The notes under the pieces: generated by a model
What the model was told of the DNA's origin: nothing
Database searches by the model: none
What the model saw: the letters and a program-made list of their open reading frames with translations, nothing else
Program-made: the position numbers and the translations under genes
Shown: piece after piece, positions 1-64,000 of the stretch
Layout: each line of letters starts with the position of its first letter
Numbering within the stretch: position 1 is the stretch's first letter
Source of the DNA: Candidatus Limnocylindrales bacterium
GTDB lineage: Bacteria > Moduliflexota > Moduliflexia > Moduliflexales > JAUQPW01
Assembly (NCBI GenBank): GCA_035559535.1
Contig: DATMBG010000043.1
Coordinates: 1-64,000, forward strand
Direction: 5' to 3'
DNA length: 64,000 nucleotides

Positions 1-30
1 TGTAGGGGCGGGAGGCCTCCCGCCCCTACA
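1..30. repeat. GTAGGGGC-type perfect palindrome
   Basis: A perfect 30-base palindrome with 15-base arms (TGTAGGGGCGGGAGG and its complement). It shares the GTAGGGGC end with palindromes at 243-270, 3913-3940, 36061-36089 and 41374-41400, while the core differs. A related half-site follows near 77. Confidence 0.85.
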
Positions 31-153
31 CAGGAGAGGGGGATAGGGGGTGAGGGGATTGCCCTTTGTAGGGGCCCTGTTTAAGGGCGATCACCCAGAA
101 TTGCCCTGCAGGTTATTATACCCTTTACGGTTTTATATTCCCGAGGGTTGATG

Positions 154-176
154 GTAGGTCAACCGTCCCGGTTGAC
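154..176. repeat. GTAGGTCAAAC-type palindrome
   Basis: An imperfect palindrome of the form GTAGGTCAAC-CGTCCC-GGTTGAC. The same pattern, with GAGAC in the middle, occurs near 42.8 kb and 46.5 kb. No gene is seen in 1-270. Confidence 0.6.
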
Positions 177-187
177 ACTGACAGAAA

Positions 188-242
188 TTTGGGAATTAGG
201 GATTAGGGATTGGGAATTAAGGAACCTAATCCCTAATTCCCA
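188..242. repeat. Heptamer-word hairpin repeat
   Basis: Heptamers of the type gggaatt and agggatt run in tandem and are followed by their reverse complements (aatccct, aattccc), forming a long imperfect hairpin. It belongs to the class of locus-specific word hairpins seen throughout the window. Confidence 0.75.
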
Positions 243-270
243 GTACGGGCGACCGGCCAGTCGCCCCTAC
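243..270. repeat. GTAGGGGC-type palindrome, imperfect
   Basis: A palindrome of the form gtacgggcgacc-gg-ccagtcgcccctac that ends at the last codon of the minus-strand hydrolase gene. It has the same GCCCCTAC end as the perfect copy at 1-30. Confidence 0.65.
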
Positions 271-2043
271 CTAAACGGTTCCTGCCGGTGCAAGGGGAAC
301 TGCAAAGGCTTTGACCTCTTGGGCTACGGGCTCGTATAAGTCCTTGAACTCCACCCCGCAGTTCTGATCAATAGCAAACTTAGCCGCGTTGACCATATCC
401 CGATGTTGGGCCGGGTAATTTTCTTCACACCCGTCGGTGGAAAGAAGGACGGGTTTTCCGGGTTCTTTTAGCTTAATGGTTACATAGTTTTTCCAGATGG
501 TCTTAAAATCCCGGGATACCCAGCCCCCGGTGTGATCATAGATAATATCGGTATTTTTATAGGACCAGACATCGAAATATCCGGGCTTATCCACTTCGAG
601 GGAGGCAGAGACCAATACTTCAGGATTTACCGATTTAATCACATCGGCAACCCAGTTATGCCAGGTGGCACCTCCTCCCATATTGTACTCATTACAGACT
701 TCAAAGATAATATTTTTATACTCTCGTAACGAATCTACCATGTAGCGAACATAGTTTTCTTGAAGGGCCCGAACTGTTGGATTGGGATTATAAAACTCAG
801 GGCGACCATCCTTAGGATTGGTGATCGGGCCGCCATTAGCGGCATTAAAGGGATGTCTTCGCCAGGTCATGCCGGAGGGTGTGTCCCAAAGGGCTACGTT
901 GTCGAACAAATCTAAAACCACGATAATTCCCCTCTCTCCAAAGGATCGGACCAGATTTTTCAGGTTCTCCATATAGATCGGATCGAAACGGTTCAAGTCA
1001 AACTTCCCCGTTTGACCTACTCTACTCCAGGGGAAAAGAGACGAGGTCCAGGTATCGATACAGAAAACTCGGGTAAGACACGCGTTATACCCCCGGATAA
1101 TGTCGGCAAACTCGGCAGGGGTCTTCCCCTTGTAAGGGCCGTCCCAGGGATAAAAACTCATATCTGTCCACATATAGGTAGAATACCCCGTAATCACCAG
1201 CTTTTGGGGCGGATCTATCTCATTATAAAGATCGTAGCCCCTAGCCCTAAGGTTATAAACATAATCCCCCATAAAGGGGGATACCGGAGAGGGTAAAAGT
1301 TTGGCCAATTCCTCGTCCGATAGGAAACTCCCCTCTGGGAGTATCCATCCCTCCCCCAACCTGGGAGAGGAGAGGGGGGTAAGGGCAGGATCCACAATAC
1401 AGATAAACTTAATGGCCATATAGGTATAACCCATATAATAAAGCCGGAATTCTAATTTGGAATCAGGGGATGTGGGTCTAAAAGGTAAAGCGAACCGAAC
1501 AGGTTTACCGGCTTCGGGGAAATCTTTTCGGGTCAGGATCATTTTGGCGATCACCCGGGTGGAATCCTGAACCACATCCAGAGTGCCCACATAAGCGTCG
1601 TCAAAGGTGTTATTATCTACGACGACACTGAATACGGCTATCCAGTCCTGAACCGGAAAACCCTTTTCGTACTGTCCAAAAACCAGGAATCCCGGCTGGG
1701 TTGTGGCCCGAACCGCCCTATACCGAAGCCTTGTCGGGTTTCCCCAGTTGGGAAAAGTTGGGGAATCTATAAAAATTCCAGGATGGGCAGAAGGGTGTCT
1801 TAAGGCATCGTAAATTTTAAAAAACCCGGTAGGAAGACTTACCGGAGGAGAAACCTCTTTTTTTCTACCCACCTTCTCTTTTACAACCCGTTTAGAAGGT
1901 CTGGAGGGTTTTACTTCGGGACCATGCATTGACTTCACAGGCCTTAAAGGTCGAACCATCTTGGCAGATGTTTCCCTTTCTTTAGGAGTTTTTATGGATT
2001 TACTTGATGCCACCGTTTTTTTCTTATTCGACTTACGTTCCAT
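271..2043 (-). CDS. GH5-like (clan A) glycoside hydrolase
   Basis: This 590-residue protein looks like a TIM-barrel glycoside hydrolase of the cellulase/mannanase type. The motif FEVCNEYN near residue 450 fits the acid/base Asn-Glu of clan A enzymes, and the nucleophile is probably a later Glu (STDGCEEN near residue 543). The first 65 residues are very Lys/Arg rich with no signal peptide, which is odd for a polysaccharide hydrolase, so the location is unclear. The start is supported by GGAGG nine bases upstream. Residues around 220-260 are encoded by DNA resembling the CCC-rich intergenic repeats of this genome, so a repeat may have inserted in frame. Substrate is unknown. Confidence 0.7.
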   Translation of the reverse strand: MERKSNKKKTVASSKSIKTPKERETSAKMVRPLRPVKSMHGPEVKPSRPSKRVVKEKVGRKKEVSPPVSLPTGFFKIYDALRHPSAHPGIFIDSPTFPNWGNPTRLRYRAVRATTQPGFLVFGQYEKGFPVQDWIAVFSVVVDNNTFDDAYVGTLDVVQDSTRVIAKMILTRKDFPEAGKPVRFALPFRPTSPDSKLEFRLYYMGYTYMAIKFICIVDPALTPLSSPRLGEGWILPEGSFLSDEELAKLLPSPVSPFMGDYVYNLRARGYDLYNEIDPPQKLVITGYSTYMWTDMSFYPWDGPYKGKTPAEFADIIRGYNACLTRVFCIDTWTSSLFPWSRVGQTGKFDLNRFDPIYMENLKNLVRSFGERGIIVVLDLFDNVALWDTPSGMTWRRHPFNAANGGPITNPKDGRPEFYNPNPTVRALQENYVRYMVDSLREYKNIIFEVCNEYNMGGGATWHNWVADVIKSVNPEVLVSASLEVDKPGYFDVWSYKNTDIIYDHTGGWVSRDFKTIWKNYVTIKLKEPGKPVLLSTDGCEENYPAQHRDMVNAAKFAIDQNCGVEFKDLYEPVAQEVKAFAVPLAPAGTV

Positions 2044-2389
2044 GGAGAAGTCCTCCTATACTTAGGTTGCAGTTTTGGATGTTATATCATCTCACATCGA
2101 AGTAAAAATAACAGATTACTTCGTCCCCTTCGCTTCACTTTAGGCTTCGGCTCACCTCACGTCCCCACCATGACGGACCCTGTACCCTAAATCTGGCGAG
2201 TTGTGGATTAATTTAAATCAGGCTGGCAACTCTAACAGAAACTTCAAAAAAATTCAAGCAAAAAATAGACTGACTTTAGAAAACTTTTTTAATTTAAGGA
2301 GGGGGGATACCCCGGTTCTGGAGATTATGAGGGAGATAGGGGAAGGTTGATATAATCGTCTGGAGACCCACGGAAGGAAGTCGATCCCC
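2044..2389. other. Gap without recognisable gene
   Basis: About 345 bases between selA and the hydrolase gene. I see A/T-rich stretches and short repeats (cttcgcttcac, cttcggctcacc) but no convincing ORF, RNA gene or terminator. Confidence 0.4.
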
Positions 2390-3838
2390 TTAGAGGCTTT
2401 TACAGATAACCGATATGGCTTCAGCAAGGATAGGGAACTGGGACACTTCCAGGGTTCTAGGATCCAGGAGAAGTTCATCATTCTGAATCCGTGCCAGGAT
2501 AGGAGGATTATAGGCCCGTAATCGCTCTTCCAGGCATTGAACGGAGAATTTAAAAGGTTTAACGGCAACGACCTTGGTGGGAAGTTTCTGTAGTGGAAGG
2601 GCACCGCCACCTACCTGAGAGAAGTCATCCAGAATTCTGGCAGAAAAAGACTCTCCAGAGGGTTGCCCGGGTGTATCTGGGTTGGTTGGAAAGTGTTGGG
2701 TTTCTAACAGAAGATTCAACAGGTTTTTAGCCCTCGCTTCCAGCTCAGGCAGCTTCATGGTTAACATACGAAGGGTGGGGATTTCCTGAATAGCTTTTTC
2801 TGGATCCAGGTATTCCAGGAGAACCGCTTCCAGGCCGGCCAGGGTCATTTTATCTACCCGAATAGCCCGGGTCCATGGGTTTTTCTTAAGTTTCTCAATA
2901 TAGGTCGCCTTACCCACAATCAATCCGGCCTGGGGACCGCCCAGGAGCTTATCTCCACTAAAGGTAACAATATCCACCCCGGCCCGGATACAATCCTGGA
3001 CGGTAGGTTCTTTTTCTAAACCATAGCGGCTCAGATCGATCAGGCTTCCGCTTCCCAGGTCTTCCATGACGGGAACATGATATTCCCGTCCCAGTTGAAC
3101 CAGCTCTTCCAGGGAAACCTCGGACGTAAAACCTAGGATCCGGTAGTTACTGGTATGAACTTTAAGGAGAAACGCCGTGTTAGGGGTAATGGCTTCCCGA
3201 TAATCCCGGAGATGGGTCTTGTTGGTAGTTCCCACCTCTTTGAGGATAGCCCCGCTTTTTACCATAATATCCGGGATTCGGAAAGAGCCTCCGATCTCGA
3301 TGAGCTGGCCTCGAGAGACGATTACCTCTTTTCCCTGGGCAAAGGTGTTTAAAACCAGTAAGACCGCTGCCGCATTATTATTAACCACAAGTCCGGATTC
3401 AGCCCCGGTTAGCCTTCTCAGGAGCCCTTCGATGTGGGTGTATCGTTCTCCCCGCTCCCCGGTACTGAGATCCAGTTCCAGATTAGAATACTGTCGGGCA
3501 ATCTCGGTGATTCTTTGACAAACGCGTTCACTTAAAGGAGCCCGTCCCAGGTTGGTATGGAGAATAACTCCGGTGGCATTGATAAGATATTTTAAATGAG
3601 GTTCCATCTGGCTTTTTACCACAACTTCCAGTTCTGCGATGAGCTGAGACTTATCGATTTGAGGCAATCGCGTAGGATCTAAACTCTCCAGGATTTGGGA
3701 GCGACGCGCATTAAGAACTTTTCGAATCCCTTCGACGACAATTTCCCTGGGAAATTGTTCTAAAAGTTCCTTCACCAAAGGTTCTGCCAGCATCGCATCT
3801 ACAGAGGGGATTTGGGTAAGATAGGCCCGCTTATCCAT
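2390..3838 (-). CDS. selA: L-seryl-tRNA(Sec) selenium transferase
   Basis: SelA is a PLP enzyme that converts seryl-tRNA(Sec) to selenocysteinyl-tRNA(Sec) using selenophosphate. The 482-residue length is normal for the family. Visible features are the N-terminal domain with the NATGVILHTNLGRAPL motif after residue 85, the conserved GERG segment, and the PLP lysine in TFSGDKLLGGPQAG near residue 300. No selB, selD or tRNA-Sec is in the window, so the rest of the pathway must lie elsewhere. Its presence makes selenocysteine decoding of UGA plausible for genes in this genome, which matters for the BNR-repeat protein at 62847-63770. Confidence 0.95.
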   Translation of the reverse strand: MDKRAYLTQIPSVDAMLAEPLVKELLEQFPREIVVEGIRKVLNARRSQILESLDPTRLPQIDKSQLIAELEVVVKSQMEPHLKYLINATGVILHTNLGRAPLSERVCQRITEIARQYSNLELDLSTGERGERYTHIEGLLRRLTGAESGLVVNNNAAAVLLVLNTFAQGKEVIVSRGQLIEIGGSFRIPDIMVKSGAILKEVGTTNKTHLRDYREAITPNTAFLLKVHTSNYRILGFTSEVSLEELVQLGREYHVPVMEDLGSGSLIDLSRYGLEKEPTVQDCIRAGVDIVTFSGDKLLGGPQAGLIVGKATYIEKLKKNPWTRAIRVDKMTLAGLEAVLLEYLDPEKAIQEIPTLRMLTMKLPELEARAKNLLNLLLETQHFPTNPDTPGQPSGESFSARILDDFSQVGGGALPLQKLPTKVVAVKPFKFSVQCLEERLRAYNPPILARIQNDELLLDPRTLEVSQFPILAEAISVICKSL

Positions 3839-3912
3839 GAATTTGTTGTTTTATCTCCTGAGAATAAAAGGAAGAAGCCTCTGAGACAGTGGGCCATCGA
3901 GATGCGGATAAT

Positions 3913-3940
3913 GTAGGGGTTATCGGCCGATAGCCCCTAC
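3913..3940. repeat. GTAGGGGC-type palindrome
   Basis: A 28-base palindrome of the form GTAGGGGTTATCGG-CCGATAGCCCCTAC with one arm mismatch. It lies between selA and the MEMO1 gene and has the conserved ends with a different core. Confidence 0.75.
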
Positions 3941-4030
3941 TATCGGGATGTGGGGATTTCTCGTATCCCTGGTCCCTGGGTCCCACTGTCCCAGAACCGT
4001 CTTATCCAGGACAATTAACCAACAATTAAT

Positions 4031-4070
4031 TTAGGAATTGAGGAATTCCCAATTCCTAATTCCCAATTCC
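4031..4070. repeat. Heptamer-word hairpin repeat
   Basis: Words ggaattg and aggaatt are followed by cccaatt, cctaatt and cccaatt, giving a period-7 hairpin that abuts the end of the MEMO1 gene. The words resemble those at 188-242. Confidence 0.7.
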
Positions 4071-4937
4071 AAAAATAATTCCGGCGTAACCTACAAAATC
4101 TTCTATCTCTCCTTCGGATCTTACTTCATAACTGGTAATATGTTCCAGAAGGACTCCTTTTTGTGCCCCCAGGGTCCTAGCCGTTGCAACCGCTGCGGCA
4201 ATAGCTCCGGCCCCACAAGCATTATGATGGGATCTGGCTTCTGGAATGACGTTTTCTGCCTTCATTTCCAGGGCCAATTGAATTATCCGGCGATCGTTCT
4301 CTTTACTCCAGGCCAGAGTTTCAGGTCCAACACCGGCCGGGGTAAAGCGATAGCCGGGACCATAATGGGTTAAATCGGTACTTCCCAAAACTACAACGGG
4401 TTGGTTCCCTGTGGAAAGAAGGGTACCTATACGCTCTCCCAGGATGACCGCCTGGTTATCCGGTGGAACCATAATGGGAAGAATTTTAGCGCCGGGGAAC
4501 AAATACTGGATAAAAGGGACTTGTACTTCTATAGAATGTTCCCTGGCATGAACTTCCGGATCAGCCGCTACCGGTATATCCTCGGCGAGTATTTTCTCGG
4601 CCAATTCGCCGGCTACTTCTATTTTGCCCAAAGGAGTCTCCCAATAACCTTCCGGATATAGAGAAGGAACCTCGGCGCCCCAGACATGAACGGCCCCATA
4701 AATCAGAAACACAGGGGCTTCGGTGGCTTTTCCCATTTTTTCTTTGATATTATAAAACACTTTACCGGCTGTAGGTCCCGAATATACCCATCCTGCATGA
4801 GGGACAATGCCTGCGATAATACGAGGAGGTTCCTCGGGAGCAGGAACCTGGTTCAAGCAGGTTTCCAGCAATTGAATGCAGGCAGAGCGGGAGGCCGGAT
4901 AAAAACTTCCAGCCCGGAAAGCTTTCCTGGTCCTCAT
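4056..4937 (-). CDS. MEMO1-family protein (AmmeMemoRadiSam system protein B)
   Basis: This 293-residue protein matches the MEMO1 / AmmeMemoRadiSam protein B family, a fold related to extradiol dioxygenases and LigB. Recognisable segments are the N-terminal RAGSFYPA, PHAGWVYSGPTAG with a putative metal-binding His near residue 48, REHSIEVQVPF near residue 138, and SHHNACGAG near residue 236. In many genomes the gene sits beside an AMMECR1 protein and a radical SAM protein; neither partner is adjacent here. Its biochemical role in bacteria is not established. Confidence 0.88.
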   Translation of the reverse strand: MRTRKAFRAGSFYPASRSACIQLLETCLNQVPAPEEPPRIIAGIVPHAGWVYSGPTAGKVFYNIKEKMGKATEAPVFLIYGAVHVWGAEVPSLYPEGYWETPLGKIEVAGELAEKILAEDIPVAADPEVHAREHSIEVQVPFIQYLFPGAKILPIMVPPDNQAVILGERIGTLLSTGNQPVVVLGSTDLTHYGPGYRFTPAGVGPETLAWSKENDRRIIQLALEMKAENVIPEARSHHNACGAGAIAAAVATARTLGAQKGVLLEHITSYEVRSEGEIEDFVGYAGIIFGIGN

Positions 4938-4974
4938 AAAAGGTTAAAAATCATAAGCCATGAGGGATGCTGTC

Positions 4975-5050
4975 TTGGACCTGGAGACGCGGGGGGATTC
5001 TTTGTGCCCCCAGTCTCCTTGTCCCCGCGTCTCCGCGTCTCGACGTCTCA
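4975..5050. repeat. Word hairpin repeat (gacgcgg type)
   Basis: The arms ggagacgcgg and ccgcgtctccgcgtctc form an imperfect hairpin with a 7-to-9-base word. It fills most of the gap between the MEMO1 and deoxyhypusine-synthase-like genes. Confidence 0.6.
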
Positions 5051-5082
5051 AATAGGTTCACCCCCCATGACCCATGATTCAC

Positions 5083-6024
5083 TTAATCGAGTTCCTCAAT
5101 AATTCCGGCAGCAAGAAGAGGGAGCATGATTTCGTGATGACCAAAGAGGGCATACCCTTTTCCGCTACCTGAAACAGGACGGTTTATCACATTCTGGGTG
5201 GGTCGGTAGTGTTTAATAAAGTCCATATTAACCGTCACAAAGTTCTCAACGGGGTAACCCAGGTTTCGAACCAGAGTCAGGGCTTTTAAGAATACTTCGG
5301 GAAGAAGAACTGCGGAGCCGATATTGAAATAGACGCCCCCTTCCAGGTTCGAAATCACCGAGGCAAAAATTTTAAAATCCCGGAGACTCCCTTCCCCCAA
5401 TGCCGATCCCTTTGCCCTGGGGTGCATATGAATGATATCCGTACCGACGGCGATATGAACGGTGGCCGGTAACTTCAATCGATAGGCGGCTGCCAGAAGG
5501 CTGTAATCCAGATAAGCCGGACTTAAATTTATCAGCTCTCGACCTACGGCAGCTCCTATACCCAGGTGATCTTGAACTCCCTTTTCAATAGCCTCATTGA
5601 GAAATTCTCCCGTCTCTCGAGCCATTCCAAATTCTCCGGTGGAGAGGCCTTCTTCAACCTCCTCAGAGGTTTTCCCAGCCAGAGCCAATTCAAAATCATG
5701 GATGATGCCGGCCCCGTTCAGAGCAATCGCCGAGACGACCCCCCTTTCCATGAGGTCTAGGATGACAGGTGAAAGGCCACACTTAATCACATGGGCCCCC
5801 ATGGCAAATACAACCGGCCTGTGGGCTTTAACTGCAGTTACAACGGCCTTTATAATCTGTCGGAGATCTGTTCCGGCCAAAATATGCGGCAGGGAAGAGA
5901 TAAAATCCTGAAAACTCCCCTTTTTTTGCCAGCGGTGGGCAAAATCGCCAACCTTTACCTTACTTTTTCGATCCAGCAAGGGATAGGTTTTAATTTTTTC
6001 CAGATTAATAGGCTCGTAAGACAA
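5083..6024 (-). CDS. Deoxyhypusine synthase-like protein
   Basis: This 313-residue protein resembles bacterial members of the deoxyhypusine synthase family, an NAD-dependent Rossmann-like fold. Supporting segments are MGAHVIKCGLSPVILDLMERG near residue 95, NGAGIIHDFELA near residue 123, and GTDIIHMHPRA near residue 200. Bacteria lack eIF5A, so true deoxyhypusine synthesis is unlikely. Bacterial relatives include homospermidine-synthase-like enzymes and many uncharacterised proteins. I cannot confirm the catalytic lysine of deoxyhypusine synthase, so substrate and reaction are open. It is followed by gmhA in the same direction. Confidence 0.6.
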   Translation of the reverse strand: MSYEPINLEKIKTYPLLDRKSKVKVGDFAHRWQKKGSFQDFISSLPHILAGTDLRQIIKAVVTAVKAHRPVVFAMGAHVIKCGLSPVILDLMERGVVSAIALNGAGIIHDFELALAGKTSEEVEEGLSTGEFGMARETGEFLNEAIEKGVQDHLGIGAAVGRELINLSPAYLDYSLLAAAYRLKLPATVHIAVGTDIIHMHPRAKGSALGEGSLRDFKIFASVISNLEGGVYFNIGSAVLLPEVFLKALTLVRNLGYPVENFVTVNMDFIKHYRPTQNVINRPVSGSGKGYALFGHHEIMLPLLAAGIIEELD

Positions 6025-6042
6025 GGTAATTACGTAATGTGG

Positions 6043-6095
6043 GGTACGTGACGCGTAGAAGACCTATAGACCACAGGACGCCGTACGCATGACCC
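6043..6095. repeat. Probable degraded word hairpin
   Basis: The stretch gtacgtgacgcgt followed by gacgccgtacgcat is a weak inverted repeat between two minus-strand genes. The words resemble the better-kept element at 48728-48813. Confidence 0.4.
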
Positions 6096-6096
6096 C

Positions 6097-6669
6097 TTAT
6101 GCCTTGAACAACTCATGCTCGATAATCTCACAAATTACATGAATCAAAGTCAAATGAACTTCCTGAATCCTGGGAGTTTCCGGGGAGGGAACAATAATGG
6201 CATAATCGACCAGAGATGCCAATTTCCCCCCATCTCTACCCGTAAAAGCCACCGTCTTTAACTTCTTTCTTCGGGCTGCTTCCACACCACGAAGGACATT
6301 CAGAGAATTACCACTGGTACTGATGGCGAGGGCAATGTCCCCTTCTTGCCCCAGGGCTTCAATCTGTCTGGCAAAAATTTGAGAGTAATCGCTATCATTC
6401 CCAATGGCCGTGAGCACCGACGTATCCGTAGCTAAAGAAAGTGCTGGTAGAGCCGGGCGATCAAATTTAAACCGATTTACCAGCTCCCCGGCCATATGCT
6501 GCGCATCGGCGGCGCTACCCCCGTTACCAAAGGCAAGTAATTTCTTTCCAGACTGTAAAGCCTGAACCAGCTCGTTGGCAACCGAAATAACCAGGTTTAA
6601 ATGGGTCTCAATAAATCGGATTTTCAATTCCGCACTTTCTTTAAAACTCTGGAGGATAAGGTCTCGCAT
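6097..6669 (-). CDS. gmhA: Phosphoheptose isomerase (SIS domain)
   Basis: GmhA converts sedoheptulose 7-phosphate to D-glycero-D-manno-heptose 7-phosphate, the first step of ADP-heptose synthesis for LPS core. The SIS domain is clear: FGNGGSAADAQHMAGEL near residue 50 and STSGNSLNVL near residue 120. The reading frame is open upstream to 6732, but I chose the Met at 6669 (MRDLILQSFKES) because the extra 21 residues are encoded by repeat-like DNA and overlap the upstream gene. An HldE-like protein at 49.3 kb could act later in the same pathway. Confidence 0.9.
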   Translation of the reverse strand: MRDLILQSFKESAELKIRFIETHLNLVISVANELVQALQSGKKLLAFGNGGSAADAQHMAGELVNRFKFDRPALPALSLATDTSVLTAIGNDSDYSQIFARQIEALGQEGDIALAISTSGNSLNVLRGVEAARRKKLKTVAFTGRDGGKLASLVDYAIIVPSPETPRIQEVHLTLIHVICEIIEHELFKA

Positions 6670-6671
6670 GT

Positions 6672-6722
6672 TAAAGTGCCTAAAGGGTTTTAAGTGCACG
6701 CAAGTGTCTAAAATTGAAAAAA
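6672..6722. repeat. Word hairpin repeat (aagtgcctaaa type)
   Basis: Words aaagtgcctaaag and aagtgtctaaa recur here and again at 9908-9985. It occupies the gap between the glycosyltransferase gene and gmhA. Confidence 0.5.
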
Positions 6723-6724
6723 CT

Positions 6725-7894
6725 TCAAACACTTAAAAGCTGAATCATCTTTTGGAGCTTGGCCTCGATAACAGGCCATTGATAATCTTTCTGAATATAA
6801 CGGATTCCGTTTTCCCCCAATTTACGACGCAGTTCGGGATTACCTAACAACAAGCCCAGGCAGGCCTGAAACTCCTCATAATTGCCATAGTAGAGTCCGG
6901 CATTGCTTTTGATGCAGTGACCTTTGAGGACAGAACAACCTTCATTGGCCAAAACCGGGGTTCCAACCCCCCAGGCTTCCAAGGAGGCGATGGATAAACT
7001 TTCCATCAGGGAAGGGGCTACCAGCACCGTCGCTGCCTTCATGGCATTAAATTTATCTTCATCGGAAACATACCCTAAGACTTGAATATCCGGATGATGG
7101 GGAATTTGCATGGCCAACTTGCCTATAAGGATCAGTTTAAGGGGGGATGGATGGCAGGTTTTGTATTTCAGAAAGTAGTGGATGAGTTGACCGCATCCTT
7201 TCCCTTCGTCAATCCGACCGGCATACAAGATGAAATCCTCGGAAATTTGAAATCGGGATCGAAAAGCTTCAGGATCTGGCTTCTCAGGGAGTTGAACTCC
7301 TACCCCCAGTACTTCATGGGGAATTCTGCCATTGTTAAACAGTCCTGTGACAAACTCTTTTTCCTCTTGGGTAAGATAAAAAATGCCCCTGGGGAGGTGG
7401 AAAAGGGCTTTAAAAATATCGAAATAGATAGGGGGTTCGTCGTGGGCCGTGGGAACGAAAAGACTTTTCTCCGGAACTAACTGCATCCCGAAATACGTCG
7501 TTGGATAGAGGTAGGTATAAAAGAGAAAACGCTGGTAGTGGGACCGGTTTTCCTTGATATAGTTGAGTAATCCTGAAGAATAAGGACCTTGCTGGATCAT
7601 CCAGTGTATTTCATCCAGATAAGTATGGGAATTGCCGTAGAGCTTTTGGGAGAGCTTATCAAATTTTCGAGGAGATCGCATTTGATCAGTTTTAAACCTT
7701 CTAACTGGAATTCCATTGACCAGGGTAAGCCCGGCCGGGTATTCGTTTTTCCAGGTTACATAATCCCTTGCACAGGTCGTGAGGACTTCCGTTTCAAAAT
7801 TGGTGGCCAGACGCTCCACAATCCATCGACAGTGAAGTTCGGCACCTCCGGTAATATCTAAGCCGTATCTTTGAATAACAACCGCTATTTTCAT
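6725..7894 (-). CDS. Glycosyltransferase family 4
   Basis: This 389-residue protein is a GT4-like (GT-B fold) retaining glycosyltransferase. The N-terminal acceptor domain begins IAVVIQRYGLDITGGAELH with a Gly-rich loop. The C-terminal domain starts near residue 220 (LYAGRIDEGKG) and carries PSLMESLSIASLEAWG near residue 295, corresponding to the nucleotide-sugar-binding E-x7-E region. Being next to gmhA it probably works on a cell-surface glycan, but donor and acceptor cannot be told from sequence. It is cytoplasmic or membrane-peripheral, with no transmembrane segment. Confidence 0.85.
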   Translation of the reverse strand: MKIAVVIQRYGLDITGGAELHCRWIVERLATNFETEVLTTCARDYVTWKNEYPAGLTLVNGIPVRRFKTDQMRSPRKFDKLSQKLYGNSHTYLDEIHWMIQQGPYSSGLLNYIKENRSHYQRFLFYTYLYPTTYFGMQLVPEKSLFVPTAHDEPPIYFDIFKALFHLPRGIFYLTQEEKEFVTGLFNNGRIPHEVLGVGVQLPEKPDPEAFRSRFQISEDFILYAGRIDEGKGCGQLIHYFLKYKTCHPSPLKLILIGKLAMQIPHHPDIQVLGYVSDEDKFNAMKAATVLVAPSLMESLSIASLEAWGVGTPVLANEGCSVLKGHCIKSNAGLYYGNYEEFQACLGLLLGNPELRRKLGENGIRYIQKDYQWPVIEAKLQKMIQLLSV

Positions 7895-7967
7895 ACGCTG
7901 GATTCATCCCCATTTCCTATGGTAATTACCTAACCCCTGCGTGAGGGGGGTACAGAGAGATACAGGA

Positions 7968-8588
7968 TCATTTTTCGTCATTCTGCGATAGCATAGCCGT
8001 ATCCCCCTGTGCTAAATTTATAAGGGCTTGCCAGATTTCTTTTTTTCCCTCTCCGGTTAAGGCCGAGAAGCTGATTAGGGATTCCCCCGGCCGGATCGGT
8101 AGAAGCTTTTCGATTTCTCTCAAACGGGAAATCCTCTGATTTTTAGATAACTTATCGGCTTTTGTAGCCACTATCAGGGTTTTTATCCTATGATAATCCA
8201 GCCATTCTTTCATGGTTTGATCGTCTGGGGTTGGAGCGTGGCGAATATCTAAGATAAGAACGATCCCCTTGAGGTTTTCTCTTTTTAAGAGATAAGTTTC
8301 TATCATGGATTGCCAGCCGGCTATCACTTCTTTCGGTGCCTTGGCATAACCATAACCCGGCAGATCTACAAAACATAACAGGTTATTGACGTTGAAAAAA
8401 TTGATGAGCCGGGTTTTACCGGGGGTACTGCTGGTCTTAGCAAGGCCTTTTTTTTCGACCAGGCTGTTTATCAAAGAGGATTTCCCTACATTGGATCTTC
8501 CCACAAAGGCAATTTCAGGTAGAGAGTGACGAGGATATTGGGAGGGGTTGGTAGCACTGACAATAAATGTGGCGGATTTGACCTTCAT
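7968..8588 (-). CDS. engB: Ribosome-biogenesis GTP-binding protein EngB/YsxC
   Basis: EngB (YsxC/YihA) is an essential GTPase for 50S subunit assembly. The G motifs are all visible: GRSNVGKSSLIN (G1), a Thr in TSSTPGKT (G2), DLPGYGYAK (G3) and TKADKLS (G4). I chose the start at 8588 (MKVKSATFIVS) because that is the usual family N-terminus; the frame extends to 8645, but those extra codons lie in a word-hairpin repeat. It is downstream of clpX, as in many bacteria with a tig-clpP-clpX block. Confidence 0.93.
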   Translation of the reverse strand: MKVKSATFIVSATNPSQYPRHSLPEIAFVGRSNVGKSSLINSLVEKKGLAKTSSTPGKTRLINFFNVNNLLCFVDLPGYGYAKAPKEVIAGWQSMIETYLLKRENLKGIVLILDIRHAPTPDDQTMKEWLDYHRIKTLIVATKADKLSKNQRISRLREIEKLLPIRPGESLISFSALTGEGKKEIWQALINLAQGDTAMLSQNDEK

Positions 8589-8590
8589 AC

Positions 8591-8655
8591 AGGCAGCGGG
8601 TAGTGGACAGTGAGCAGTTCCTCCTTCCTCTCCCTTACTGCCCATGGCTCACTGA
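8591..8655. repeat. Heptamer-word hairpin repeat
   Basis: Words gtagtgg, acagtga, gcagt on one side and actgccc, atggctc, actgaccac on the other form an imperfect hairpin in the clpX-engB gap. The class is the same as at 188-242 but with a different word. Confidence 0.65.
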
Positions 8656-8666
8656 CCACGAATCTT

Positions 8667-9905
8667 TTATCCCGTCTTCTCATACAGCAACAAAGGTTTT
8701 TCCTTTTTAAAAATGACGTCTTCACTGATCACACACTCTTTAATTGTCTGTTGAGAGGGAAGTTCGTACATTAGATCAAGCATAATATCTTCCATGATGG
8801 CTCGTAATCCCCGTGCACCTGTTTCTCGTTTTAGAGCTTCTCTGGCAATAGCGGCCAGGGCGCCCTCGGTAAATTTGAGTTTGACCTTTTCAAACTCAAA
8901 CAGTTTTTGGTATTGTTTAACCAGGGAGTTTTTAGGTTCTTTCAAAACCCGGATTAAAGCTTCCTCATCCAGATCTTCCAAGGTGGCCACGATGGGCAAT
9001 CTTCCGACAAATTCCGGAATAAGGCCGTACTTGAGTAAATCGATGGGTTGAATATGTTTGAGGATATCTCCCATGGTTCGTTCATTTTTCTTTTGGATTT
9101 CTGCTGTAAAACCTATGGAAGATTTACCGATTCGGCGTTCGATAATTTTCTCTATGCCATGAAAAGCTCCCCCACAAATAAATAGAATATTGGTGGTATC
9201 CACCTGAATATACTCCTGATGAGGATGTTTTCGTCCTCCCTGGGGGGGTACGTTGGCGATGGTCCCCTCTAGAATTTTTAAAAGGGCCTGTTGAACTCCT
9301 TCTCCGGAGACATCCCGGGTTATGGAGGGACTATCGGATTTTCTGGATATTTTATCCACTTCATCCAGGTAAACGATCCCTCTTTCTGTTCGCTCTATGT
9401 CATAATCGGCAGCCTGGAGAAGCTTTACAATGATATTCTCTACATCTTCTCCCACATAGCCGGCTTCCGTGAGGGTGGTACAGTCGGCTATGGCAAAGGG
9501 AACATCTAGAATCCGGGCCAGAGTTTGGGCAAGCAACGTTTTTCCGGTACCTGTGGGACCCACTAAAAGTATATTACTCTTTTGGAGCTCTACATCCCCT
9601 ACATCCAGATCAGCCTCAATCCGCTTATAGTGGTTATAGACAGCCACAGAGAGAATTCTTTTGGCGTGTTCTTGTCCGATGACATAATCATCGAGAACTT
9701 TCTTGATATCTTTAGGTTTAGGAAGAGACTGGAAAGCCTCGCTGATTTCCTCGTTGGTTTCCTCTGCAATGATTTCATTACAAAGCTCCACGCACTCATT
9801 ACAGATATACACCGATGGACCTGCTATCAATTTTCGGACAGCTTCTTGAGGCTTCCCGCAAAAGGAACAAGCAAGATTTTTACCCCCACTTCGTGAAATA
9901 GGCAT
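8667..9905 (-). CDS. clpX: ATP-dependent Clp protease ATP-binding subunit ClpX
   Basis: ClpX is the AAA+ unfoldase that feeds substrates to ClpP. The 412-residue protein has the N-terminal four-cysteine zinc-binding domain (CSFCGK and CNECVELC), Walker [13 protein letters not shown] near residue 117, Walker [11 protein letters not shown] near residue 180, and the C-terminal arginine sensor region ([14 protein letters not shown]). The IGF-type ClpP-docking loop is seen as IGKSSIGF near residue 265. It is co-directional with clpP and tig. Confidence 0.97.
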
Positions 9906-9907
9906 GG

Positions 9908-9985
9908 GCCAAAGTGATCAAAGTGTCTAAAGCGAGCTAAAGTTTCCCTTCATTGTTAGTGGCTGACAACTCACTTTAGGCACTT
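9908..9985. repeat. Word hairpin repeat (aaagtg type)
   Basis: Words caaagtg, taaagcg and taaagtt face actcactttaggcactt, forming an imperfect hairpin between clpP and clpX. The words match those at 6672-6722. Confidence 0.6.
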
Positions 9986-10636
9986 CTAATGTTTTCGTTC
10001 TATCATTTCATCGATCAAGCCATATTCCTTGGCTTGTTGTGGTGTCATAAAGAAATCCCGATCGGTATCCGCCTGAATTCGCTCCATTTTTTGGCCGGTA
10101 TGTTTAACCAGGATGCGATTCAACTCGTCCTTCATCCGAAGAATCTCTCGGGCTTGAATATCAATATCCGAAGCCTGTCCTTGAAATCCGCCCATGGGTT
10201 GATGAATCATAATCCGGGCATGGGGTAGGGCAAAGCGTTTTCCTTTGGTTCCTGCAGCCAAAAGCAGCGCCCCCATACTGGCAGCCTGACCCACGCAGAT
10301 GGTTGAAACATCAGGTTTAATATACTGCATGGCATCGTAAATAGCCAATCCGGAGGTAACCACTCCTCCAGGGCTGTTGATATATAAGTAAATATCCTTC
10401 TCGGGGTCATCTGCCTCCAGAAATAGCATCTGGGCAATGATTAAATTGGCAACCATATCATCGATGGGCGTTCCAATGAAAATGATGCGATCCTTTAAGA
10501 GTCGAGAATAAATATCGTAAGCCCGTTCTCCCCGCCCGGTCTGCTCAATAACCATGGGAATTACGGTCATAGAAGGCTTCTGCTGTAGGGGCCACCTGTA
10601 AGATGTTGTTGATCTGTCAAGAAACAATTCACTCAT
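9986..10636 (-). CDS. clpP: ATP-dependent Clp protease proteolytic subunit
   Basis: ClpP is the serine protease chamber partnered by ClpX. The catalytic triad is visible: Ser in [15 protein letters not shown] near residue 118, His in [10 protein letters not shown] near residue 143, and a later Asp. The N-terminus is about 20 residues longer than E. coli mature ClpP, consistent with a propeptide. Its ATG overlaps the TGA of tig by four bases (ATGA), implying translational coupling. The segment [10 protein letters not shown] is the oxyanion region. Confidence 0.97.
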
Positions 10637-11856
10637 GGCTGGTTCTCCTCCGTTATATTGGCATGGGCCATTAAGAAATCTAAAGCTTTCATTTTTAAAA
10701 GTTCTGAGCGCAGATCTTCTAAGGTTCCTTTTTCTTTTAAAGATTTCTTGAGGTTAGCCGGATGTTGGTTATGACGTGCGGCCATCTTTTTGATCTCTTC
10801 ATCTAATTCTTCCTCAGAAACTGTTATATTTTCTTGTTTAGTAATCTCCTCTAGGATAATGGAACCTCGTACCCGTCGCATAGCCTCTTCCTCAGAGACC
10901 CTGGATATCATCTGTTCATAAGCTACCAGAGAGGGAGGTACCGGAAAGGGGTGCTGGTCGATAAGGGTATCTAAAATCTTCTGTTTAATTTGCACTTCCA
11001 TCTCCTTTTGAAGCCGCTCTTCAATACCTTTTCGAACCTTCGCTTTAAGCTCCTCCAACGAATCCAGCTCTAAATCCTTGGCAAACTCATCGTCTAAAGG
11101 AAGCAGATATCCCTCCTTAACATCCTTAATTTTTATAATAAAATGAACACTTTTTCCAGCAAGTTCTGGATTGGGATGATCCTGGGGATAGAGTAGATTA
11201 AACTCCAGCTCCTCTCCCTTCTTTTTTCCCAGAAATTGCTCCTCAAAGCCCGGAACCATGGTTTCTGAACCTACTATCAGAGAATAATCTCGAACACTGC
11301 CGTTTTTAACCGGCTTATTATCTATAAAGCCATCATAATCAATGATGATCATATCATCTTTTTTGATGGTATAACCTTCCGGAGCTTCTCGAAATTGAAT
11401 ATGTTCCCTTTGAAGCACTTCCAACCCTTTTTGAACCTCTTCCTCGGTAATCGGTTTCATAACCGGTCTGGTAATTTTAATTCCCTTGTAGTTCTCCACC
11501 TTGACTTCCGGTTTGACCTCAACGGTAACTTCATATTTAAAGGGCTTGTTTTCTGCCAGGCTCAGCTTGTCTTGATCCACCTCCGGTTTAATCACAGGAG
11601 AAAGGTTATTTTCCTTCAAAGCTTCTTCATAGGAAGACTGAAGTAATTTCGCCTTAACCTCTTCTTCAATCTGTTTTCTAAACCGCATTTTCAGCAAATC
11701 TTGCGGTACACGCCCTTTTCGGAACCCGGGGATCCTTACGTCTTTTCTCAATTCATTGAGAATAGCCTGATATTGCTTGTTCACATCTTCTTCTGGAACT
11801 TCAATGAGCAATTTTTTCTTACAAGGGTCTAGGGTTTCAACGGCTACTTTCACCAC
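10633..11856 (-). CDS. tig: Trigger factor
   Basis: Trigger factor is the ribosome-associated chaperone and peptidyl-prolyl isomerase. The ribosome-binding signature [16 protein letters not shown] is near residue 45, followed by an FKBP-type domain around residues 155-240 and a long helical C-terminal domain. At 407 residues it is slightly shorter than E. coli Tig. It heads the tig-clpP-clpX-engB series, a common bacterial arrangement. Confidence 0.96.
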
Positions 11857-11864
11857 GGATTGTT

Positions 11865-11975
11865 TGTCCAGTGTCTGTAGTCTATAGTCTGTAGTAGAAT
11901 TAACAACCCCTTCTTCAGATAGTTTATGGCCTGATCCAACCCTACTATAAACTATAGACCACAGACGATAAACTC
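11865..11975. repeat. Heptamer-word hairpin repeat (gtctgta type)
   Basis: Words gtctgta, gtctata, gtctgta at 11875-11900 face actataa, actatag, accacag near 11943-11970, giving a hairpin with a loop of about 40 bases. It fills the gap upstream of tig, so it may lie in the tig leader. Confidence 0.75.
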
Positions 11976-11982
11976 ATAGGGA

Positions 11983-12064
11983 TGCGAGAGGTGGGATTTG
12001 AACCCACACGGTTTTACCCACAGGATCCTAAGTCCTGCGTGTCTGCCAGTTCCACCACTCTCGC
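11983..12064 (-). tRNA. tRNA-Leu (anticodon UAG)
   Basis: A long-variable-arm tRNA with acceptor stem GCGAGAG/CTCTCGC and discriminator A. The anticodon loop CTTAGGA gives UAG, and the T arm is GGGTTCAAATCCC. CCA is not encoded. It is followed in the same direction by nothing until tig. Confidence 0.95.
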
Positions 12065-12084
12065 AAAAATAAATCTTCTCTGAA

Positions 12085-12158
<74 letters not shown>

Positions 12159-12415
12159 ATAACATTTTCCCAATGCAGGAATAAATCTGGATTTTGGCTT
12201 GCTGGCATAAACACCGTATAATAAAATAATCTCCGAAGGAAGAATAAGTCAAATATTTTTCTCATGGTTTCGCCTTCCGCTCCCCCTCTTCTCAAACATC
12301 ATAGACCCCCCAGGTACCGTTACAAGAAATTCATTACAGATCTGGATTAAATGGTTAAGTTTTTAACACAATTTTCCCCCATCGTCAATGAAAAAATCCT
12401 TGACAAATCTTCCCG

Positions 12416-12443
12416 TTGACCAGAATTTATTCCTTAGTAATAT
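12416..12443 (+). promoter_or_regulatory. Probable sigma-70 promoter of tRNA-His
   Basis: TTGACC (12416-12421) and TAATAT (12438-12443) are separated by 16 bases, just before the tRNA. A second TTGACA lies at 12400-12405. Confidence 0.5.
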
Positions 12444-12451
12444 AGAACCAT

Positions 12452-12525
12452 GGTGGTCGTGGTGTAAAGGTTAACACTCCAGGTTGTGGCCCTGGCGAGT
12501 GCGGGTTCGAGTCCCGCCGATCACC
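12452..12525 (+). tRNA. tRNA-His (anticodon GUG)
   Basis: The anticodon loop TTGTGGC gives GUG. The acceptor GTGGTCG pairs with CGATCAC, leaving the extra 5' G opposite C73 that is the identity mark of histidine tRNAs. The T arm is CGGGTTCGAGTCCCG. CCA is not encoded. Confidence 0.96.
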
Positions 12526-12533
12526 TTTCCAGG

Positions 12534-12566
12534 AAAAGTCATCTCCAGATGTGGAGATGGCTTTTT
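12534..12566 (+). terminator. Rho-independent terminator after tRNA-His
   Basis: Stem AAAGTCATCTCC pairs with GGAGATGGCTTT across a six-base loop, followed by T-rich sequence. It lies nine bases after the tRNA. Confidence 0.8.
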
Positions 12567-12619
12567 GGTTTTTAAGATAGCCCTCCAGGTTTCAGGAAAC
12601 GATAAACTTTGGATGGGAT

Positions 12620-13348
12620 TTATAGGTTATTTTTTATTGTCAGAGGGAGGCTCACGATTCCAAAAATTTCCCCGGTTTTGGCATCCATTAACTTGACGTT
12701 AAAGCTTACCCGAGGTACCTTCTTATCTATTTTCTGAAAGTAAAGGAAGCCGGATAGTTGATGATTGTTCTCAAGTACGCCTTCCCGAAGGGCTTTCTCA
12801 TACATATCCGTCGTAGGCAGAGGCGTCCACCATATCCCATAATAACGGGCATAGTACCAGGGATCCGCCGTAAAGTTACCTTCCCAGGGAGGGGGGTAGG
12901 ATTCTCCATACGGGATCGCATCGGGATTCAGTGGGTTAATGGAAGGACCTATCACGACATTACCCTTAATTTCCTGCGGAGAGAGGGCCTGAACATAAAG
13001 ACCTGATGAATTGGCCAGTATGAAATTGTTATAACGGATAAGGAGGGATTTACCACTCTGGTTTTCAAGGGTCGTTTGAAGGGGTGTTAAATATTCTGCC
13101 AGGTTGGGGGGCTCCCCCGACCAGGTATTTCCTCTAACCGTTATACGAACTCCGGCAACCTCGGCAATAGAACCCCCTTCTTCCTCTATGACTTTATTTG
13201 TCTTTGAACCGGGTTCCAGGCCTTTATCATAAGCACAACTTGCTCCAAAGGAAAGTAAGCTGAATATCAGGGCGAAGAGATAGAAATTTCTCCCATTCCT
13301 CCAAACAGATAACCTTGCAATTATTTTACTTCCCGAACCGTTTCTCAT
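12620..13348 (-). CDS. Secreted or lipoprotein-like protein of unknown function
   Basis: A 242-residue protein with a basic N-terminus and a hydrophobic stretch (residues 20-36, FYLFALIFSLLSFGAS) followed by Cys38. This resembles a lipoprotein signal, although GASC is not an ideal lipobox. The mature part has no motif I recognise; it contains predicted beta segments such as VRITVRGNTWSG and VSFNVKLMDAKTGEIFG. It would sit in the envelope. Neighbours give no hint of function. Confidence 0.7.
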   Translation of the reverse strand: MRNGSGSKIIARLSVWRNGRNFYLFALIFSLLSFGASCAYDKGLEPGSKTNKVIEEEGGSIAEVAGVRITVRGNTWSGEPPNLAEYLTPLQTTLENQSGKSLLIRYNNFILANSSGLYVQALSPQEIKGNVVIGPSINPLNPDAIPYGESYPPPWEGNFTADPWYYARYYGIWWTPLPTTDMYEKALREGVLENNHQLSGFLYFQKIDKKVPRVSFNVKLMDAKTGEIFGIVSLPLTIKNNL

Positions 13349-13668
13349 AAGTGTTCCTGGCCGAAGGGTGTAACGCCTGGATCGGTGGTTAGTAAAAAGA
13401 AAAGTTTTTAAACTAAGGGAAGCAACGGTTAGGTATTTTTAAAAAGATTATACCCCTGACTCCTTATCCCTCTCCTAGCCGGTGGAGACTCCTAAGCCGG
13501 ATGAAGGGTAAGGGTCTTTAATATAATTTAGCATGTATTTTGCTATTTGGGTAGATTATTAATCTGATCTCTCCCCTTCCTGCACAGGGAAGGGGAGTCG
13601 GAGGAGCTGGCTACAAAAAAGATACCCTTGAAAGCCTTCCTGTCCTCCCCAATGGAGAGGCCTTATGC
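13349..13668. repeat. Gap with CCC-rich repeat sequence
   Basis: No gene is seen. The part 13562-13665 (ccccttcctgcacagggaagggg, then aaaagataccc and tgaaag) resembles 33395-33465, pointing to a shared MITE-like repeat family. A second imperfect inverted repeat lies at 13448-13512. Confidence 0.5.
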
Positions 13669-14100
13669 TTATATATTTATCAGCGCAAGACCTGTCTCCT
13701 CATCGTATTTACGTTGTAGATATGCCGGTGATTCAACGATCATAACCTCAAGGGTAGGCCACACCCTGGCCTCCAGAATATGACCTCCATGGGCTGTACC
13801 ATCGGACTTCCCAACCACCCCGTGGGCGTGAATCTTGGGTTCACCATCCTTAAGGGAAATATCTCCTATCAAGGAAAGCACCTCGACCTGTTCCCGGATG
13901 GGAATCTTTTTGTATTCTTTACTTTCCCGGCTGAAATAGCCTAAAATGGCTTCACTGAACGCACCGATAGCCGTGAAATGGCTTGCTTTCAGCTTCTGAC
14001 TCCTGGCAAAGTTTAGCAAGCCGGACATAAGCTCATCCCCCTTATCAAATATAACGGCAAAGGTTCTTTCATCCTGATCGTGGAGAAGTTTTGTCTTCAT
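13669..14100 (-). CDS. PPC (DUF296) domain protein
   Basis: A 143-residue single-domain PPC/DUF296 protein, the fold also found fused to AT-hooks in plants. Typical segments are FTAIGAFSEAILGYF near residue 45 and KIHAHGVVGKSDGTAHGGHI near residue 90, whose His residues cluster at a presumed metal or ligand site. Bacterial members are often annotated as DNA-binding, but no DNA-binding motif is visible here. Function is unknown. Confidence 0.85.
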   Translation of the reverse strand: MKTKLLHDQDERTFAVIFDKGDELMSGLLNFARSQKLKASHFTAIGAFSEAILGYFSRESKEYKKIPIREQVEVLSLIGDISLKDGEPKIHAHGVVGKSDGTAHGGHILEARVWPTLEVMIVESPAYLQRKYDEETGLALINI

Positions 14101-14179
14101 AGGTACCTCCTTTTTTATTTTTCTAATACTAGTTTCAAAATGAACATCTTCCTCTTTAAATGAACTCTCTCACTTTATC

Positions 14180-14371
14180 CTACAATACCGTAAAGGCAAT
14201 CTTTCCCCGGTTAGGAGTACCTCGAACCAGCGATTCAGCAAACTTAGCGGCCTACTCCTTGGCGTAAAGCCTCCATAATTCCGTTGATTCCGTCACCGGG
14301 CGGACCAAAGATAACTTCAACCCCCAGTCGTAAAGGGTATCTATCAATATATCTGCTGCAGTGTTTGACAT
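14180..14371 (-). pseudogene. Remnant of a TPP-dependent enzyme (pyruvate oxidase-like)
   Basis: Reading down from 14371, the start MSNTAADILIDTLYDWG is followed, after a one-base frameshift, by VIFGPPGDGINGIMEAL, the classic N-terminus of pyruvate-oxidase-type TPP enzymes. It then jumps, after another frame change, to FAESLVRGTPNRGKIAF, which is the C-terminal tail of the same family. About 500 central residues are missing. A good GGGAGG ribosome site still precedes the ATG. This is a gene killed by a large internal deletion plus frameshifts. The rest of 14101-14621 shows no gene. Confidence 0.8.
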
Positions 14372-14621
14372 GATTTATTCCTCCCTCTTAAATTTAAATG
14401 GGATAACTCCGTTATGGGTTAGAGCCTCTTTTGAAGGATTCTGTAAATGGCTCTTTGAAACCTCTGAGTTTGAATTTACATTTTTTTCATATTATATCAA
14501 ATTTTTTGATAAATCAGGTATTTTGTGAGGAACTGGGAAATGGGAAAAGTCTCCTTCCGCTTCAAAATTCTCTTTACATTAGGAAGGTTTTATCCTAAGA
14601 AAGGATAAAAAGGAGAGACCC

Positions 14622-15362
14622 ATGGAGAGACTTGAAAACAAGATTGCCCTCGTTACGGGAGCAAGTAGGGGGATAGGAAAGGCCACAGCCCTGGCCTTGG
14701 GTTGTGAAGGAGCCCATGTGGTTGCCACCGCCCGTACCCTGGAAGCCCTGGAGGCCGTTGCAGATCAACTCAGGCAAATGGGACGGGAAGCCCTGGCGGT
14801 GGTGGCGGATCTGGGTGTTGAAAGGGACATTCACCATCTGGTTGAGGAGGCTCTCAGGAGATTCGGGCGTATTGATATCCTGGTTAACAATGCAGCCATT
14901 ATTCATCCTCCCATCGATCTGGTAAACTTTGATAGCGATTTGTGGCGGAAAGTAATAGACGTAAACCTGACCGGGCCGGCTCTTCTCATCAAGGCCGTGT
15001 TACCGGGCATGATGAGAAATCGATTCGGCAAGATCATCAACATTTCCAGTATCGGGGGGCGAAGGGGTGGTAAAGGTCGTAGTGCCTATCGGGTAACAAA
15101 GGCCGGGTTGATTAGCCTGACCGAAAGTGTAGCCGCCGAAGTTAAACCATATGGAATCGATGTCAACTGTATCTGTCCGGGCGGTGTGGATACCGAAGGT
15201 TATCGGGAAGCCTTTGGGAGCAAAGGCCGGGAAGAAAACCCAAAATTGATGCGGCCTGAAGAGATCGCAGAGTTAGTGATCTTCCTGGCATCCGATGCCA
15301 GCTCGGCTATTACTGGTACGGCCATTGATGCATTCGGCGGGACGAATCCCCTGTTCGGGTAA
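14622..15362 (+). CDS. Short-chain dehydrogenase/reductase
   Basis: A 246-residue classical SDR. The Rossmann glycine motif is GASRGIGKA (residues 14-22), NNAA follows near residue 90, the catalytic Ser is in INISSIGG near residue 140, and the Tyr-Lys pair is in SAYRVTKAG near residue 153. A good AAGGAG ribosome site lies upstream. Substrate cannot be told. The gene faces away from the decayed TPP enzyme and is followed by nadE in the same direction. Confidence 0.9.
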   Translation: MERLENKIALVTGASRGIGKATALALGCEGAHVVATARTLEALEAVADQLRQMGREALAVVADLGVERDIHHLVEEALRRFGRIDILVNNAAIIHPPIDLVNFDSDLWRKVIDVNLTGPALLIKAVLPGMMRNRFGKIINISSIGGRRGGKGRSAYRVTKAGLISLTESVAAEVKPYGIDVNCICPGGVDTEGYREAFGSKGREENPKLMRPEEIAELVIFLASDASSAITGTAIDAFGGTNPLFG

Positions 15363-15545
15363 AGGCCAAAGGGTTCAGATTAAGGTAAGACGAAGCGCTA
15401 CTCCCGGCTCGGAAATTGAAGTAGAGGAAGAGGTTGAAAGGATCTTCTGGAGAAGAAGGAAAGCTGCTCCTGGAAAGTTTGGTTAAATTTAATGGGAGGT
15501 GCAACGAGGCCGAAGAAGATTTATTTTTTCTTTTAGGTAGGCTAT

Positions 15546-17612
15546 ATGGATAATATGGAACATCCTTTTTATTCCATCTATTCCCATGGATTCATTCGGG
15601 CAGCGGTTTGTATCCCCTTTGTCCGGGTAGCAGATCCCGAGTTTAATCTGGAGCGCACGCTGGGTCTTGCCCGCCGTGCTTCTGAGCTCCGTGCCGCAGT
15701 TGCGCTCTTCCCGGAGCTTGGACTTTCTGCTTACTCCAATGAAGACCTGTTTCACCAGGATGCCCTTCTTAAGGCAACCGAAGCGGCTCTGGTTCATTTT
15801 ATAGAGGAAAGTCGAGAACTCACCCCTGTTCTGGTAGTGGGAGCTCCCCTTCGGTTTGAGGGAAAACTGTTCAATTGTGGGATTGTGATTTATCGGGGAC
15901 GGATCCTCGGGATCGTACCCAAGGTCTACCTGCCGAATTACCGGGAGTTTTACGAAAAACGACAGTTTACTTCCGGGCGTAAGGCCGTGAGCCGGGAGGT
16001 ACTTTTCCTGGGTGAATCCCTTCCCTTTGGGGACGATTTAGTATTCGATGCTGTTAACGTGGAAGGTTTTTCCTTACACGTGGAGATTTGTGAAGATGTA
16101 TGGACGCCGATTCCTCCCAGCACCTATGCGGCCCTTGCCGGAGCCACCGTGCTGGTAAATTTATCCGCGAGTAATATTACGGTCGGCAAGGCCGAGTACC
16201 GCCGTAATTTATGTGCTTCGCAATCGGCCAGATGCATTGCAGCTTATTTATATTCTGCTGCGGGACCTGGAGAATCGACCACCGATCTGGCCTGGGATGG
16301 ACATGCCTTGATCTATGAAAATAACGATCTTCTGGCTGAATCTAAGAGATTCTCAGATGAAGAGCAGATCATCCTTGCAGATATAGATCTGGAACGTTTG
16401 ATCCAGGACCGGATGCGAATGACGAGTTTCAACGATACTGTTGGGGATCATCTGGAGCGGGTACGGACTATTCGCCACATCAGATTTGAGTTCCAGGTGC
16501 CCGAAGGTGCCAGCGAGTTGATGCGAAGGGTGGAACGTTTCCCCTATGTACCCAGTGATCCACAGGTACGCGACGAACGCTGCTTTGAGGTCTACAATAT
16601 TCAGGTCCATGGCCTCATGAAGCGTCTAACCAGCGCAGGAATCGAAAAAATTGTGATTGGTGTGTCCGGCGGGCTGGACTCCACGCATGCCCTGATTGTT
16701 GCAGCCAAGACCATGGATCGATTGGGGCTGCCTCGGAAAAATATCCTGGGTTATACCATGCCCGGGTTTGCCACTAGCCATATCACCCGGACCAATGCCC
16801 ATCGACTCATGGATGCATTGGGAGTCACCGCAGGAGAGATAGATATTCGTCCGTCGGCCATGCAGATGTTCCGTGACATTGGTCATCCCTTTGCAGAAGG
16901 GAAGCCGGTTTATGATATCACCTTCGAGAATGTCCAGGCCGGAGAGCGGACCTCCCATCTTTTTCGCCTGGCGAATTTACATAAGGCCCTTGTGGTCGGC
17001 ACAGGGGATTTAAGCGAGCTGGCACTGGGATGGATGACATATGGGGTTGGGGATCACATGTCTCATTATAATGTGAACAGTTCGGTACCTAAAACCTTAA
17101 TCCAGCATGTAATTCGCTGGGTTATTACTTCAGGGCAGTTTGATCCACAGACCGGTAACATCTTGCAATCGATCCTGGACACGGAAATCTCACCTGAATT
17201 GATTCCGGCCAAGGAAGGTCCCTCGGATCGGCCGGCTCAAAGTACCCAGGAGGTCATCGGACCCTATGAGTTGCAAGATTTTAACACCTATTACATCACC
17301 CGCTTTGGTTTCCGACCCAGCAAGGTGGCGTTCCTCGGTTATCATGCCTGGGGAGATAAAACTCGAGGTATCTGGCCGGATTTGATCCCACCCGAGAAAC
17401 GCACCCAATACGATTTACCAACTATCAAGAAGTGGTTGGAAGTTTTCCTTTACCGCTTCTTTAAAATCAGTCAATTCAAGCGCACGGCCATTCCCAACGG
17501 TCCAAAGGTCGGTTCCGGTGGATCACTCTCCCCACGGGGTGATTGGCGGGCACCCAGTGATTCTGAAGCGACAGTCTGGCTGGAGGAATTACGTCGTAAC
17601 GTACCGGGGTAG
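15546..17612 (+). CDS. nadE: Glutamine-dependent NAD(+) synthetase
   Basis: NadE makes NAD from deamido-NAD, ATP and glutamine. The 688-residue length matches the long two-domain form. The N-terminal nitrilase-like glutaminase shows its Glu in [10 protein letters not shown] near residue 57, Lys in [18 protein letters not shown] near residue 125 and Cys in HVEICEDVW near residue 183. The C-terminal synthetase has the P-loop [14 protein letters not shown] near residue 370. It uses its own ammonia channel, so no separate glutaminase is required. Confidence 0.95.
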
Positions 17613-17619
17613 AGGGTCT

Positions 17620-17976
17620 ATGAAGACCCAAATGTATACCCCCAGGTTATTCACCAAAGGTTACCGATTTCGTGGTAAAGTGGTCTGTTCAGACTCATGG
17701 CCGGTTTTTCCTCTCGTATCTGACCCCTGGTCTGTTGGTGCTGGATTGTGGATATGGCCCTGGCTCCATCACTTTGAGCATGGCCCCCCTTGTCGCGCCG
17801 GGTAAAATCGTCGGGATCGATTTCGCATTCTCATAGATCGAGCCAGCAACTTCCGGTGCCGCCGACGCCGGAATCCATAATGCTGAGTTCCTCATGGCAG
17901 ACTGTTGTTCTCTGCCCTTTGATGATGGGAGCTTCGATCGCGTCTTCAGCCACGCCCTCCTGGAGCACCCGATAAT
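17620..17976 (+). pseudogene. Decayed class I SAM methyltransferase
   Basis: Pieces of a methyltransferase appear in shifting frames. One frame gives a start MKTQMYTPR, another SYLTPGLLVLDCGYGPGSI followed by APGKIVGIDF (motif I), and a third ADCCSLPFDDGSFDRVFSHA followed by LLEH (motifs II-III). At least two frameshifts separate them and the C-terminal half is absent. It directly follows nadE. Confidence 0.75.
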
Positions 17977-18364
17977 CTACTTAAAAGCCAAGCAAAACGA
18001 GGTAAAGAAAGTACTACCCTCCCTTTAAAAAAGGCTATGATTATTTCCGCTTTTGTTATCTTAATCTAAATGGCACTGACTTAAGGAACCTTCCACACCA
18101 GAGGGAGCTTACAACAGGGCACTCCCCGGATTCCTTCCTTGAAGGAATAGGGAAATGTCAGGAGCAAGAAGGTGCCTGAATCAACGGTATCGGTGCAGAA
18201 CCTGGGAATGAGGAGAACAAACCCTTAAGTCAAGGCCTCTCATCTTGATCTTTAAACGGACAAACCCATGCATAGACGGGAGGGTGTTGTCAAGAAAAAA
18301 CTCTTCACCATTAAGTATCTGGCTTGATTTATGAAAAACTCAGTCTGCTATTTAAAGTATCGGT
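17977..18364. other. Unexplained gap sequence
   Basis: About 390 bases with no intact ORF. The stretch 18080-18350 has short purine-rich conserved-looking segments (cctgggaatgaggagaac) and could be the relic of a mobile intron or gene, but I cannot assign it. Confidence 0.3.
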
Positions 18365-19522
18365 TTATAAAGATTGGGCTTCAGGGTCTGTATCTTTTTT
18401 CTCTTTAAGATAGACGGTCCGGGTAGGAAAAGGAATTTCAATCCCTTCTTCTTTATATCGTCTATGCAATCTCTTGATAAATTCATGTTTAACCGGAAAT
18501 TGGCTGGAGAATTCATTAACCAGCATTCTTACGGTGAAAAGAATCCCGGAATCCCCAAAGGTGTGATATCGGATAAGGGGTTCAAAATCGAGAACACCTC
18601 CGGCAACTTCTTTTACGGTTTCTTTCGCAACTTCAAGGGTTACTTTTTCGACCTTTTCAAGATCACTGTTGTAGCTCACTCCAACCTGCACGGGTACCCA
18701 GATCTTTTTCTCGGGAAGGTTATAATTTGTAATGATAGCCGAGGCAAATTTACTATTGGGAATAATAATGATGTTATTGGCGGGAAGAGGGGTAATAACG
18801 GTATTTCGCCAGTTCACATCGGTTACATAACCCTCATCACCGGTGTCCAGTTTTACATAATCCCCCGGTCTTACCTGTTTAGAAGCAATGATATGGAAAC
18901 CTGCAAAAAGATTAGATAAGGTATCTTGAAGGGCAAGTGCAACGGCCAGACCACCAATCCCCAGGGCAGTTACTAAAGGGGTTATGGAAATGCCCAAGTT
19001 TTGAAGAATAATAAATACCCCGATAAGAATAATCAGTAACCTTACCACGTTGGCAAAGAGCGTGACACTAACAAAAAGGGATGTGGCCGGCAATCCACTT
19101 TCGGCTCTCTGGGAGAGAGAAGCTAAATACTTAGAATATTGGACTACCGGAGAGGAGGGAGGAGCCTCTCTACCTTCTGTCCTTTTGGCAAGCAAGCTGA
19201 GCAGACCTACCGCGATCCTGGATAAGAATATGGTTATTGAGAGGATGACCACCGCAACCAACACATCCTGGATAAATTTATGCACCTGAGGCCGCACGGA
19301 AATACTCAGAATAGCACCATAAATACCTGCACAGGTAAACCAGAGTATGGGCATACGGTGAAGTGAGGTCAGGACAATATCAACCAACTGCCAGCTTGTG
19401 TAGACGGTTACTTTTTTGAGAGTTTTGAGAACTATGACTTCAAAGAATATCCCCAGGAGAAGTCCTCCCAAAATAAAAATTATAGGTAAAATCCAATTGG
19501 TGATGTTAAGAGCTTCCATCAT
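18365..19522 (-). CDS. MscS-family mechanosensitive channel
   Basis: A 385-residue small-conductance mechanosensitive channel homologue. There are five or so hydrophobic helices in residues 10-200; the pore-lining helix carries the Gly/Ala-rich ALGIGGLAVALALQDTLSN near residue 190, then the MscS beta domain (RPGDYVKLDTGDEGYV) and the C-terminal alpha/beta domain ending near residue 370. It sits in the inner membrane and would release solutes under hypo-osmotic shock. No operon partner. Confidence 0.92.
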   Translation of the reverse strand: MMEALNITNWILPIIFILGGLLLGIFFEVIVLKTLKKVTVYTSWQLVDIVLTSLHRMPILWFTCAGIYGAILSISVRPQVHKFIQDVLVAVVILSITIFLSRIAVGLLSLLAKRTEGREAPPSSPVVQYSKYLASLSQRAESGLPATSLFVSVTLFANVVRLLIILIGVFIILQNLGISITPLVTALGIGGLAVALALQDTLSNLFAGFHIIASKQVRPGDYVKLDTGDEGYVTDVNWRNTVITPLPANNIIIIPNSKFASAIITNYNLPEKKIWVPVQVGVSYNSDLEKVEKVTLEVAKETVKEVAGGVLDFEPLIRYHTFGDSGILFTVRMLVNEFSSQFPVKHEFIKRLHRRYKEEGIEIPFPTRTVYLKEKKDTDPEAQSL

Positions 19523-19880
19523 GGTTATATATTTTTAAGCAAATTTACACATCCTGTCGGGATGTGTACTTGGGTTACCATGGGCTCTCCTCAATATTTC
19601 TATAAACGAAATTAAAAGGAGAGCTTGCTTCTGGAGAATAAAAAGACACCTCCCGTGTAAAACTAAAATTTTTAAACTTTTACATCTCGAAGGTCCCTAT
19701 AAAATTAGGAGCTACTTTGACTTCTAGCAGAAGTCCAGGAAGTGGTCAAGGAAATAAATGAAAAGCAGTTGTGACGACAATTTTAGGTTGACCTTTTCCT
19801 CTATCCACTGTAAAGTGGTTTTATGTTGTGGTTCGAGGGATGGGTTATTTTTTCAGGCATCTTTCAGGGAGGTTCTAAGC
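19523..19880. other. Divergent intergenic region
   Basis: The gap between mscS and the SDR gene holds a small hairpin (ACACATCC-TGTC-GGGATGTGT) at about 19546-19566. No gene is seen; promoters for both genes should lie here. Confidence 0.4.
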
Positions 19881-20687
19881 ATGGGAGAACGATTGAAGGC
19901 AAAAGTAGCCATTGTAACCGGTGCGGGGTCTGTTGGGCCAGGATGGGGTAATGGAAAAGCCACAGCGGTTCTATTTGCCCGTGAAGGGGCGAAAGTAGTT
20001 GCCGTAGATATTAACCCGGCAGCGGCGGAGGAGACCAGGGACATTATTGTCCGAGAAGGGGGAGAATGTATCGTACAGGCAGGAGATGTCTCTAAAGCCG
20101 GAGATGTCCAGACGATCGTTGAGCGCTGCATGGAAAGTTATGGACATATCGATATTCTCCACAATAACGTGGGAATCGTAGAGGTAGGTGGGCCGGTTGA
20201 GACCAGCGAGGAAAGCTGGGATCGTGTCAATGCAATAAATCTTAAGAGTGTCTTTCTCACCTGTAAATATGTGCTTCCTTATATGGAGCGGCAGGGAAGT
20301 GGGGCCATTATTAATATCGCCTCCGTTGCTGGTATCCGCTGGCTGGGGGTTCCCTATATTTCTTATAGTGCCACAAAGGCAGGGGTTATTCAGCTAACCC
20401 AGGCTATAGCAGCCCAATATGCTTCTAAAAACATTCGCTGTAATTGTATATTACCCGGCTTCATCAATACCCCCATGATCCATAAAAGTTTAGCCCATGT
20501 CTATGCTCAAGGGGATATTCAGAAAATGATGGAAATTCGGAGTCGCCAATGCCCCATGGGAAGAATGGGGGATGCCTGGGACGTTGCCTACGCTGCCCTG
20601 TTTCTTGCTTCCGATGAAGCTAAGTACATTACGGGTATTCAACTTATTGTCGATGGGGGACTGTCCTGTACCTCGGTATCACCTTAA
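19881..20687 (+). CDS. Short-chain dehydrogenase/reductase
   Basis: A 268-residue SDR of the 3-oxoacyl-ACP reductase-like type. The nucleotide-binding region VTGAGSVGPGWGNGKA has an insertion compared with the usual TGxxxGIG. NNVG follows near residue 91, the Ser is in INIASVAG near residue 143 and the Tyr-Lys pair is in ISYSATKAG near residue 160. I start at 19881 (MGERLKAKVAIVTG), preceded by GGGAGG; the frame opens earlier at 19758, but that extension is not SDR-like. Substrate unknown. Confidence 0.88.
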   Translation: MGERLKAKVAIVTGAGSVGPGWGNGKATAVLFAREGAKVVAVDINPAAAEETRDIIVREGGECIVQAGDVSKAGDVQTIVERCMESYGHIDILHNNVGIVEVGGPVETSEESWDRVNAINLKSVFLTCKYVLPYMERQGSGAIINIASVAGIRWLGVPYISYSATKAGVIQLTQAIAAQYASKNIRCNCILPGFINTPMIHKSLAHVYAQGDIQKMMEIRSRQCPMGRMGDAWDVAYAALFLASDEAKYITGIQLIVDGGLSCTSVSP

Positions 20688-20749
20688 CAGGGTCAGCGTC
20701 TTCACCAAAGGCTCAAACCAGCCGACAGGGAAGTGGTCTTCCCTGTATC

Positions 20750-21019
20750 TCATAAAGTACCGGCCAGTTTAGCAACAGCAGCCGAAGCGCCCTGTTCAAT
20801 GGGTTCACCGTGGCCGAAAACGGCCTTTTCAAACTTCAGTGCTGCCAGCTTCTTAATACTCTCATTGGCTTGGGCCATGTTTGTGGTATACTGGGGATTC
20901 GAACCACTCAGTTTGTTGTTGATATTGGTCATTGCATCACCTACGATGAGGAGCAGGCCAACGGGGTCGAATACAGAGATATGGCCGGGTGTATGACCGG
21001 GGGTAGCACCGAATAAGGG
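20750..21019 (-). pseudogene. C-terminal fragment of a metallo-beta-lactamase-fold hydrolase
   Basis: Open reading for about 89 codons gives GATPGHTPGHISVF, then LLLIVGDAMTNIN and the C-terminal FGHGEPIEQGAS. These are the second half of an MBL-fold hydrolase, with metal-ligand His and Asp motifs. The N-terminal half with HxHxDH is gone, and a stop codon precedes the fragment immediately. It has no start codon of its own at the true beginning, so it is a relic. Confidence 0.8.
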
Positions 21020-21069
21020 CTATTTTCTTAGATATAAATTTTCAGATAAATGTTCCAAACCTTTCAGAA

Positions 21070-21143
21070 TGCGCCTGGAGGGACTCGAACCCCCAACCCT
21101 CTGCTTAGAAGGCAGATGCTCTGTCCGGCTGAGCTACAGGCGC
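21070..21143 (-). tRNA. tRNA-Arg (anticodon UCU)
   Basis: Acceptor GCGCCTG/CAGGCGC with discriminator A. The anticodon loop CTTCTAA gives UCU, and the T arm is GGGGGTTCGAGTCCCTC. It is eight bases from tRNA-Pro. Confidence 0.95.
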
Positions 21144-21150
21144 ACATAAA

Positions 21151-21226
21151 TCGGGGCGCCCGGATTTGAACCGGGGACCTCGTGCTCCCAAGGCACGCGC
21201 GCTAAACCAAACTGCGCTACGCCCCG
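21151..21226 (-). tRNA. tRNA-Pro (anticodon UGG)
   Basis: Acceptor CGGGGCG/CGCCCCG with discriminator A. The anticodon loop CTTGGGA gives UGG, and the T arm is CCCGGTTCAAATCCGGG. CCA is not encoded. Confidence 0.95.
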
Positions 21227-21296
21227 TATTGGATCAAACTGCTCTACAATATAGGATAAATTTTGTATAAAAGTCAAGTCTGATTTTGGGATTAAA

Positions 21297-21899
21297 TCAG
21301 AAGGTACTTTGCAAAGAGGATAAAATCTCCCGGATCTTCTTTAAAGCCCTGGCCCGATGGCTAATCTTATTTTTAATCTCCGGCTCCAGCTCGGCCATGG
21401 TTTTTTGATAGCCTTCTACGATAAAAATGGGATCATAGCCAAATCCACCGTCTCCCTGCTCTTTAAATCCAATACTCCCTTCACAGATTCCTTCCGCCGT
21501 TTTAACCTGACCTTCAGGAGTGGCAACGGCAACTACACAGACAAATCGAGCCGATCGATCGGAAACTCCTTTGAGAGACTCGAGGATAAGACGATTCTTT
21601 TCTGATTGAGGAAGGGATTTTCCACCGAATCTGGCTGAAAATAAGCCGGGAGCACCTCCCAAAGCCTTAACTTCCAGTCCGGAATCATCCGCCAAAGCCA
21701 TAAGGCCTGTAAGTCTGGCAGCAGCTATCGCTTTTTTAGAGGCATTTTCTGCATAGGTTTGACCGTCTTCTTCCACCTCAAAGTCAGGGTAAAGCTCGGA
21801 GATGGGGATAACAACATAGTTTAACCCTTTCAAAATTTCCCGGATTTCCCGAATCTTGCCAGGATTTTGGGTAGCAACGACCAGCTTTAAAAAGTCCAT
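21297..21899 (-). CDS. rdgB: Non-canonical purine NTP pyrophosphatase (RdgB/HAM1)
   Basis: Hydrolyses dITP, ITP and XTP to monophosphates, keeping deaminated purines out of DNA and RNA. The 200-residue protein shows the family N-terminus VVATQNPGKIREIREIL, the substrate motif ADDSGLEVKALGGAPG near residue 68 and GGFGYDPIFIVEG near residue 150. Its start codon touches the stop codon of the upstream hydrolase gene (TAATG), so the two are probably translated together. Confidence 0.95.
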   Translation of the reverse strand: MDFLKLVVATQNPGKIREIREILKGLNYVVIPISELYPDFEVEEDGQTYAENASKKAIAAARLTGLMALADDSGLEVKALGGAPGLFSARFGGKSLPQSEKNRLILESLKGVSDRSARFVCVVAVATPEGQVKTAEGICEGSIGFKEQGDGGFGYDPIFIVEGYQKTMAELEPEIKNKISHRARALKKIREILSSLQSTF

Positions 21900-22453
21900 T
21901 ATTTTAACGCTTTGAGCATCGTTTTAAACTCTTCGGTTCCTGCCTTACCCAGTAACTCAAAAATCACTGTCTCGGTGCAGGTGATTAAAGCTCCTGCTTT
22001 TTCCATCTGGCGTAAGCCCGTTTCCCAACGATCCCGGGTCCTGGAACAGACTGCATCTTCCACAACTTGAACGCGATACCCATCCTGAAGGGCATCTAAA
22101 GCCGTCTGTAAGACACAAATATGGGTCTCCATACCCGTCAAAATAATCTGATCGACTTTGAGATCTTCCAGTTCTTTATTGAAGGCATCGGCCTGACAAC
22201 AACTGAAGGTCATCTTTTCAATGGGGGTGATTTTGGGAATTTCAACCGTGATCTCGGGAACCGTCCGACCCAATCCTTTGGGATACTGTTCCGTAACCAG
22301 TATCGGTATGTTAAACAGCCTGGCCGCCTGGATTAATAATTTTATATTGTGAACTACCTGATCTTTATCTTTCATGATAGCGGCCAATCGTTCCTGCACA
22401 TCGATAATGGCTAAGGCAGTATTTTCTCTGGTTACAATGAAAGGATGCCGCAT
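21899..22453 (-). CDS. Isochorismatase-like cysteine hydrolase
   Basis: A 184-residue single-domain hydrolase of the isochorismatase/nicotinamidase superfamily. The catalytic Asp is in ALAIIDVQERL near residue 18, and the Cys in GMETHICVLQTALD near residue 114 sits after the conserved cis-peptide region. The family includes nicotinamidases and YcaC-like proteins of unknown substrate; this one looks like the latter. It overlaps rdgB by one base. Confidence 0.88.
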   Translation of the reverse strand: MRHPFIVTRENTALAIIDVQERLAAIMKDKDQVVHNIKLLIQAARLFNIPILVTEQYPKGLGRTVPEITVEIPKITPIEKMTFSCCQADAFNKELEDLKVDQIILTGMETHICVLQTALDALQDGYRVQVVEDAVCSRTRDRWETGLRQMEKAGALITCTETVIFELLGKAGTEEFKTMLKALK

Positions 22454-22455
22454 TA

Positions 22456-22700
22456 TTTAAAGGGTATGGGGGTGTGGGGGTTGGGAAAGTATGGGGGTGT
22501 GGGGGTGTGGGAGTATGGGAGTATAGAAGTATGGGGGTATGGTAGGGAAGTATGGAAGTATGGGAGTATAACCATTCTCTCACTTCCCCACTCCCACACT
22601 CCCATACTCCTACACCCCCATACTTTCTCACTTCCATACTCCTATACTCCCACACCCCCATACTTCCATACTCCCAAACCCTCACACCCCCACACCTCAT
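22456..22700. repeat. Large word hairpin (period-8, gggagtat type)
   Basis: A G-rich array of eight-base words (gggggtgt, gggagtat, agaagtat and variants) at 22463-22570 is followed by its C-rich complement (atactccc, acaccccc) at 22575-22697. The element could fold into a hairpin about 100 bases long or form G-quadruplexes. It is the largest of the word hairpins and separates acs from the hydrolase gene. Confidence 0.85.
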
Positions 22701-22709
22701 TTCTTTAAA

Positions 22710-24695
22710 TTAACCACTTGTACGGCCCTTGATAATATACTCTACCACGGAGGGATCTGCCAGGGTGGTGGTATCTCCTATCTGCTCAAATTCACCTTGG
22801 GCGATTTTGCGTAGGATCCGGCGCATGATTTTACCAGAACGGGTCTTAGGAAGACCCGGTGTAAATTGAATCACATCCGGCCTGGCAATAGGGCCTATTT
22901 CCTTTGCAACGTGGGCAATCAATTCCTTCTTTAGATCTTCACTGGGTTGGAATCCATCTTTTAAAGTGACGTAGGCATAAATACCCTGACCCTTGATTTC
23001 ATGGGGATAACCAACGACGGCTGCCTCGGTAACCGATGGATGGGAAACCAGGGCACTTTCAACTTCGGCAGTACCTATCCGATGACCGGAGACATTGATA
23101 ACGTCGTCCACACGACCCATCAACCAGAAGTAACCATCCTCATCCTTGCGGGCACCGTCCCCTGTAAAGTAGAGACCGGGGTACTGGCTGAAGTAGGTTT
23201 CTTTGAATCGTTCGTGCTGACCATAGACTGTACGCATGATTCCTGGCCAGGCTTCTTCGATGACCAGAAAACCTCCTTCGTTGATGTCCGCTTCAGAGCC
23301 ATCCTGGCGAATAACCTTGGGTTTTACACCGAAGAAAGGACGGGTGGCCGAACCGGGCTTGAGGGGCGTTGCCCCGGGTAATGGAGAGATGAGAATGCCT
23401 CCGGTTTCCGTCTGCCACCAGGTATCTACGATGGGGCAGCGGCTTTTCCCAACGACGGTGTAGTACCACATCCAGGCTTCCGGGTTAATGGGCTCTCCTA
23501 CCGTTCCCAAAATCCGGATACTGGAAAGATCGCAATTGTTTACCCAATGATCTCCCTTACCCATGAGGGTACGGATGGCCGTAGGAGCGGTATAAAACTG
23601 GGTCACTTTGTATTTATCCACGGTACGCCAGAAACGATCCGGATTGGGATAAACCGGCACACCTTCGAACATGGTCGTTGTGGCTCCGGCTGCAAGAGGA
23701 CCGTAGACGATATAACTATGGCCTGTGACCCAACCGATATCTGCCGTACACCAGTAGATATCTCCGGGATGATAATCGAAAATGAGTTCAAAGGTCTTTT
23801 TGACGTAAAGGAGATAACCGGCCTGGGTATGAAGAACTCCTTTCGGTTTACCGGTGGAACCTGAAGTGTACAGGATGAAGAGAGGATCTTCGGAGTCCAT
23901 AACCTCGGGCTGACAATAAGGCTCGGCCTTGGCCATCAGCTCGTCCCACCACAGGTCACGACCTTTAGTCATGGGGGTATTCTCCTTGTTACCCTGACGA
24001 TCCACCACCACACACCGGGTTACCGTCACGCCATTCTTCTTGGCAGCTTCCATGGCTTCGTCGGCATTTTGCTTCATGGGGATGAACTTACCCCCGCGCA
24101 TGGAAACATTGGAAGTAATCAAAAAAGTACAACCGGCATCGACGATACGATCGGCCAGGGAACTGGCTGAGAATCCACCAAAAACAACACTATGAATGGC
24201 TCCAATGCGGGCACAGGCAAGTAAAGCAATGGGCAATTGAGGAATCATAGGCAGGTAGATGGAAACCCGGTCCCCCTTTCTGACTCCCTGACTCTTCAAA
24301 ACATTGGCAAATTTATTTACTTCATCATAAAGCTGCCGGTAGGTAAAGGTCTGATCACTCTGTTCATCATCGGATTCGAAGATAAGGGCAATCTGATCGG
24401 CTTTATCCTTGAGATGACGGTCCAGACAACTCTCGGTAACATTCAGCTTACCGTTCAGGAACCACTGGATTCGGGCGTTTACAAAATCATATTCCCGGAC
24501 CTTGGTCCACTTTTCACGCCAAACAATCTCCTCGGCCCATTTACTCCAGAAACCTTCGGGATCCTCGATAGATTGTTTATACATCTGCTCATATTGTTCC
24601 ATGCTTTTGATATAGGCTTTTTCACTGAGTTCCTTGGGGGGAAAGAATTTTCGTTGCTCACCTAACAGGGATTGGAATTTTTCTTTCTCGGCCAT
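22710..24695 (-). CDS. acs: Acetyl-CoA synthetase (AMP-forming)
   Basis: Converts acetate, ATP and CoA to acetyl-CoA. At about 661 residues it has the standard Acs length. The P-loop [12 protein letters not shown] lies near residue 255, the A8 region with [20 protein letters not shown] near residue 510, and the acetylatable lysine in [14 protein letters not shown] near residue 600. I start at [11 protein letters not shown] (24695), preceded by AAAGGAGG at a six-base spacing; the frame extends 11 codons further. The long leader contains an imperfect inverted repeat. Confidence 0.96.
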
Positions 24696-24728
24696 GAAGA
24701 TTCCTCCTTTATACACAGAGCTTCTCAC

Positions 24729-24871
24729 AAAGGTGCAAAGGACGCCCGGTCGAGGTGGAACCGTTTAGATCCTTTAATACCATTCCCCCGATGAGAATCT
24801 GGAAGTATCCATCGGTCTTGGCTTGAAACCCGGGGATTATCCCGCTTCCACCTGACCCTCTCTGCACCTTT
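24729..24871. repeat. Imperfect inverted repeat upstream of acs
   Basis: Arms AAAGGTGCAAAGGACG with GAGGTGGAA and TTCCACCTGA with CTCTGCACCTTT bracket about 85 bases holding a smaller CCGATG/CATCGG hairpin. This fits a large word-hairpin repeat or a structured acs leader. Confidence 0.5.
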
Positions 24872-24987
24872 ACGAGAAATTAAATACACTAAAACCTCTT
24901 CTAGCAACTTATTATCTTTTGGTCAATGAAAACCTTCAATAAAAATTTTTCTTGCATCGGGCAATTATCCCTTTTAAAATGAATTCT

Positions 24988-25758
24988 ATGGGTTTTAAAA
25001 AGACAGAAGCGTTTATAATCCGGTCTTTCGATATTAACGAGGCCGATAAAATCATTGTTTTTTATTCAAAATCCTTCGGTAAATTGAGGGGGATAGCCCG
25101 AGGGTCGAGAAAGTTGAAAAATCGGTTTGGAAGTAGTCTGGAGTTATTCACTCGGGTCCAGGTAAACCTCTTTGAAAAGGAAACTTATACCTTTCCTAAC
25201 ATCAGTCAGGCAGATATTATCGAGTCGTTTTCTGAACTGAGAGGAGATTTACGGAAACTCGCTTCAGCAGCCAGTCTGGTGGAGTTGGTAGATAAAGGTG
25301 TAGGTGAAAATGAAGAAAGTCCTCCGCTTTATGATTTAATCAGCCAGGCGTTGAGAGCGATGGTAGTATATCCCGAAGAGGAAATAGATAAGGTTCTTAT
25401 AACCTTTGAAATTAAATTCCTGACCCTGTCCGGCTATAGCCCCGTTTTGGATCGGTGTGCGCAATGCCGAAACCCCTTAAATACCCCTCGGGTTTTATTC
25501 AGCTTATCTAAAGGAGGTGGCCTTTGTAAAGGATGTACCGGGGAAGGAAACCCGGTTTTTCCAACCTCCTTACAAGCACTTCAGATCTTAAAACAACTTT
25601 TGAAGATGGATTTAGAAAAATGCCCTCGACTTAAGATCTCTGAAGAGACTCAAAGGGAAATCAAGATGCTTTTAAGGAGATGGTTGGATTTCTATCTGGA
25701 GGTTCCTCTAAAGGCTCCAGAATTTTTAGATTCCATAAGAAGATTAACCCAAGGTTAG
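24988..25758 (+). CDS. recO: DNA repair protein RecO
   Basis: RecO loads RecA with RecR in the RecFOR pathway. The N-terminal OB fold (TEAFIIRSFDINEADKIIVF and GIARGSRK) is typical, and a zinc-binding cluster CAQC...GGLCKGC lies near residues 150-185. About 256 residues from MGFKKTEAF; earlier Met codons at 24952 and 24979 are also possible and I see no clear ribosome site. In many bacteria recO precedes glyQ; here a ubiquitin-like cassette lies between them. Confidence 0.92.
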   Translation: MGFKKTEAFIIRSFDINEADKIIVFYSKSFGKLRGIARGSRKLKNRFGSSLELFTRVQVNLFEKETYTFPNISQADIIESFSELRGDLRKLASAASLVELVDKGVGENEESPPLYDLISQALRAMVVYPEEEIDKVLITFEIKFLTLSGYSPVLDRCAQCRNPLNTPRVLFSLSKGGGLCKGCTGEGNPVFPTSLQALQILKQLLKMDLEKCPRLKISEETQREIKMLLRRWLDFYLEVPLKAPEFLDSIRRLTQG

Positions 25759-25771
25759 AAGTAATATTTGA

Positions 25772-25838
25772 TTGACAGCGTATAGGGATTGTGATACCTT
25801 TAGAATAGGCCTTGACGATTTGGTAATAGGTTTATTCT
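25772..25838 (+). promoter_or_regulatory. Candidate promoter(s) of the ubiquitin-like cassette
   Basis: TTGACA at 25772-25777 with TACCTT 17 bases on, and TTGACG at 25812-25817 with TATTCT 15 bases on. Both precede a strong AAGGAGG ribosome site for the first gene. The cassette could thus be expressed independently of recO. Confidence 0.4.
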
Positions 25839-25860
25839 TCAAAATTAAGGAGGTACCTGT

Positions 25861-26154
25861 ATGCAAAAGGTAATCGATGATGAAAGATCCTATACCCATC
25901 CCTTTGACCCTCTGAGAGAATCTGAGTCCTCTGCCGGGAGTACTTATACCATCATTCATAATGGTAAGCGGGTTGAAGTACCCGAATCCATAAAGACCGT
26001 TGGCCAGCTCAAGGAATTTTTAGGAGTTCCGGAAGATTATACTGTTACGGAATATACCGGTAATTCTACTTCTAAGCTACTGACTGATAACTTTAGTACG
26101 GAGAAATTAAAAGGCGTAAAAATCGCCACCAATCCCCAAGTGATCTCGGGTTAA
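25861..26154 (+). CDS. Ubiquitin-like protein (single Multi_ubiq-type domain)
   Basis: A 97-residue protein with a flexible N-terminus of about 27 residues and one beta-grasp-like domain (TYTIIHNGKRVEVPESIKT, then LKEFLGVPEDYTVTEYTG, then a last strand GVKIAT). The GVPEDY segment is typical of the Multi_ubiq group of bacterial ubiquitin-like proteins. It ends directly in Gly (QVISG) with no tail, as needed for adenylation by an E1. A strong AAGGAGG site sits seven bases before the ATG. JAMM and ThiF genes downstream support a role as a protein modifier. A sulfur carrier is the main alternative, but there is no GG end and no sulfur gene nearby. Confidence 0.7.
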   Translation: MQKVIDDERSYTHPFDPLRESESSAGSTYTIIHNGKRVEVPESIKTVGQLKEFLGVPEDYTVTEYTGNSTSKLLTDNFSTEKLKGVKIATNPQVISG

Positions 26155-26193
26155 ACAGCTTGATACTTATACGGTTAAAGACCCTCTATAGCG

Positions 26194-26230
26194 TTAACCT
26201 TTCAAAGGTCATAAACCTTTGAAAGGTTAA
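26194..26230. promoter_or_regulatory. Perfect 16-bp inverted repeat inside the Ubl cassette
   Basis: TTAACCTTTCAAAGGT (26194-26209) and its exact complement (26215-26230) flank the loop CATAA. Each arm is itself nearly palindromic (ACCTTT-C-AAAGGT). It could be a protein operator or an mRNA hairpin that sets the ratio of Ubl to downstream proteins. There is no T tract, so it is not a typical terminator. Confidence 0.8.
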
Positions 26231-26272
26231 TGTGGATTGTAAGGCTGTTGCACAGTCTTGAGGGGTTGTGCT

Positions 26273-26812
26273 GTGTTTAAACTGTTTAACTGGTATAAAC
26301 AAAACGTTGAGGAGATCAATCGTCAGTATCTTGAATTGATTAGACTCATAGGTACCGAAGAGTGCTTCCGTTTTTCTCATCCCATTGAATTACCGGCGTA
26401 CGAGACCAAAGGGATCTATGCCATGGCGGATGTACGTACTTCCAAAGATCAGAAGGGTTCTTATATCGAGGGGTTTGATTACATCTATCTCTATAACTGG
26501 AAATTGCCTGCGGAGTTGGCTCTTACCTGTGGAAAAGAAAGCCCAGTTACCCATGCACTGATAGAGCTACCGGTTACAGCCGGAAATAAGGGGGCCGTCA
26601 AAAATTACCTCATGCATATCGAAGAGGGGTTTAGCCGGCTTCTAGGGGAACATTATTTTCCTGCAACTTCTCGTCAGTCCCATCATGGAGACCTGGGATG
26701 GTGTTGGTCTTGTTTCCATGTCTATGCCGATGTGACCCTGGCGGAATATGTACGTGCAGCCTGGCATTGGTTCGCAAGACAGGCAGAGAAAACGAGAAAG
26801 AGATGGTGGTAG
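26273..26812 (+). CDS. Unrecognised protein in the E2 position of the Ubl cassette
   Basis: I do not recognise this 179-residue protein. It begins with a helix (FKLFNWYKQNVEEINRQYLEL) and continues with strand-rich segments (KGIYAMADV, FDYIYLYNW, HALIELPVT) and a C-terminal WCWSCFHVYADVTLAEYV helix with paired Trp/Cys. In Bil-type operons the second gene encodes an E2, and a helix followed by a beta sheet and a late Cys would suit that fold, but I see no HPN motif and cannot name the catalytic Cys. I prefer GTG at 26273, after GAGGGG, over the upstream TTG at 26258. The stop is one base before the next start. Confidence 0.6.
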   Translation: MFKLFNWYKQNVEEINRQYLELIRLIGTEECFRFSHPIELPAYETKGIYAMADVRTSKDQKGSYIEGFDYIYLYNWKLPAELALTCGKESPVTHALIELPVTAGNKGAVKNYLMHIEEGFSRLLGEHYFPATSRQSHHGDLGWCWSCFHVYADVTLAEYVRAAWHWFARQAEKTRKRWW

Positions 26813-26813
26813 T

Positions 26814-27251
26814 GTGGTCCTTAAAATCTCAAGGGCCGATCTGGCTTTCCTTAAAAAGGCGCTTCGGTCACCAAAGGAAAAAGCTTACCTGGGTGCTGTA
26901 TCTAAAGAATTTAAACTGATTGAAATTTTAAAAGATACGAAAATCCAGCATAACGGACTTTTCCATGTTGTTGTAGACCCAGAACAGTGTGGTTCTTACC
27001 TCCAGTGGGTCCACGCTCAAGGATATTATCTGTTCCTTTTTCATACCCATCCCCTTTCTAAAAGAGCCAGATACTCCAGAATAGATAATACTTATCATCC
27101 CCAACTGGCTCGATACGGATTCTACGATAAAGAGGGTAATTATATCCAAAACAATGCTCTTGTTCGACTGTTATTTTCACGTACAGAATATCAGGCCGGG
27201 ATTTATTTAAAGGAAACCTATCAACCGGTAAGGATCAAAGTAGTGAACTAA
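26814..27251 (+). CDS. JAMM/MPN+ metallopeptidase (JAB domain)
   Basis: A 145-residue JAB-domain protein. The zinc motif is complete: HTHP, seven residues, S, two residues, D (HTHPLSKRARYSRID near residue 83), and an upstream Glu in EKAYLG near residue 21. Bacterial JAB proteins linked to ubiquitin-like genes remove or mature the modifier at its C-terminal Gly. I take GTG at 26814, one base after the upstream stop, as start; longer forms overlap the previous gene. A MITE-like element begins right at its stop codon. Confidence 0.85.
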   Translation: MVLKISRADLAFLKKALRSPKEKAYLGAVSKEFKLIEILKDTKIQHNGLFHVVVDPEQCGSYLQWVHAQGYYLFLFHTHPLSKRARYSRIDNTYHPQLARYGFYDKEGNYIQNNALVRLLFSRTEYQAGIYLKETYQPVRIKVVN

Positions 27252-27380
27252 TACACGGTTTACATAGTTTTGGCTTAGCGTTTAAGGGGCCTTCACCCCC
27301 GACCCCTCTCCCACGCTGTGGGAGAAGGGCGTTGGAGAGTGAAGGCCGTCCTGGGAGGTCAAAATTAAGTAAATCGTGTA
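27252..27380. mobile_element. MITE-like element (129 bp) with TA-ended inverted repeats
   Basis: Left end tacacggtttacatagtttt (27252-27271) and right end (27361-27380) are inverted repeats matching at 17 of 20 positions, both ending in TA. The interior is a CCC-rich palindrome (cttcacccccgacccctctc and its complement). It separates the JAMM and E1 genes. Related sequence occurs near 32.7, 33.4 and 46.2 kb. TA ends fit an IS630/mariner-type MITE. Confidence 0.65.
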
Positions 27381-28212
27381 CCGATCAACGCAGGGGTGTA
27401 AGGGTATAGAGATACGGAAACCAGGTAACAATGTTGCTACCTCCCCTTCTCTAGGCCCTTGCATCGAGATTAATTTGAATTTATTATTAGTTGGCCTTGG
27501 TGGAAATGGCTGGGCGCTGATGCGAAAATTAATGTCCTGGGAAAATATTGAGGTGGCCGTCATAGAACCCGATCAAATAGAATCCTCTAATCTCCCCAGG
27601 CTGATAGGCGCTACAGACCAACATGTGGGGTTTTATAAAACAGAAGCTTTCGAAGCCATATTCGGATATCGATTTCTGAAAAAAATTCAAAGTAAAGTCC
27701 AGGATTGCACGGAGAATTTTCAAGATTATGAGGTTATCGTTGCCTGTGTCGATAATAATGAAACCCGGCAATATCTGGCTATGGCTGGTCTTTACTTTAA
27801 GGTGCCCCTCTTTGACCTGGGGGCCGGAATCGTCATTCGAAATGGACAGGTCATCTTCAAGGGAGGCCAGATACGAATCCAACTCCCCGGAGAAGAATGC
27901 CTTTTCTGTATGGGGTTACCCTTACCCGTTTCCGACAGGAAAAAGGCTTTACGTCGAGCAGCCGGTTACCTGGATACCGGGGATCCCCAAGAAGAAATCC
28001 ACCGGAATCGAGGAGAGGAAATTTTAGCTATCAACGAAGCTCTGGTTGCACTGGCTCTGCCGGAGATCTTAACTTATCTGGATAAGGGTACGGTAACCAG
28101 CAAATATATTCGATTAAACTTGATCCAGAACCAGCAGGAGTTTATTCAAACAACGATCGTGCCCAATTGTATTTGTCAGGTCGAGAAACAGAACAAGGTG
28201 TATATCTCATAG
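27376..28212 (+). CDS. ThiF/E1-like adenylyltransferase
   Basis: A 278-residue E1-like enzyme that would adenylate the C-terminal Gly of the ubiquitin-like protein. The ATP site is LLLVGLGGNGWALM near residue 36, followed by the acidic loop EPDQIESSNLPR, and CVDNNETR near residue 118. Zinc-type cysteine pairs are CLFC near residue 176 and CIC near residue 268. I see no other well-placed Cys for a thioester, so charging of an E2 is uncertain. The start is doubtful: GTG at 27376 lies inside the right end of the MITE; TTG at 27475 is the next option. Confidence 0.8.
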   Translation: MYRSTQGCKGIEIRKPGNNVATSPSLGPCIEINLNLLLVGLGGNGWALMRKLMSWENIEVAVIEPDQIESSNLPRLIGATDQHVGFYKTEAFEAIFGYRFLKKIQSKVQDCTENFQDYEVIVACVDNNETRQYLAMAGLYFKVPLFDLGAGIVIRNGQVIFKGGQIRIQLPGEECLFCMGLPLPVSDRKKALRRAAGYLDTGDPQEEIHRNRGEEILAINEALVALALPEILTYLDKGTVTSKYIRLNLIQNQQEFIQTTIVPNCICQVEKQNKVYIS

Positions 28213-28213
28213 A

Positions 28214-28290
28214 AGTTAAAAGTCGGAAAATCAGAAACCGGGAGCCAGAAGTCAGAAGTTAAAAGCTTTTCCTTCCGACTCCGGACTCCT
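28214..28290. repeat. Heptamer-word hairpin repeat (aagtcag type)
   Basis: Words agtcgga, aaatcag, gagccag, aagtcag face ccttccgactccggactcc, a period-7 hairpin between the E1 gene and glyQ. It may separate the cassette from glyQ transcription. Confidence 0.7.
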
Positions 28291-28297
28291 CTTCAGG

Positions 28298-29188
28298 ATG
28301 ACTTTTCAAGAGGTTATTCTAACACTCGAGCGATTCTGGGCTAATAAAGGGTGTATCCTCCTACAACCCTACGATATGGAAGTAGGAGCAGGAACCTGTC
28401 ATCCGGCCACCCTGCTTCGATGCCTCGGTCCAGAACCCTGGAATGTGGCCTATGTACAACCGTCTCGTAGACCCACGGACGGTCGTTATGGGGAGAATCC
28501 CAATCGCCTCCAACACTATTACCAATATCAAGTCCTGATGAAACCCTCTCCACCTAATCTCCAGGACCTTTATTTGGAGAGTTTATTCAATCTGGGCATT
28601 GATCCCCTGGAACACGATATCCGGTTTGTGGAAGATGACTGGGAAAACCCAACCCTGGGAGCCTGGGGACTGGGTTGGGAGGTCTGGCTGGATGGGATGG
28701 AAATTACCCAGTTTACCTATTTTCAACAGGCGGGCGGCATCGATCTTTTCCCTATTTCGGGTGAAATTACCTACGGATTGGAACGTATCGCCATGTATTT
28801 ACAAAAAGTTGATAATGTATTTGACTTAATATGGACGCCGGGTATTAAATATGGAGATGTTCATCATCAAGGTGAAGTGGAGTACTCCCGATATAATTTT
28901 GAAGTCGCCGATGTGGATATGCTGTTTCGCTTGTTTGAGATGTATGAGCGGGAAGCTCTGCGAGCTCTGGACAGAAAAATAGTTCTGGCCGCTTATGATT
29001 ACTGTCTGAAATGCTCTCATACGTTCAATCTTCTGGAAGCAAGGGGAGCCATAAGTGTTACAGAACGAACCGGATTCATCGCGCGAGTTCGAAATATTAC
29101 GAAAATGTGTGCCGAAGCTTACCTCAAACAACGGGAAGAAATGGGATTTCCTTTGTGTAAGTCGAAGGAAAAGCAGGTGGTTCATTAA
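28298..29188 (+). CDS. glyQ: Glycyl-tRNA synthetase alpha subunit
   Basis: Catalytic alpha subunit of the bacterial alpha2-beta2 glycyl-tRNA synthetase. The N-terminus [30 protein letters not shown] is cut here to its key parts: [14 protein letters not shown] and [25 protein letters not shown] is class II motif 2-like, and the length of 296 residues is normal. The beta-subunit gene glyS, which normally follows directly, is absent; the next gene is a lipoprotein. glyS must be elsewhere in the genome. Confidence 0.96.
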
Positions 29189-29220
29189 TCCCTTTCTCAA
29201 CCCTTTTCTCCATCCAGATT

Positions 29221-30273
29221 ATGGGAAAGACAGGTGGGTTGAGTAGCAAATTGTTCATCCTGGCCATAGTGGTTTCACTTTATGGTTGTGGAGATTTCGA
29301 GAGTAGCCCGACTGAAACCGAACCCCTAAACGGAATAGGTACCTTGAACGGCCGAATTATCACCGATGCCGGAACTCAACTCTCTCAGGCTACTTGGTTG
29401 GAGAAAATATTTGCATGGGCCTTTACCTTTATATATCCCGCCGAGGCCGGAATCAATACAAGTAACACGGTGGGAGTTCCCGGCCTCCTGGTCCTGTTGC
29501 TGGATGAAAGAAATAATGAAATAAGTACCACGGTTACCGGGCAAAACGGTGAATTCGTTTTTATGGGTATCCCCTTTGGAGATTTCATCGTAAGGGTCAT
29601 GCAGGCCTCTAAAAATATCGACTTCCAGTTCGGAGTTAATATAACTCCTAACAAACCAGATCATTCCATCCTTTGTAAAATCGAAAAAATAAACGGAGAG
29701 AAAAACGTGATTGGAGAGGTTAACGGGGTCCCGGTTACCATCCATAATAACCTTACAGGGTCCCCCTTTTCGCTTCCTATTCCGGCTCCGGCTGTTGCTA
29801 CGCCCACACCAACTCCTCAAATGGTTCTATCCAATCCTTCAACTTCAGTCCGACTGGAACCCACTCCAACCCCTTATCGTTCCGAGTCAGTTCCCACACC
29901 GACTCCCTATCCGGCCACACCAAGCCCTATACCAACCTCCACGCCGACCCCAACACCGTCTCTCTCCACGCCGACCCCAACCCCTACCCCAACTTCCAAT
30001 GCAACTTCCACACCGACTCCCTATCTGGCTGCACCAAGCCCTACACCAACCTCCACACCTACCCCAACACCGTCTCTCTCCACACCGACCCCAACTTCCA
30101 ATTTAACTCCTACGCCGACCCCGACCCCTTCGGCAACTCCAACGCCTGATGTGACGCCCACGTCTACCCCGACCCCTTCGGCAACCCTAATGCCTAAAGT
30201 AACTCCCACCCCTACCTCGACCGTGGTTCCGCCCTTAAAGCGAATATTAACCGGAAATCAACAGAATAAATAA
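29221..30273 (+). CDS. Lipoprotein with carboxypeptidase-regulatory-like domain and Thr/Pro repeat tail
   Basis: A 350-residue protein. The signal [15 protein letters not shown] has a lipobox-like LYGC. Residues 38-165 look like a carboxypeptidase-regulatory or SdrD-type beta domain ([35 protein letters not shown]). From about residue 190 to 340 it is a low-complexity tail of repeated TPTPT and PTPTPS units, likely an extended wall- or outer-membrane-spanning linker and possibly O-glycosylated. The DNA of this tail is an imperfect tandem repeat prone to slippage. Function unknown. Confidence 0.75.
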
Positions 30274-30381
30274 AAAGAAAAAGCTCCAAGTACCGAGGTT
30301 GCCAAAGATTATCCACAAAGGTGTGGATAGAAGGTGTGGAAAAGAATGAGTATTTCCTTAAGAAATAGTAAGAAGAAATCA

Positions 30382-30410
30382 TTGACAATAAAATTTATGT
30401 CAATTTATCT
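30382..30410 (+). promoter_or_regulatory. Probable sigma-70 promoter
   Basis: TTGACA (30382-30387), 17-base spacer, TTATCT (30405-30410), about 30 bases before the BrkB-family gene. Confidence 0.45.
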
Positions 30411-30439
30411 TAAAATAAGAGATTTAGAAAGATTAAGTT

Positions 30440-31345
30440 ATGTGGAAAAATCTAAGTCTTTTATCCGGGTTGAAGGCATATCTTCAACAATGTTGTCATA
30501 GGGAAGTTTCTCGTCTGATACGGATCTTTCGGATGTTTAAAGAAGATGATTGTCTGCTTTGGTCTTCTTCCATTTCCTTTTTCACCCTGTTTGCAATGCT
30601 TCCCTTAACAGTTCTGGCGTTTTCCCTTCTAAAGACTTTTGGGTTCTTTACGGCGTATCGGGAAGCCATTCTCAGTTTCCTTTTCAAGAATTTTTTCATT
30701 CAAAACGAACCTCGAGTTCAGGAGTATTTCACCCTGTATTTTGAAAAAGGGTACGAGGTAAACTTTCTTGGATTGATCTCGTTTATTATTACTTCGTTAT
30801 TTTGGCTAAGCTCTATTGAACACGCCCTTAACAACGTTTGGAAGGTGAAAGAGAATCGACCTTTTTTCCAGAGATTTCCGGCCTACTGGACTACCATTAC
30901 CCTGGCTCCGGTCCTGTTTGGAATCTCCTTTTATTTGTCGGCTAATATTAACAAATATTTTCATCTCTCTGAATCTTATGTGAGATATCTGTATGAGTAC
31001 ACATTGCCTGTTTTTTTATCCTGGTTCATTTTTTTTCTCATTTACAAACTTCTGCCCCGGCATTCGGTTTCAACCCGACCTGCCATCCTCGGCAGCCTGA
31101 TAGCAGCGATTCTATGGGAACTGGCCAAGCGGGCTTTTTATTACTATACCCATAATCTGGCGAACTACGAAAAATTATATGGTCTCTTAGGGGCCATTTT
31201 CTCTTTTCTCCTATGGACCGAAGTGACCTGGATTATTTTGCTTTTTTGTGCGGAGATTATATACGATTTAGAATACGGAGAAGATTATCAGACAAAGCTT
31301 GAGATCGAGGAAAACTCTCAGCTCATAAAAACTACAAAAGTATAG
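30440..31345 (+). CDS. YihY/BrkB-family inner-membrane protein
   Basis: A 301-residue polytopic protein of the YihY/BrkB family (often mis-called ribonuclease BN). Six hydrophobic segments can be counted, starting with SFFTLFAMLPLTVLAFSLL near residue 50. Family motifs include WLSSIEHALNNVW near residue 130 and LPRHSVSTRPAILGSLIAAI near residue 210. The function of the family is not established; a transport or envelope role is usual speculation. It has its own likely promoter. Confidence 0.9.
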   Translation: MWKNLSLLSGLKAYLQQCCHREVSRLIRIFRMFKEDDCLLWSSSISFFTLFAMLPLTVLAFSLLKTFGFFTAYREAILSFLFKNFFIQNEPRVQEYFTLYFEKGYEVNFLGLISFIITSLFWLSSIEHALNNVWKVKENRPFFQRFPAYWTTITLAPVLFGISFYLSANINKYFHLSESYVRYLYEYTLPVFLSWFIFFLIYKLLPRHSVSTRPAILGSLIAAILWELAKRAFYYYTHNLANYEKLYGLLGAIFSFLLWTEVTWIILLFCAEIIYDLEYGEDYQTKLEIEENSQLIKTTKV

Positions 31346-31462
31346 TGAGTTTATCTTGACGTTTCCTTTAAATCATGTAAATCATGTCAGCTATAGGAGA
31401 CAGGGAAGGTATAAGATAAAGAGGGAGAAACTATTTCACTTTAAGGTAAAGGAGAGGAGGTT

Positions 31463-32680
31463 ATGATTCTTAAAAAGTTATTTTTAGGAATTATTTTCAT
31501 ACTTTCAGGTCTTATCGGGGTATTGGCTTATAGTGCCGGGAAATACGACCCCGGTGCCAGCGATACTGAGATTAAAATCGGTAATACCAATCCATATAGT
31601 GGGTCTGCTTCGGCCTATGGCACAATCGGCAGGTCTATTGCGGCTTATTTCAAAAAAATTAATGAAGAGGGCGGGGTCAACGGTCGCAAGATCACCTTCA
31701 TCAGTTATGATGATGGATATAGTCCGCCCAAGACGGTGGAGCAGGTACGGCGGTTGGTGGAACAGGATCAGGTATTGTTTTTGTTTCAAACGCTGGGGAC
31801 TCCAACAAATACGGCAATTTGGAAATACCTGAACCAGAAGAAGATACCGCAGCTCTTTGTAGCCACCGGAGCTACCAAGTGGGGAGATCCCGAAGGGCAT
31901 CCCTGGACGATGGGTTGGCAGCCCAATTATCAAACCGAGGCAAAGATCTATGCCCGTTATATTTTAGAGAATTTGCCCAATGCCAGGATTGGAATCCTAT
32001 ACCAAAACGACGATTACGGGAAGGATTATGTAAAAGGGTTTAAGGACGGGCTTGGCGAGAGGGCCGGGGAGATGATCGTCTCAGAGCAAACCTATGAGGT
32101 GACGGAACCTACTGTAGATTCCCAGATTGTGAATCTGAAAAACAGTGGAGCCGATGTTTTATTCAATGTAACCACACCCAAATTTGCTGCCCAGGCGATC
32201 CGGAAGGTGGCGGATATAGGTTGGAAGCCGGTCCACTTCCTGAACAACGTATCGAACTCTGTAGGATCTGTGCTTCAACCGGCCGGTCTCGAAGCCTCTA
32301 AGGATATCATTTCCTCTTTCTATTTGAAGGATCCAGACGACCCTCAATGGGCGGACGATCCGGGTCGAAAAGAGTGGCTGACATGGATGGAGAAGTACTA
32401 TCCCGAGGGAAATATCCATGATTTATTTAATGTCTACGGCTACACGGTAGCCCAGGCCCTCATTCAGGTATTAAAACAGGCTGGAGATGACCTGACGCGG
32501 GAGAACATCATGCGCCAGGCTGCAAATATCAAGGATCTGGAGTTGCCGATGCTCTTACCCGGAATCAAGATCAATACCAGTCCCGCAGATTTTTATCCCA
32601 TAGAACAGCTACAACTGGGTAAGTTTAACGGAGAGAGATGGGTTCTGTTCGGCGAGGTTATTGACGCCAGCAAGAAATAA
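31463..32680 (+). CDS. Branched-chain amino-acid-type ABC transporter substrate-binding protein
   Basis: A 405-residue periplasmic binding protein of the LivK/Peripla_BP_6 type. The signal peptide is residues 1-23 (LFLGIIFILSGLIGVLAYS). Ligand-site segments are IKIGNTNPYSGSASAYG near residue 40 and LFQTLGTPTNTAIWKYL near residue 107, then YQNDDYGKDYVKGFKDGL near residue 180. No permease or ATPase genes follow, so the transporter is completed from elsewhere. A strong GGAGAGGAGG site precedes the ATG. Substrate cannot be told; relatives bind amino acids, amides or aromatic acids. Confidence 0.9.
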   Translation: MILKKLFLGIIFILSGLIGVLAYSAGKYDPGASDTEIKIGNTNPYSGSASAYGTIGRSIAAYFKKINEEGGVNGRKITFISYDDGYSPPKTVEQVRRLVEQDQVLFLFQTLGTPTNTAIWKYLNQKKIPQLFVATGATKWGDPEGHPWTMGWQPNYQTEAKIYARYILENLPNARIGILYQNDDYGKDYVKGFKDGLGERAGEMIVSEQTYEVTEPTVDSQIVNLKNSGADVLFNVTTPKFAAQAIRKVADIGWKPVHFLNNVSNSVGSVLQPAGLEASKDIISSFYLKDPDDPQWADDPGRKEWLTWMEKYYPEGNIHDLFNVYGYTVAQALIQVLKQAGDDLTRENIMRQAANIKDLELPMLLPGIKINTSPADFYPIEQLQLGKFNGERWVLFGEVIDASKK

Positions 32681-32758
32681 ATAATATCAACTCCTTCTCA
32701 AAATTGTTTACTTAGTTTTGCTTAATATTTAAGTGCCCCTTACCCCCGGCCCCCATAC

Positions 32759-32913
32759 GCGCCAGAATAGGAAGGTTAGCTCCGGCGGGGCGACCTGTTT
32801 CACAGGCCGCTCCTCTGGAGCTTGAAGAAAATTTTGAATGACTGAAACCCCCGACTTGCTCGGGGGCTACCGACAGTTTGCCCCTGACGGGACTTTTCAG
32901 CTTGACCTGACAC
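32759..32913. mobile_element. Duplicated ~155-bp structured element, copy 1
   Basis: Shares long near-identical blocks with 61434-61589: cggggcgacctgtttcacag, gccgctcctc and ggagcttgaagaaaatt, then cccccgacttg. Ends are degraded inverted repeats (gcgccag... / ...gacacc). It is inserted inside a CCC-rich repeat (ttacccccggccccc ... gagggtgggggaag), so it is a younger element nested in an older one. Confidence 0.7.
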
Positions 32914-32952
32914 CTGGAGGTTGAGGGTGGGGGAAGAGTTCCATAGAATTAA

Positions 32953-33303
32953 CTTTACAAGGGAGGGGATGGGAAGACCGATGTGGTGGTGTGGAGACCT
33001 GGGACGGGGAGCTGGTATGGGGTATGGTCTGGTGGGGGGATAGTGATTCAACCCTGGGGTTTAAGGGGAGATGAACCGGTACCTGGGGATTATGATGGAG
33101 ACCGAAGAGCGGACTGGGCGGTTTGGCGAGGGGATAAAGGGCAGTGGTACATAATTTTATCTTCTACAGGTCAGATTGTGGTGAAGTCGTTGGGGCAGGC
33201 AGGGGATCAACCGGTGCCTGGGGATTACAATGGAGATGGGATTACGGATCTGGCTGTTTGGCGTCCTGGGACTGGGACGTGGTTTATAAGTATTGACAAG
33301 TAG
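32953..33303 (+). pseudogene. C-terminal remnant of a FG-GAP/VCBS-like repeat protein
   Basis: An open frame of 117 codons without a convincing start. It contains three repeats of the type DVVVWRPGTGSW / PVPGDYDGDRRADWAVWR / PVPGDYNGDGITDLAVWRPG, a calcium-binding FG-GAP-like beta-propeller repeat (DxDxDG-like loops). The upstream part has been lost, apparently where the duplicated element and CCC repeat sit. A clear terminator follows. A short repeat protein starting at GTG 32983 is possible but less likely. Confidence 0.65.
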
Positions 33304-33334
33304 CAGGTGAGGGGGTCCTTCGGGTAGACGGCAG

Positions 33335-33371
33335 CCGCCATGGCCCCCCTCCATGGCGGGTTTTACTTTTT
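33335..33371 (+). terminator. Rho-independent terminator
   Basis: Stem CCGCCATGG / CCATGGCGG (nine pairs) with a CCCCCCT loop, followed by gttttacttttttt. It terminates plus-strand transcription of the FG-GAP remnant. Confidence 0.8.
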
Positions 33372-33465
33372 TTACTTAGTTCCTAACCCCTCCAACACCC
33401 CTTCCCTTACAGGGAAATCGGGGGGATTAGATCCAAAAAGATACCCCTGAAAGGGAGAGCTGGGG
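33372..33465. repeat. CCC-rich MITE-like repeat fragment
   Basis: Contains ttacttagttcctaacccc, ccccttcccttacaggg and aaaaagatacccctgaaag, segments shared with 32.7 kb and 13.6 kb. No gene. Confidence 0.5.
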
Positions 33466-33522
33466 AATGTTCGGTCAGAAAAAAGTGACGCCTGCAAAAT
33501 TGTGACAGTTACCAATAGTTCA

Positions 33523-34917
33523 TTAAGTCTCTGGAGTAATTATTTTTAAGGAAAGGGCCTCTGCAGCCAGGAAATTCTCGGGATTTCGTTGGGGGGTGAA
33601 AATAGCTAAAATCCCGGGTTGTTTGCCGGGAGTTAAACTCCCCAAGATTTTTTCTAATCCCAGGTACCGGGCGCCGTTTAGAGTAGCCCATTGAATTAAA
33701 AGGGCCGAGGAGAGATGGGGAAATGCATGCTGGATTGTTTTAAGCTCGTCCAGGATACTGAGCCGATCGTTACTGGCTAAACTATCGGTGCCCAGAGTAA
33801 TATTGGGATGAACGGCGGCCATTTGATCGATGGGAGGAAGCCGACCCTCAACAAAGAGGTTGCTTTTAGGACAAAGGGCTATAAAGGTGTTGGGTTGAGT
33901 AGCCAGGTGCTGAAGTTCGTCTTCCCGGATATAGATGAGGTGAACATAGAGTCGGCGGTTTTCAAATCCTAAACAACGTTCGGCATAAAAAACGGAACGG
34001 AGCCCGGGAGGTCTCCAGTTATCCAGGGAGTATCCCAGTTGTCGGAGGTAATCGGCAAAAAACCCCCTGCCTTTTTCAATCAGCATACGCTCTTCCGGGT
34101 TTTCTAATAAATGCAAAGATAGAGGGGTTCTCGTTTCCAGTGCGTAAGCAGCTACTTTCTGCAACAGAGGTTCCGAACAGGAATAAATAGCATGTCCTGT
34201 TAATCCGGTTGCAATCTGGGTTCTGAACTCTAATAAGTTTTCTTGTGGAATTATATCCCCTATCTTTGCGGGTCTTCGGGTCGATCCCTCTCCATGTTCC
34301 TGCATCTCCAGGTCTCCATTTCTCCGCATCGTCTCTCGATTCAAGAAAGCTTTTCCCTCTTCAAAGATTCGTTCGGCGGCTTGAGGATCGAACTTAATCA
34401 ATTCGAGAAGGAAGAGTCCCTGTAACCCGGATTCCCTAAAAAAAGGGAGGGAACGTCCTGTATTTCCAATATCAACCAGACCAACCACTCCTTCCTGCCG
34501 CAGCTCCTGCAAGGCTTCTTGAATTCCCTGCTCGATCCTCAAAGGATCGGCATTTCGTAATCCCATTACCTGTCGAACAAAGGAGGGTAATCCTCCACCC
34601 GGTCGAAGTCGGCCACGCAGATGGCTTAATTCCAAATGACAGTGGGTGTTTATGAATCCCGGAACCAATACCGCTTCATAACGCTGTTCCGGGACCTTGG
34701 GAAATCGTGCTCGCACTTCTCGCCAGGGTCCACAGTCCAAAATCATTCCATTCTTAGAAAGGACCACGGCCCCTTCTCGAAGAGGAGGGGTTGTGATGGG
34801 AAGTACAAGGGGGGCCGTTATCAGGGTAACCGGGGAGGAATAAGAAAAAGGGGGGAATATAGAATCCCCTCCCGTTCTCCCACTCTCCGGTCTTCTCATT
34901 TTTCTTTCGTCTTTCAT
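33523..34917 (-). CDS. Amidohydrolase, probable aminodeoxyfutalosine deaminase
   Basis: A 464-residue metal-dependent amidohydrolase. The HxH metal site is PGFINTHCHLELSHL near residue 88, later His in SLHLLENPEE and YVHLIYI, and the Asp in LGTDSLASND near residue 390. It lies at the end of the mqn gene series, so deamination of 6-amino-6-deoxyfutalosine (made by MqnE) is the likely role; this is inference from context. Residues around 193-217 (MRRNGDLEMQEHGEGSTRRP) are encoded by DNA that looks like a word-hairpin repeat (34266-34339), probably an in-frame insertion. The exact start is uncertain: M1 or M7. Confidence 0.75.
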   Translation of the reverse strand: MKDERKMRRPESGRTGGDSIFPPFSYSSPVTLITAPLVLPITTPPLREGAVVLSKNGMILDCGPWREVRARFPKVPEQRYEAVLVPGFINTHCHLELSHLRGRLRPGGGLPSFVRQVMGLRNADPLRIEQGIQEALQELRQEGVVGLVDIGNTGRSLPFFRESGLQGLFLLELIKFDPQAAERIFEEGKAFLNRETMRRNGDLEMQEHGEGSTRRPAKIGDIIPQENLLEFRTQIATGLTGHAIYSCSEPLLQKVAAYALETRTPLSLHLLENPEERMLIEKGRGFFADYLRQLGYSLDNWRPPGLRSVFYAERCLGFENRRLYVHLIYIREDELQHLATQPNTFIALCPKSNLFVEGRLPPIDQMAAVHPNITLGTDSLASNDRLSILDELKTIQHAFPHLSSALLIQWATLNGARYLGLEKILGSLTPGKQPGILAIFTPQRNPENFLAAEALSLKIITPET

Positions 34918-34979
34918 TAAAGGATTGTCTGGATTCGTTCGAGGGCTTGGTATCTTGGCGGAGTTCTTTAGGGATGGAG

Positions 34980-36041
34980 TTAGATCAATTCATATTGCAT
35001 ATTTCGCCGTCTTGGAATAAATCCGGCCATACGGATATGATACTCGGCCTGAGCAGTATCCATTTTGTAGTGGGCTCCTGCGGCTCTGACTACATTTTCT
35101 TCGATCATGATCGAACCAAAATCATTAGCTCCGTAATAGAGTCCGGCTACGGCGATTTTAACCGGCATGGTGACCCAGGAGACCTGGAGATTATCCACGT
35201 TATGGAGCATAATTCGGGAGATGGCCAATGTAGCCAGGTATTCATGTCCTGTGGTATTTCCTTCAATTCTGCGTCCTAATACCGTGTTTTTGCTTTGATA
35301 GGGCCACGGGATAAAAGCCGTAAATCCCCCTCGTTCCTCCTGTAGCTCACGGATACGGATTAAATGTTCCAGGCGATCTTCCAACGTCTCAATATGCCCA
35401 AACATCATGGTAGCCGTTGTACGGAGGCCCAATTTATGGGCTACCCGCATGACCTCCAGCCACTCTTCGGTGGTGCACTTATTTTTGGCAATTTTCCGTC
35501 GAACCCGATCCACGAGAATTTCGGCACCGCCACCTGGAATGGAATCCAGGCCTGCTGCCATCAACCGCCGGATAACCTCTTCAATGGAAAGCTTGCTGAT
35601 CTGGGTAATATGAATGATTTCCGGGGGACTCAAAGCATGGAGTTTAATGGGGTAGCGACTTTTGATCTTTCGGAAGAGATCTTCGTAATATTCAATTCCC
35701 AGATCTGGATTATGCCCTCCCTGAAGGAGGAGTTGATGCCCACCCAGTTGTAAGGTCTCTTCAATTTTTGCATACAGCTCCGCTTCTGTCAAAACATAGC
35801 CTTCCTCGTGACCAGGGGGTCGATAAAAAGCGCAGAAGTGACAATCTGCATTGCAAATATTGGTGTAGTTCACATTGCGGTCGATGATATAGGTGACGAT
35901 CTTATCCTTTTTCTTCATCATCCGCAATTCATGAGCCAGAAGCCCCAGTTCACTCAGGGGTAGTTTTTGATAAAGCTGTTTTCCCTCCTCCAGGCTAAGG
36001 GGTTGGAAAGAAAGGGCTTTATCTATTAAACGGGTTATCAT
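34980..36041 (-). CDS. mqnC: Cyclic dehypoxanthinyl futalosine synthase
   Basis: Radical SAM enzyme that cyclises dehypoxanthine futalosine in menaquinone synthesis. The cluster motif is CNADCHFCAFYR (CxxxCxxC) near residue 63, with the LLLQGGHNPDLGIEYYE segment near residue 105 and GLDSIPGGGAEI near residue 165. 353 residues is normal. It differs from MqnE at 37026-38150, which has VNGVHP in place of LLQGGHNP. Co-directional with mqnA and mqnE. Confidence 0.92.
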   Translation of the reverse strand: MITRLIDKALSFQPLSLEEGKQLYQKLPLSELGLLAHELRMMKKKDKIVTYIIDRNVNYTNICNADCHFCAFYRPPGHEEGYVLTEAELYAKIEETLQLGGHQLLLQGGHNPDLGIEYYEDLFRKIKSRYPIKLHALSPPEIIHITQISKLSIEEVIRRLMAAGLDSIPGGGAEILVDRVRRKIAKNKCTTEEWLEVMRVAHKLGLRTTATMMFGHIETLEDRLEHLIRIRELQEERGGFTAFIPWPYQSKNTVLGRRIEGNTTGHEYLATLAISRIMLHNVDNLQVSWVTMPVKIAVAGLYYGANDFGSIMIEENVVRAAGAHYKMDTAQAEYHIRMAGFIPRRRNMQYELI

Positions 36042-36060
36042 AAAGCCAGAGGTCAGACGT

Positions 36061-36089
36061 GTAGGGGCAGGTTTAAAACCTGCCTCTAC
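36061..36089. repeat. GTAGGGGC-type palindrome
   Basis: GTAGGGGCAGGTTT and AAACCTGCCTCTAC form a 29-base palindrome with one arm mismatch, between mqnC and mqnA. Confidence 0.8.
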
Positions 36090-36105
36090 TATCTGATTCC
36101 TGAAT

Positions 36106-36894
36106 TTAATGGCCTGCCTTAAGTTCTTTCAGTTCAGAAATAAGTCCTTGCTGTCCAGCCAGATGATAAAATCGTCGAAGGCCTTCATATTCCTTAGAAC
36201 CCAATTTGTAGAGGATGGCAGAGGTTAGATAAGATTCATAAATATCCGGTGAACCTCCGTGGAGTTGGGCCCATTCCCGGGCAATTTCCGGGATATGTTC
36301 CAGTCCAACCTCCAGGCTTTGATAGAAGGCCTGGATCAAATCCTCGCGTAGAGAACCCAATTTAGCCGCCCAGAAGGCAAAAACGAAGGGAAGTCCGGTC
36401 CATTCTTGCCACTCCAGGGCTAAATCATACACATAAGGAAATTGCCGACGATAGAGGAAAGCCCGGTCTCCGATGATAAGCCCCCCTTGCCTTCCTCGAA
36501 TTTCTCCTTCGTATCCGGGTTTTCCAATGTGGAAAGAAAGGGATCGTTTATATTTACGGGCCAGCAGAATCTGGACCAGGGCATTGGAAGTTCGCGAGGA
36601 GTAATCTAAGATAACCGATTGAAGGGAAGAAATGGGGACTTCGGCCACCAACAGAACCGTTTGTACAGCTCCTCGGGCTGCAATTCCTATATCAGGAACC
36701 AGGGTCAAATCGGGAATACGTTGATACTCCAGGGAAGGGATCAATCCAATCTCACCGTTCCCTTCTATAAGGGCTTGGGCACACACACTGGGGATTTCAA
36801 AAGACAACTCATAACCGGCCGGGAGCATTCCTCGCTCCAGACCGTAGACTAAAGGTTTGGTATTCAGATAAGAAACAGCAATAATTCGGATCAT
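36106..36894 (-). CDS. mqnA: Chorismate dehydratase
   Basis: MqnA removes water from chorismate to give 3-[(1-carboxyvinyl)oxy]benzoate, the entry step of the futalosine pathway. The family N-terminus IAVSYLNTKPLVYGL is clear, and FEIPSVCAQALIEGNGEIGLIPSLEY follows in the usual place (shown here in parts: PSVCAQ, GEIGLIPS). I start at MIRIIAVSYLN (36894); the frame is open 11 codons further. The fold is periplasmic-binding-protein-like but cytoplasmic. Confidence 0.93.
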   Translation of the reverse strand: MIRIIAVSYLNTKPLVYGLERGMLPAGYELSFEIPSVCAQALIEGNGEIGLIPSLEYQRIPDLTLVPDIGIAARGAVQTVLLVAEVPISSLQSVILDYSSRTSNALVQILLARKYKRSLSFHIGKPGYEGEIRGRQGGLIIGDRAFLYRRQFPYVYDLALEWQEWTGLPFVFAFWAAKLGSLREDLIQAFYQSLEVGLEHIPEIAREWAQLHGGSPDIYESYLTSAILYKLGSKEYEGLRRFYHLAGQQGLISELKELKAGH

Positions 36895-37025
36895 GGGTCT
36901 GCTCTCCGGAGTCAGTAACTCCAGCAAAAGATAAGAAATCGCTATAAATCCTGGAGATTCTTGAAATCTCGAAAGTTTTAGCCTAACGATAGGGAATAAA
37001 CAATCAATAACCGATAACAGACGAC

Positions 37026-38150
37026 TTATGGAGTAGCTTCTGTCGGTTCCCCGAGATCTTCCACAACGCCGTACAGGCTGTCCCGTTCAATGGGATGACG
37101 TCCGGCCTCTCGGATAAGGCGGATGAGTTCCTCCCGGGTCATTTCCTGGGAAGTTTTGGCTCCGGCCATATGATAAATCTTTTCCTCTACCACCGTTCCA
37201 TCGATATCATCCACCCCATAACTTAGAGCCAGTTGAGCAACCTCTGGACCAATCATGATCCAATAGGCCTTGAGATGGGGAATATTATCCATCATTAATC
37301 GGCTTACTGCGTAAGTCTTAAGATCGTCTACCACAGAAGTTTGAGGGATGTGAGACATATCGTTGTTTTCATTGTGGAATTTGAGAGGAATAAAAGCGGT
37401 AAAGCCACCGGTTTCATCCTGAAGATCTCGAAGAGCCAGCATGTGGTGGAGCCGATGTTCATAGCGCTCGATGTGTCCATATAACATGGTACAGGTGGTA
37501 CGTATCCCTAGTTTGTGGGCAGTTCGATGTACTTCGAGCCATAACTCTTGATCAGCCTTGTCGGCACAGATCTGTTGACGGATCTCCGGATGAAAAATCT
37601 CGGCTCCTCCCCCCGGCATAGAATCCATACCGGCTTCCTTTAAGGTTCGTAGGGCCTGTTCAATGGTCATCTTAGAGCGTTTGGCCATATATGGAATCTC
37701 AACGGCTGTAAAAGTTTTTAGATGAAGTTCAGGGCGGATTTTCTTGATTCCCCGGAGCATCTCCGCATAATATTCAACCCCCAGCTTGGGATGAACCCCG
37801 TTTACAATATGAAGCTCATGAACAACCCGATTATCGTATTGGTGTACTTTACGATAAACGTCTTCCAGGGACATTTCATAACCGCCTTCCTGTCCGGGTT
37901 TCCTGGCAAAGGAACAAAAGCTACAACTGTAAATACAAATATTGGTACTGTTAATATGAAAATTCCGAATAAAATAAGCTTTATTTCCATGAAGTCGTTC
38001 CCGTACCAGGTTGGCCAGATATCCCAGCAGGTTTAAATTATCGCAATTAAAAAGCCGCAAACCTTCTTCAAAGTTGAGCCGTTTTCCTTCGTGGACTTTC
38101 TCAATAATATCTTTGTAACCGGGATAACGCTCGAATAGTATGGAAAGCAA
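37026..38150 (-). CDS. mqnE: Aminodeoxyfutalosine synthase
   Basis: Radical SAM enzyme that joins the MqnA product to the adenosyl group of SAM. CIYSCSFCSF (CxxxCxxC) lies near residue 72, LHIVNGVHPKLGVEYY near residue 113, and GMDSMPGGGAEIF near residue 175. The start appears to be TTG at 38150, with GAGGAGG close upstream. At 374 residues it is of normal size. Together with MqnA, MqnC, MqnD and the deaminase, only the futalosine hydrolase (MqnB) step is unrepresented here. Confidence 0.93.
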   Translation of the reverse strand: MLSILFERYPGYKDIIEKVHEGKRLNFEEGLRLFNCDNLNLLGYLANLVRERLHGNKAYFIRNFHINSTNICIYSCSFCSFARKPGQEGGYEMSLEDVYRKVHQYDNRVVHELHIVNGVHPKLGVEYYAEMLRGIKKIRPELHLKTFTAVEIPYMAKRSKMTIEQALRTLKEAGMDSMPGGGAEIFHPEIRQQICADKADQELWLEVHRTAHKLGIRTTCTMLYGHIERYEHRLHHMLALRDLQDETGGFTAFIPLKFHNENNDMSHIPQTSVVDDLKTYAVSRLMMDNIPHLKAYWIMIGPEVAQLALSYGVDDIDGTVVEEKIYHMAGAKTSQEMTREELIRLIREAGRHPIERDSLYGVVEDLGEPTEATP

Positions 38151-38166
38151 AGTTCCTCCTCAATAA

Positions 38167-38251
38167 AGAAGCAAGAGGACCAAGAACAAAGGGAAAAGGA
38201 AATTTTATTTTTGCCTTTTATCCTTTGCCTTTTATCCTTTGCCTTTTGCTA
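38167..38251. repeat. Heptamer-word hairpin repeat (gccttttatccttt type)
   Basis: The words gcctttt and atccttt alternate exactly at period 7 near 38210-38248, with a weaker complementary half (aaagggaaaagg) before it. It lies between mqnD and mqnE and touches the mqnD stop. Confidence 0.75.
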
Positions 38252-39082
38252 AAAAACGGTTACTTCCACCGGATGAGGGATGATTCCTTTCTGATAACCT
38301 TTTTCCAGGAAGAGTTGAATGGCTTTTCTTCCAGATTCCCCAAAATCCAGAGTTAACTCATTAACATACATACTTACAAATTTATCCGTCAACTTCGGTT
38401 TCAAGCCCCGGGCAAAGTTAGCCGCATAGACCAGTGCTTCTTCCCTGTGGGTAAGGGCATAATGGATACTCTGTTTCAAGTAAGCCGAAATTCGGGGGAT
38501 TAAATCCCAACCCAGATCTCGGCGAATCACATTTCCGCCCAACGGAAGTGGTAATCCGGTCTCTTCGTACCACCATTCTCCTAAATCGATGATTTTATGA
38601 AGTCCGAGATCTTTGTAAGTGAGCTGACCTTCGTGAATAAGAAGTCCTGCTTCACAAACCCCTTTCTGTACGGCCTCTAGAATTTTATCAAAGGGAATAA
38701 TTTGGTAGGTAAACTCAGGCTGGAAGAGCTTTAAAGCCAGATAGGCCGAGGTTTTAATCCCCGGGATAGCGATGGTTTTTCCGGCCAATTCCGAGGGAGG
38801 AAAAGGTTTAGAGGCAATAACCAGGGGACCATACCTTAAACCCATGCTGGCCCCTGAGGAAAGAAGGGCATATTTATCTGCAATATACGCATAGGCATGG
38901 AAGGAAATGGCAGTTAGATCATAGACTCCCTGAGTCGCTTTTTGATTAAGGGTCTCGATATCTTGGAGAATATGTTTAAAATGTAAATGGCCTGTATCTA
39001 TTTTCCCATGAGCCAGCGCATAAAACATGAAGGCATCATCGGAATCCGGACTATGGGCTATAGTAATTTCTCGAATGGACAT
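38249..39082 (-). CDS. mqnD: 1,4-dihydroxy-6-naphthoate synthase
   Basis: MqnD converts cyclic dehypoxanthine futalosine to 1,4-dihydroxy-6-naphthoate. The N-terminal IAHSPDSDDAFMFYALAHGK is diagnostic, and the catalytic-region His is in GLLIHEGQLTY near residue 145. 277 residues; fold as MqnA. A GGGAGG site lies before the ATG. First gene of the mqn series in transcription order. Confidence 0.95.
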   Translation of the reverse strand: MSIREITIAHSPDSDDAFMFYALAHGKIDTGHLHFKHILQDIETLNQKATQGVYDLTAISFHAYAYIADKYALLSSGASMGLRYGPLVIASKPFPPSELAGKTIAIPGIKTSAYLALKLFQPEFTYQIIPFDKILEAVQKGVCEAGLLIHEGQLTYKDLGLHKIIDLGEWWYEETGLPLPLGGNVIRRDLGWDLIPRISAYLKQSIHYALTHREEALVYAANFARGLKPKLTDKFVSMYVNELTLDFGESGRKAIQLFLEKGYQKGIIPHPVEVTVF

Positions 39083-39173
39083 AAGCTACCTCCCCACTTA
39101 TAAGGGTATGCTCCCCCCGGGGAACTGTCAACCATCTAAATGTTAGATTTCAGTTTTCCTGGGTAAACCTTAA

Positions 39174-40361
39174 CTAAATAACCCCCTCTTTTTTAAGAAG
39201 CGTCAGATCTTCCTGGCTCAAATTCAAAAGCTCTCTGAGAACTTCCTCCGTATGTTGTCCTATTTCAGGTGCCGAACCCTGGATATGGGAAGGGGTTCTC
39301 GAGAACTTGACCGGATGGGAAATCACTCGAACTTTGCCGATACCCGGGTGATCTAACTCGGTAATCATCCCTCGGACTTTGAGGTGGAGATCTTCGGCGA
39401 TTTCATCGATAGTGTTGAGAGGTCCTCCCGGGATACGATTTGCTTCTAAAATTTGGATCCATTGATCGGTCGTTTTTGTTTTGGTTATGGTGGTTAGAAG
39501 GGTTTCTAAAATTTTATGATGTTTGGTGCGAAGATCATTGGTTTTAAACCGCTCATCCTCTAAAAGATCTTCACGACCTATCGCTTTCAAGAACCTCTCC
39601 CATTGATCATTTTTGGAAATAGCCAGAACGATATAGCCATCTTGAGACGGGAATACCTGAAAAGGAGTAACCACCGGATGTCGAGTTCCCAGAGGTCCTG
39701 GAACTTCTCCGGTGGCAAAGTATCGGGAAAAAGCGTTCTCCAGTAGTGCAACCTGGGTATCCAGCATGGCCACGTCGATCATCTGTCCTTTTCCTGAATT
39801 GCTCCGCTCGTAGAGGGCTGCAAGTATTCCCAAAGCAGTAAATAGTCCGGCTCCCAGATCGGCTATCGAAAAACCAGCTCGAACCGGAGGACCTCCAGGT
39901 TCGCCTGTGATACTCAACGTTCCGGCCATCCCCTGAATAATAATATCATAGGCACCCCTTTGGGCGTAGGGTCCTGTTTGACCAAATCCTGAGCAGGCCG
40001 CATAAATGATCTTTGGGTTTACCTTTTTTATTTCCTCATAGCCTAATCCCAATTTATCCATAACGCCAGGCCTGAAATTCTCTAGAAGAATATCAGACTT
40101 TTCTGCGAGTTGTAACAGGATTTTTTTACCTCTAGGATCTTTTAAATTTAATGTAACACTTTTTTTTCCCCGATTGATACTTAAAAAGTAAGAACTCAAC
40201 CCTTGAATATAAGGGCCGTGCTTTCGGGTAGGATCTCCTTCACCTGGAATTTCTATCTTGAGCACCTCAGCTCCCATATCCGCAAGAAGCATACTCGCAA
40301 AAGGGCCTGCAAGAGCCCAGGTTAAATCTAAAACTCGAATAGAATGGAGGGGTCCTGGCAT
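39174..40361 (-). CDS. CaiB/BaiF-type (class III) CoA-transferase
   Basis: A 395-residue class III CoA-transferase that moves CoA between carboxylic acids. RVLDLTWALAGPFASMLLADMGAEV at the N-terminus is typical (key parts LDLTWALAGP, LADMGAEV), and the nucleophilic Asp is in IDVAMLDTQ near residue 200. ACSGFGQTGPY near residue 122 contacts CoA. Substrates vary widely in the family and cannot be told here. Stands alone between mqnD and a divergent regulator gene. Confidence 0.92.
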   Translation of the reverse strand: MPGPLHSIRVLDLTWALAGPFASMLLADMGAEVLKIEIPGEGDPTRKHGPYIQGLSSYFLSINRGKKSVTLNLKDPRGKKILLQLAEKSDILLENFRPGVMDKLGLGYEEIKKVNPKIIYAACSGFGQTGPYAQRGAYDIIIQGMAGTLSITGEPGGPPVRAGFSIADLGAGLFTALGILAALYERSNSGKGQMIDVAMLDTQVALLENAFSRYFATGEVPGPLGTRHPVVTPFQVFPSQDGYIVLAISKNDQWERFLKAIGREDLLEDERFKTNDLRTKHHKILETLLTTITKTKTTDQWIQILEANRIPGGPLNTIDEIAEDLHLKVRGMITELDHPGIGKVRVISHPVKFSRTPSHIQGSAPEIGQHTEEVLRELLNLSQEDLTLLKKEGVI

Positions 40362-40462
40362 AAGCGGATTATTTAACCGGCCATGAAGAGAAGAAAGGGT
40401 TAATGATTCCTTGTTAATTTAGACGATTTAGGGTAAAAAGTTTAAGAGTTAACACAAACTCC

Positions 40463-40492
40463 TTGACAAGAATCCTCTTTGTTTAGTATGTA
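40463..40492 (+). promoter_or_regulatory. Candidate sigma-70 promoter
   Basis: TTGACA (40463-40468), 18-base spacer, TATGTA (40487-40492), about 57 bases before the short histidine-kinase-like gene. Confidence 0.4.
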
Positions 40493-40548
40493 TTCTCTAG
40501 TATTTTATCCTTAAATTACAACTTCTACAAGCTTTCTTTAAAAAGAAA

Positions 40549-41067
40549 ATGGACGAAGAGATTATAGCCAGTTTCGTTCATGAGATCAATAATTCTTTGT
40601 ACGCTATTCAACTCTCTGTCAGCCATGCCTTAACAGATTTAGAACCGGAGAGAAAAACGCAATTGTTAGAAGGGGTCTTACAGCAAATAGATCAGATAGC
40701 CGACTTAACAAAAAAACTAAGGGATTTTTCCAGGTCTTCCCAGGAAATCTCGGAGATAGAGGTAAAAAGCTTCTTGAAAGAGATTATTTCTCTGTTAGCA
40801 CCCTATCTCAAGCGTAAACGTATTCAACTTAATACCCAATTCGAGGGGCCACCCCTTTTTATAAAAGCTAACTTGAATCAATTGAAAGAAGAATTTTTCA
40901 ATTTGATCAAGCGTATTGGCATAGGAGAAGTTGGAAAATCTTCTGGGCCCCAGGAGTTGGAAATAAAAGTAACCGACCAAGGAGATCAGGTAATTATAGA
41001 GGCGATGGGGCCAGAAGTACCGGCAGATCGATTTGCGATTAGTAAAAACCTAAGTTCGCAAATCTAA
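40549..41067 (+). CDS. Short histidine-kinase-like protein with degenerate ATPase domain
   Basis: A 172-residue protein. Its start resembles the dimerisation/phosphoacceptor domain: the H-box SFVHEINNSLYAIQL near residue 8 keeps the His. The second half resembles the HATPase domain but is cut down: the N-box equivalent is LKEEFFNLIKRIG, where an Asn would be expected, and a DQGD stretch replaces the G1 box; no G2 box or lid follows. Such a layout is close to ChpT-like phosphotransferases. No sensor or receiver domain is attached. A phosphotransfer protein is more likely than an active kinase. Confidence 0.65.
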   Translation: MDEEIIASFVHEINNSLYAIQLSVSHALTDLEPERKTQLLEGVLQQIDQIADLTKKLRDFSRSSQEISEIEVKSFLKEIISLLAPYLKRKRIQLNTQFEGPPLFIKANLNQLKEEFFNLIKRIGIGEVGKSSGPQELEIKVTDQGDQVIIEAMGPEVPADRFAISKNLSSQI

Positions 41068-41086
41068 GGAAGATAAGGGTCGATGT

Positions 41087-41377
41087 ATGGCTATAAGTAA
41101 AAGTAAAATTAAAAGGAAACGAACAAAATTAAAACAAAAATATAAACGAAGGAAAAAAATGCTAAAGCTCAGGAAGCAAGAAGCTGCAGCCATGGGCAGT
41201 CCAGAGGCCGGCACTTCGGAGGTTAAGCCCGAAGGAAAATCAGCCCAGAAATCGGCAGGTGAAGGAAGAGGCACTCCAAAGCCCGCGGGGTTTATTCAGG
41301 AAGAGGAGACTTCTATACCCGAAGAAGCTGGAGAGGTTACGCCTGAACCTGAAGAATCGGAATCTGAATCCGAGTAG
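41087..41377 (+). CDS. Small charged low-complexity protein
   Basis: A 96-residue reading frame beginning 19 bases after the previous stop. The N-terminal third is strongly basic (KSKIKRKRTKLKQKYKRRKK) and the C-terminal third acidic (PEPEESESESE). No known family. It could bind nucleic acid or simply be disordered. Its stop codon lies within a GTAGGGGC palindrome. Codon use looks natural but reality as a gene is uncertain. Confidence 0.45.
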   Translation: MAISKSKIKRKRTKLKQKYKRRKKMLKLRKQEAAAMGSPEAGTSEVKPEGKSAQKSAGEGRGTPKPAGFIQEEETSIPEEAGEVTPEPEESESESE

Positions 41378-41400
41378 GGGCATGGGCGCCATGCCCTTAC
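41374..41400. repeat. GTAGGGGC-type palindrome
   Basis: GTAGGGGCATGGGCGCCATGCCCTTAC forms a palindrome: arms GTAGGGGCATGG / CCATGCCCTTAC. The TAG inside GTAG is the stop codon of the preceding small gene. Confidence 0.7.
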
Positions 41401-41676
41401 TTAGGGGTTTCCTCAGAGCATTTAGCTTGAAATCAAGGGAGTATGGGAATTGGCCTGTACTCCCGCTTCTTTTTATTCCCATACTCCCCAAAGGGGTTAT
41501 TTGAAAACGAAAGGGAAGTTTTAGTGGGCTAAACGAGCTAAAGACTCCAGGTGACTTTTAGTTCCCTCCTGCCATCCTTAAGGTAAGGAGAAGACAAATC
41601 CATATTTATCCGTCCTTTTCAGGAAAATTTTTCCCCATCCTTCAGAATTCCTGGTAGTTCCCCTCAGCTTTAAGCC

Positions 41677-42597
41677 TTAAGGGGTTGTTGAGAGTCTCAG
41701 GTTAACAGGAATCTTTCCGTTATCCGAATCGATGTAGTATTTTTTAACCTTGGAGAGGATTTTTTCCATATATTCCAGATAAAGACGGGTTCGGGTAACA
41801 TCTGGAGACTTTTCATACTCTTTGAGAAATTCCTTAAAGCGGTTTGCTTCCCCGGTTGCTTCAGAAATCTTTTTTTCCTTATATCCTTGGGCTTCCAGCA
41901 AAAGGGATTGTGCTTCTCCACGGGTTTTAGGTAAAAGATTGTTTACGTAGCTATGGGCTTCGTTAATTTTTCTTTCCTTATCGGCCCTTGCATTGGAAAC
42001 ATCTTGAAAGGCCTGGACTACTGCCGGATCCAGATTAATACTCATAATATTTGCTGAAATTACATGAATACCACTCTTATAGCGATCCAGGGCTTCCTGG
42101 GTTTTTTGTTTCACAATATCTTGAATAAGTAAGCGTCCAGAAGTTAGTACCTCATCAACAGGTAAATTTAGAACGGTCTCTGTTAATATGGAAGCGGCAA
42201 CATTTTTTATGAGTTTCTGGGGATCTTCGACCTCAAAGAGAAATAAAGCCGGGTCTTGAATTACATACTGAAGGACCATGGCAATATTGAGGATATTGGT
42301 ATCTCCCGTCAGGAGTTCCATTCCCAGGGGAGATTCCTGACCCTGGCCTTCTGCAACCAGCTCGAATCCCACCCCTGTTTTCATAACGGCTGTGGTCTTG
42401 AGGGTATTCACCTGATCTACCGGCCAGGGGATTCGATAGTGCATTCCAGGCCCTAGGCGAGAACTTATAATCTTACCAAAGCGCCTGATGACTGCCTGTT
42501 CGTCGGGGGCAACGGTAAAAAAACCCGTGGATAAATACCCGGCCATCAGAACAAGGAAAAGGATTCCAACCAACTGAACTTTTCTTTTTTGGGTCAT
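41677..42597 (-). CDS. HflC/HflK-like SPFH protein
   Basis: A 306-residue band-7/SPFH protein with one N-terminal transmembrane helix (VQLVGILFLVLMAGYLSTGFF). The SPFH start EQAVIRRFGKIISSRLGPG is followed by HYRIPWPVDQV, the usual HflK/HflC signature. HflK and HflC form a large periplasm-facing assembly around FtsH in E. coli. Here it is the last of three adjacent SPFH genes on the minus strand, suggesting a multi-subunit assembly. No ftsH is in the window. Confidence 0.88.
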   Translation of the reverse strand: MTQKRKVQLVGILFLVLMAGYLSTGFFTVAPDEQAVIRRFGKIISSRLGPGMHYRIPWPVDQVNTLKTTAVMKTGVGFELVAEGQGQESPLGMELLTGDTNILNIAMVLQYVIQDPALFLFEVEDPQKLIKNVAASILTETVLNLPVDEVLTSGRLLIQDIVKQKTQEALDRYKSGIHVISANIMSINLDPAVVQAFQDVSNARADKERKINEAHSYVNNLLPKTRGEAQSLLLEAQGYKEKKISEATGEANRFKEFLKEYEKSPDVTRTRLYLEYMEKILSKVKKYYIDSDNGKIPVNLRLSTTP

Positions 42598-42770
42598 AAC
42601 GGGGCCTTGCGTAAAGGTTTATAGATAATACCTTGTAAAGCCTTGAACAATAAAGATTGTCATTGCGAGCCTTCCACTCCTCCAGGATGAGCCCGGCAAA
42701 GCAATCTTTTCTGTCAACGGGTTGTGTTTTGCTTCACCTGCCATAACAAGTTGAATCCATTAAAACCAGC
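42598..42770. repeat. ATTGCGAG-type interspersed repeat in intergenic gap
   Basis: Within this gap, 42657-42709 reads attgtcattgcgagcc ... ggcaaagcaatctttt, an inverted-repeat type common in many environmental bacterial genomes. No gene. Confidence 0.55.
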
Positions 42771-42906
42771 GTATCAAACAAGGACGTTTGACCTACTTTA
42801 AAAGGCGGTCAAAGTCCTCCTCTTTAAGTTGAGGGATTATCAGGTAGGTTAAACGTCTCGTTTGACATATCAGGATTACCCCCTTCAAACGAGACGTTTG
42901 ACCTAC
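42771..42906. repeat. GTAGGTCAAAC palindromes arranged as a 22-bp-arm inverted repeat
   Basis: One copy at 42771-42796, then 42843-42866 and 42884-42906. The last two form an inverted repeat matching at 21 of 22 positions (GTAGGTTAAACGTCTCG on the left). Located just after an HflK-like gene. Confidence 0.75.
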
Positions 42907-42915
42907 CAGGCCCGG

Positions 42916-43944
42916 CTATCTTACAGGGGCCTGGTCTTTCAAAGCCTCTTTCTTCTCGATAACAGGTTTCATTCCTTCAGGGTTATTAAGCAATTTAATT
43001 ACATCGGCATCGGAGGGAAAAAAGATCAAGGTTCGGGTATCAAAAATTTTCTCGTAAGCCTCCAGGGTTCTCAGGAACTTATAGAACTGAGGGTTATTGC
43101 GAAATGCTTCGGTATAGATTCGCATGGCTTCACTATCTCCTTGGGCCCGATAATTTTCCGCTTCTTTATAGGCTTCTGCTAGAATTTTTGTTTTCTCCCG
43201 TTCTGCCTCTGCGATGATACGAGCAGATTCCATCTCCCCCTCAGAGCGATACTTTGTTGCCATACGGCCACGTTCGGCCACCATACGTTCAAAAACGCTC
43301 TGTTTATTCTGTTCCGGGAAATTGAGGGCGACCAGGCGAACATCGGTGACTTCAATTCCGTAATTCCTGGCATTTTTTCGGGTATTCTCCAGGATTTGAG
43401 ATACAACCTTTCTAAACTGAAATTCTTCCGGTTGCGTAGAAATTAATGCATTTAAAGGATAGGTCCCCAAGGTAGAGCCGATTTCGGAAGATACCATATC
43501 GGCCAGTCGAATTTCTGCATGGGTTCTATCTATAAGGGTTTCCACAAATCTCTTGGGATCTCCCACCCGCCATAAAATGATATTGGAAATAGAAATATGA
43601 TTCTTGCTTTGGGTCAGATATTCCATACTGGGAGGTTGGAAGCTCATGAGGCTTCGGTTGACTTTTTGAACCTGATGAAAAGGTGCGGGGAGCTTTACAT
43701 GGAGGCCGGGTTCTGAAAGAACCCTTACGACTTTTCCAAATCGCTTGACCACGCCATATTCACTCACATCTACAGTAAAGAACATGGAATAGAGACAAAG
43801 CAGCCCTAGAACTCCCCCCAAGAAGTTAATTGATTTTTTAGTTCTGTTGGGGAGATGTCGGAAACGTAAGACCGTTTGTGACCAGAATCTTGTAAAGAAA
43901 TTCATTAAACTTTTAGGTTCCCAAGGGGTTGAGATATTTCTCAT
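42916..43944 (-). CDS. HflC/HflK-like SPFH protein
   Basis: A 342-residue SPFH protein with one transmembrane helix (INFLGGVLGLLCLYSMFF near residue 45), then EYGVVKRFGKVVRVLSEPGL and HVKLPAPFHQV. A coiled-coil-prone Glu/Arg/Ala-rich segment (SARIIAEAEREKTKILAEAY) lies near residue 240, as in stomatin-like proteins. Its ATG overlaps the TGA of the permease-SPFH fusion by four bases (ATGA), showing translational coupling and supporting this start. Confidence 0.88.
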   Translation of the reverse strand: MRNISTPWEPKSLMNFFTRFWSQTVLRFRHLPNRTKKSINFLGGVLGLLCLYSMFFTVDVSEYGVVKRFGKVVRVLSEPGLHVKLPAPFHQVQKVNRSLMSFQPPSMEYLTQSKNHISISNIILWRVGDPKRFVETLIDRTHAEIRLADMVSSEIGSTLGTYPLNALISTQPEEFQFRKVVSQILENTRKNARNYGIEVTDVRLVALNFPEQNKQSVFERMVAERGRMATKYRSEGEMESARIIAEAEREKTKILAEAYKEAENYRAQGDSEAMRIYTEAFRNNPQFYKFLRTLEAYEKIFDTRTLIFFPSDADVIKLLNNPEGMKPVIEKKEALKDQAPVR

Positions 43945-46115
43945 GGTTCTTGTACAAGAGGCCGAATCATCCAAAGATCGACATCTTTGACGTATCGAGA
44001 CCCGGGCCTTATGGTTTTTTGAACTCTCGGTAAAACCGTCTCAAGGGTTTCTATGTAAAGGCGGAATTGATTGAGCTCAGGGGAAAGTTGATAGGCCTGG
44101 TTTCTTAGAAGGAAGGCCTGGGCATCTCCCTGAGCTTTCAAGATTTTTTCCTCTTTAAAAGCCAGACTGGACTGAATGGTACTGGCAGCTTCTCCTTTAG
44201 CTGCATTGATGGTTTCTTCGGCAAAGGTCAAAGCCCGATTGATGATATGAATTTTATCTTCCTGGGCACTGGCTACATCCCGGAACGCCGAGTGGACTTC
44301 TCGGGGAGCATCAACCGATAACAATTGTACAAAAAGAACCTGGATACCCGCCTGATAACCATCCAGGGCATCTTGGAGAATACGTTGTACCTTCTTTTCT
44401 ATATTTCCCCTTTCCGTCGTCAGGATCGAGTCGACCATCATCTGCCCGATAACTTCACGAAGTCCGGCTAAGGTCATACTTCGTACCAACCGATCTGGCT
44501 CACCGAATCTGTAAGCATATTGTATAGGATCCTTTATCTGATATTGTACCGTTAAATTGATATCTACAATGTTTTCATCTCCGGTTATCAAAAAAGCCTC
44601 ATTTTCTACTTTTTTCTGCTCGGCCCAGAGGGTCATGGAGGTCATAGCGGTTGGTGCGGGATTTGAAGGGCCTGCTACGGTTAAGGTTTTAACTGGATTT
44701 GGATTGTTCAGGCTAGAGCCGGCCGAGGTTCGGAACCCAATCTCGACCCTTCGAACCAGATCTTGATGAATCTTTTCGATTTTTTCGATAGGCCACGGCA
44801 GATGGTAGTGAAGACCGGGAGTTAGATCAGAGGAGACTATTCTCCCAAAACGTAATTTCACTCCGATCTCTCCAGGTTCGACGGTTATAAAACCGCTATA
44901 CAGGTAAAGAAGCACAAGACTAATGATAACACCCCATTTGATTCGGGGGGTTGTTACATGAAACCCGGTAAAGGTACTAAGCCAATCTCGTATCTGGATC
45001 CACTCTTCGGGTATGTGGGTCCGGCGGACGCTGGAGATAAATAAGCCGATCATTGCAACGGCCACAACAATTTTGAGGCGCTCCGGAATAACACTGGTGG
45101 TGGTTCCAAAAGTAGCCCGGGGATCGAGGCCAGAGCTCAGATATATCCAGTTGACTATATATCCGGCCAATAAGCTCATCACAACAATGGATCCCAGGTA
45201 GAGAGCCATCACCTTACGACCCAAAAATTTTAATAGGACTACAATGGCCCCTATATTGGTTGCAGGCCCGGATAAGAGAAAAACCAAAGCAGCTCCCGGA
45301 TTTAATCCTTTTAAGATGAGGGTTGCAGCAATGGGCGTCGATGCTGAAGCACAGGTATAGATTGGAATCCCGATGAGCAGCATAAGCAGCATCGTTGTAA
45401 AACCACCACTTAGATATTTTTCGATGATAGAGGCCGGAAGGAGTGTAGCGATAATCCCGGATAAAACCACTCCCAGGACTAACCAGTAAGAAGTTTCATC
45501 AATCAATTCGAGAAATCTTTTATAAAATTCCCGAGTCCAGTAGGTTAAACGGCTCGTTTGCTGTGTATGCGTAACCGCAGGGGGTTCTAAGAGGGTTTCC
45601 AACTGAGGAGGAGGTTCTAGCAAAGACCCCTCCTCTACCAGATCAGAATGGGGATCCCGGGTTAGAGGGGGTTGATCGGGTCGCGGAGTACCGGCTGTAT
45701 CATCCCCCCATAAATTCGTTACAATACCGGCCGTCATGGCTGTAAAAAAAGCGGCTATGGGACGTGCTACGGTCATAATGGGATCCATCAGAGCATAACT
45801 CAGGCTGATGGAATCTACGCCGGTTTCCGGAGTTGAAATGAGAAAAGAAACAGTGGCACCTTTGGTGGCACCCTGTTTTCTTAAAGAAAGCGCCGTGGGA
45901 AGGACTCCACAGGAGCATAAAGGTAAGGGCACTCCCAGAAGAGATGCCCAAAAAACCGACTTGATCTTTCCTGCTCCCAGGTATTTAAGAAAGGTTTTGG
46001 CAGGAATGAGTAAGTTTAAGAGAACCCCTATGATATAACCAAAGAGAAGAAAGAGAGAAGCTTCCTTAAAAACCGTCCAGATTTCTTGAAGGATTTGAAG
46101 TAAAAAATCAATCAT
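43941..46115 (-). CDS. Fusion of COG0701-type permease and HflK-like SPFH protein
   Basis: A 724-residue fusion. Residues 1-145 and 205-345 form a permease of the COG0701/DUF318 (SO_0444-like) family, with the conserved PLPLCSCGVLP near residue 64 and IPIYTCASASTPIAA near residue 255. A Pro-rich linker joins the two permease halves. A single helix near residue 400 (WGVIISLVLLYLYSGF) leads into an SPFH domain with EIGVKLRFGRIVSSDLTPGL and HYHLPWPIEKI. No frameshift is apparent at the joint. COG0701 permeases are proposed metal or arsenical efflux carriers. Fusion to SPFH suggests the transporter sits inside an SPFH assembly with the products of the next two genes. Confidence 0.85.
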   Translation of the reverse strand: MIDFLLQILQEIWTVFKEASLFLLFGYIIGVLLNLLIPAKTFLKYLGAGKIKSVFWASLLGVPLPLCSCGVLPTALSLRKQGATKGATVSFLISTPETGVDSISLSYALMDPIMTVARPIAAFFTAMTAGIVTNLWGDDTAGTPRPDQPPLTRDPHSDLVEEGSLLEPPPQLETLLEPPAVTHTQQTSRLTYWTREFYKRFLELIDETSYWLVLGVVLSGIIATLLPASIIEKYLSGGFTTMLLMLLIGIPIYTCASASTPIAATLILKGLNPGAALVFLLSGPATNIGAIVVLLKFLGRKVMALYLGSIVVMSLLAGYIVNWIYLSSGLDPRATFGTTTSVIPERLKIVVAVAMIGLFISSVRRTHIPEEWIQIRDWLSTFTGFHVTTPRIKWGVIISLVLLYLYSGFITVEPGEIGVKLRFGRIVSSDLTPGLHYHLPWPIEKIEKIHQDLVRRVEIGFRTSAGSSLNNPNPVKTLTVAGPSNPAPTAMTSMTLWAEQKKVENEAFLITGDENIVDINLTVQYQIKDPIQYAYRFGEPDRLVRSMTLAGLREVIGQMMVDSILTTERGNIEKKVQRILQDALDGYQAGIQVLFVQLLSVDAPREVHSAFRDVASAQEDKIHIINRALTFAEETINAAKGEAASTIQSSLAFKEEKILKAQGDAQAFLLRNQAYQLSPELNQFRLYIETLETVLPRVQKTIRPGSRYVKDVDLWMIRPLVQEP
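45540..45562. repeat. GTAGGTCAAAC-like sequence inside the permease-SPFH gene
   Basis: gtaggttaaacggctcgtttgct resembles the intergenic GTAGGTTAAACGTCTCGTTTGA palindrome and falls in the linker between the two permease halves (QTSRLTYW). It may be a captured repeat or chance. Confidence 0.4.
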
Positions 46116-46580
46116 TCGTCACCAGAAAAACCTACCCCACCCTTTGTCTATCCAGAAGAATTAATCCCCTCGTCTTATAGGGACGAGGGGATGAAAGGTC
46201 AGGTATTTTTTTGTATTACTACTTAAGCCCTCACCCCCAGCCCCTCTCCCACGCTGCGGGAGAGGGGGGGTTGGGAAGCGAAGGCAGCACTGGGGGTGAG
46301 GGGCCCCTCACCCGTACTCTAAATTAAATGGACTATGTACTACTACCTTGTAAAGTTAGCTTTTTTAATATACCTTAAAAACTCCCTTAGGGGGGATCTG
46401 TTTATAGCAAAATAACTCCCCAACTTTATGAGAGGAAGCTCCGTTAAGAGCAACCGGTTCGGAACAGATCTACCCCAGATCGCTGCTGGGAGGGTCAAAC
46501 GAGACGTTCGAGTCAAACGAGACGTTTGACCTACTCCAAACAGTCAGCTCCTGACGGGGTTTTATTAACTTTACAAAGTA
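46116..46580. repeat. Repeat-rich intergenic region
   Basis: No gene. It holds a hairpin ATCCCCTCGTC/GACGAGGGGAT (46164-46192), a CCC-rich MITE-like repeat (46228-46320), and two GTAGGTCAAAC-type units in tandem (46493-46534). Confidence 0.6.
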
Positions 46581-47612
46581 CTACTTTGGTAAATACTTCT
46601 TGTCTAACTGGCAGGCCACGGAGTATTGAGGATCGACCACATTGGCAACTTCAATTTGAGCCGCCTGCCCCAGTAATTGATAAGCTTCCATTTTGTCAAA
46701 GCCGTAGTCTGTAACCAGCCAGTTAATTAAATCCACACAGGCGATTCTCAGGGCATCGATCAAAGGTCGTGTGCTGCCGATAGACATGATGAATTTATCA
46801 TTCTCCAGACGGGGCCAGTTGATGGTTTTCCCTTTGATCAAATCCACGGTGAACTCTACGTCCATGGAAGTCTCGATAGCTGCTCCCATGACCTCGCCAT
46901 CTCCTTGTGCAGCATGTCCATCACCGATCATAAATAAGGCACCAGGTTCAAAAACCGGAAAATACATGGTTACTCCGGAGATGACCTCATTAAAATCCAT
47001 ATTAGCCCCATGGGGACCCGGAACCAGGGAGCTGATACACTCCTTTCCCGGAGGAGCCGTACCAATAGTTCCCAGGAATGATCGGATAGGAACCTCTTCC
47101 TTTCCTACTTTGCTCTTGGGCATATCTAAAACTGCCGCCGTTTTATCTGGATTAAACTTCCAAATATACAGAGTATCCTTCACCGGATCTGTCACCATTT
47201 GGGTTTTATACTCTGGAGCCAGAGCCCCAAAATAGGGAATGGCCCCGCCCCAACCCCAATCCCGGTTTGGAGCAACTTTTAACAGTTTCACCACCAGCGT
47301 GTCTCCGGGTTCTGCCCCTTCAATGTAAAAGGGACCCGTTTGAGGGTTCACTTTGGTAAGATCCAGTTTGGGAGCTAAGGTTTTGTCTGTGGGCGCAAAG
47401 GCATCATTGGATGCATCCCGGGTTCTCGTAATTACTTTATCCCCGGGTTTAATTTTTAAAGCAGGAGGATGGGAATGACAGTAAGTGAAATAAACTTTAT
47501 CCCCCGGGTCATATCTATGCTCTGCCGCTGAAACAGGAAAACTCACCAGGATGGAGAAAAGAAAAACCGAAACGCTGACTACCCCTACGAATCGTTTGAT
47601 TAACAACCTCAT
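46581..47612 (-). CDS. Acetamidase/formamidase family protein, secreted
   Basis: A 343-residue member of the acetamidase/formamidase (FmdA/AmdA) family, which hydrolyses short amides. A Sec-type signal is present (FVGVVSVSVFLFSILVSFPVSAAE). Family segments include EGAEPGDTLVVKLL near residue 100, GPHGANMDFNEV near residue 203 and GDGHAAQGDGEVMGAAIE near residue 236. Secretion is unusual relative to cytoplasmic formamidases but occurs in part of the family. It lies between two SPFH genes in the same direction. Confidence 0.88.
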   Translation of the reverse strand: MRLLIKRFVGVVSVSVFLFSILVSFPVSAAEHRYDPGDKVYFTYCHSHPPALKIKPGDKVITRTRDASNDAFAPTDKTLAPKLDLTKVNPQTGPFYIEGAEPGDTLVVKLLKVAPNRDWGWGGAIPYFGALAPEYKTQMVTDPVKDTLYIWKFNPDKTAAVLDMPKSKVGKEEVPIRSFLGTIGTAPPGKECISSLVPGPHGANMDFNEVISGVTMYFPVFEPGALFMIGDGHAAQGDGEVMGAAIETSMDVEFTVDLIKGKTINWPRLENDKFIMSIGSTRPLIDALRIACVDLINWLVTDYGFDKMEAYQLLGQAAQIEVANVVDPQYSVACQLDKKYLPK

Positions 47613-47677
47613 AATTAACCTCCTTAGTTAAAGTTCAGGGTTAACTCCAAGAACAGATTATAGGCAGGTAAAAGGAT

Positions 47678-48586
47678 TTATTCAGGTTTATGATCACCTC
47701 CTTCCCCATAGACATAATTACGGTCGTACAAAAGTCTGAATAAATCCGAATTTAAGGGTAAAATCATACTGGTTTTATCGTTCATGAACGATTTATAAGC
47801 CTCCAGGGTTCTTAAAAACTGATAAAACTCAGGGTTTTTATTCACGGCTTCCGCATAGATTTTGGTTGATTCAGCCTCTCCTTCCCCTTTGTAGGCCTGG
47901 GCAACCTTGTAAGCTTCCGATACAATCCTCGTCCTTTCCTTGGCGGCCTCTGCACGTATCTTAAGCCCTTCTTCCTCGCCCTCTGATCGATACTTCATGC
48001 TAATACGTCCCCGCTCCGATTTCATCCTCTGAAAAACACTTTCCCGATTTTTTTCTGGAAAATCCAACTGTTGTATCCGGACATCTGCGATGAAGATCCC
48101 GTAATCTTGACTTGCAATCTCCCGACACTTCCTGGTTACCTCTGCCATGATCGCGTCGGCTTGATAATCTTCGGGATTCACGGTGATGAAAGTTGTCAGT
48201 TCCACCTTACCCAGGGCCGCACCTAACTGCGCCGATACAATATCCAAAAGCCTGGATTCGGCCCCTTTTTTGTCGAAAACCGTCTGTAAGAACTTCTTGG
48301 GATCTTCAATTTTCCATAAGAGAAAACTGGAAGCCATGATATTTTTCTTACTTAGGGAAAGAAATTCTTGAGACGGGGATTCAAAGACCCAAAAACGGTT
48401 ATCGAATCGAAGGACATCCTGAAAGGGATAAGGGTACTTAAGTTTTAAACCCGGTGATTTGAGAACGCGAACCGGATTACCGAACTGGGTTACAATGGCA
48501 TATTCCCGTTCGTCAACAATAAAAAAGCAGGACCATCCTACCAGCAGAATAAGAATTATCAGGATAATATGTATTTTCCTTTGCAT
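47678..48586 (-). CDS. HflC-like SPFH protein
   Basis: A 302-residue SPFH protein with one N-terminal helix (IHIILIILILLVGWSCFFIV), EYAIVTQFGNPVRVLKSPGL and KLKYPYPFQDV, then the Arg/Glu-rich helix (KIRAEAAKERTRIVSEAYK). It is the fourth SPFH gene in 7 kb and the first in transcription order; the formamidase gene separates it from the other three. HflC-type proteins usually pair with HflK. Confidence 0.9.
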   Translation of the reverse strand: MQRKIHIILIILILLVGWSCFFIVDEREYAIVTQFGNPVRVLKSPGLKLKYPYPFQDVLRFDNRFWVFESPSQEFLSLSKKNIMASSFLLWKIEDPKKFLQTVFDKKGAESRLLDIVSAQLGAALGKVELTTFITVNPEDYQADAIMAEVTRKCREIASQDYGIFIADVRIQQLDFPEKNRESVFQRMKSERGRISMKYRSEGEEEGLKIRAEAAKERTRIVSEAYKVAQAYKGEGEAESTKIYAEAVNKNPEFYQFLRTLEAYKSFMNDKTSMILPLNSDLFRLLYDRNYVYGEGGDHKPE

Positions 48587-48727
48587 CTTTACCAGCTTAA
48601 ACTCTAAAATAAAAGCTTGTCAAGTTTTATTTGATATAATTATCTTAAAGCAAAATGGAGGCCTAATTAATAAATCTTTTGGAAACCTAAGGAGCTCCTC
48701 AGGAATTTAACTTTCAAAGCTTTCAAA

Positions 48728-48813
48728 CATAAAACGTGATGCGTAAGACGTGATCAAGTCCTATATGAACCCGATAGGCCCTTTCACTGATTACGCATTG
48801 CCTTATTATTCCT
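48728..48813. repeat. Heptamer-word hairpin repeat (cgtgatg type)
   Basis: Words cgtgatg, cgtaaga, cgtgatc near 48736-48757 face tgattacgcattgcc near 48788-48803. It lies between divergent genes. Confidence 0.65.
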
Positions 48814-48814
48814 T

Positions 48815-49138
48815 ATGATTTATGAACTCAGGATTTACAAAGCGATGCCGGGGCGAATGCCGGATCTTTTAAATCGTTTTGCAAAGATAACCCTTTCGTT
48901 TTTCGAAAAGCATGGGATGAAAGTTATCGGATTCTGGCAACCCCTGGTGGGAAATAACAATGAACTTATCTACCTCCTCGCCTTTGAAGACATCAATCAC
49001 TTTGAAAGAGCCTGGAAGGCCATGAAAGAAGATCCCGAATGGTTAAAAGCTCGAGCCGAAACGGAGAAGAATGGCCCCTTAGTGGAAAACGTCCAGAACA
49101 TCCTTCTCACTCCTACCAGTTTCTCTCCGATGAAGTAG
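48815..49138 (+). CDS. NIPSNAP-family protein
   Basis: A 107-residue ferredoxin-like (dimeric alpha-beta barrel) protein of the NIPSNAP family. It begins MIYELRIYKAMPGRMPDLL and has the typical IGFWQPLVGNNNELIYLLAFED segment near residue 42 (key parts FWQPLVG, LIYLLAFED). Bacterial members are small cytoplasmic proteins of unknown function. The next gene begins after a word hairpin. Confidence 0.88.
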   Translation: MIYELRIYKAMPGRMPDLLNRFAKITLSFFEKHGMKVIGFWQPLVGNNNELIYLLAFEDINHFERAWKAMKEDPEWLKARAETEKNGPLVENVQNILLTPTSFSPMK

Positions 49139-49246
49139 GAGGGTGTCGGGCGTGGGAGTGTGGGAGTGTGGGGGTATGGGGGTAGGGAAGTGGGGATAAA
49201 GAAGATGAAACTCCCCACGCCCATACTCCCATACTCCCATACCATT
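49139..49246. repeat. Word hairpin (period-8, gggagtgt type)
   Basis: Words gggagtgt, gggggtat, ggaagtgg on the left and atactccc, atactcccatac on the right form a hairpin immediately before the next ATG. The words match the large element at 22456-22700. Confidence 0.75.
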
Positions 49247-49249
49247 TTC

Positions 49250-50332
49250 ATGAACTCTAAAGATAAAATCAAATCCCGGGCGGAAATCATTGAGATAGCC
49301 TCTCATCTTCGAAAAGCAGGGCGTAAGATCGTTACCACCAACGGGGCCTTTGACCTCCTGCATCCGGGTCATGTAAAAATGCTTCAAGAAGCAAAGAGTC
49401 TGGGAGATGTTCTTATCGTGGGGGTTAACAGTGATGCTTCTATACGTAGATTTAAAGGTCCCCACCGACCCATCTATTCGGAGCGTGATCGGGCAGAGAT
49501 GTTGGCGGCGCTTGCCTGTACCGATTATATTACTATTTTTGATGAGTTAACCCCGGTCACCCTTTTAGATCATATCCGGCCCCATATTCACGTAAACTCT
49601 CCGGAACATGGGTATGATTGTATTGAAAAAGAAGTAGTTCTTCGCCATGGGGGAGAAATTTATCTTTCCAAATTAATAGAAGGTCTTTCTACCAGTTCCC
49701 TTATTGAAAAAATCTTACATGTTTATAGCCAGCCTTCTTATAAAGCCGTTTTTTTAGATCCAGAGACCCTTTTTAAAAGTCCACAGCTTATCCCTCCGAT
49801 GTTAGATAATTTCGATGAGGAGGTACTTCGGGTATTACCCGGCTTTTTACAGGCCGATTATCGATTGATTATCCTGGCGAACCATCCGGAAGTTGCCATG
49901 GGCCAGCTTACCGAGCAAGACCTTAAGCGCTATTATGGAGCCGTACAACAACTTCTTAAATCCCAGGGAATTGAACTGGCAGGGATTTACTTTTGTCCTC
50001 ATCATCCGGAAGGGAACGTAGCCTCTTACCGGGTGGAATGTTCTTGTCGAAAACCTCGTCCCGGCCTTATAGAGCAGGCTGTTTCCGATCTGAATCTTAA
50101 TCTTGCCCGTAGTTTCGTAATAAGTAAAGGCCTGGAAAACATTTTGATGGGTCGAGAAATTAATTGCAAAACTATTTTGGTGGAAAGTCCTTCCGGCAGA
50201 GGAGCCGGAATTGTCAACTCCACTCCTACCCAGAACCCTCAACGCCATTTTTATGTGGGACCTCATTTTAGGGTAGAGGATTTTGAAGAAGCTTTAAACC
50301 TGATTACAACTCAGCAGGTCAACAAAGGATAA
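49250..50332 (+). CDS. HldE-like heptose adenylyltransferase fused to a degenerate GmhB-like domain
   Basis: A 360-residue fusion. Residues 1-160 are a cytidylyltransferase-like domain close to HldE-C/RfaE2 (NGAFDLLHPGHVKMLQEAK with the HxGH motif near residue 37; SERDRAEMLAAL) that would make ADP-heptose. Residues 170-345 resemble the HAD phosphatase GmhB, including the zinc-type CPHHPEG and CSCRKPRPG. However, FLDPETLF stands where DxD is needed, and SKGLENILMG replaces the GDxxxD loop, so phosphatase activity is doubtful. I start at MNSKDKIKSRAEI; an earlier start would translate the repeat. Confidence 0.8.
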   Translation: MNSKDKIKSRAEIIEIASHLRKAGRKIVTTNGAFDLLHPGHVKMLQEAKSLGDVLIVGVNSDASIRRFKGPHRPIYSERDRAEMLAALACTDYITIFDELTPVTLLDHIRPHIHVNSPEHGYDCIEKEVVLRHGGEIYLSKLIEGLSTSSLIEKILHVYSQPSYKAVFLDPETLFKSPQLIPPMLDNFDEEVLRVLPGFLQADYRLIILANHPEVAMGQLTEQDLKRYYGAVQQLLKSQGIELAGIYFCPHHPEGNVASYRVECSCRKPRPGLIEQAVSDLNLNLARSFVISKGLENILMGREINCKTILVESPSGRGAGIVNSTPTQNPQRHFYVGPHFRVEDFEEALNLITTQQVNKG

Positions 50333-50430
50333 ATATTCTGGATAGAGAAAGGGGATGGTTAAAGGATTTTTTGGACTTAGCAGGTAGATAAATCCTTATT
50401 TAAGGGCATGCCTTCCCATCGCTTGAGATT

Positions 50431-52293
50431 ATGAAAGACGAAGATAAAACAAAGGAACAACTCCTCCGGGAATTAAAGGCACTTCGAGAATATTTGCCCA
50501 AATTAGAACAGGTAAAAACCAGGGCCGGATTGGTTCAGTACTTATTAAGGAAGAACATGGAACAATTTAAGAGTATTTATCAGGCTATTGCCAGCGGTGT
50601 TATTGTACGAAATGCCAAAGGGAAGGTTGTGTATGCAAACGAAGCTGCGTGTAAGCTCATGGGATTAACCCTGGATCAGATCCGAGGGCGAGTGCCCATA
50701 GATCCTGCATGGCGTGCTATTTATGAAAATGGTTCTCCTTTCCTTTTTGAAACGTGTCCCGGTATGTTAACCCTTCATACCGGGAAATCCATATCCAATG
50801 TAGTGGTCGGTATTTTTCCTGTCGGGGAAGAAGGTTCGATACTCCCGGGGAAACCCGGATCAACCGGGAAACCTCGCTGGATCTTAATGAATTCCCAACC
50901 TATCCTGGATTCCCATACCAGGGCTTTAAAAGGCGCGGTGGATACCTTTATAGATATTACGGAGCGTAAACATTATGAGGAAACGATTCTTCACATGGCT
51001 TATTACGATGCTTTGACGGATCTACCCAATCGTATTTTGTTTAGTGATCGCCTTGCCATGGAGCTGGCCCATGCCCGTCGTGAACAGAAAAAACTGGCCA
51101 TCCTGCTTCTCAACCTGGATCGGTTTAGAGTCATCAATGATTCGTTGGGGCATACCTTTGGAGATCGTTTGTTGCAGAGTGTTGCATTTCGACTGAGAAA
51201 TTGTGTACGGGAAGGAGATACCGTGGCTCGCCTGGGGGGAGATGAGTTCCTGTTGCTCATAACCGGAATTAGCCGATCGGAAGATGCTGCTAAAGTTGTC
51301 CAGAAAATCCTTGAGGCCCTCAAACCCCCTTTTCATTTCGAAGGCCATGAACTTCATATCACTGCCAGTGTGGGGGTTGCCCTTTATCCCGATGACGGAG
51401 AAGATGTCCAGACCTTATTAAAGAGCGCTAACACGGCTCTACACCGTGCCAAAGAACAAGGTCGAGATACTTACCAGCTTCACACGGCAACCATGAACGC
51501 CAAGGCCTTTGATCGGCTTATGTTAGAACATGGGCTGCGGCGGGCTCTCGAACGGGATGAACTGGTGGTGTATTACCAACCCCAGGTAAACCTCAGTACC
51601 AAACAAATAGTTGGTATGGAAGCCCTGGTACGCTGGCGACACCCGGATCAAGGAATCATCCTTCCGGCAAGATTTATTCCCTTAGCGGAAGAAACCGGAC
51701 TTATTATTCCCATCGGGGAAAAGGTCTTGCGAGCCGCCTGTGCCCAGAATAAAGCCTGGCAGGATGCCGGCTTTCCACCCTTACGGGTCTCGGTAAACCT
51801 TTCAGCCCGCCATTTTAAACAAAAAAACCTGGTGGAAACCATCGCCCGGGCCCTTAAAGAAACCGGACTGGATCCTAAATATCTGGATTTGGAACTCACC
51901 GAAGGGACCATCATGGAAAATGCAGAAGAAACAATCAAAACCTTGCGCGCTTTGAAGGACATGGGAGTTCATCTCTCCATAGATGATTTTGGAACCGGAT
52001 ATTCTTCACTCAATTACCTGAGACGGTTTCCTATCGATACCTTGAAGATTGATCAGTCTTTTGTGCGGGATATCCCCACCAATCCCGATGATGCAGCCAT
52101 TGCCGCAGCTATTATTGCGATGGCCCATAGCTTAAAATTGAAAGTAACAGCCGAAGGAGTGGAAACCGAAGAACAGTTGCCGTTTTTATATTCTCAACAG
52201 TGCGATGAAGTCCAGGGATATTACTTTAGCAAACCTCTGCCCCCTGAGGCATTTGCCCAATTATTGAAGGAAGGAGTCTCCCTTAAATCCTGA
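50431..52293 (+). CDS. PAS-GGDEF-EAL cyclic-di-GMP signalling protein
   Basis: A 620-residue protein. A coiled coil (residues 1-40) leads to a PAS domain (residues 45-175, GVIVRNAKGKVVYANEAA), then GGDEF (residues 190-345; motif RLGGDEF intact) and EAL (residues 365-615; GMEALVRWRHP, LSIDDFGTGYSS and the later E residues present). Both enzymatic motifs look intact, so it could make and break c-di-GMP. It is cytoplasmic, with no membrane segment. The PAS domain would sense a ligand or redox state. Confidence 0.93.
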   Translation: MKDEDKTKEQLLRELKALREYLPKLEQVKTRAGLVQYLLRKNMEQFKSIYQAIASGVIVRNAKGKVVYANEAACKLMGLTLDQIRGRVPIDPAWRAIYENGSPFLFETCPGMLTLHTGKSISNVVVGIFPVGEEGSILPGKPGSTGKPRWILMNSQPILDSHTRALKGAVDTFIDITERKHYEETILHMAYYDALTDLPNRILFSDRLAMELAHARREQKKLAILLLNLDRFRVINDSLGHTFGDRLLQSVAFRLRNCVREGDTVARLGGDEFLLLITGISRSEDAAKVVQKILEALKPPFHFEGHELHITASVGVALYPDDGEDVQTLLKSANTALHRAKEQGRDTYQLHTATMNAKAFDRLMLEHGLRRALERDELVVYYQPQVNLSTKQIVGMEALVRWRHPDQGIILPARFIPLAEETGLIIPIGEKVLRAACAQNKAWQDAGFPPLRVSVNLSARHFKQKNLVETIARALKETGLDPKYLDLELTEGTIMENAEETIKTLRALKDMGVHLSIDDFGTGYSSLNYLRRFPIDTLKIDQSFVRDIPTNPDDAAIAAAIIAMAHSLKLKVTAEGVETEEQLPFLYSQQCDEVQGYYFSKPLPPEAFAQLLKEGVSLKS

Positions 52294-52542
52294 TTGGATT
52301 CCCTACTGACTCAAAATCCTTTGTCCCTCTTTAGAGACCATTTCGAAAATCCCCCCTAGAAATAGAAACATACGACCACAACCTTTTTGTCGTGGAGGGA
52401 TATTCGTTACGGAAATTTGAAGATGCCCGCTTATCAGAAAATTTAAGAAAAATTTTGTATACCCCGATCCAAAGATCCAAAGGTATATCCCTGTTTTTAG
52501 ATCTTTTCGCTCTAAACTCCCCTGAACCCTTTTAAAAAAGTC

Positions 52543-52571
52543 TTGACATTCCCACGTAATCAGATCATATT
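52543..52571 (+). promoter_or_regulatory. Sigma-70 promoter of tRNA-Gly
   Basis: TTGACA (52543-52548), 17-base spacer, CATATT (52566-52571), ten bases before the tRNA. A good consensus match. Confidence 0.7.
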
Positions 52572-52580
52572 GAAATAAAA

Positions 52581-52656
52581 GCGGGCATAACTCAGCTGGT
52601 AGAGTATGAGCTTCCCAAGCTCAGAGTCGCGGGTTCGAATCCCGTTGCCCGCTCCA
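52581..52656 (+). tRNA. tRNA-Gly (anticodon CCC)
   Basis: Acceptor GCGGGCA/TGCCCGC, discriminator T, followed by an encoded CCA (52654-52656), unlike the other tRNAs in the window. The anticodon loop TTCCCAA gives CCC, and the T arm is CGGGTTCGAATCCCG. Confidence 0.95.
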
Positions 52657-52892
52657 ATTTTAATTTTCTCTATTTTATCTCCTCTTTTAATTCCTTTACT
52701 TTCTTTCATATTTATTATCTACTTTTACTTTTTATCTCTCCCTTTATCTCCTCTCATTTACCTGACCATAAAGTATCGGTAACAAATTATTACCATTACC
52801 ACCATAAATTTTTTATGGTCTATTACCAAAAATGGGGATATAATAGATAAAGATTAAACAACAACAAACTTTTTAGCACCTACCCAGATAGG

Positions 52893-53957
52893 ATGGTACA
52901 GACAAAGGGGCCTATACCCACCTTCAGAGTACTGGCTTTTGGCCTGGGAATTTTCTTAGGAAGTTATCTTCTTTTAGTTGCTTCCCTGGAAGGGATTGCC
53001 GAGGAAAATAAGACTCTCCTGCAATCTCCTACTCCTCCTGTTGATCAAGCTGCAACCTTAACTTCTATATTGGAGACCTTGCAGACCGGATATTCTCCCC
53101 GTATGGTTCTAGGGGAGCCTATGGACGTGGAAGGTATTAAAATTATTCCGGTAGCTCTCATAGGGGTTGGTATTGGAGAACAAAAGGGAGATCAGGGGGG
53201 GAGTATGAGCCGGGGGGGAGGGGCTGTTATAAGCCCGGTGGGAGTGATTCTTCTCTCCTCCCGAGGGGTGGAATGGCTACCCGTTCAAAAAGGCCTTTTT
53301 ACTCAATTTCTGGAAGGGGTCTCCTCTTTATTCCTTACCATCTGGAAGATGAGAGATTATGCCACCCAACCTTCTCCATCGGTACCCGAAAAGATTGTTT
53401 CCCCTCAGAAAACTCTACTGACCAGGCTTTTTTGGACCCTTCCCGACAGATTTCGATTTGGATTCCTTCCTGTCCCTTTGGGGTATCAACTGCTTTTTTT
53501 AATCAGTTGGGTAGGAACTGTAATTCTGGCGGGAACTTTTTTTTCCGGTTTTCTGAATCGGATCGGGTCTAGACTGTCCGAAACCCCTTTACGGGCAGGG
53601 TTATGGGGATTACTTAGTCTTTTACTAACCCTTTTAACCCTGCTCCTACTTACCCTTTCTATCATAGGAGTTCCGCTGATGGTGGTCATCGGTCTTTTGA
53701 TGATCGGAGCCCTGTGGTTGGGTTTGTCAAGTATGGCTCTCCTTACCGGACAAAGAATAGCCCTTTCCCTGGGAGGTCGACCTTTGTCCTCTCCAATAGC
53801 GGCACTTCTCGGAGCCGTTCTCCTGGGTGCCCTCCGTTTACTTCCCTTTGTAGGATGGATACTCTGGATGTTGTTAAGTATTTTAGGATTTGGTGCGATA
53901 CTTTTAACCGTGTTGAGGAATCATACGGGAGAGCAAGGAGTTAGAGGAATACGTTAA
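52893..53957 (+). CDS. GerW-like N-terminal domain with multi-pass membrane domain
   Basis: A 354-residue protein. A signal-like helix (residues 10-32) is followed by a GerW/YtfJ-like domain (residues 50-125; VLGEPMDVEGIKIIPVALIGVGIG in parts GEPMDVEG, IIPVALIGVGIG). The C-terminal half (residues 185-340) is four hydrophobic segments rich in Leu/Gly, resembling small polytopic membrane domains. The next gene encodes another GerW-like protein, so the two likely act together in the envelope. GerW proteins are known from spore germination but occur widely outside spore formers. The exact role is unknown. Confidence 0.7.
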   Translation: MVQTKGPIPTFRVLAFGLGIFLGSYLLLVASLEGIAEENKTLLQSPTPPVDQAATLTSILETLQTGYSPRMVLGEPMDVEGIKIIPVALIGVGIGEQKGDQGGSMSRGGGAVISPVGVILLSSRGVEWLPVQKGLFTQFLEGVSSLFLTIWKMRDYATQPSPSVPEKIVSPQKTLLTRLFWTLPDRFRFGFLPVPLGYQLLFLISWVGTVILAGTFFSGFLNRIGSRLSETPLRAGLWGLLSLLLTLLTLLLLTLSIIGVPLMVVIGLLMIGALWLGLSSMALLTGQRIALSLGGRPLSSPIAALLGAVLLGALRLLPFVGWILWMLLSILGFGAILLTVLRNHTGEQGVRGIR

Positions 53958-53998
53958 TCCCCCAGCCCCTGCTCCAATCCTGGAAAGATTAAAGAACT

Positions 53999-54505
53999 AT
54001 GCTACATTCTCTCAAGATCCGTTCTACCCTGAGTCTAATCCTTTTAGGACTCCTGGGGTTCATTTCACCTTCTGAAATAATAGCCGAGGAAACAAAGCCT
54101 GTTCCCCCTCCCCCAACAGTTCCTGCCAGCACGATAGGTGCCTTATCAGATCAAATTCAAAAAGTTCTATCGGCCAATGCAACCTTAGGACAGCCTATAG
54201 AGATCAAAAATAGAACCATTGTTCCTGTGGTTAGTATGGCATTTGGTTTTGGTTTTGGTTCCTGTACGGGTTGTTCTAAAATGGAAGCGGAAGGAGCCAT
54301 GCTCAACGGGGGTGGGGGGGGTTGGCTTAGTCCCCAATCTCTGTTGATCATTACAGAAAATAAAGTAGAGGTTATGGAAGCCAAAACAAGTATGATAGGA
54401 GAAATAATCAAATCGCTGACCCCTATTATTACAGAGGCTATCAAATCCAGGCAAGGTAGAACCCAGCCACCCAAAGAAGAAACTCCTCAAAAACCTCCCC
54501 AGTGA
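53999..54505 (+). CDS. GerW-like secreted protein
   Basis: A 168-residue protein with a Sec signal (TLSLILLGLLGFISPSEIIAEE) and a GerW/YtfJ domain at residues 45-130 (LGQPIEIKNRTIVPVVSMAFGFG in parts LGQPIEIKN, IVPVVSMAFGFGFG), a Gly-rich GGGGGWLSPQ segment and a Pro-rich tail. A Cys pair CTGC lies inside the domain. It follows the larger GerW protein by 41 bases. Confidence 0.75.
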   Translation: MLHSLKIRSTLSLILLGLLGFISPSEIIAEETKPVPPPPTVPASTIGALSDQIQKVLSANATLGQPIEIKNRTIVPVVSMAFGFGFGSCTGCSKMEAEGAMLNGGGGGWLSPQSLLIITENKVEVMEAKTSMIGEIIKSLTPIITEAIKSRQGRTQPPKEETPQKPPQ

Positions 54506-54693
54506 AAACTTACAAGGAAGGTTTTTATCATTGATTCCTGGTCATCCAAAGGGGCCCGAGGATATGTGAGCTGATGACCTGACGGGGTTATACTATTTAA
54601 ACCTTCCTTTTACAAGGAGGAAGGGAAGATAAAAAAGGTTTCAACCTGCGGATTTAATATTCATAAGCCTGTAAGGGAGATTCAGGTAATCTT

Positions 54694-54993
54694 TCAAGGT
54701 TTTCCAGTTTTGTTTCCCAGGGCTTCGGCCAGGATTTTTCCGGCTTCTGTTAAAGTATATCTCCACTCTTTAAAATTGCCTTTGTCTTCGGTTACATAGA
54801 AGGCTTTAAAGTATTGGGGAATTCCTTCAATTCGATCATTATAAAAGACCGAGTAGCATAAATCATGGAGGTAGTGCTGGGTACATCCTGTAAGGGTCTG
54901 GAGTTGACTGGTTGTAAGTCCTGAGGGATTTTCATAAAGAAGTAAAATAATTTTCTTTTCCAAATTATCAAGCTGATGGACGGCCTTTATCAT
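54694..54993 (-). CDS. Small winged-helix-like protein of unknown function
   Basis: A 99-residue protein. LEKKIILLLYENPSGLTTSQLQTLTG near the N-terminus (key parts KKIILLLYEN and GLTTSQLQTLTG) looks like the recognition part of a winged helix, and RYTLTEAGKILAEAL at the C-terminus fits the wing and final helix. No ligand domain. It may be a small transcription regulator. A GGAGGTGAT-type site precedes it. Confidence 0.55.
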   Translation of the reverse strand: MIKAVHQLDNLEKKIILLLYENPSGLTTSQLQTLTGCTQHYLHDLCYSVFYNDRIEGIPQYFKAFYVTEDKGNFKEWRYTLTEAGKILAEALGNKTGKP

Positions 54994-55244
54994 TTAGATC
55001 ACCTCCATGAATAATCTATAATTTTTTAAAACTACTTTCACTGGGATCAATTTTCGTGAGTTTTTATTTTTAAAAGTTTTTCAGGCTATATCGGTTTTCA
55101 ACATCTTAACTTGTAAATCTTTAGAAACGTATACTATTTTATAAAAACACTAACTCAAACAATCGGACCTTCCTTTTAGACATTTCAAAGTCTTGGGATG
55201 GGTTTCAGCGATGAGTCTTCGATTTTAGATAGGGGGAATTTAGT

Positions 55245-55955
55245 GTGATACCGATTCGTGATACGATAAGATCTCGAGAATATCCTTTTACGAATATAAC
55301 CCTTATTTTGATCAACGCCCTCGTTTTTTTTTATCAACTCTCCTTAGGAAGGGAAGTGGATGCCTTAGTATTACATTACGGGTTGGTACCGGCCAAGTTT
55401 ACACTATCGGCCAAATGGGAGGTGGATCCGGTGTTTCGGTATTTACCCTTTTTGACGTCGATGTTTCTCCATGGAGGCTGGATTCACTTTATCGGCAATA
55501 TGTGGTATCTCTGGATCTTCGGAGATAACGTGGAAGATCGCCTGGGCCATTTTCGATATTTGATTTTTTATTTGCTTTGTGGCTTTATTGCCGGATATGC
55601 CCAATATATTACCCACCCCCTTTCTACAGTCCCCATGATTGGGGCAAGTGGGGCTATTGCGGGTATTTTAGGAGCTTACTTAACCCTTTTTCCCCATTCT
55701 ACCGTAATTACCCTGGTTCCTGTTTTCTTCTTTTTAACTTTAGTAGAAGTTCCGGCCGTTGTGTTTTTAGTCTTGTGGTTCCTCATGCAGTTCTTGAATG
55801 GAACCATTGCCATTACTTTTGTCAGTCAGGCCACCGGCGGAGTTGCCTGGTGGGCTCATATTGGAGGTTTCTTAGCCGGATTTTTTCTGGTTCACTTTTT
55901 TAAAAGGCGGCGAGTTCCCAGATATTATGAAGATGAGGCCTGGCCTTCCTGGTAA
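55245..55955 (+). CDS. Rhomboid-family intramembrane serine protease
   Basis: A 236-residue rhomboid with six or seven hydrophobic helices. The catalytic Ser is in MIGASGAIAGILGAY near residue 132 and the His in AHIGGFLAGF near residue 205; the loop HGGWIHFIGNMWYLWIFGDN is cut here to HGGWIHFIGN and WYLWIFGDN. It starts at GTG 55245, after AGGGGG. It cleaves transmembrane substrates within the membrane. A ClpP-fold protease gene follows at 29 bases. Confidence 0.92.
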   Translation: MIPIRDTIRSREYPFTNITLILINALVFFYQLSLGREVDALVLHYGLVPAKFTLSAKWEVDPVFRYLPFLTSMFLHGGWIHFIGNMWYLWIFGDNVEDRLGHFRYLIFYLLCGFIAGYAQYITHPLSTVPMIGASGAIAGILGAYLTLFPHSTVITLVPVFFFLTLVEVPAVVFLVLWFLMQFLNGTIAITFVSQATGGVAWWAHIGGFLAGFFLVHFFKRRRVPRYYEDEAWPSW

Positions 55956-55983
55956 CCCAGGGATTTTAGAAAGGAGTTGAGTT

Positions 55984-56814
55984 ATGGGAATTCTTGATTT
56001 ATTTTGGATTTTCTTTATAAGCTCTATGATAACTCCCTGGCTTCAGCAGAAGATCTTAGAAGCAAATCGGGTGAGAATTCTTCAGAAGTTGGAGAAAAAA
56101 CGAGGTTCCAGGGTCATTACCCTGATTCATCGACAGGAAACCATGAGCCTGTTGGGATTTCCTGTTATACGTTATATCGATATTAATGACTCTGAAGACG
56201 TACTGCGGGCCATTCGACTCACCCCGGATCATATGCCCATCGACCTGATTCTTCATACCCCGGGAGGACTGGTTCTGGCTTCTGAACAGATTGCCCATGC
56301 CCTCTGTAGGCATAAGGGAAAAGTTACAGTGATGGTTCCCCATTATGCCATGTCTGGCGGAACCCTCATAGCCCTGGCAGCTGATGAAATTCTCATGGAT
56401 GAAAATGCGGTACTGGGACCCTTAGATCCTCAACTGGGAGAATATCCCGCCGCCTCCCTTTTGGCAGTAATAGAACAAAAACCCCTCCCGGAATTGGAAG
56501 ATAAAACCCTTATTCTGGCGGATGTTGCTAAAAAAGCCATGAAACAGGTACGGCGTACTGTTAAAGAAATTCTGGTAAGTAATCAAATGGAAGAAAAAAA
56601 AGCCGAAGACCTGGCCATTCTTCTGACAGAAGGGCGATGGACCCATGACTATCCCATCAGTTGTGAAGAAGCACAAGAATTGGGCCTACCGGTAAAAAGA
56701 GACTTACCTGAAGAAATTTATCTGCTCATGAGCCTTTATCCGCAGCCGGCCCAAAGACGGCCTTCTGTACAATATATTCCCATTCCCTATCAGGAAAAGG
56801 AGAAAAAAAAGTGA
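55984..56814 (+). CDS. ClpP-fold membrane-associated serine protease (SDH/SppA-like)
   Basis: A 276-residue protein with one N-terminal hydrophobic segment (LFWIFFISSMITPWL) and a ClpP-like fold. DLILHTPGGLVLASEQIA near residue 83 and the nucleophile Ser in MVPHYAMSGGTLIALAADEI (key part AMSGGT near residue 122) are typical of the SDH-type proteinase group. The catalytic base cannot be assigned with confidence. It is likely co-transcribed with rhomboid, implying a membrane protein quality-control unit. Confidence 0.85.
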   Translation: MGILDLFWIFFISSMITPWLQQKILEANRVRILQKLEKKRGSRVITLIHRQETMSLLGFPVIRYIDINDSEDVLRAIRLTPDHMPIDLILHTPGGLVLASEQIAHALCRHKGKVTVMVPHYAMSGGTLIALAADEILMDENAVLGPLDPQLGEYPAASLLAVIEQKPLPELEDKTLILADVAKKAMKQVRRTVKEILVSNQMEEKKAEDLAILLTEGRWTHDYPISCEEAQELGLPVKRDLPEEIYLLMSLYPQPAQRRPSVQYIPIPYQEKEKKK

Positions 56815-57015
56815 TCAAAACCTCGCTCTACAGGGTTTTTTAAAGATTTTAAAAAAAAAGAAAAATTAAAAATTTTGCAAAAAAAAACACGAAAGGTAAA
56901 AATAATTGATAACTTTGTGATTCTTTCTTCGTTTATTCTTCGCCTTTAAAATTTATAAGAGTTGAAAAAATAAAGAGTTATATGTAGATTGATAAATGGA
57001 AAGGTTGAAAAACTC
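56815..57015. other. A-rich intergenic region
   Basis: Poly-A and T-rich sequence between the protease gene and the hsp20 leader. I see no gene; the hsp20 promoter should be here. Confidence 0.4.
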
Positions 57016-57110
57016 AGAAAGAAGTTTCCAGAACTTCCTCCTCGGAGGGAAGAGAAACCTGATAAGGGGTCAACCCCATACCTCTCAGGGAAGTTCTGGA
57101 GCTTCTTTCC
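57016..57110 (+). promoter_or_regulatory. Structured hsp20 leader (long stem with inner hairpins)
   Basis: Arms at 57016-57039 (agaaagaagtttccagaac...) and 57088-57110 (...gttctggagcttctttcc) pair at about 20 of 23 positions. Inside are CCTCC-TC-GGAGG and GGGGTCAACCCC hairpins. This leader ends about 20 bases before a strong AAGGAGGTGAT ribosome site, so a heat-responsive or attenuator role is possible. Confidence 0.55.
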
Positions 57111-57147
57111 AAAATCTGACTAAGGGTTAACAAGGAGGTGATGAACT

Positions 57148-57639
57148 ATGGTACTCACACGATGGAATCCTTGGAAAGAACTTGCCTCTCTTCATACCGA
57201 TCTGGATCGTTTATTCGACCAGTTCTTCGGCCGAATGGAAGGGAGTGGGTTCATGCCCAGGGCAATGCTAAGTAGTGGAGCTTGGCAGCCTGCTCTGGAG
57301 GGATATGTAAAGGATAATAACCTGATTGTGAGGGCTATAGTTCCAGGCGTTGATCCCAAAGACGTCAACATCTCCATTCATGGTAACACCTTAGTCATCA
57401 AGGGCGAGCGGAAGGCCGCTGAAGGGATCGAAACAGAAGATTACTACTTCTGCGAGATCCCCTATGGAAGCTTTGAGCGAACGGTAACGCTGCCTGTGGA
57501 AGTGGATGTGGATCAGGTCCATGCCACTTATAAAGATGGGTTGCTGGAGATCTCACTCCCGACCAAGAATTTCATAGGCCGGAAGAAAATCGAGATCCAG
57601 ACCGAACCTACCCAGGTAAAAGAATTAAAAGCTGCTTAA
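57148..57639 (+). CDS. Small heat-shock protein (Hsp20/alpha-crystallin)
   Basis: A 163-residue Hsp20-family holdase chaperone. The alpha-crystallin domain runs from about residue 47 to 140 with VKDNNLIVRAIVPGVDPKDV (key part IVPGVDPKDV), the beta5-beta6 loop, and the diagnostic YKDGLLEISLP near residue 133. The short C-terminal extension has no clear IxI motif, though the final KIEIQTE is close. An AAGGAGGTGAT site precedes the ATG and a perfect terminator follows. Confidence 0.95.
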   Translation: MVLTRWNPWKELASLHTDLDRLFDQFFGRMEGSGFMPRAMLSSGAWQPALEGYVKDNNLIVRAIVPGVDPKDVNISIHGNTLVIKGERKAAEGIETEDYYFCEIPYGSFERTVTLPVEVDVDQVHATYKDGLLEISLPTKNFIGRKKIEIQTEPTQVKELKAA

Positions 57640-57676
57640 TCCACAGGGTTTCTCTTCCCTCCGGTATCACCCCAAT

Positions 57677-57711
57677 AAGGCCTACAGGTTCTTACCTGTA
57701 GGCCTTTTTTT
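57677..57711 (+). terminator. Rho-independent terminator of hsp20
   Basis: Perfect stem AAGGCCTACAGGT / ACCTGTAGGCCTT with TCTT loop and a run of T. It lies 37 bases after the stop. Confidence 0.95.
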
Positions 57712-57841
57712 GTAAAAATCCCCTGACTCGATAATAATCTCGATAACAATAATGAAAAAGGTTTGCAGTTTTAAAAATAAAATCTGAATCTATCCTGTAG
57801 AGGAATACCAGGTCAATAGGGAAATGAGATAGAAAGAATAA

Positions 57842-57890
57842 AACCAACCCCACCCCGGACCTCCCCCATGCAGGGAGGGAAGGGGAGGGA
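57842..57890. repeat. CCC-rich palindromic repeat
   Basis: accccaccccggacctcccc / ggagggaaggggaggg is an imperfect palindrome of the same CCC-rich class as 27290-27352 and 46228-46320. The rest of the 57712-58047 gap shows no gene. Confidence 0.5.
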
Positions 57891-58047
57891 TTGCCTGTTT
57901 GAGGACCCTGCAGGAGCACCTCTATCCAGCATGCAGCCTCTTCAGCGGGCATGGACAGGATACGACTTCTTCAGTCAGAAGGGGTATTATTTTTTGCATT
58001 CTGTTAAGGCTTTATATTCATAAAGAATCAGAAAAAGGAGGATATCT

Positions 58048-58539
58048 ATGAAACAGTTTTTAATTCTTAGTTTGACCGTGGCATTGATAGTAATTCTTGA
58101 CGGGGCTATCCCGGCCCAGCAACCTCAGGAACCAGAGCAACATCATCCGCAACCGGCCCAAAGTCCTCAGCAACCTCAGCCTTCTCAACTTCCTCAACCT
58201 TCGGGACAACCCGGGAGCCCGATGGGACCTGGTATGATGGGACCCGGTATGATAATGGGACCTGGTATGATGGGGGGAGGGATGATGGGACCCGGTATGA
58301 TAAGAGATATGGGAACCCTGATGGGTAATATGTCTTCTGTACTGGAACAGATTTCCAAAAACCTGGCCCAGGGAAATATAACTCCGGATATGGCCAAGCA
58401 GATGTCTGAGGATCTCAATGAAATAGCCCAAATGATGCGGCAAATGTCTGAAATGATGGGTGGCGGAGCGATGATGAAGCGGATGATGGAGCGCATGTTG
58501 GAGATGCAGAAGAGAATGTCCGGCATGAAACAACCTTAA
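58048..58539 (+). CDS. Secreted Met/Gly/Pro-rich protein
   Basis: A 163-residue protein. The signal peptide is FLILSLTVALIVILDGAIPA. Then comes a Gln/Pro-rich segment (residues 26-58), about six repeats of the type GPGMM or GPGMI (residues 60-90), and a helical C-terminal half rich in Met (QMSEMMGGGAMMKRMMERML). The many Met residues are typical of periplasmic copper-handling segments, and a multicopper oxidase lies 1.1 kb away, but metal binding is inference. No known family. Confidence 0.7.
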   Translation: MKQFLILSLTVALIVILDGAIPAQQPQEPEQHHPQPAQSPQQPQPSQLPQPSGQPGSPMGPGMMGPGMIMGPGMMGGGMMGPGMIRDMGTLMGNMSSVLEQISKNLAQGNITPDMAKQMSEDLNEIAQMMRQMSEMMGGGAMMKRMMERMLEMQKRMSGMKQP

Positions 58540-58566
58540 TCAAAAAATTCTGTAAGCCCCGATAGA

Positions 58567-58596
58567 TAAGGCATCTGTTAAAAATCGGATGCCTTA
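58567..58596 (+). terminator. Possible terminator hairpin
   Basis: Stem TAAGGCATC / GATGCCTTA with a 12-base loop, 28 bases after the stop. There is no clear T run, so it is a weak call. Confidence 0.35.
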
Positions 58597-58780
58597 TACC
58601 CATTCCCCGTTAAAAGGCTGCCTGAAGAGTAAGGGTGATTCTTTAGGATCATCCTTCAACAGGGTTATCACACCCTGTTACCCCTACGGGTTAGATCAAA
58701 ACATGGAACGGGTAAAAAGTTGAGAAGAAATATCAAAAGCTCGAAGGGGAAACAGCAACAAGGCTTAAAAAGGAGGGTTT

Positions 58781-59392
58781 ATGAGGCATAAAATTTCAAA
58801 CTATTTAATCCTGTTAACTGTATTTTCAATAGTATCGGGAATTACGTATCTTCCCCCCCTAGCCGGTTCCTCAAAAGAAGTTTCTAAAGAGCCTTCGAAC
58901 GATCCGGCTGATGAAGCCCTGGTTCAACGGTTTGAGTATCTAAGCAAACACGGCAATTCATCTTGTTCTCTATCGTTTCTTAACTCTATTCCTTCCATGC
59001 CAGATACAGCGCGTCTGCAGGGCTCATGCTGCAGTCCTATGAGTTTACATCGTTATAGCGAACAGATTAAAGGTCTAAAAAAATATAGCTCTATCCCGGA
59101 AATCCCATCGGATCCCTATGACATTGAGGTAAAACTTGCTAAAAAATTACTTACTTCGGACCGGAGCCTCCAATTGACTTCCGAGGAACAAAGGGCGTAT
59201 GATTATGCGATGCAGCACGCTGATGAGGGGGGACCCTGTTGTTGTAAGTGTTGGCGATGGTATGTATACAGTGGGTTGGGCAAATATTTAATTCGAAATT
59301 ATAAGTTTACAGGAGAACAGGTCACAGAAGTTTGGAATCTTTCAGATGGGTGTGGAGGGGGCGACAAGTCCGGTGGGCATCACCATACCTGA
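58781..59392 (+). CDS. Secreted Cys-rich protein of unknown function
   Basis: A 203-residue protein with a Sec-like signal (ISNYLILLTVFSIVSGITYL) and Cys clusters: NSSCSL near residue 67, GSCCSP near residue 82, GPCCCKCWRWYVY near residue 155, DGCGGG near residue 190, and a His-ended tail GGHHHT. Cys and His arrangement suggests metal binding. I do not recognise the family. An AAGGAGG site precedes the start. The copper-type gene group around it fits a metal role, which is inference. Confidence 0.65.
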   Translation: MRHKISNYLILLTVFSIVSGITYLPPLAGSSKEVSKEPSNDPADEALVQRFEYLSKHGNSSCSLSFLNSIPSMPDTARLQGSCCSPMSLHRYSEQIKGLKKYSSIPEIPSDPYDIEVKLAKKLLTSDRSLQLTSEEQRAYDYAMQHADEGGPCCCKCWRWYVYSGLGKYLIRNYKFTGEQVTEVWNLSDGCGGGDKSGGHHHT

Positions 59393-59646
59393 TGTCTATA
59401 CAAGAAAACACTTGAAAACATTATCGACCATAATCTGGAAGTATATGTATGCGCTGAACGAGAAAGAAAGCTTTCAGCATCGGGAGGTTTCTTTTCCAAC
59501 TCCTTTTGGATTGCCTCCTGAAAAGCTTCAAAACCCAGGGAATAGAGTGGTTTCCTGTTCACAAAAAAGGTGAGAATTCTGCTGGTCTGGACCTCTTTAC
59601 CTAACTCTACTTCCTTAAAGTCTCTGGTGTAAGCTGGGTTTCTACA
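59380..59646 (-). pseudogene. C-terminal remnant of a DsbA-like thiol oxidoreductase
   Basis: The minus strand reads YTRDFKEVELGKEVQTSRIL followed by TFFVNRKPLYSLGFEAFQEA, which resembles the C-terminal part of thioredoxin-fold DsbA-like proteins (GTPTFFVNGKPL, then a helix). The catalytic CxxC half is absent, a TGA precedes the fragment, and the cis-Pro position has changed (LT for PT). It overlaps the end of the opposite Cys-rich gene. Confidence 0.55.
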
Positions 59647-59686
59647 TCACAGTCTTAGGTAGGTTAGACCTCTTGATCTCCAGCTA

Positions 59687-61264
59687 TCAACCGATCTTGG
59701 TAAGGGTGATCATTCCCCCTTGCATGTGCATGGGCTTATGGCAGTGAAAGAACCAATCTCCTGGGTTATAGGCGGTGAATTCGATATCTACCGAACCCAT
59801 ATGGGCCTCCACATCCACACTATCCTTCACGATAGGAGCAGAAAGTTTCTGGCCGTTTACTGCCAGGACCTTGAAGGACTGGCCATGTAGATGCATGGGG
59901 TGGGCTTCCATACTGTGGTTAAAGAAACGAACCCGGACCAGGTCCCCCTTCCGGAGGCGTAGAGGCTCGGTCTTGGGATACTGCCTGCCGTTGATAGTCC
60001 AGGTATCAGAGCCCATCATCCCGCCGCTTAGGGTAAGGTTAAAGGTTCGTTCCTGCCCGAAGGGTTTTGGCAAGATTTCCTTGCCCAGACCTAAACGGTA
60101 GTGCCAAAGGTTCAAGCCGGTTATCCCCTCTGGTGGCCTGTCTGGTTCTATTCCTTCGTATCCATCGTATACTACCAGGACCCGTTCACCTGCAGCAGGA
60201 TGGCCGGGCTCGGCACAAAACAGGAACCAGGTACCGGGTCGGTTTGCTACGAAGAGGGCATCGTATCGCTCGCTGGGGGCAATGGGTATTGCATCCACCT
60301 CTACAGGTTGCGCCAATGGATTCCCATCTGTGTGGGTTACCTTCAAGCGGTGTCCCGCCAGGCGGAGGACATGGGTGTGGTCGGCACTTGCGTTGATAAT
60401 CCGAAGCCGGACGCGTTCTCCTTTGTGGACGTGAAGGGGTTCGGTGGCAGGATAGGCCTTTCCGTTAATGGTCAGGGTATCGTAAATGGGCCTCTGTCTG
60501 CTACCCATCATGCCACCCATTCTATCTTCCATTCCTTCACGATCCATCATGTTCTCCATCATCTGGCCCATCATGCCATTCATCATCCCTCCCATACTAC
60601 CACGACGGCCTGCGGTCCCTGCCCGTGTGCTCGGGAGTGGGCGTCCTATCCCGGTGGCCCAGTCGTCGAGAATCAAGGTGTACTCACGATCGAAGGTGGG
60701 TTCCTTTTCCTCCGCAGGTTCGATGATGAAGGGGGCATAGAGACCCAGGTCGAGCTGTCGATGCTCCTGGAAGTGGGTATGGTACCAGCGAGTCCCTGCA
60801 GGTCGGGCCTCGAACTCATAAACAAAGGTCTCTCCGGGCCTGACGGGATCCTGGGTGATTCCTGGCACTCCGTCCATGGGATTGGGCACATCCACCCCAT
60901 GCCAGTGGATGGTCGTCGATTCAGGAAGTGCATTCTTCAAGACGATCCGAACCCGCTCCCCTTCCTTGAGACGGATCTCGGGACCCGGAATCTGACCATT
61001 GTACGCCATGGCCTTGATAACTTTACCCGGAGCCAGCTCCCAGTCCACTTCCCGTGCCTCCAGATAGATCTCTCGGATTCCAACAGCACCCTTCTGTTGC
61101 CTGACACCCTCCTGTTCCAGGAGCAGGGCTCCATCACCAGCTATGAGGGCCAGAGTACCTAATCCTACCCGTCCAGATATTTTTAGAAACTCTCGCCGTG
61201 AGAAAGACTTCTCCTTTATTGCTGTTATTCCGGCATTATCCCTTAAATGCCCTTGATCTTTCAT
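59687..61264 (-). CDS. Multicopper oxidase
   Basis: A 525-residue multicopper oxidase with a twin-arginine-like signal (FSRREFLKISGRVGLG). All copper sites are visible: TIHWHGVDVPNPMDG, WYHTHFQEH, HPMHLHGQSF and HCHKPMHMQGG. The last Met is the type 1 axial ligand. A Met-rich loop (RRGSMGGMMNGMMGQMMENM) lies near residue 225, as in CueO-like cuprous oxidases, so Cu(I) oxidation is a likely role. I start at 61264 (MKDQGHLRDN) after GGAGG; the frame is open to 61303. Confidence 0.93.
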   Translation of the reverse strand: MKDQGHLRDNAGITAIKEKSFSRREFLKISGRVGLGTLALIAGDGALLLEQEGVRQQKGAVGIREIYLEAREVDWELAPGKVIKAMAYNGQIPGPEIRLKEGERVRIVLKNALPESTTIHWHGVDVPNPMDGVPGITQDPVRPGETFVYEFEARPAGTRWYHTHFQEHRQLDLGLYAPFIIEPAEEKEPTFDREYTLILDDWATGIGRPLPSTRAGTAGRRGSMGGMMNGMMGQMMENMMDREGMEDRMGGMMGSRQRPIYDTLTINGKAYPATEPLHVHKGERVRLRIINASADHTHVLRLAGHRLKVTHTDGNPLAQPVEVDAIPIAPSERYDALFVANRPGTWFLFCAEPGHPAAGERVLVVYDGYEGIEPDRPPEGITGLNLWHYRLGLGKEILPKPFGQERTFNLTLSGGMMGSDTWTINGRQYPKTEPLRLRKGDLVRVRFFNHSMEAHPMHLHGQSFKVLAVNGQKLSAPIVKDSVDVEAHMGSVDIEFTAYNPGDWFFHCHKPMHMQGGMITLTKIG

Positions 61265-61433
61265 GATTCCGTTCCTCCTACTTTCTATGGAAGGTTTATT
61301 CATTAAAAGGTTCCTCCTGCCTTCTCCCCCCCCTCAGGGATAGTTTTTTCTAACCGGATCCCCTTTCCGTGTCAGGAAGGAGGGACTCACAGATTGCCTG
61401 GGTTCTCGCTTTCTCTCCCCCTCGTTTTCCATA

Positions 61434-61589
61434 GCGCCAGGATAAGAAGGTTAACCTCAGCGGGGCGACCTGTTTCACAGGCCGCTCCTCCGGAGCTTGA
61501 AGAAAATTCTGAAGACTGAATCCCCCGACTTGCGTTGGAAGCTACCCACAGTTCGCCCCTGACAGGGCTTCTTATCCTTCTCCTGGCGC
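61434..61589. mobile_element. Duplicated ~155-bp structured element, copy 2
   Basis: Better preserved copy. The ends are inverted repeats (atagcgccaggataagaag on the left, cttctcctggcgcctat on the right). The middle shares blocks with 32759-32913, including cggggcgacctgtttcacag. It has no ORF, so a MITE or structured RNA element is likely. It lies upstream of the multicopper oxidase within a CCC-rich repeat (61600-61650). Confidence 0.75.
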
Positions 61590-61669
61590 CTATGCCCTCG
61601 TTTCTCCTTTCCCAAGTTGGGAGAAGGGGACAGGAGAAGAGGGGAAAGGGGAAGTGAGAAAGGTAAGGG

Positions 61670-62230
61670 TTAGCTCCTCTCACCTTGAATCAACCTTCTA
61701 AAAAATTTTAGGGCATCCTCGGAATCCCACTCTTGAGGTCCTATAACTTTCAAAACCAGTATCCCGTTCTTATCTACAATAAAGCTTTCGGGAACCCCGG
61801 TGGTTGCATAAAGTTTTTTTATCTTTCCCGTGGGATCCAGCAAAACGGGGAAAGTCAGATGATACTTTTGTATAAAGGGTTCAACAACCTGCTTTCCCAA
61901 GGCATCGATGCTGATCGCCAGTATCTCAAAATCTTCTCCTTTTAACTGATCATAAAGCCGTTGCATGGACGGCATCTCGTAAATACAAGGAGGGCACCAC
62001 GTGGCCCAGATGTTGATAAATACCACCTTGCCTCGATAATCTGACAACTTTCTTTCTGAATCATTTAAATCCGGGAAAGTAAAGTCCGGGGCCAAAGACC
62101 CTATTTTAAGAGGTTCAGGTTTTTGAAGGGTTTTTGAGCTTTTATCCCTCTGTATAAAAGCCAGCGCAAACACAGTTAGAACCAGAAGGATCGGGCTGAT
62201 CACAAGGATCAAAATTAGCTTTTTCTCCAT
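61670..62230 (-). CDS. TlpA/ResA-like thioredoxin-family protein
   Basis: A membrane-anchored periplasmic thiol reductase of about 186 residues. The N-terminal helix (LILILVISPILLVLTVFALAF) anchors it, then FTFPDLNDSERKLSDYRGKV and the redox centre WATWCPPCIYE near residue 85. The cis-Pro region is TTGVPESFIVDKNG near residue 150. Such proteins keep apo-cytochromes or copper chaperones reduced. The start is either 62230 or 62245; I prefer MEKKLILIL. It probably runs with the genes on either side. Confidence 0.9.
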   Translation of the reverse strand: MEKKLILILVISPILLVLTVFALAFIQRDKSSKTLQKPEPLKIGSLAPDFTFPDLNDSERKLSDYRGKVVFINIWATWCPPCIYEMPSMQRLYDQLKGEDFEILAISIDALGKQVVEPFIQKYHLTFPVLLDPTGKIKKLYATTGVPESFIVDKNGILVLKVIGPQEWDSEDALKFFRRLIQGERS

Positions 62231-62352
62231 ACCTGATGCGGTCATATTCCAACAAAGTTGAGATTAGCCCGGACTTCCACTTTTCTCCTTTTAAAGTTTG
62301 AAAGTAGAACTTTTTGTCTCCCTTCAGGCTTTTTAAGTTAGCTGGCTTCAAG

Positions 62353-62712
62353 CTACCTCTGAAGCCAGGGCCATCTGATAGTTTCTGGGTTAAAAATTGT
62401 AGGACCTATCATTTTACCTTCCATAGTCACATTCTTCTTTTGCTCTGCAGTGAGTTTCGACAGATTTTTTTCCAGATCCGGAGTTTCCTGTAAGAGAATC
62501 AGTTTGCCATCGGGTGTTTTAAGGACATGGGCGCCATGGCCTTCCCCTCCGGGGCAGACTCCAGGCTCAAGTTTTACACCGGTATCTGTTGGCAATACAC
62601 AATAAATATGACCGGTAAGGGTCTGGGTTTCTTCTGCAGCCATGGTTACGGCTGCTGTGGAGATCAAAAGAATTGCACTTATAGTGGATATAATTTTTTT
62701 AAAACTAAACAT
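62353..62712 (-). CDS. Secreted small beta-rich protein of unknown function
   Basis: A 119-residue protein with a signal peptide (IISTISAILLISTAAVTMAAE). The mature part (TLTGHIYCVLPTDTG, VCPGGEGHGAHVLKT, VTMEGKMIG) looks like a small OB-fold-type domain; two Cys and a nearby His could bind metal or form a disulfide. I do not recognise a named family. Located between the TlpA-like and BNR genes in one direction. Confidence 0.7.
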   Translation of the reverse strand: MFSFKKIISTISAILLISTAAVTMAAEETQTLTGHIYCVLPTDTGVKLEPGVCPGGEGHGAHVLKTPDGKLILLQETPDLEKNLSKLTAEQKKNVTMEGKMIGPTIFNPETIRWPWLQR

Positions 62713-62846
62713 GGTTACTTACCTCCTATTTGTCGGTAATTCGGTAAAAAGGTTAAAAAGATCTTTCCTTACTTCCGATTTTTTAATTTAAAGGGCTCTT
62801 CTCCAGGGTTAGAGATCTTCCCTCTTCTGACTCTATACAGGTAGAA

Positions 62847-63770
62847 CTAATCTGTAACCTTCCAGTGCGCTCCCCCATCCGAGCTTTTGAAAACCTTTCC
62901 ATCGCTACTTCCTGCATATAATACCCGGGTTTCAGGGTGAATGACCAGAGTTGTAATGTTGCTTAACCCTTCCCCCACTCGATTCCAACTCCGTCCCTTA
63001 TCCTGGGATTTATAAACCCCATCTTTCATTCCCACGTAGAACACCTGAGGATCTTGGGGATCCAATATAAACGTATAAACCGTTTGGTTTGCAGGTAGAC
63101 CACCCGCTTTGCTCCATCCTCAAAATCAGTCCATGCTTAGATAAAGACCATCGGCTGTCGCAGCTATCAACCAGATTCCTCCCATTCCTGTGGGGACGTT
63201 GGCTACCGTTAGGGTCTTTACATCAGCAGGAGGCCCATCGTCCACCCGTTGCCAACTCGCTCCTCCATCCTTGGATCGGTATAGCCCTTTATCTACTACC
63301 CAGGCATGAAGCCGTTTATCCGTAGGATGAACGGAGAGTCCATGGACATCGCTACTGGGAAGTCCATTTTTAACCGTCTTCCAGCTTATCCCTCCATCGG
63401 TACTCTTAACTACCCACATGTCGTGGCCCGCTGCATACATCACTTGAGGATCTGTCGGATCTAGTACTAAAGCCATAAAGTCAAAGTTTTTAAGATCCCC
63501 TTTGAGATCCAGCTTTTGCCAGGTTTTTCCTTCATCGGTGCTTTTATAAAGTCCATGATGAGTTCCCTTGAAAAGGGTATTATTCTTGGGGTTAAGAACT
63601 AAAACATGGAGATGCTCCATTTCGGTCATCTCCATCCTATGACTTTCAAGTAAGGAGGATTCCTTCTCTTGGGCAGAAACTTCCCTATTGAGAGCCAAGA
63701 AAGAGATCCTTCCTCCAAAAACTGCCATAGTCAACAGGGTCAAGATTAACCACAGATTTTTTCTCATCAT
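62847..63770 (-). CDS. Secreted BNR-repeat protein with two in-frame UGA codons (candidate selenoprotein or recent pseudogene)
   Basis: A secreted beta-propeller protein built of BNR/Asp-box repeats (STDEGKTWQ, STDGGISWK, SKDGGASWQ, SQDKGRSWN, SSDGGAHWK). From the Met at 63770 the frame runs through 214 residues, meets UGA at 63126-63128 and again at 63120-63122 (LYLSMD-U-F-U-GWSKAGG), and then continues in the same frame for about 90 more residues to a TAG at 62847. The repeat spacing is preserved through the two UGA codons. A hairpin GCGGGT-GGTCT-ACCTGC lies 12 bases after the second UGA. selA is in this window. If not decoded, the gene is a fresh pseudogene. Signal: LWLILTLLTMAVFGG. Confidence 0.6.
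63091..63107 (-). promoter_or_regulatory. SECIS-like hairpin after in-frame UGA codons
   Basis: On the minus strand, GCGGGT and ACCTGC pair (one G-U) around the loop GGTCT, starting 12 bases after the second UGA. The loop and spacing resemble the E. coli fdhF SECIS as I remember it. The stem lacks the bulged U known there. Confidence 0.4.
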
Positions 63771-63788
63771 TTTTTCATATCCTCCCTT

Positions 63789-63859
63789 ATAATTCAGAAA
63801 GCAGTAGGCCATAATGACTGGTCACCTTTCGCCTTCTACCTTCTGTTTTCTGCTTTCTA
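63789..63859. repeat. Heptamer-word hairpin repeat (gctttct type)
   Basis: Words accttct, gttttct, gctttct at period 7 near 63836-63858 are preceded by the complementary agaaagcagtaggc. It lies between two BNR genes. Confidence 0.7.
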
Positions 63860-63860
63860 T

Positions 63861-64000
63861 TTATTGCCAGGTGTTTCCACCATCCTGACTTTTAAGAATG
63901 TTTCCCCTGGCCGTTAAAGCATAAACCCTCCTGGATTCTACAGGATGCCGGGCTAGAGCCAGTATGTCTTCCCTAACCCCTTCTACAGGACTCCAGCTTA
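63861..64000 (-). CDS. BNR-repeat protein, partial (runs off the window)
   Basis: The minus strand from 64000 reads SWSPVEGVREDILALARHPV, then VYALTARGNILKSQDGGNTW and a TAA at 63861-63863. This is the C-terminal end of another BNR/Asp-box beta-propeller protein (SQDGGNTW). It lies just upstream of the UGA-containing BNR gene in the same direction, so the two are likely paralogues in one operon. The N-terminal part is outside the window. Confidence 0.8.
   Translation of the reverse strand, partial: SWSPVEGVREDILALARHPVESRRVYALTARGNILKSQDGGNTWQ

What the first reader, a model, noticed from the sequence alone, without database searches (positions are those of the whole stretch)
25861..28212. 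Ubiquitin-like conjugation cassette (Ubl, unknown, JAMM, E1) inserted between recO and glyQ
Seen: four co-directional genes. The first encodes a 97-residue Multi_ubiq-like protein ending in a bare Gly (QVISG), the third a complete JAMM motif (HTHP-x7-S-x2-D), the fourth a ThiF/E1 with GLGGNG and CVDNNETR. Known: recO and glyQ are neighbours in many bacteria, and the order Ubl-E2-JAMM-E1 is that of Bil-type defence operons. Inference: this is an accessory modification system, possibly antiviral, dropped into a housekeeping locus. The protein in the E2 position is not a recognisable E2, which could make it a new subtype.
Basis: partly seen in the sequence, partly recalled or inferred. Interest (0 to 1): 0.85.

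Follow-up and report, generated by a model that had tools for sequence, protein, structure and literature searches.

The report
Diverged bacterial ubiquitin-like tagging operon (Bub-like)
A bacterium known here only from environmental genome assemblies carries, between two housekeeping genes, a stably inherited four-gene set that very probably attaches and removes a small ubiquitin-like tag, as a distant cousin of the recently described bacterial 'Bub' pathway whose carrier enzyme appears to use a cysteine where most Bub systems have a serine.

Summary
In detail: four co-directional genes lie between recO and glyQ and encode a ubiquitin-like protein (Ubl), a protein in the E2 slot, a JAMM protease and an E1. 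The E1 start needs moving from 27376 to about 27475. The nearest known kind is Bub (operon type 6e of Iyer 2006), not Bil, CBASS, PRTRC or sulfur carriers. The E1 scores 105 bits against Bub E1s, 49 against MoeB/ThiF and 23 against PRTRC. The JAMM scores 23.5 bits against Bub JAMMs. The predicted Ubl fold best matches solved bacterial multi-ubiquitin proteins. The 'unknown' second protein is probably a very diverged BubB-type E2: it shares the motif GWCWxCxH with a BubB relative in a second Ubl-E2-E1 operon of the same genome, but it fails Pfam and its structure model was unusable. That motif puts Cys where classical BubB has Ser; Ser-type E1s form a supported clade (97/96) that excludes the window. 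The locus is conserved in a sister species under strong purifying selection, with no defence or mobile genes among the neighbours examined. It reads as a resident protein-modification system; an antiviral role is unsupported. The paper defining Bub could not be read, so the novelty of the Cys type is provisional.

The parts
24952..25758 (+). recO, upstream housekeeping neighbour (boundary)
   Evidence: Pfam RecO_N, RecO_C; dN/dS 0.185 with sister
25861..26154 (+). Ubl (BubA-like), 97 aa: ~25-aa N-terminal extension, one beta-grasp domain (residues ~28-92), ends in a natural terminal Gly (VISG)
   Evidence: AF2 core pLDDT ~84, order E-E-H-E-E-H-E; Foldseek top hits bacterial multi-ubiquitin proteins 9d5b, 8u38, 9d5a; 15.3 bits to a Bub Ubl profile, best shuffle 6.2; 1 aa change in 97 with sister
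26191..26233 (+). Perfect inverted repeat (16-nt arms 26194-26209 / 26215-26230; RNA stem 19 bp) just after the Ubl gene; no U-tract; possible processing, stability or attenuation element
   Evidence: Repeat search; z = -4.7; single copy in both genomes, arms identical, loop changed
26273..26812 (+). E2-slot protein, 179 aa, probably a diverged BubB/Prok-E2_E; candidate active site Cys147 (26711-26713) and His149 in GWCWSCFH (residues 142-149)
   Evidence: Motif shared with same-genome BubB paralogue GWCWICVH; hhalign score 38 vs at most 20 in 100 shuffles; no library hit; AF2 failed, pLDDT 34; dN/dS 0.019
26814..27251 (+). JAMM/JAB metalloprotease, 145 aa: H77-T-H79 ... S88-R-I-D91, candidate catalytic Glu22 (BubC-like)
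   Evidence: 23.5 bits to Bub JAMM profile, best shuffle 4.3; PRTRC_A -1.5 bits
27475..28212 (+). E1 adenylating enzyme (BubD-like), ~245 aa from TTG; GLGGNG, Lys, D126-N127 (numbered from GTG 27376), CxxC ... CxC zinc cluster; lacks the N-terminal helix found in other E1s
   Evidence: ThiF 59.8 bits; Bub E1 profile 105.2 bits over full length; ATP-site residues kept
28298..29188 (+). glyQ, downstream housekeeping neighbour (boundary)
   Evidence: Pfam tRNA-synt_2e 504 bits

Best explanation
A resident Ubl conjugation/deconjugation system of the Bub kind, in a diverged Cys-type lineage. Proposed course: the E1 adenylates the C-terminal Gly of the Ubl, which needs no trimming because the gene already ends in Gly. 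The E1 has no conserved Cys outside its zinc cluster and the CVDNN region, so the adenylate probably passes directly to the second protein, an E2 of the BubB/Prok-E2_E type, forming a thioester on Cys147 assisted by His149. The E2 then places the Ubl on a target nucleophile. The JAMM protein removes the tag. The hairpin after the Ubl gene may keep Ubl mRNA in excess over the enzymes. Shown: gene order, purifying selection, synteny, E1/JAMM/Ubl kinship to Bub, conserved ATP-site and metal-site residues. Inferred: E2 fold and activity of the second protein, identity of the nucleophile, direct transfer, targets, hairpin role. Targets and physiology are unknown; a constitutive or stress-related housekeeping role is judged more likely than phage defence.
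For: E1: 105.2 bits to a Bub E1 profile, against 49.3 (MoeB/ThiF) and 22.6 (PRTRC); hhalign E 1e-23 over 227 columns against 8e-14 and 7e-8. In the second tree the window E1 groups with the paralogue (88/87) and L006 (83/78), while MoeB/ThiF form a separate clade (100/100). JAMM 23.5 bits to Bub JAMMs. Ubl fold best matches bacterial multi-ubiquitin proteins. E2 motif shared with the paralogue, which itself scores 34-36 bits to a BubB profile. Cys-x-His in window, paralogue and two haloarchaeal systems (Cys-x-Glu in L006); Ser at that position in the classical BubB proteins read. Second Ubl-E2-E1 operon in both species. dN/dS Ubl 0.040, E2 0.019, JAMM 0.113, E1 0.142, glyQ 0.046.
Against: The E2 assignment is not secure: no Pfam, NCBIfam, PADLOC or PHROGs hit; HMMER score to the BubB profile (4.6) no better than shuffles (5.2); hhalign against a larger, poorly aligned BubB set gave nothing (13.6); AF2 failed. 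The hhalign signal against the paralogue rests on about 20-25 columns. The E1 lacks the N-terminal helix that carries an Arg finger in MoeB-type dimers (own knowledge), so its activity may be altered or need a partner. The window E1 sits on a very long branch and the first tree did not place it. No DUF6527 partner and no JAMM-E1 fusion, both common in classical Bub.
Confidence: 0.68

Rival explanations
1. The second protein is not an E2 but a specificity or scaffold protein (adaptor or target). The E1 charges the Ubl and transfers it without an E2, or borrows the E2 of the paralogous operon.
For: No library hit for the second protein; unusable model; a paralogue E2 with a clear BubB match exists in the same genome.
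Against: Same position in the operon as BubB; same GWCWxCxH motif as the paralogue E2; strongest constraint of the genes compared (dN/dS 0.019), fitting a conserved active site.
Confidence: 0.2
2. An antiviral Ubl system (Bil/CBASS-like) acquired as a defence module.
For: Same protein classes and gene order as defence operons; other Bub operons occur on plasmids and next to immune-type regulators (PMC13373217).
Against: None of the ten or so flanking proteins examined is a defence or mobile-element protein; same site in the sister species; no close relatives in 50,697 phage records, plasmids or the viral contigs scanned; no upstream regulator between recO and the Ubl gene; Bub not shown to protect against phage (PMC13373217).
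Confidence: 0.12
3. A sulfur-carrier pathway (ThiS/MoaD/CysO-like) with JAMM and E1.
For: JAMM-E1-carrier trios exist for cysteine biosynthesis (own knowledge) and the E1 is in the ThiF family.
Against: The genome has separate MoeB-like E1s and six ThiS/MoaD-family hits, one set beside its own Prok-JAB gene on C42; no rhodanese or sulfurtransferase here; E1 profile and Ubl fold favour Bub.
Confidence: 0.04
4. A decaying Bub remnant, E1 truncated and no longer functional.
For: E1 lacks its N-terminal segment and has the highest dN/dS of the four (0.142); its start codon changed between the species.
Against: All four ORFs intact in two species, dN/dS well below 1 for each, ATP-site residues and the CxxC kept.
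Confidence: 0.07

Closest known systems
Bub (bacterial ubiquitination-like) pathway; operon type 6e of Iyer, Burroughs and Aravind 2006; Citrobacter BubB and BubCD (PDB 9eae, 9eav, 9ea5)
   Same: Component set and order (Ubl, E2-like, JAMM, E1); E1 and JAMM profile kinship; Ubl fold; E2 motif with [S/C]-x-[H/E] after an aromatic residue
   Different: JAMM and E1 are separate genes; no DUF6527 gene; single-domain Ubl with N-terminal extension; Cys instead of Ser in the E2 motif; E1 without the N-terminal helix; chromosomal housekeeping locus
Split Bub operons L003 (G090) and Candidatus Tenderia electrophaga plasmid (L087)
   Same: Separate JAMM and E1 genes in the same order
   Different: Ser-type or altered E2 motif (CFSWH, FASWD); Tenderia has a multi-Ubl-E2 fusion
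Cys-type Bub-like operons: paralogue in the same genome (L014/L013), L006 (G041), haloarchaeal plasmids (Natribaculum L019, Natrinema L088)
   Same: Cys at the candidate nucleophile position; paralogue and L006 are the nearest E1s in the second tree
   Different: Clear BubB profile match; E1 with N-terminal helix; JAMM fused to the E1 (L006, L019; probably L088 by length) or absent (paralogue)
Bil (BilABCD) defence operon
   Same: Ubl, E2, JAMM, E1 in one operon
   Different: BilD has two adenylation domains plus a Cys domain (PMC11354881); the window E1 is a single short domain; no Bil model match
PRTRC system
   Same: Separate E2, JAMM and E1 genes in the same order; weak full-length E1 match (31.8 bits, cut-off 144.75)
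   Different: JAMM and E2 profiles do not match; no ParB or other PRTRC partners here

Membership tests
Bub (type 6e) | E1 (BubD) of the Bub subfamily | tested here: met
   105.2 bits to a Bub E1 profile vs 49.3 MoeB/ThiF and 22.6 PRTRC; tree
Bub (type 6e) | Ubl of the bacterial multi-ubiquitin (BubA) fold | tested here: met
   Foldseek top hits multi-ubiquitin proteins, probability 1.00, best E 1.9e-3, modest TM ~0.53; Pfam Multi_ubiq cut-off not reached
Bub (type 6e) | BubB / Prok-E2_E (PF14462) E2-like protein | tested here: inconclusive
   No Pfam match; HMMER no better than shuffles; motif and hhalign match to BubB-like paralogue above shuffles
Bub (type 6e) | JAMM/JAB peptidase of the Bub subfamily | tested here: met
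   23.5 bits vs best shuffle 4.3; HxH...SxxD and candidate Glu present
Bub (type 6e) | JAMM fused to E1 (usual, not universal) | tested here: not met
   Separate genes here, as in L003 and Tenderia
Bub (type 6e) | DUF6527 Zn-finger partner (usual, not universal) | tested here: not met
   No such gene in the recO-glyQ interval; annotated in L015, L017, L018, L089, L090
Bub (type 6e) | Ubl conjugation activity | not testable with these tools
   Biochemistry needed
Bil | Matches to BilA/B/C/D models | tested here: not met
   Only BilD at 11.3 bits, E 0.024
PRTRC | PRTRC_A (JAB), PRTRC_B (E2) and PRTRC_ThiF | tested here: not met
   ThiF 31.8 of 144.75 bits; PRTRC_A -1.5, PRTRC_B -0.7 bits
Type II CBASS (Cap2/Cap3) | E1-E2 fusion with a CD-NTase neighbour | tested here: not met
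   E1 is one domain of ~245 aa; no CD-NTase between recO and glyQ
ThiS/MoaD sulfur-carrier pathways | Sulfur-carrier Ubl with MoeB/ThiF-type E1 and sulfur-transfer neighbours | tested here: not met
   separate sulfur-carrier genes elsewhere in the genome

The most novel reading that the evidence does not exclude
A Cys-type Bub lineage, spread over haloarchaeal plasmids and unrelated bacteria, runs through a thioester on its E2, is separate from the Ser-type Bub clade, and in this genus has become a vertically inherited housekeeping protein-tagging system with two paralogous operons, one with a JAMM eraser. It would show the Ser/Cys switch in E2 chemistry inside one prokaryotic family.
Probability: 0.35. 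Interest if true: 0.75.

Novelty: new variant of a known kind. Interest (0 to 1): 0.55.

Why it matters
If the E2-slot protein is a Cys-type BubB, the Bub family contains both Ser- and Cys-based E2 chemistry, and the nucleophile switch could be tested directly with small soluble proteins. A Ubl system fixed at a housekeeping locus under glyQ-like constraint would also suggest that ubiquitin-type tagging in bacteria is not only a defence trait.

Tried and rejected
Pfam, NCBIfam, PADLOC and PHROGs searches of the second protein: no match. AF2 of the second protein: pLDDT 34, not searched further. tblastn of the second protein against plasmids and a pattern scan of viral contigs: nothing; of the E1 against phages: nothing. 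One genome-contig scan with E1 patterns returned 8 loci, only the sister genome close. Survey of the recO-glyQ interval beyond the genus: not possible, the other two genomes of the order have no match to this glyQ. PRTRC considered seriously because of gene order and a full-length E1 match, rejected on E1 and JAMM profiles (its profile rests on 3 members). First E1 tree left the window unplaced; dropping three long rows and most MoeB/ThiF rows and adding Tenderia and Natrinema gave 88/87 with the paralogue, so that placement depends on sampling. A larger BubB set aligned by MAFFT misplaced the paralogue motif and lost the window match. The PRTRC flanks that should hold its Ubl were fetched but not analysed. 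The papers defining Bub (Ye et al.; Gong et al. 2025) and Bil (Chambers 2024) are not held, so whether they describe Cys-type systems is unchecked.
Full report
WHAT IS THERE. Between recO and glyQ lie four genes on the + strand: a 97-aa Ubl ending in a bare Gly (25861-26154), a 179-aa protein (GTG 26273-26812), a 145-aa JAMM protein (GTG 26814-27251) and an E1 ending at 28212. The E1 therefore begins at its first beta strand and lacks the N-terminal helix present in the paralogue and in classical E1s.

THE GENES ARE REAL AND OLD HERE. The window is contig 43 of a 5.6-Mb assembly. A sister species (record JAUQPW01, 'bacterium isolate JZ-2.bins.100.201901') has the same four genes in the same place. 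Counts of synonymous and nonsynonymous changes give dN/dS of 0.040 (Ubl), 0.019 (second protein), 0.113 (JAMM), 0.142 (E1), against 0.185 (recO) and 0.046 (glyQ). The second protein has two amino-acid changes in 179 with 24 synonymous changes, the strongest constraint of the six genes. The habitat was not established.

A SECOND OPERON. The same genome (contig 48) and the sister carry a paralogous Ubl-E2-E1 set without a JAMM, next to a membrane protein; in the sister an ammonium-transporter gene and a glutamine-synthetase-like gene follow (the last two named from their sequences by eye). Its E2 (138 aa) gives 15.6 bits to Prok-E2_E (cut-off 25) and 34-36 bits to a BubB profile built here.

WHICH KNOWN KIND. 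Iyer et al. 2006 (PMC1779556) described operon type 6e: Ub-like repeats, an E2/RWD-like protein lacking the usual Cys, and a JAB-E1 fusion. The Protein Data Bank now holds Citrobacter BubB and BubCD as sequence relatives of such proteins, and PMC13373217 calls the family Bub and states that it has not been shown to protect against phage. The window E1 scores 105.2 bits against 13 Bub E1 domains, 49.3 against ten MoeB/ThiF and 22.6 against three PRTRC E1s; hhalign E-values are 1e-23, 8e-14 and 7e-8. The JAMM scores 23.5 bits against Bub JAMMs (best of 300 shuffles 4.3) and -1.5 against PRTRC_A; that JAMM profile contained one wrongly picked row (L019), which should if anything have weakened it. 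The Ubl scores 15.3 bits against Bub Ubl domains (best shuffle 6.2); its AF2 model (mean pLDDT 69, core about 84) has the beta-grasp order, and its first Foldseek hits are the Methylobacterium and other bacterial multi-ubiquitin proteins, with a Citrobacter multi-ubiquitin protein at rank 8 (best E 1.9e-3, TM about 0.53). The E-values are modest and other Ub-like folds follow closely, so the fold is well supported and the family moderately so.

THE SECOND PROTEIN. Library searches fail and its own AF2 model is useless (pLDDT 34). Three things suggest a diverged BubB: its place in the operon; the motif GWCWSCFH, which the paralogue E2 shares as GWCWICVH; and hhalign scores above shuffles (38.0 vs at most 20.0 against the paralogue pair; 26.6 vs at most 18.7 against BubB plus paralogue; 100 shuffles each). 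Against it: plain HMMER (4.6 vs 5.2 in shuffles) and a larger, badly aligned set (13.6). I put E2 identity at about 0.7-0.75.

SER TYPE AND CYS TYPE. Lined up on the His by eye, classical BubB reads Wxx(W/F)S(R/W)H, for example in Synechocystis, Pseudanabaena, L028-L031 and L003 (Citrobacter FQGWSRH), and WFSWH in Deinococcus, Rhizobium, Bradyrhizobium and L022. The window (CFH), the paralogue (CVH), L006 (CFE), Natribaculum (CIH, one of its two E2s) and Natrinema (CIH) have Cys in place of that Ser. Exceptions exist: Natribaculum's other E2 has neither residue, and L033, L034, L025 and Tenderia keep the Ser but lack the His. In the E1 tree the ten Ser-type E1s form a clade (97/96); the window groups with the paralogue (88/87) and L006 (83/78); one clade of all Cys-type rows is not rejected (p-AU 0.294), nor is it shown. 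Row sampling was changed after the first tree, which had not placed the window, so this is suggestive and not settled. That the Ser in classical BubB is the catalytic nucleophile is my recollection of the Bub paper, which is not held; here it is a lead, not a result.

MECHANISM. Residues of the adenylation site (GxGGxG, Asp, Asn, Arg, Lys, Asp) are kept in the window E1, and the only widely shared Cys are the zinc CxxC/CxC and one or two around the CVDNN region; so I infer transfer from the adenylate straight to E2 Cys147. The Ubl ends in Gly and needs no trimming, so the JAMM is more likely an eraser than a maturation protease. A perfect 16-nt inverted repeat (19-bp RNA stem; z -4.7) lies between the Ubl and E2 genes, occurs once in each genome, and keeps both arms in the sister while the loop differs; it lacks a U-tract, so a processing or stability role that favours Ubl mRNA is more likely than a simple terminator. 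This is inference.

DEFENCE OR HOUSEKEEPING. Neighbours examined include NAD synthase, MscS, SDR, Ham1, isochorismatase, recO, glyQ, BrkB and a periplasmic binding protein; PADLOC gives only one trivial hit among them (not every ORF of the window was searched). No close relative was found among phages, plasmids or the viral contigs scanned. Together with synteny and constraint this favours a resident role. It does not exclude defence.

WHAT IT IS NOT. Bil, CBASS, PRTRC and sulfur carriers fail their tests (see the membership table). The genome's own sulfur-carrier genes lie elsewhere.

VERDICT. Observation confirmed with a corrected E1 start; interpretation partly supported. New variant of a known kind (Bub-like, Cys-type, split, chromosomal), interest 0.55.

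Noticed in passing
G000:C42:8676-9377 (L051) and G001:C64:69340-70041 (L052): A MoeB-like E1 with an upstream rhodanese-like stretch has a conserved in-frame TGA (APT*DEAGVLGVLPG) where MoeB proteins usually have SCAEAGVLG (own knowledge), in both species; a tRNA-Sec gene (74.5 bits) is present in both, so a selenocysteine E1 is possible.
   Followed up: partly
G000:C42:8182-10279: A ThiS/MoaD-family gene, the MoeB-like E1 and a Prok-JAB gene lie together, resembling a CysO/Mec-type sulfur-carrier cluster; separate from the window system.
   Followed up: no
window 26194-26230: Perfect inverted repeat TTAACCTTTCAAAGGT-cataa-ACCTTTGAAAGGTTAA between the Ubl and E2 genes, once per genome in both species.
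   Followed up: partly
L087 (Candidatus Tenderia electrophaga plasmid) 1838-4285: Split Bub operon labelled hypothetical: Ubl-like domains fused to an E2-like domain, then separate JAMM and E1 genes.
   Followed up: partly
L019 (Natribaculum luteum plasmid) 1811-5098; L088 (Natrinema plasmid) 2244-4383: Haloarchaeal plasmids carry Bub-like operons of the Cys type, mostly labelled hypothetical; Natribaculum has two Ubl-E2 pairs before one E1.
   Followed up: partly
window 22454-22709: A low-complexity stretch between two genes translates to repetitive GVWEYGSMEV / HTPTPP-like peptides on both strands; similar filler is seen downstream of the C42 MoeB-like gene.
   Followed up: no
window 11984-12525: Several tRNA-like matches (30-32 bits in the tRNA-Sec search) suggest a tRNA cluster.
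   Followed up: no
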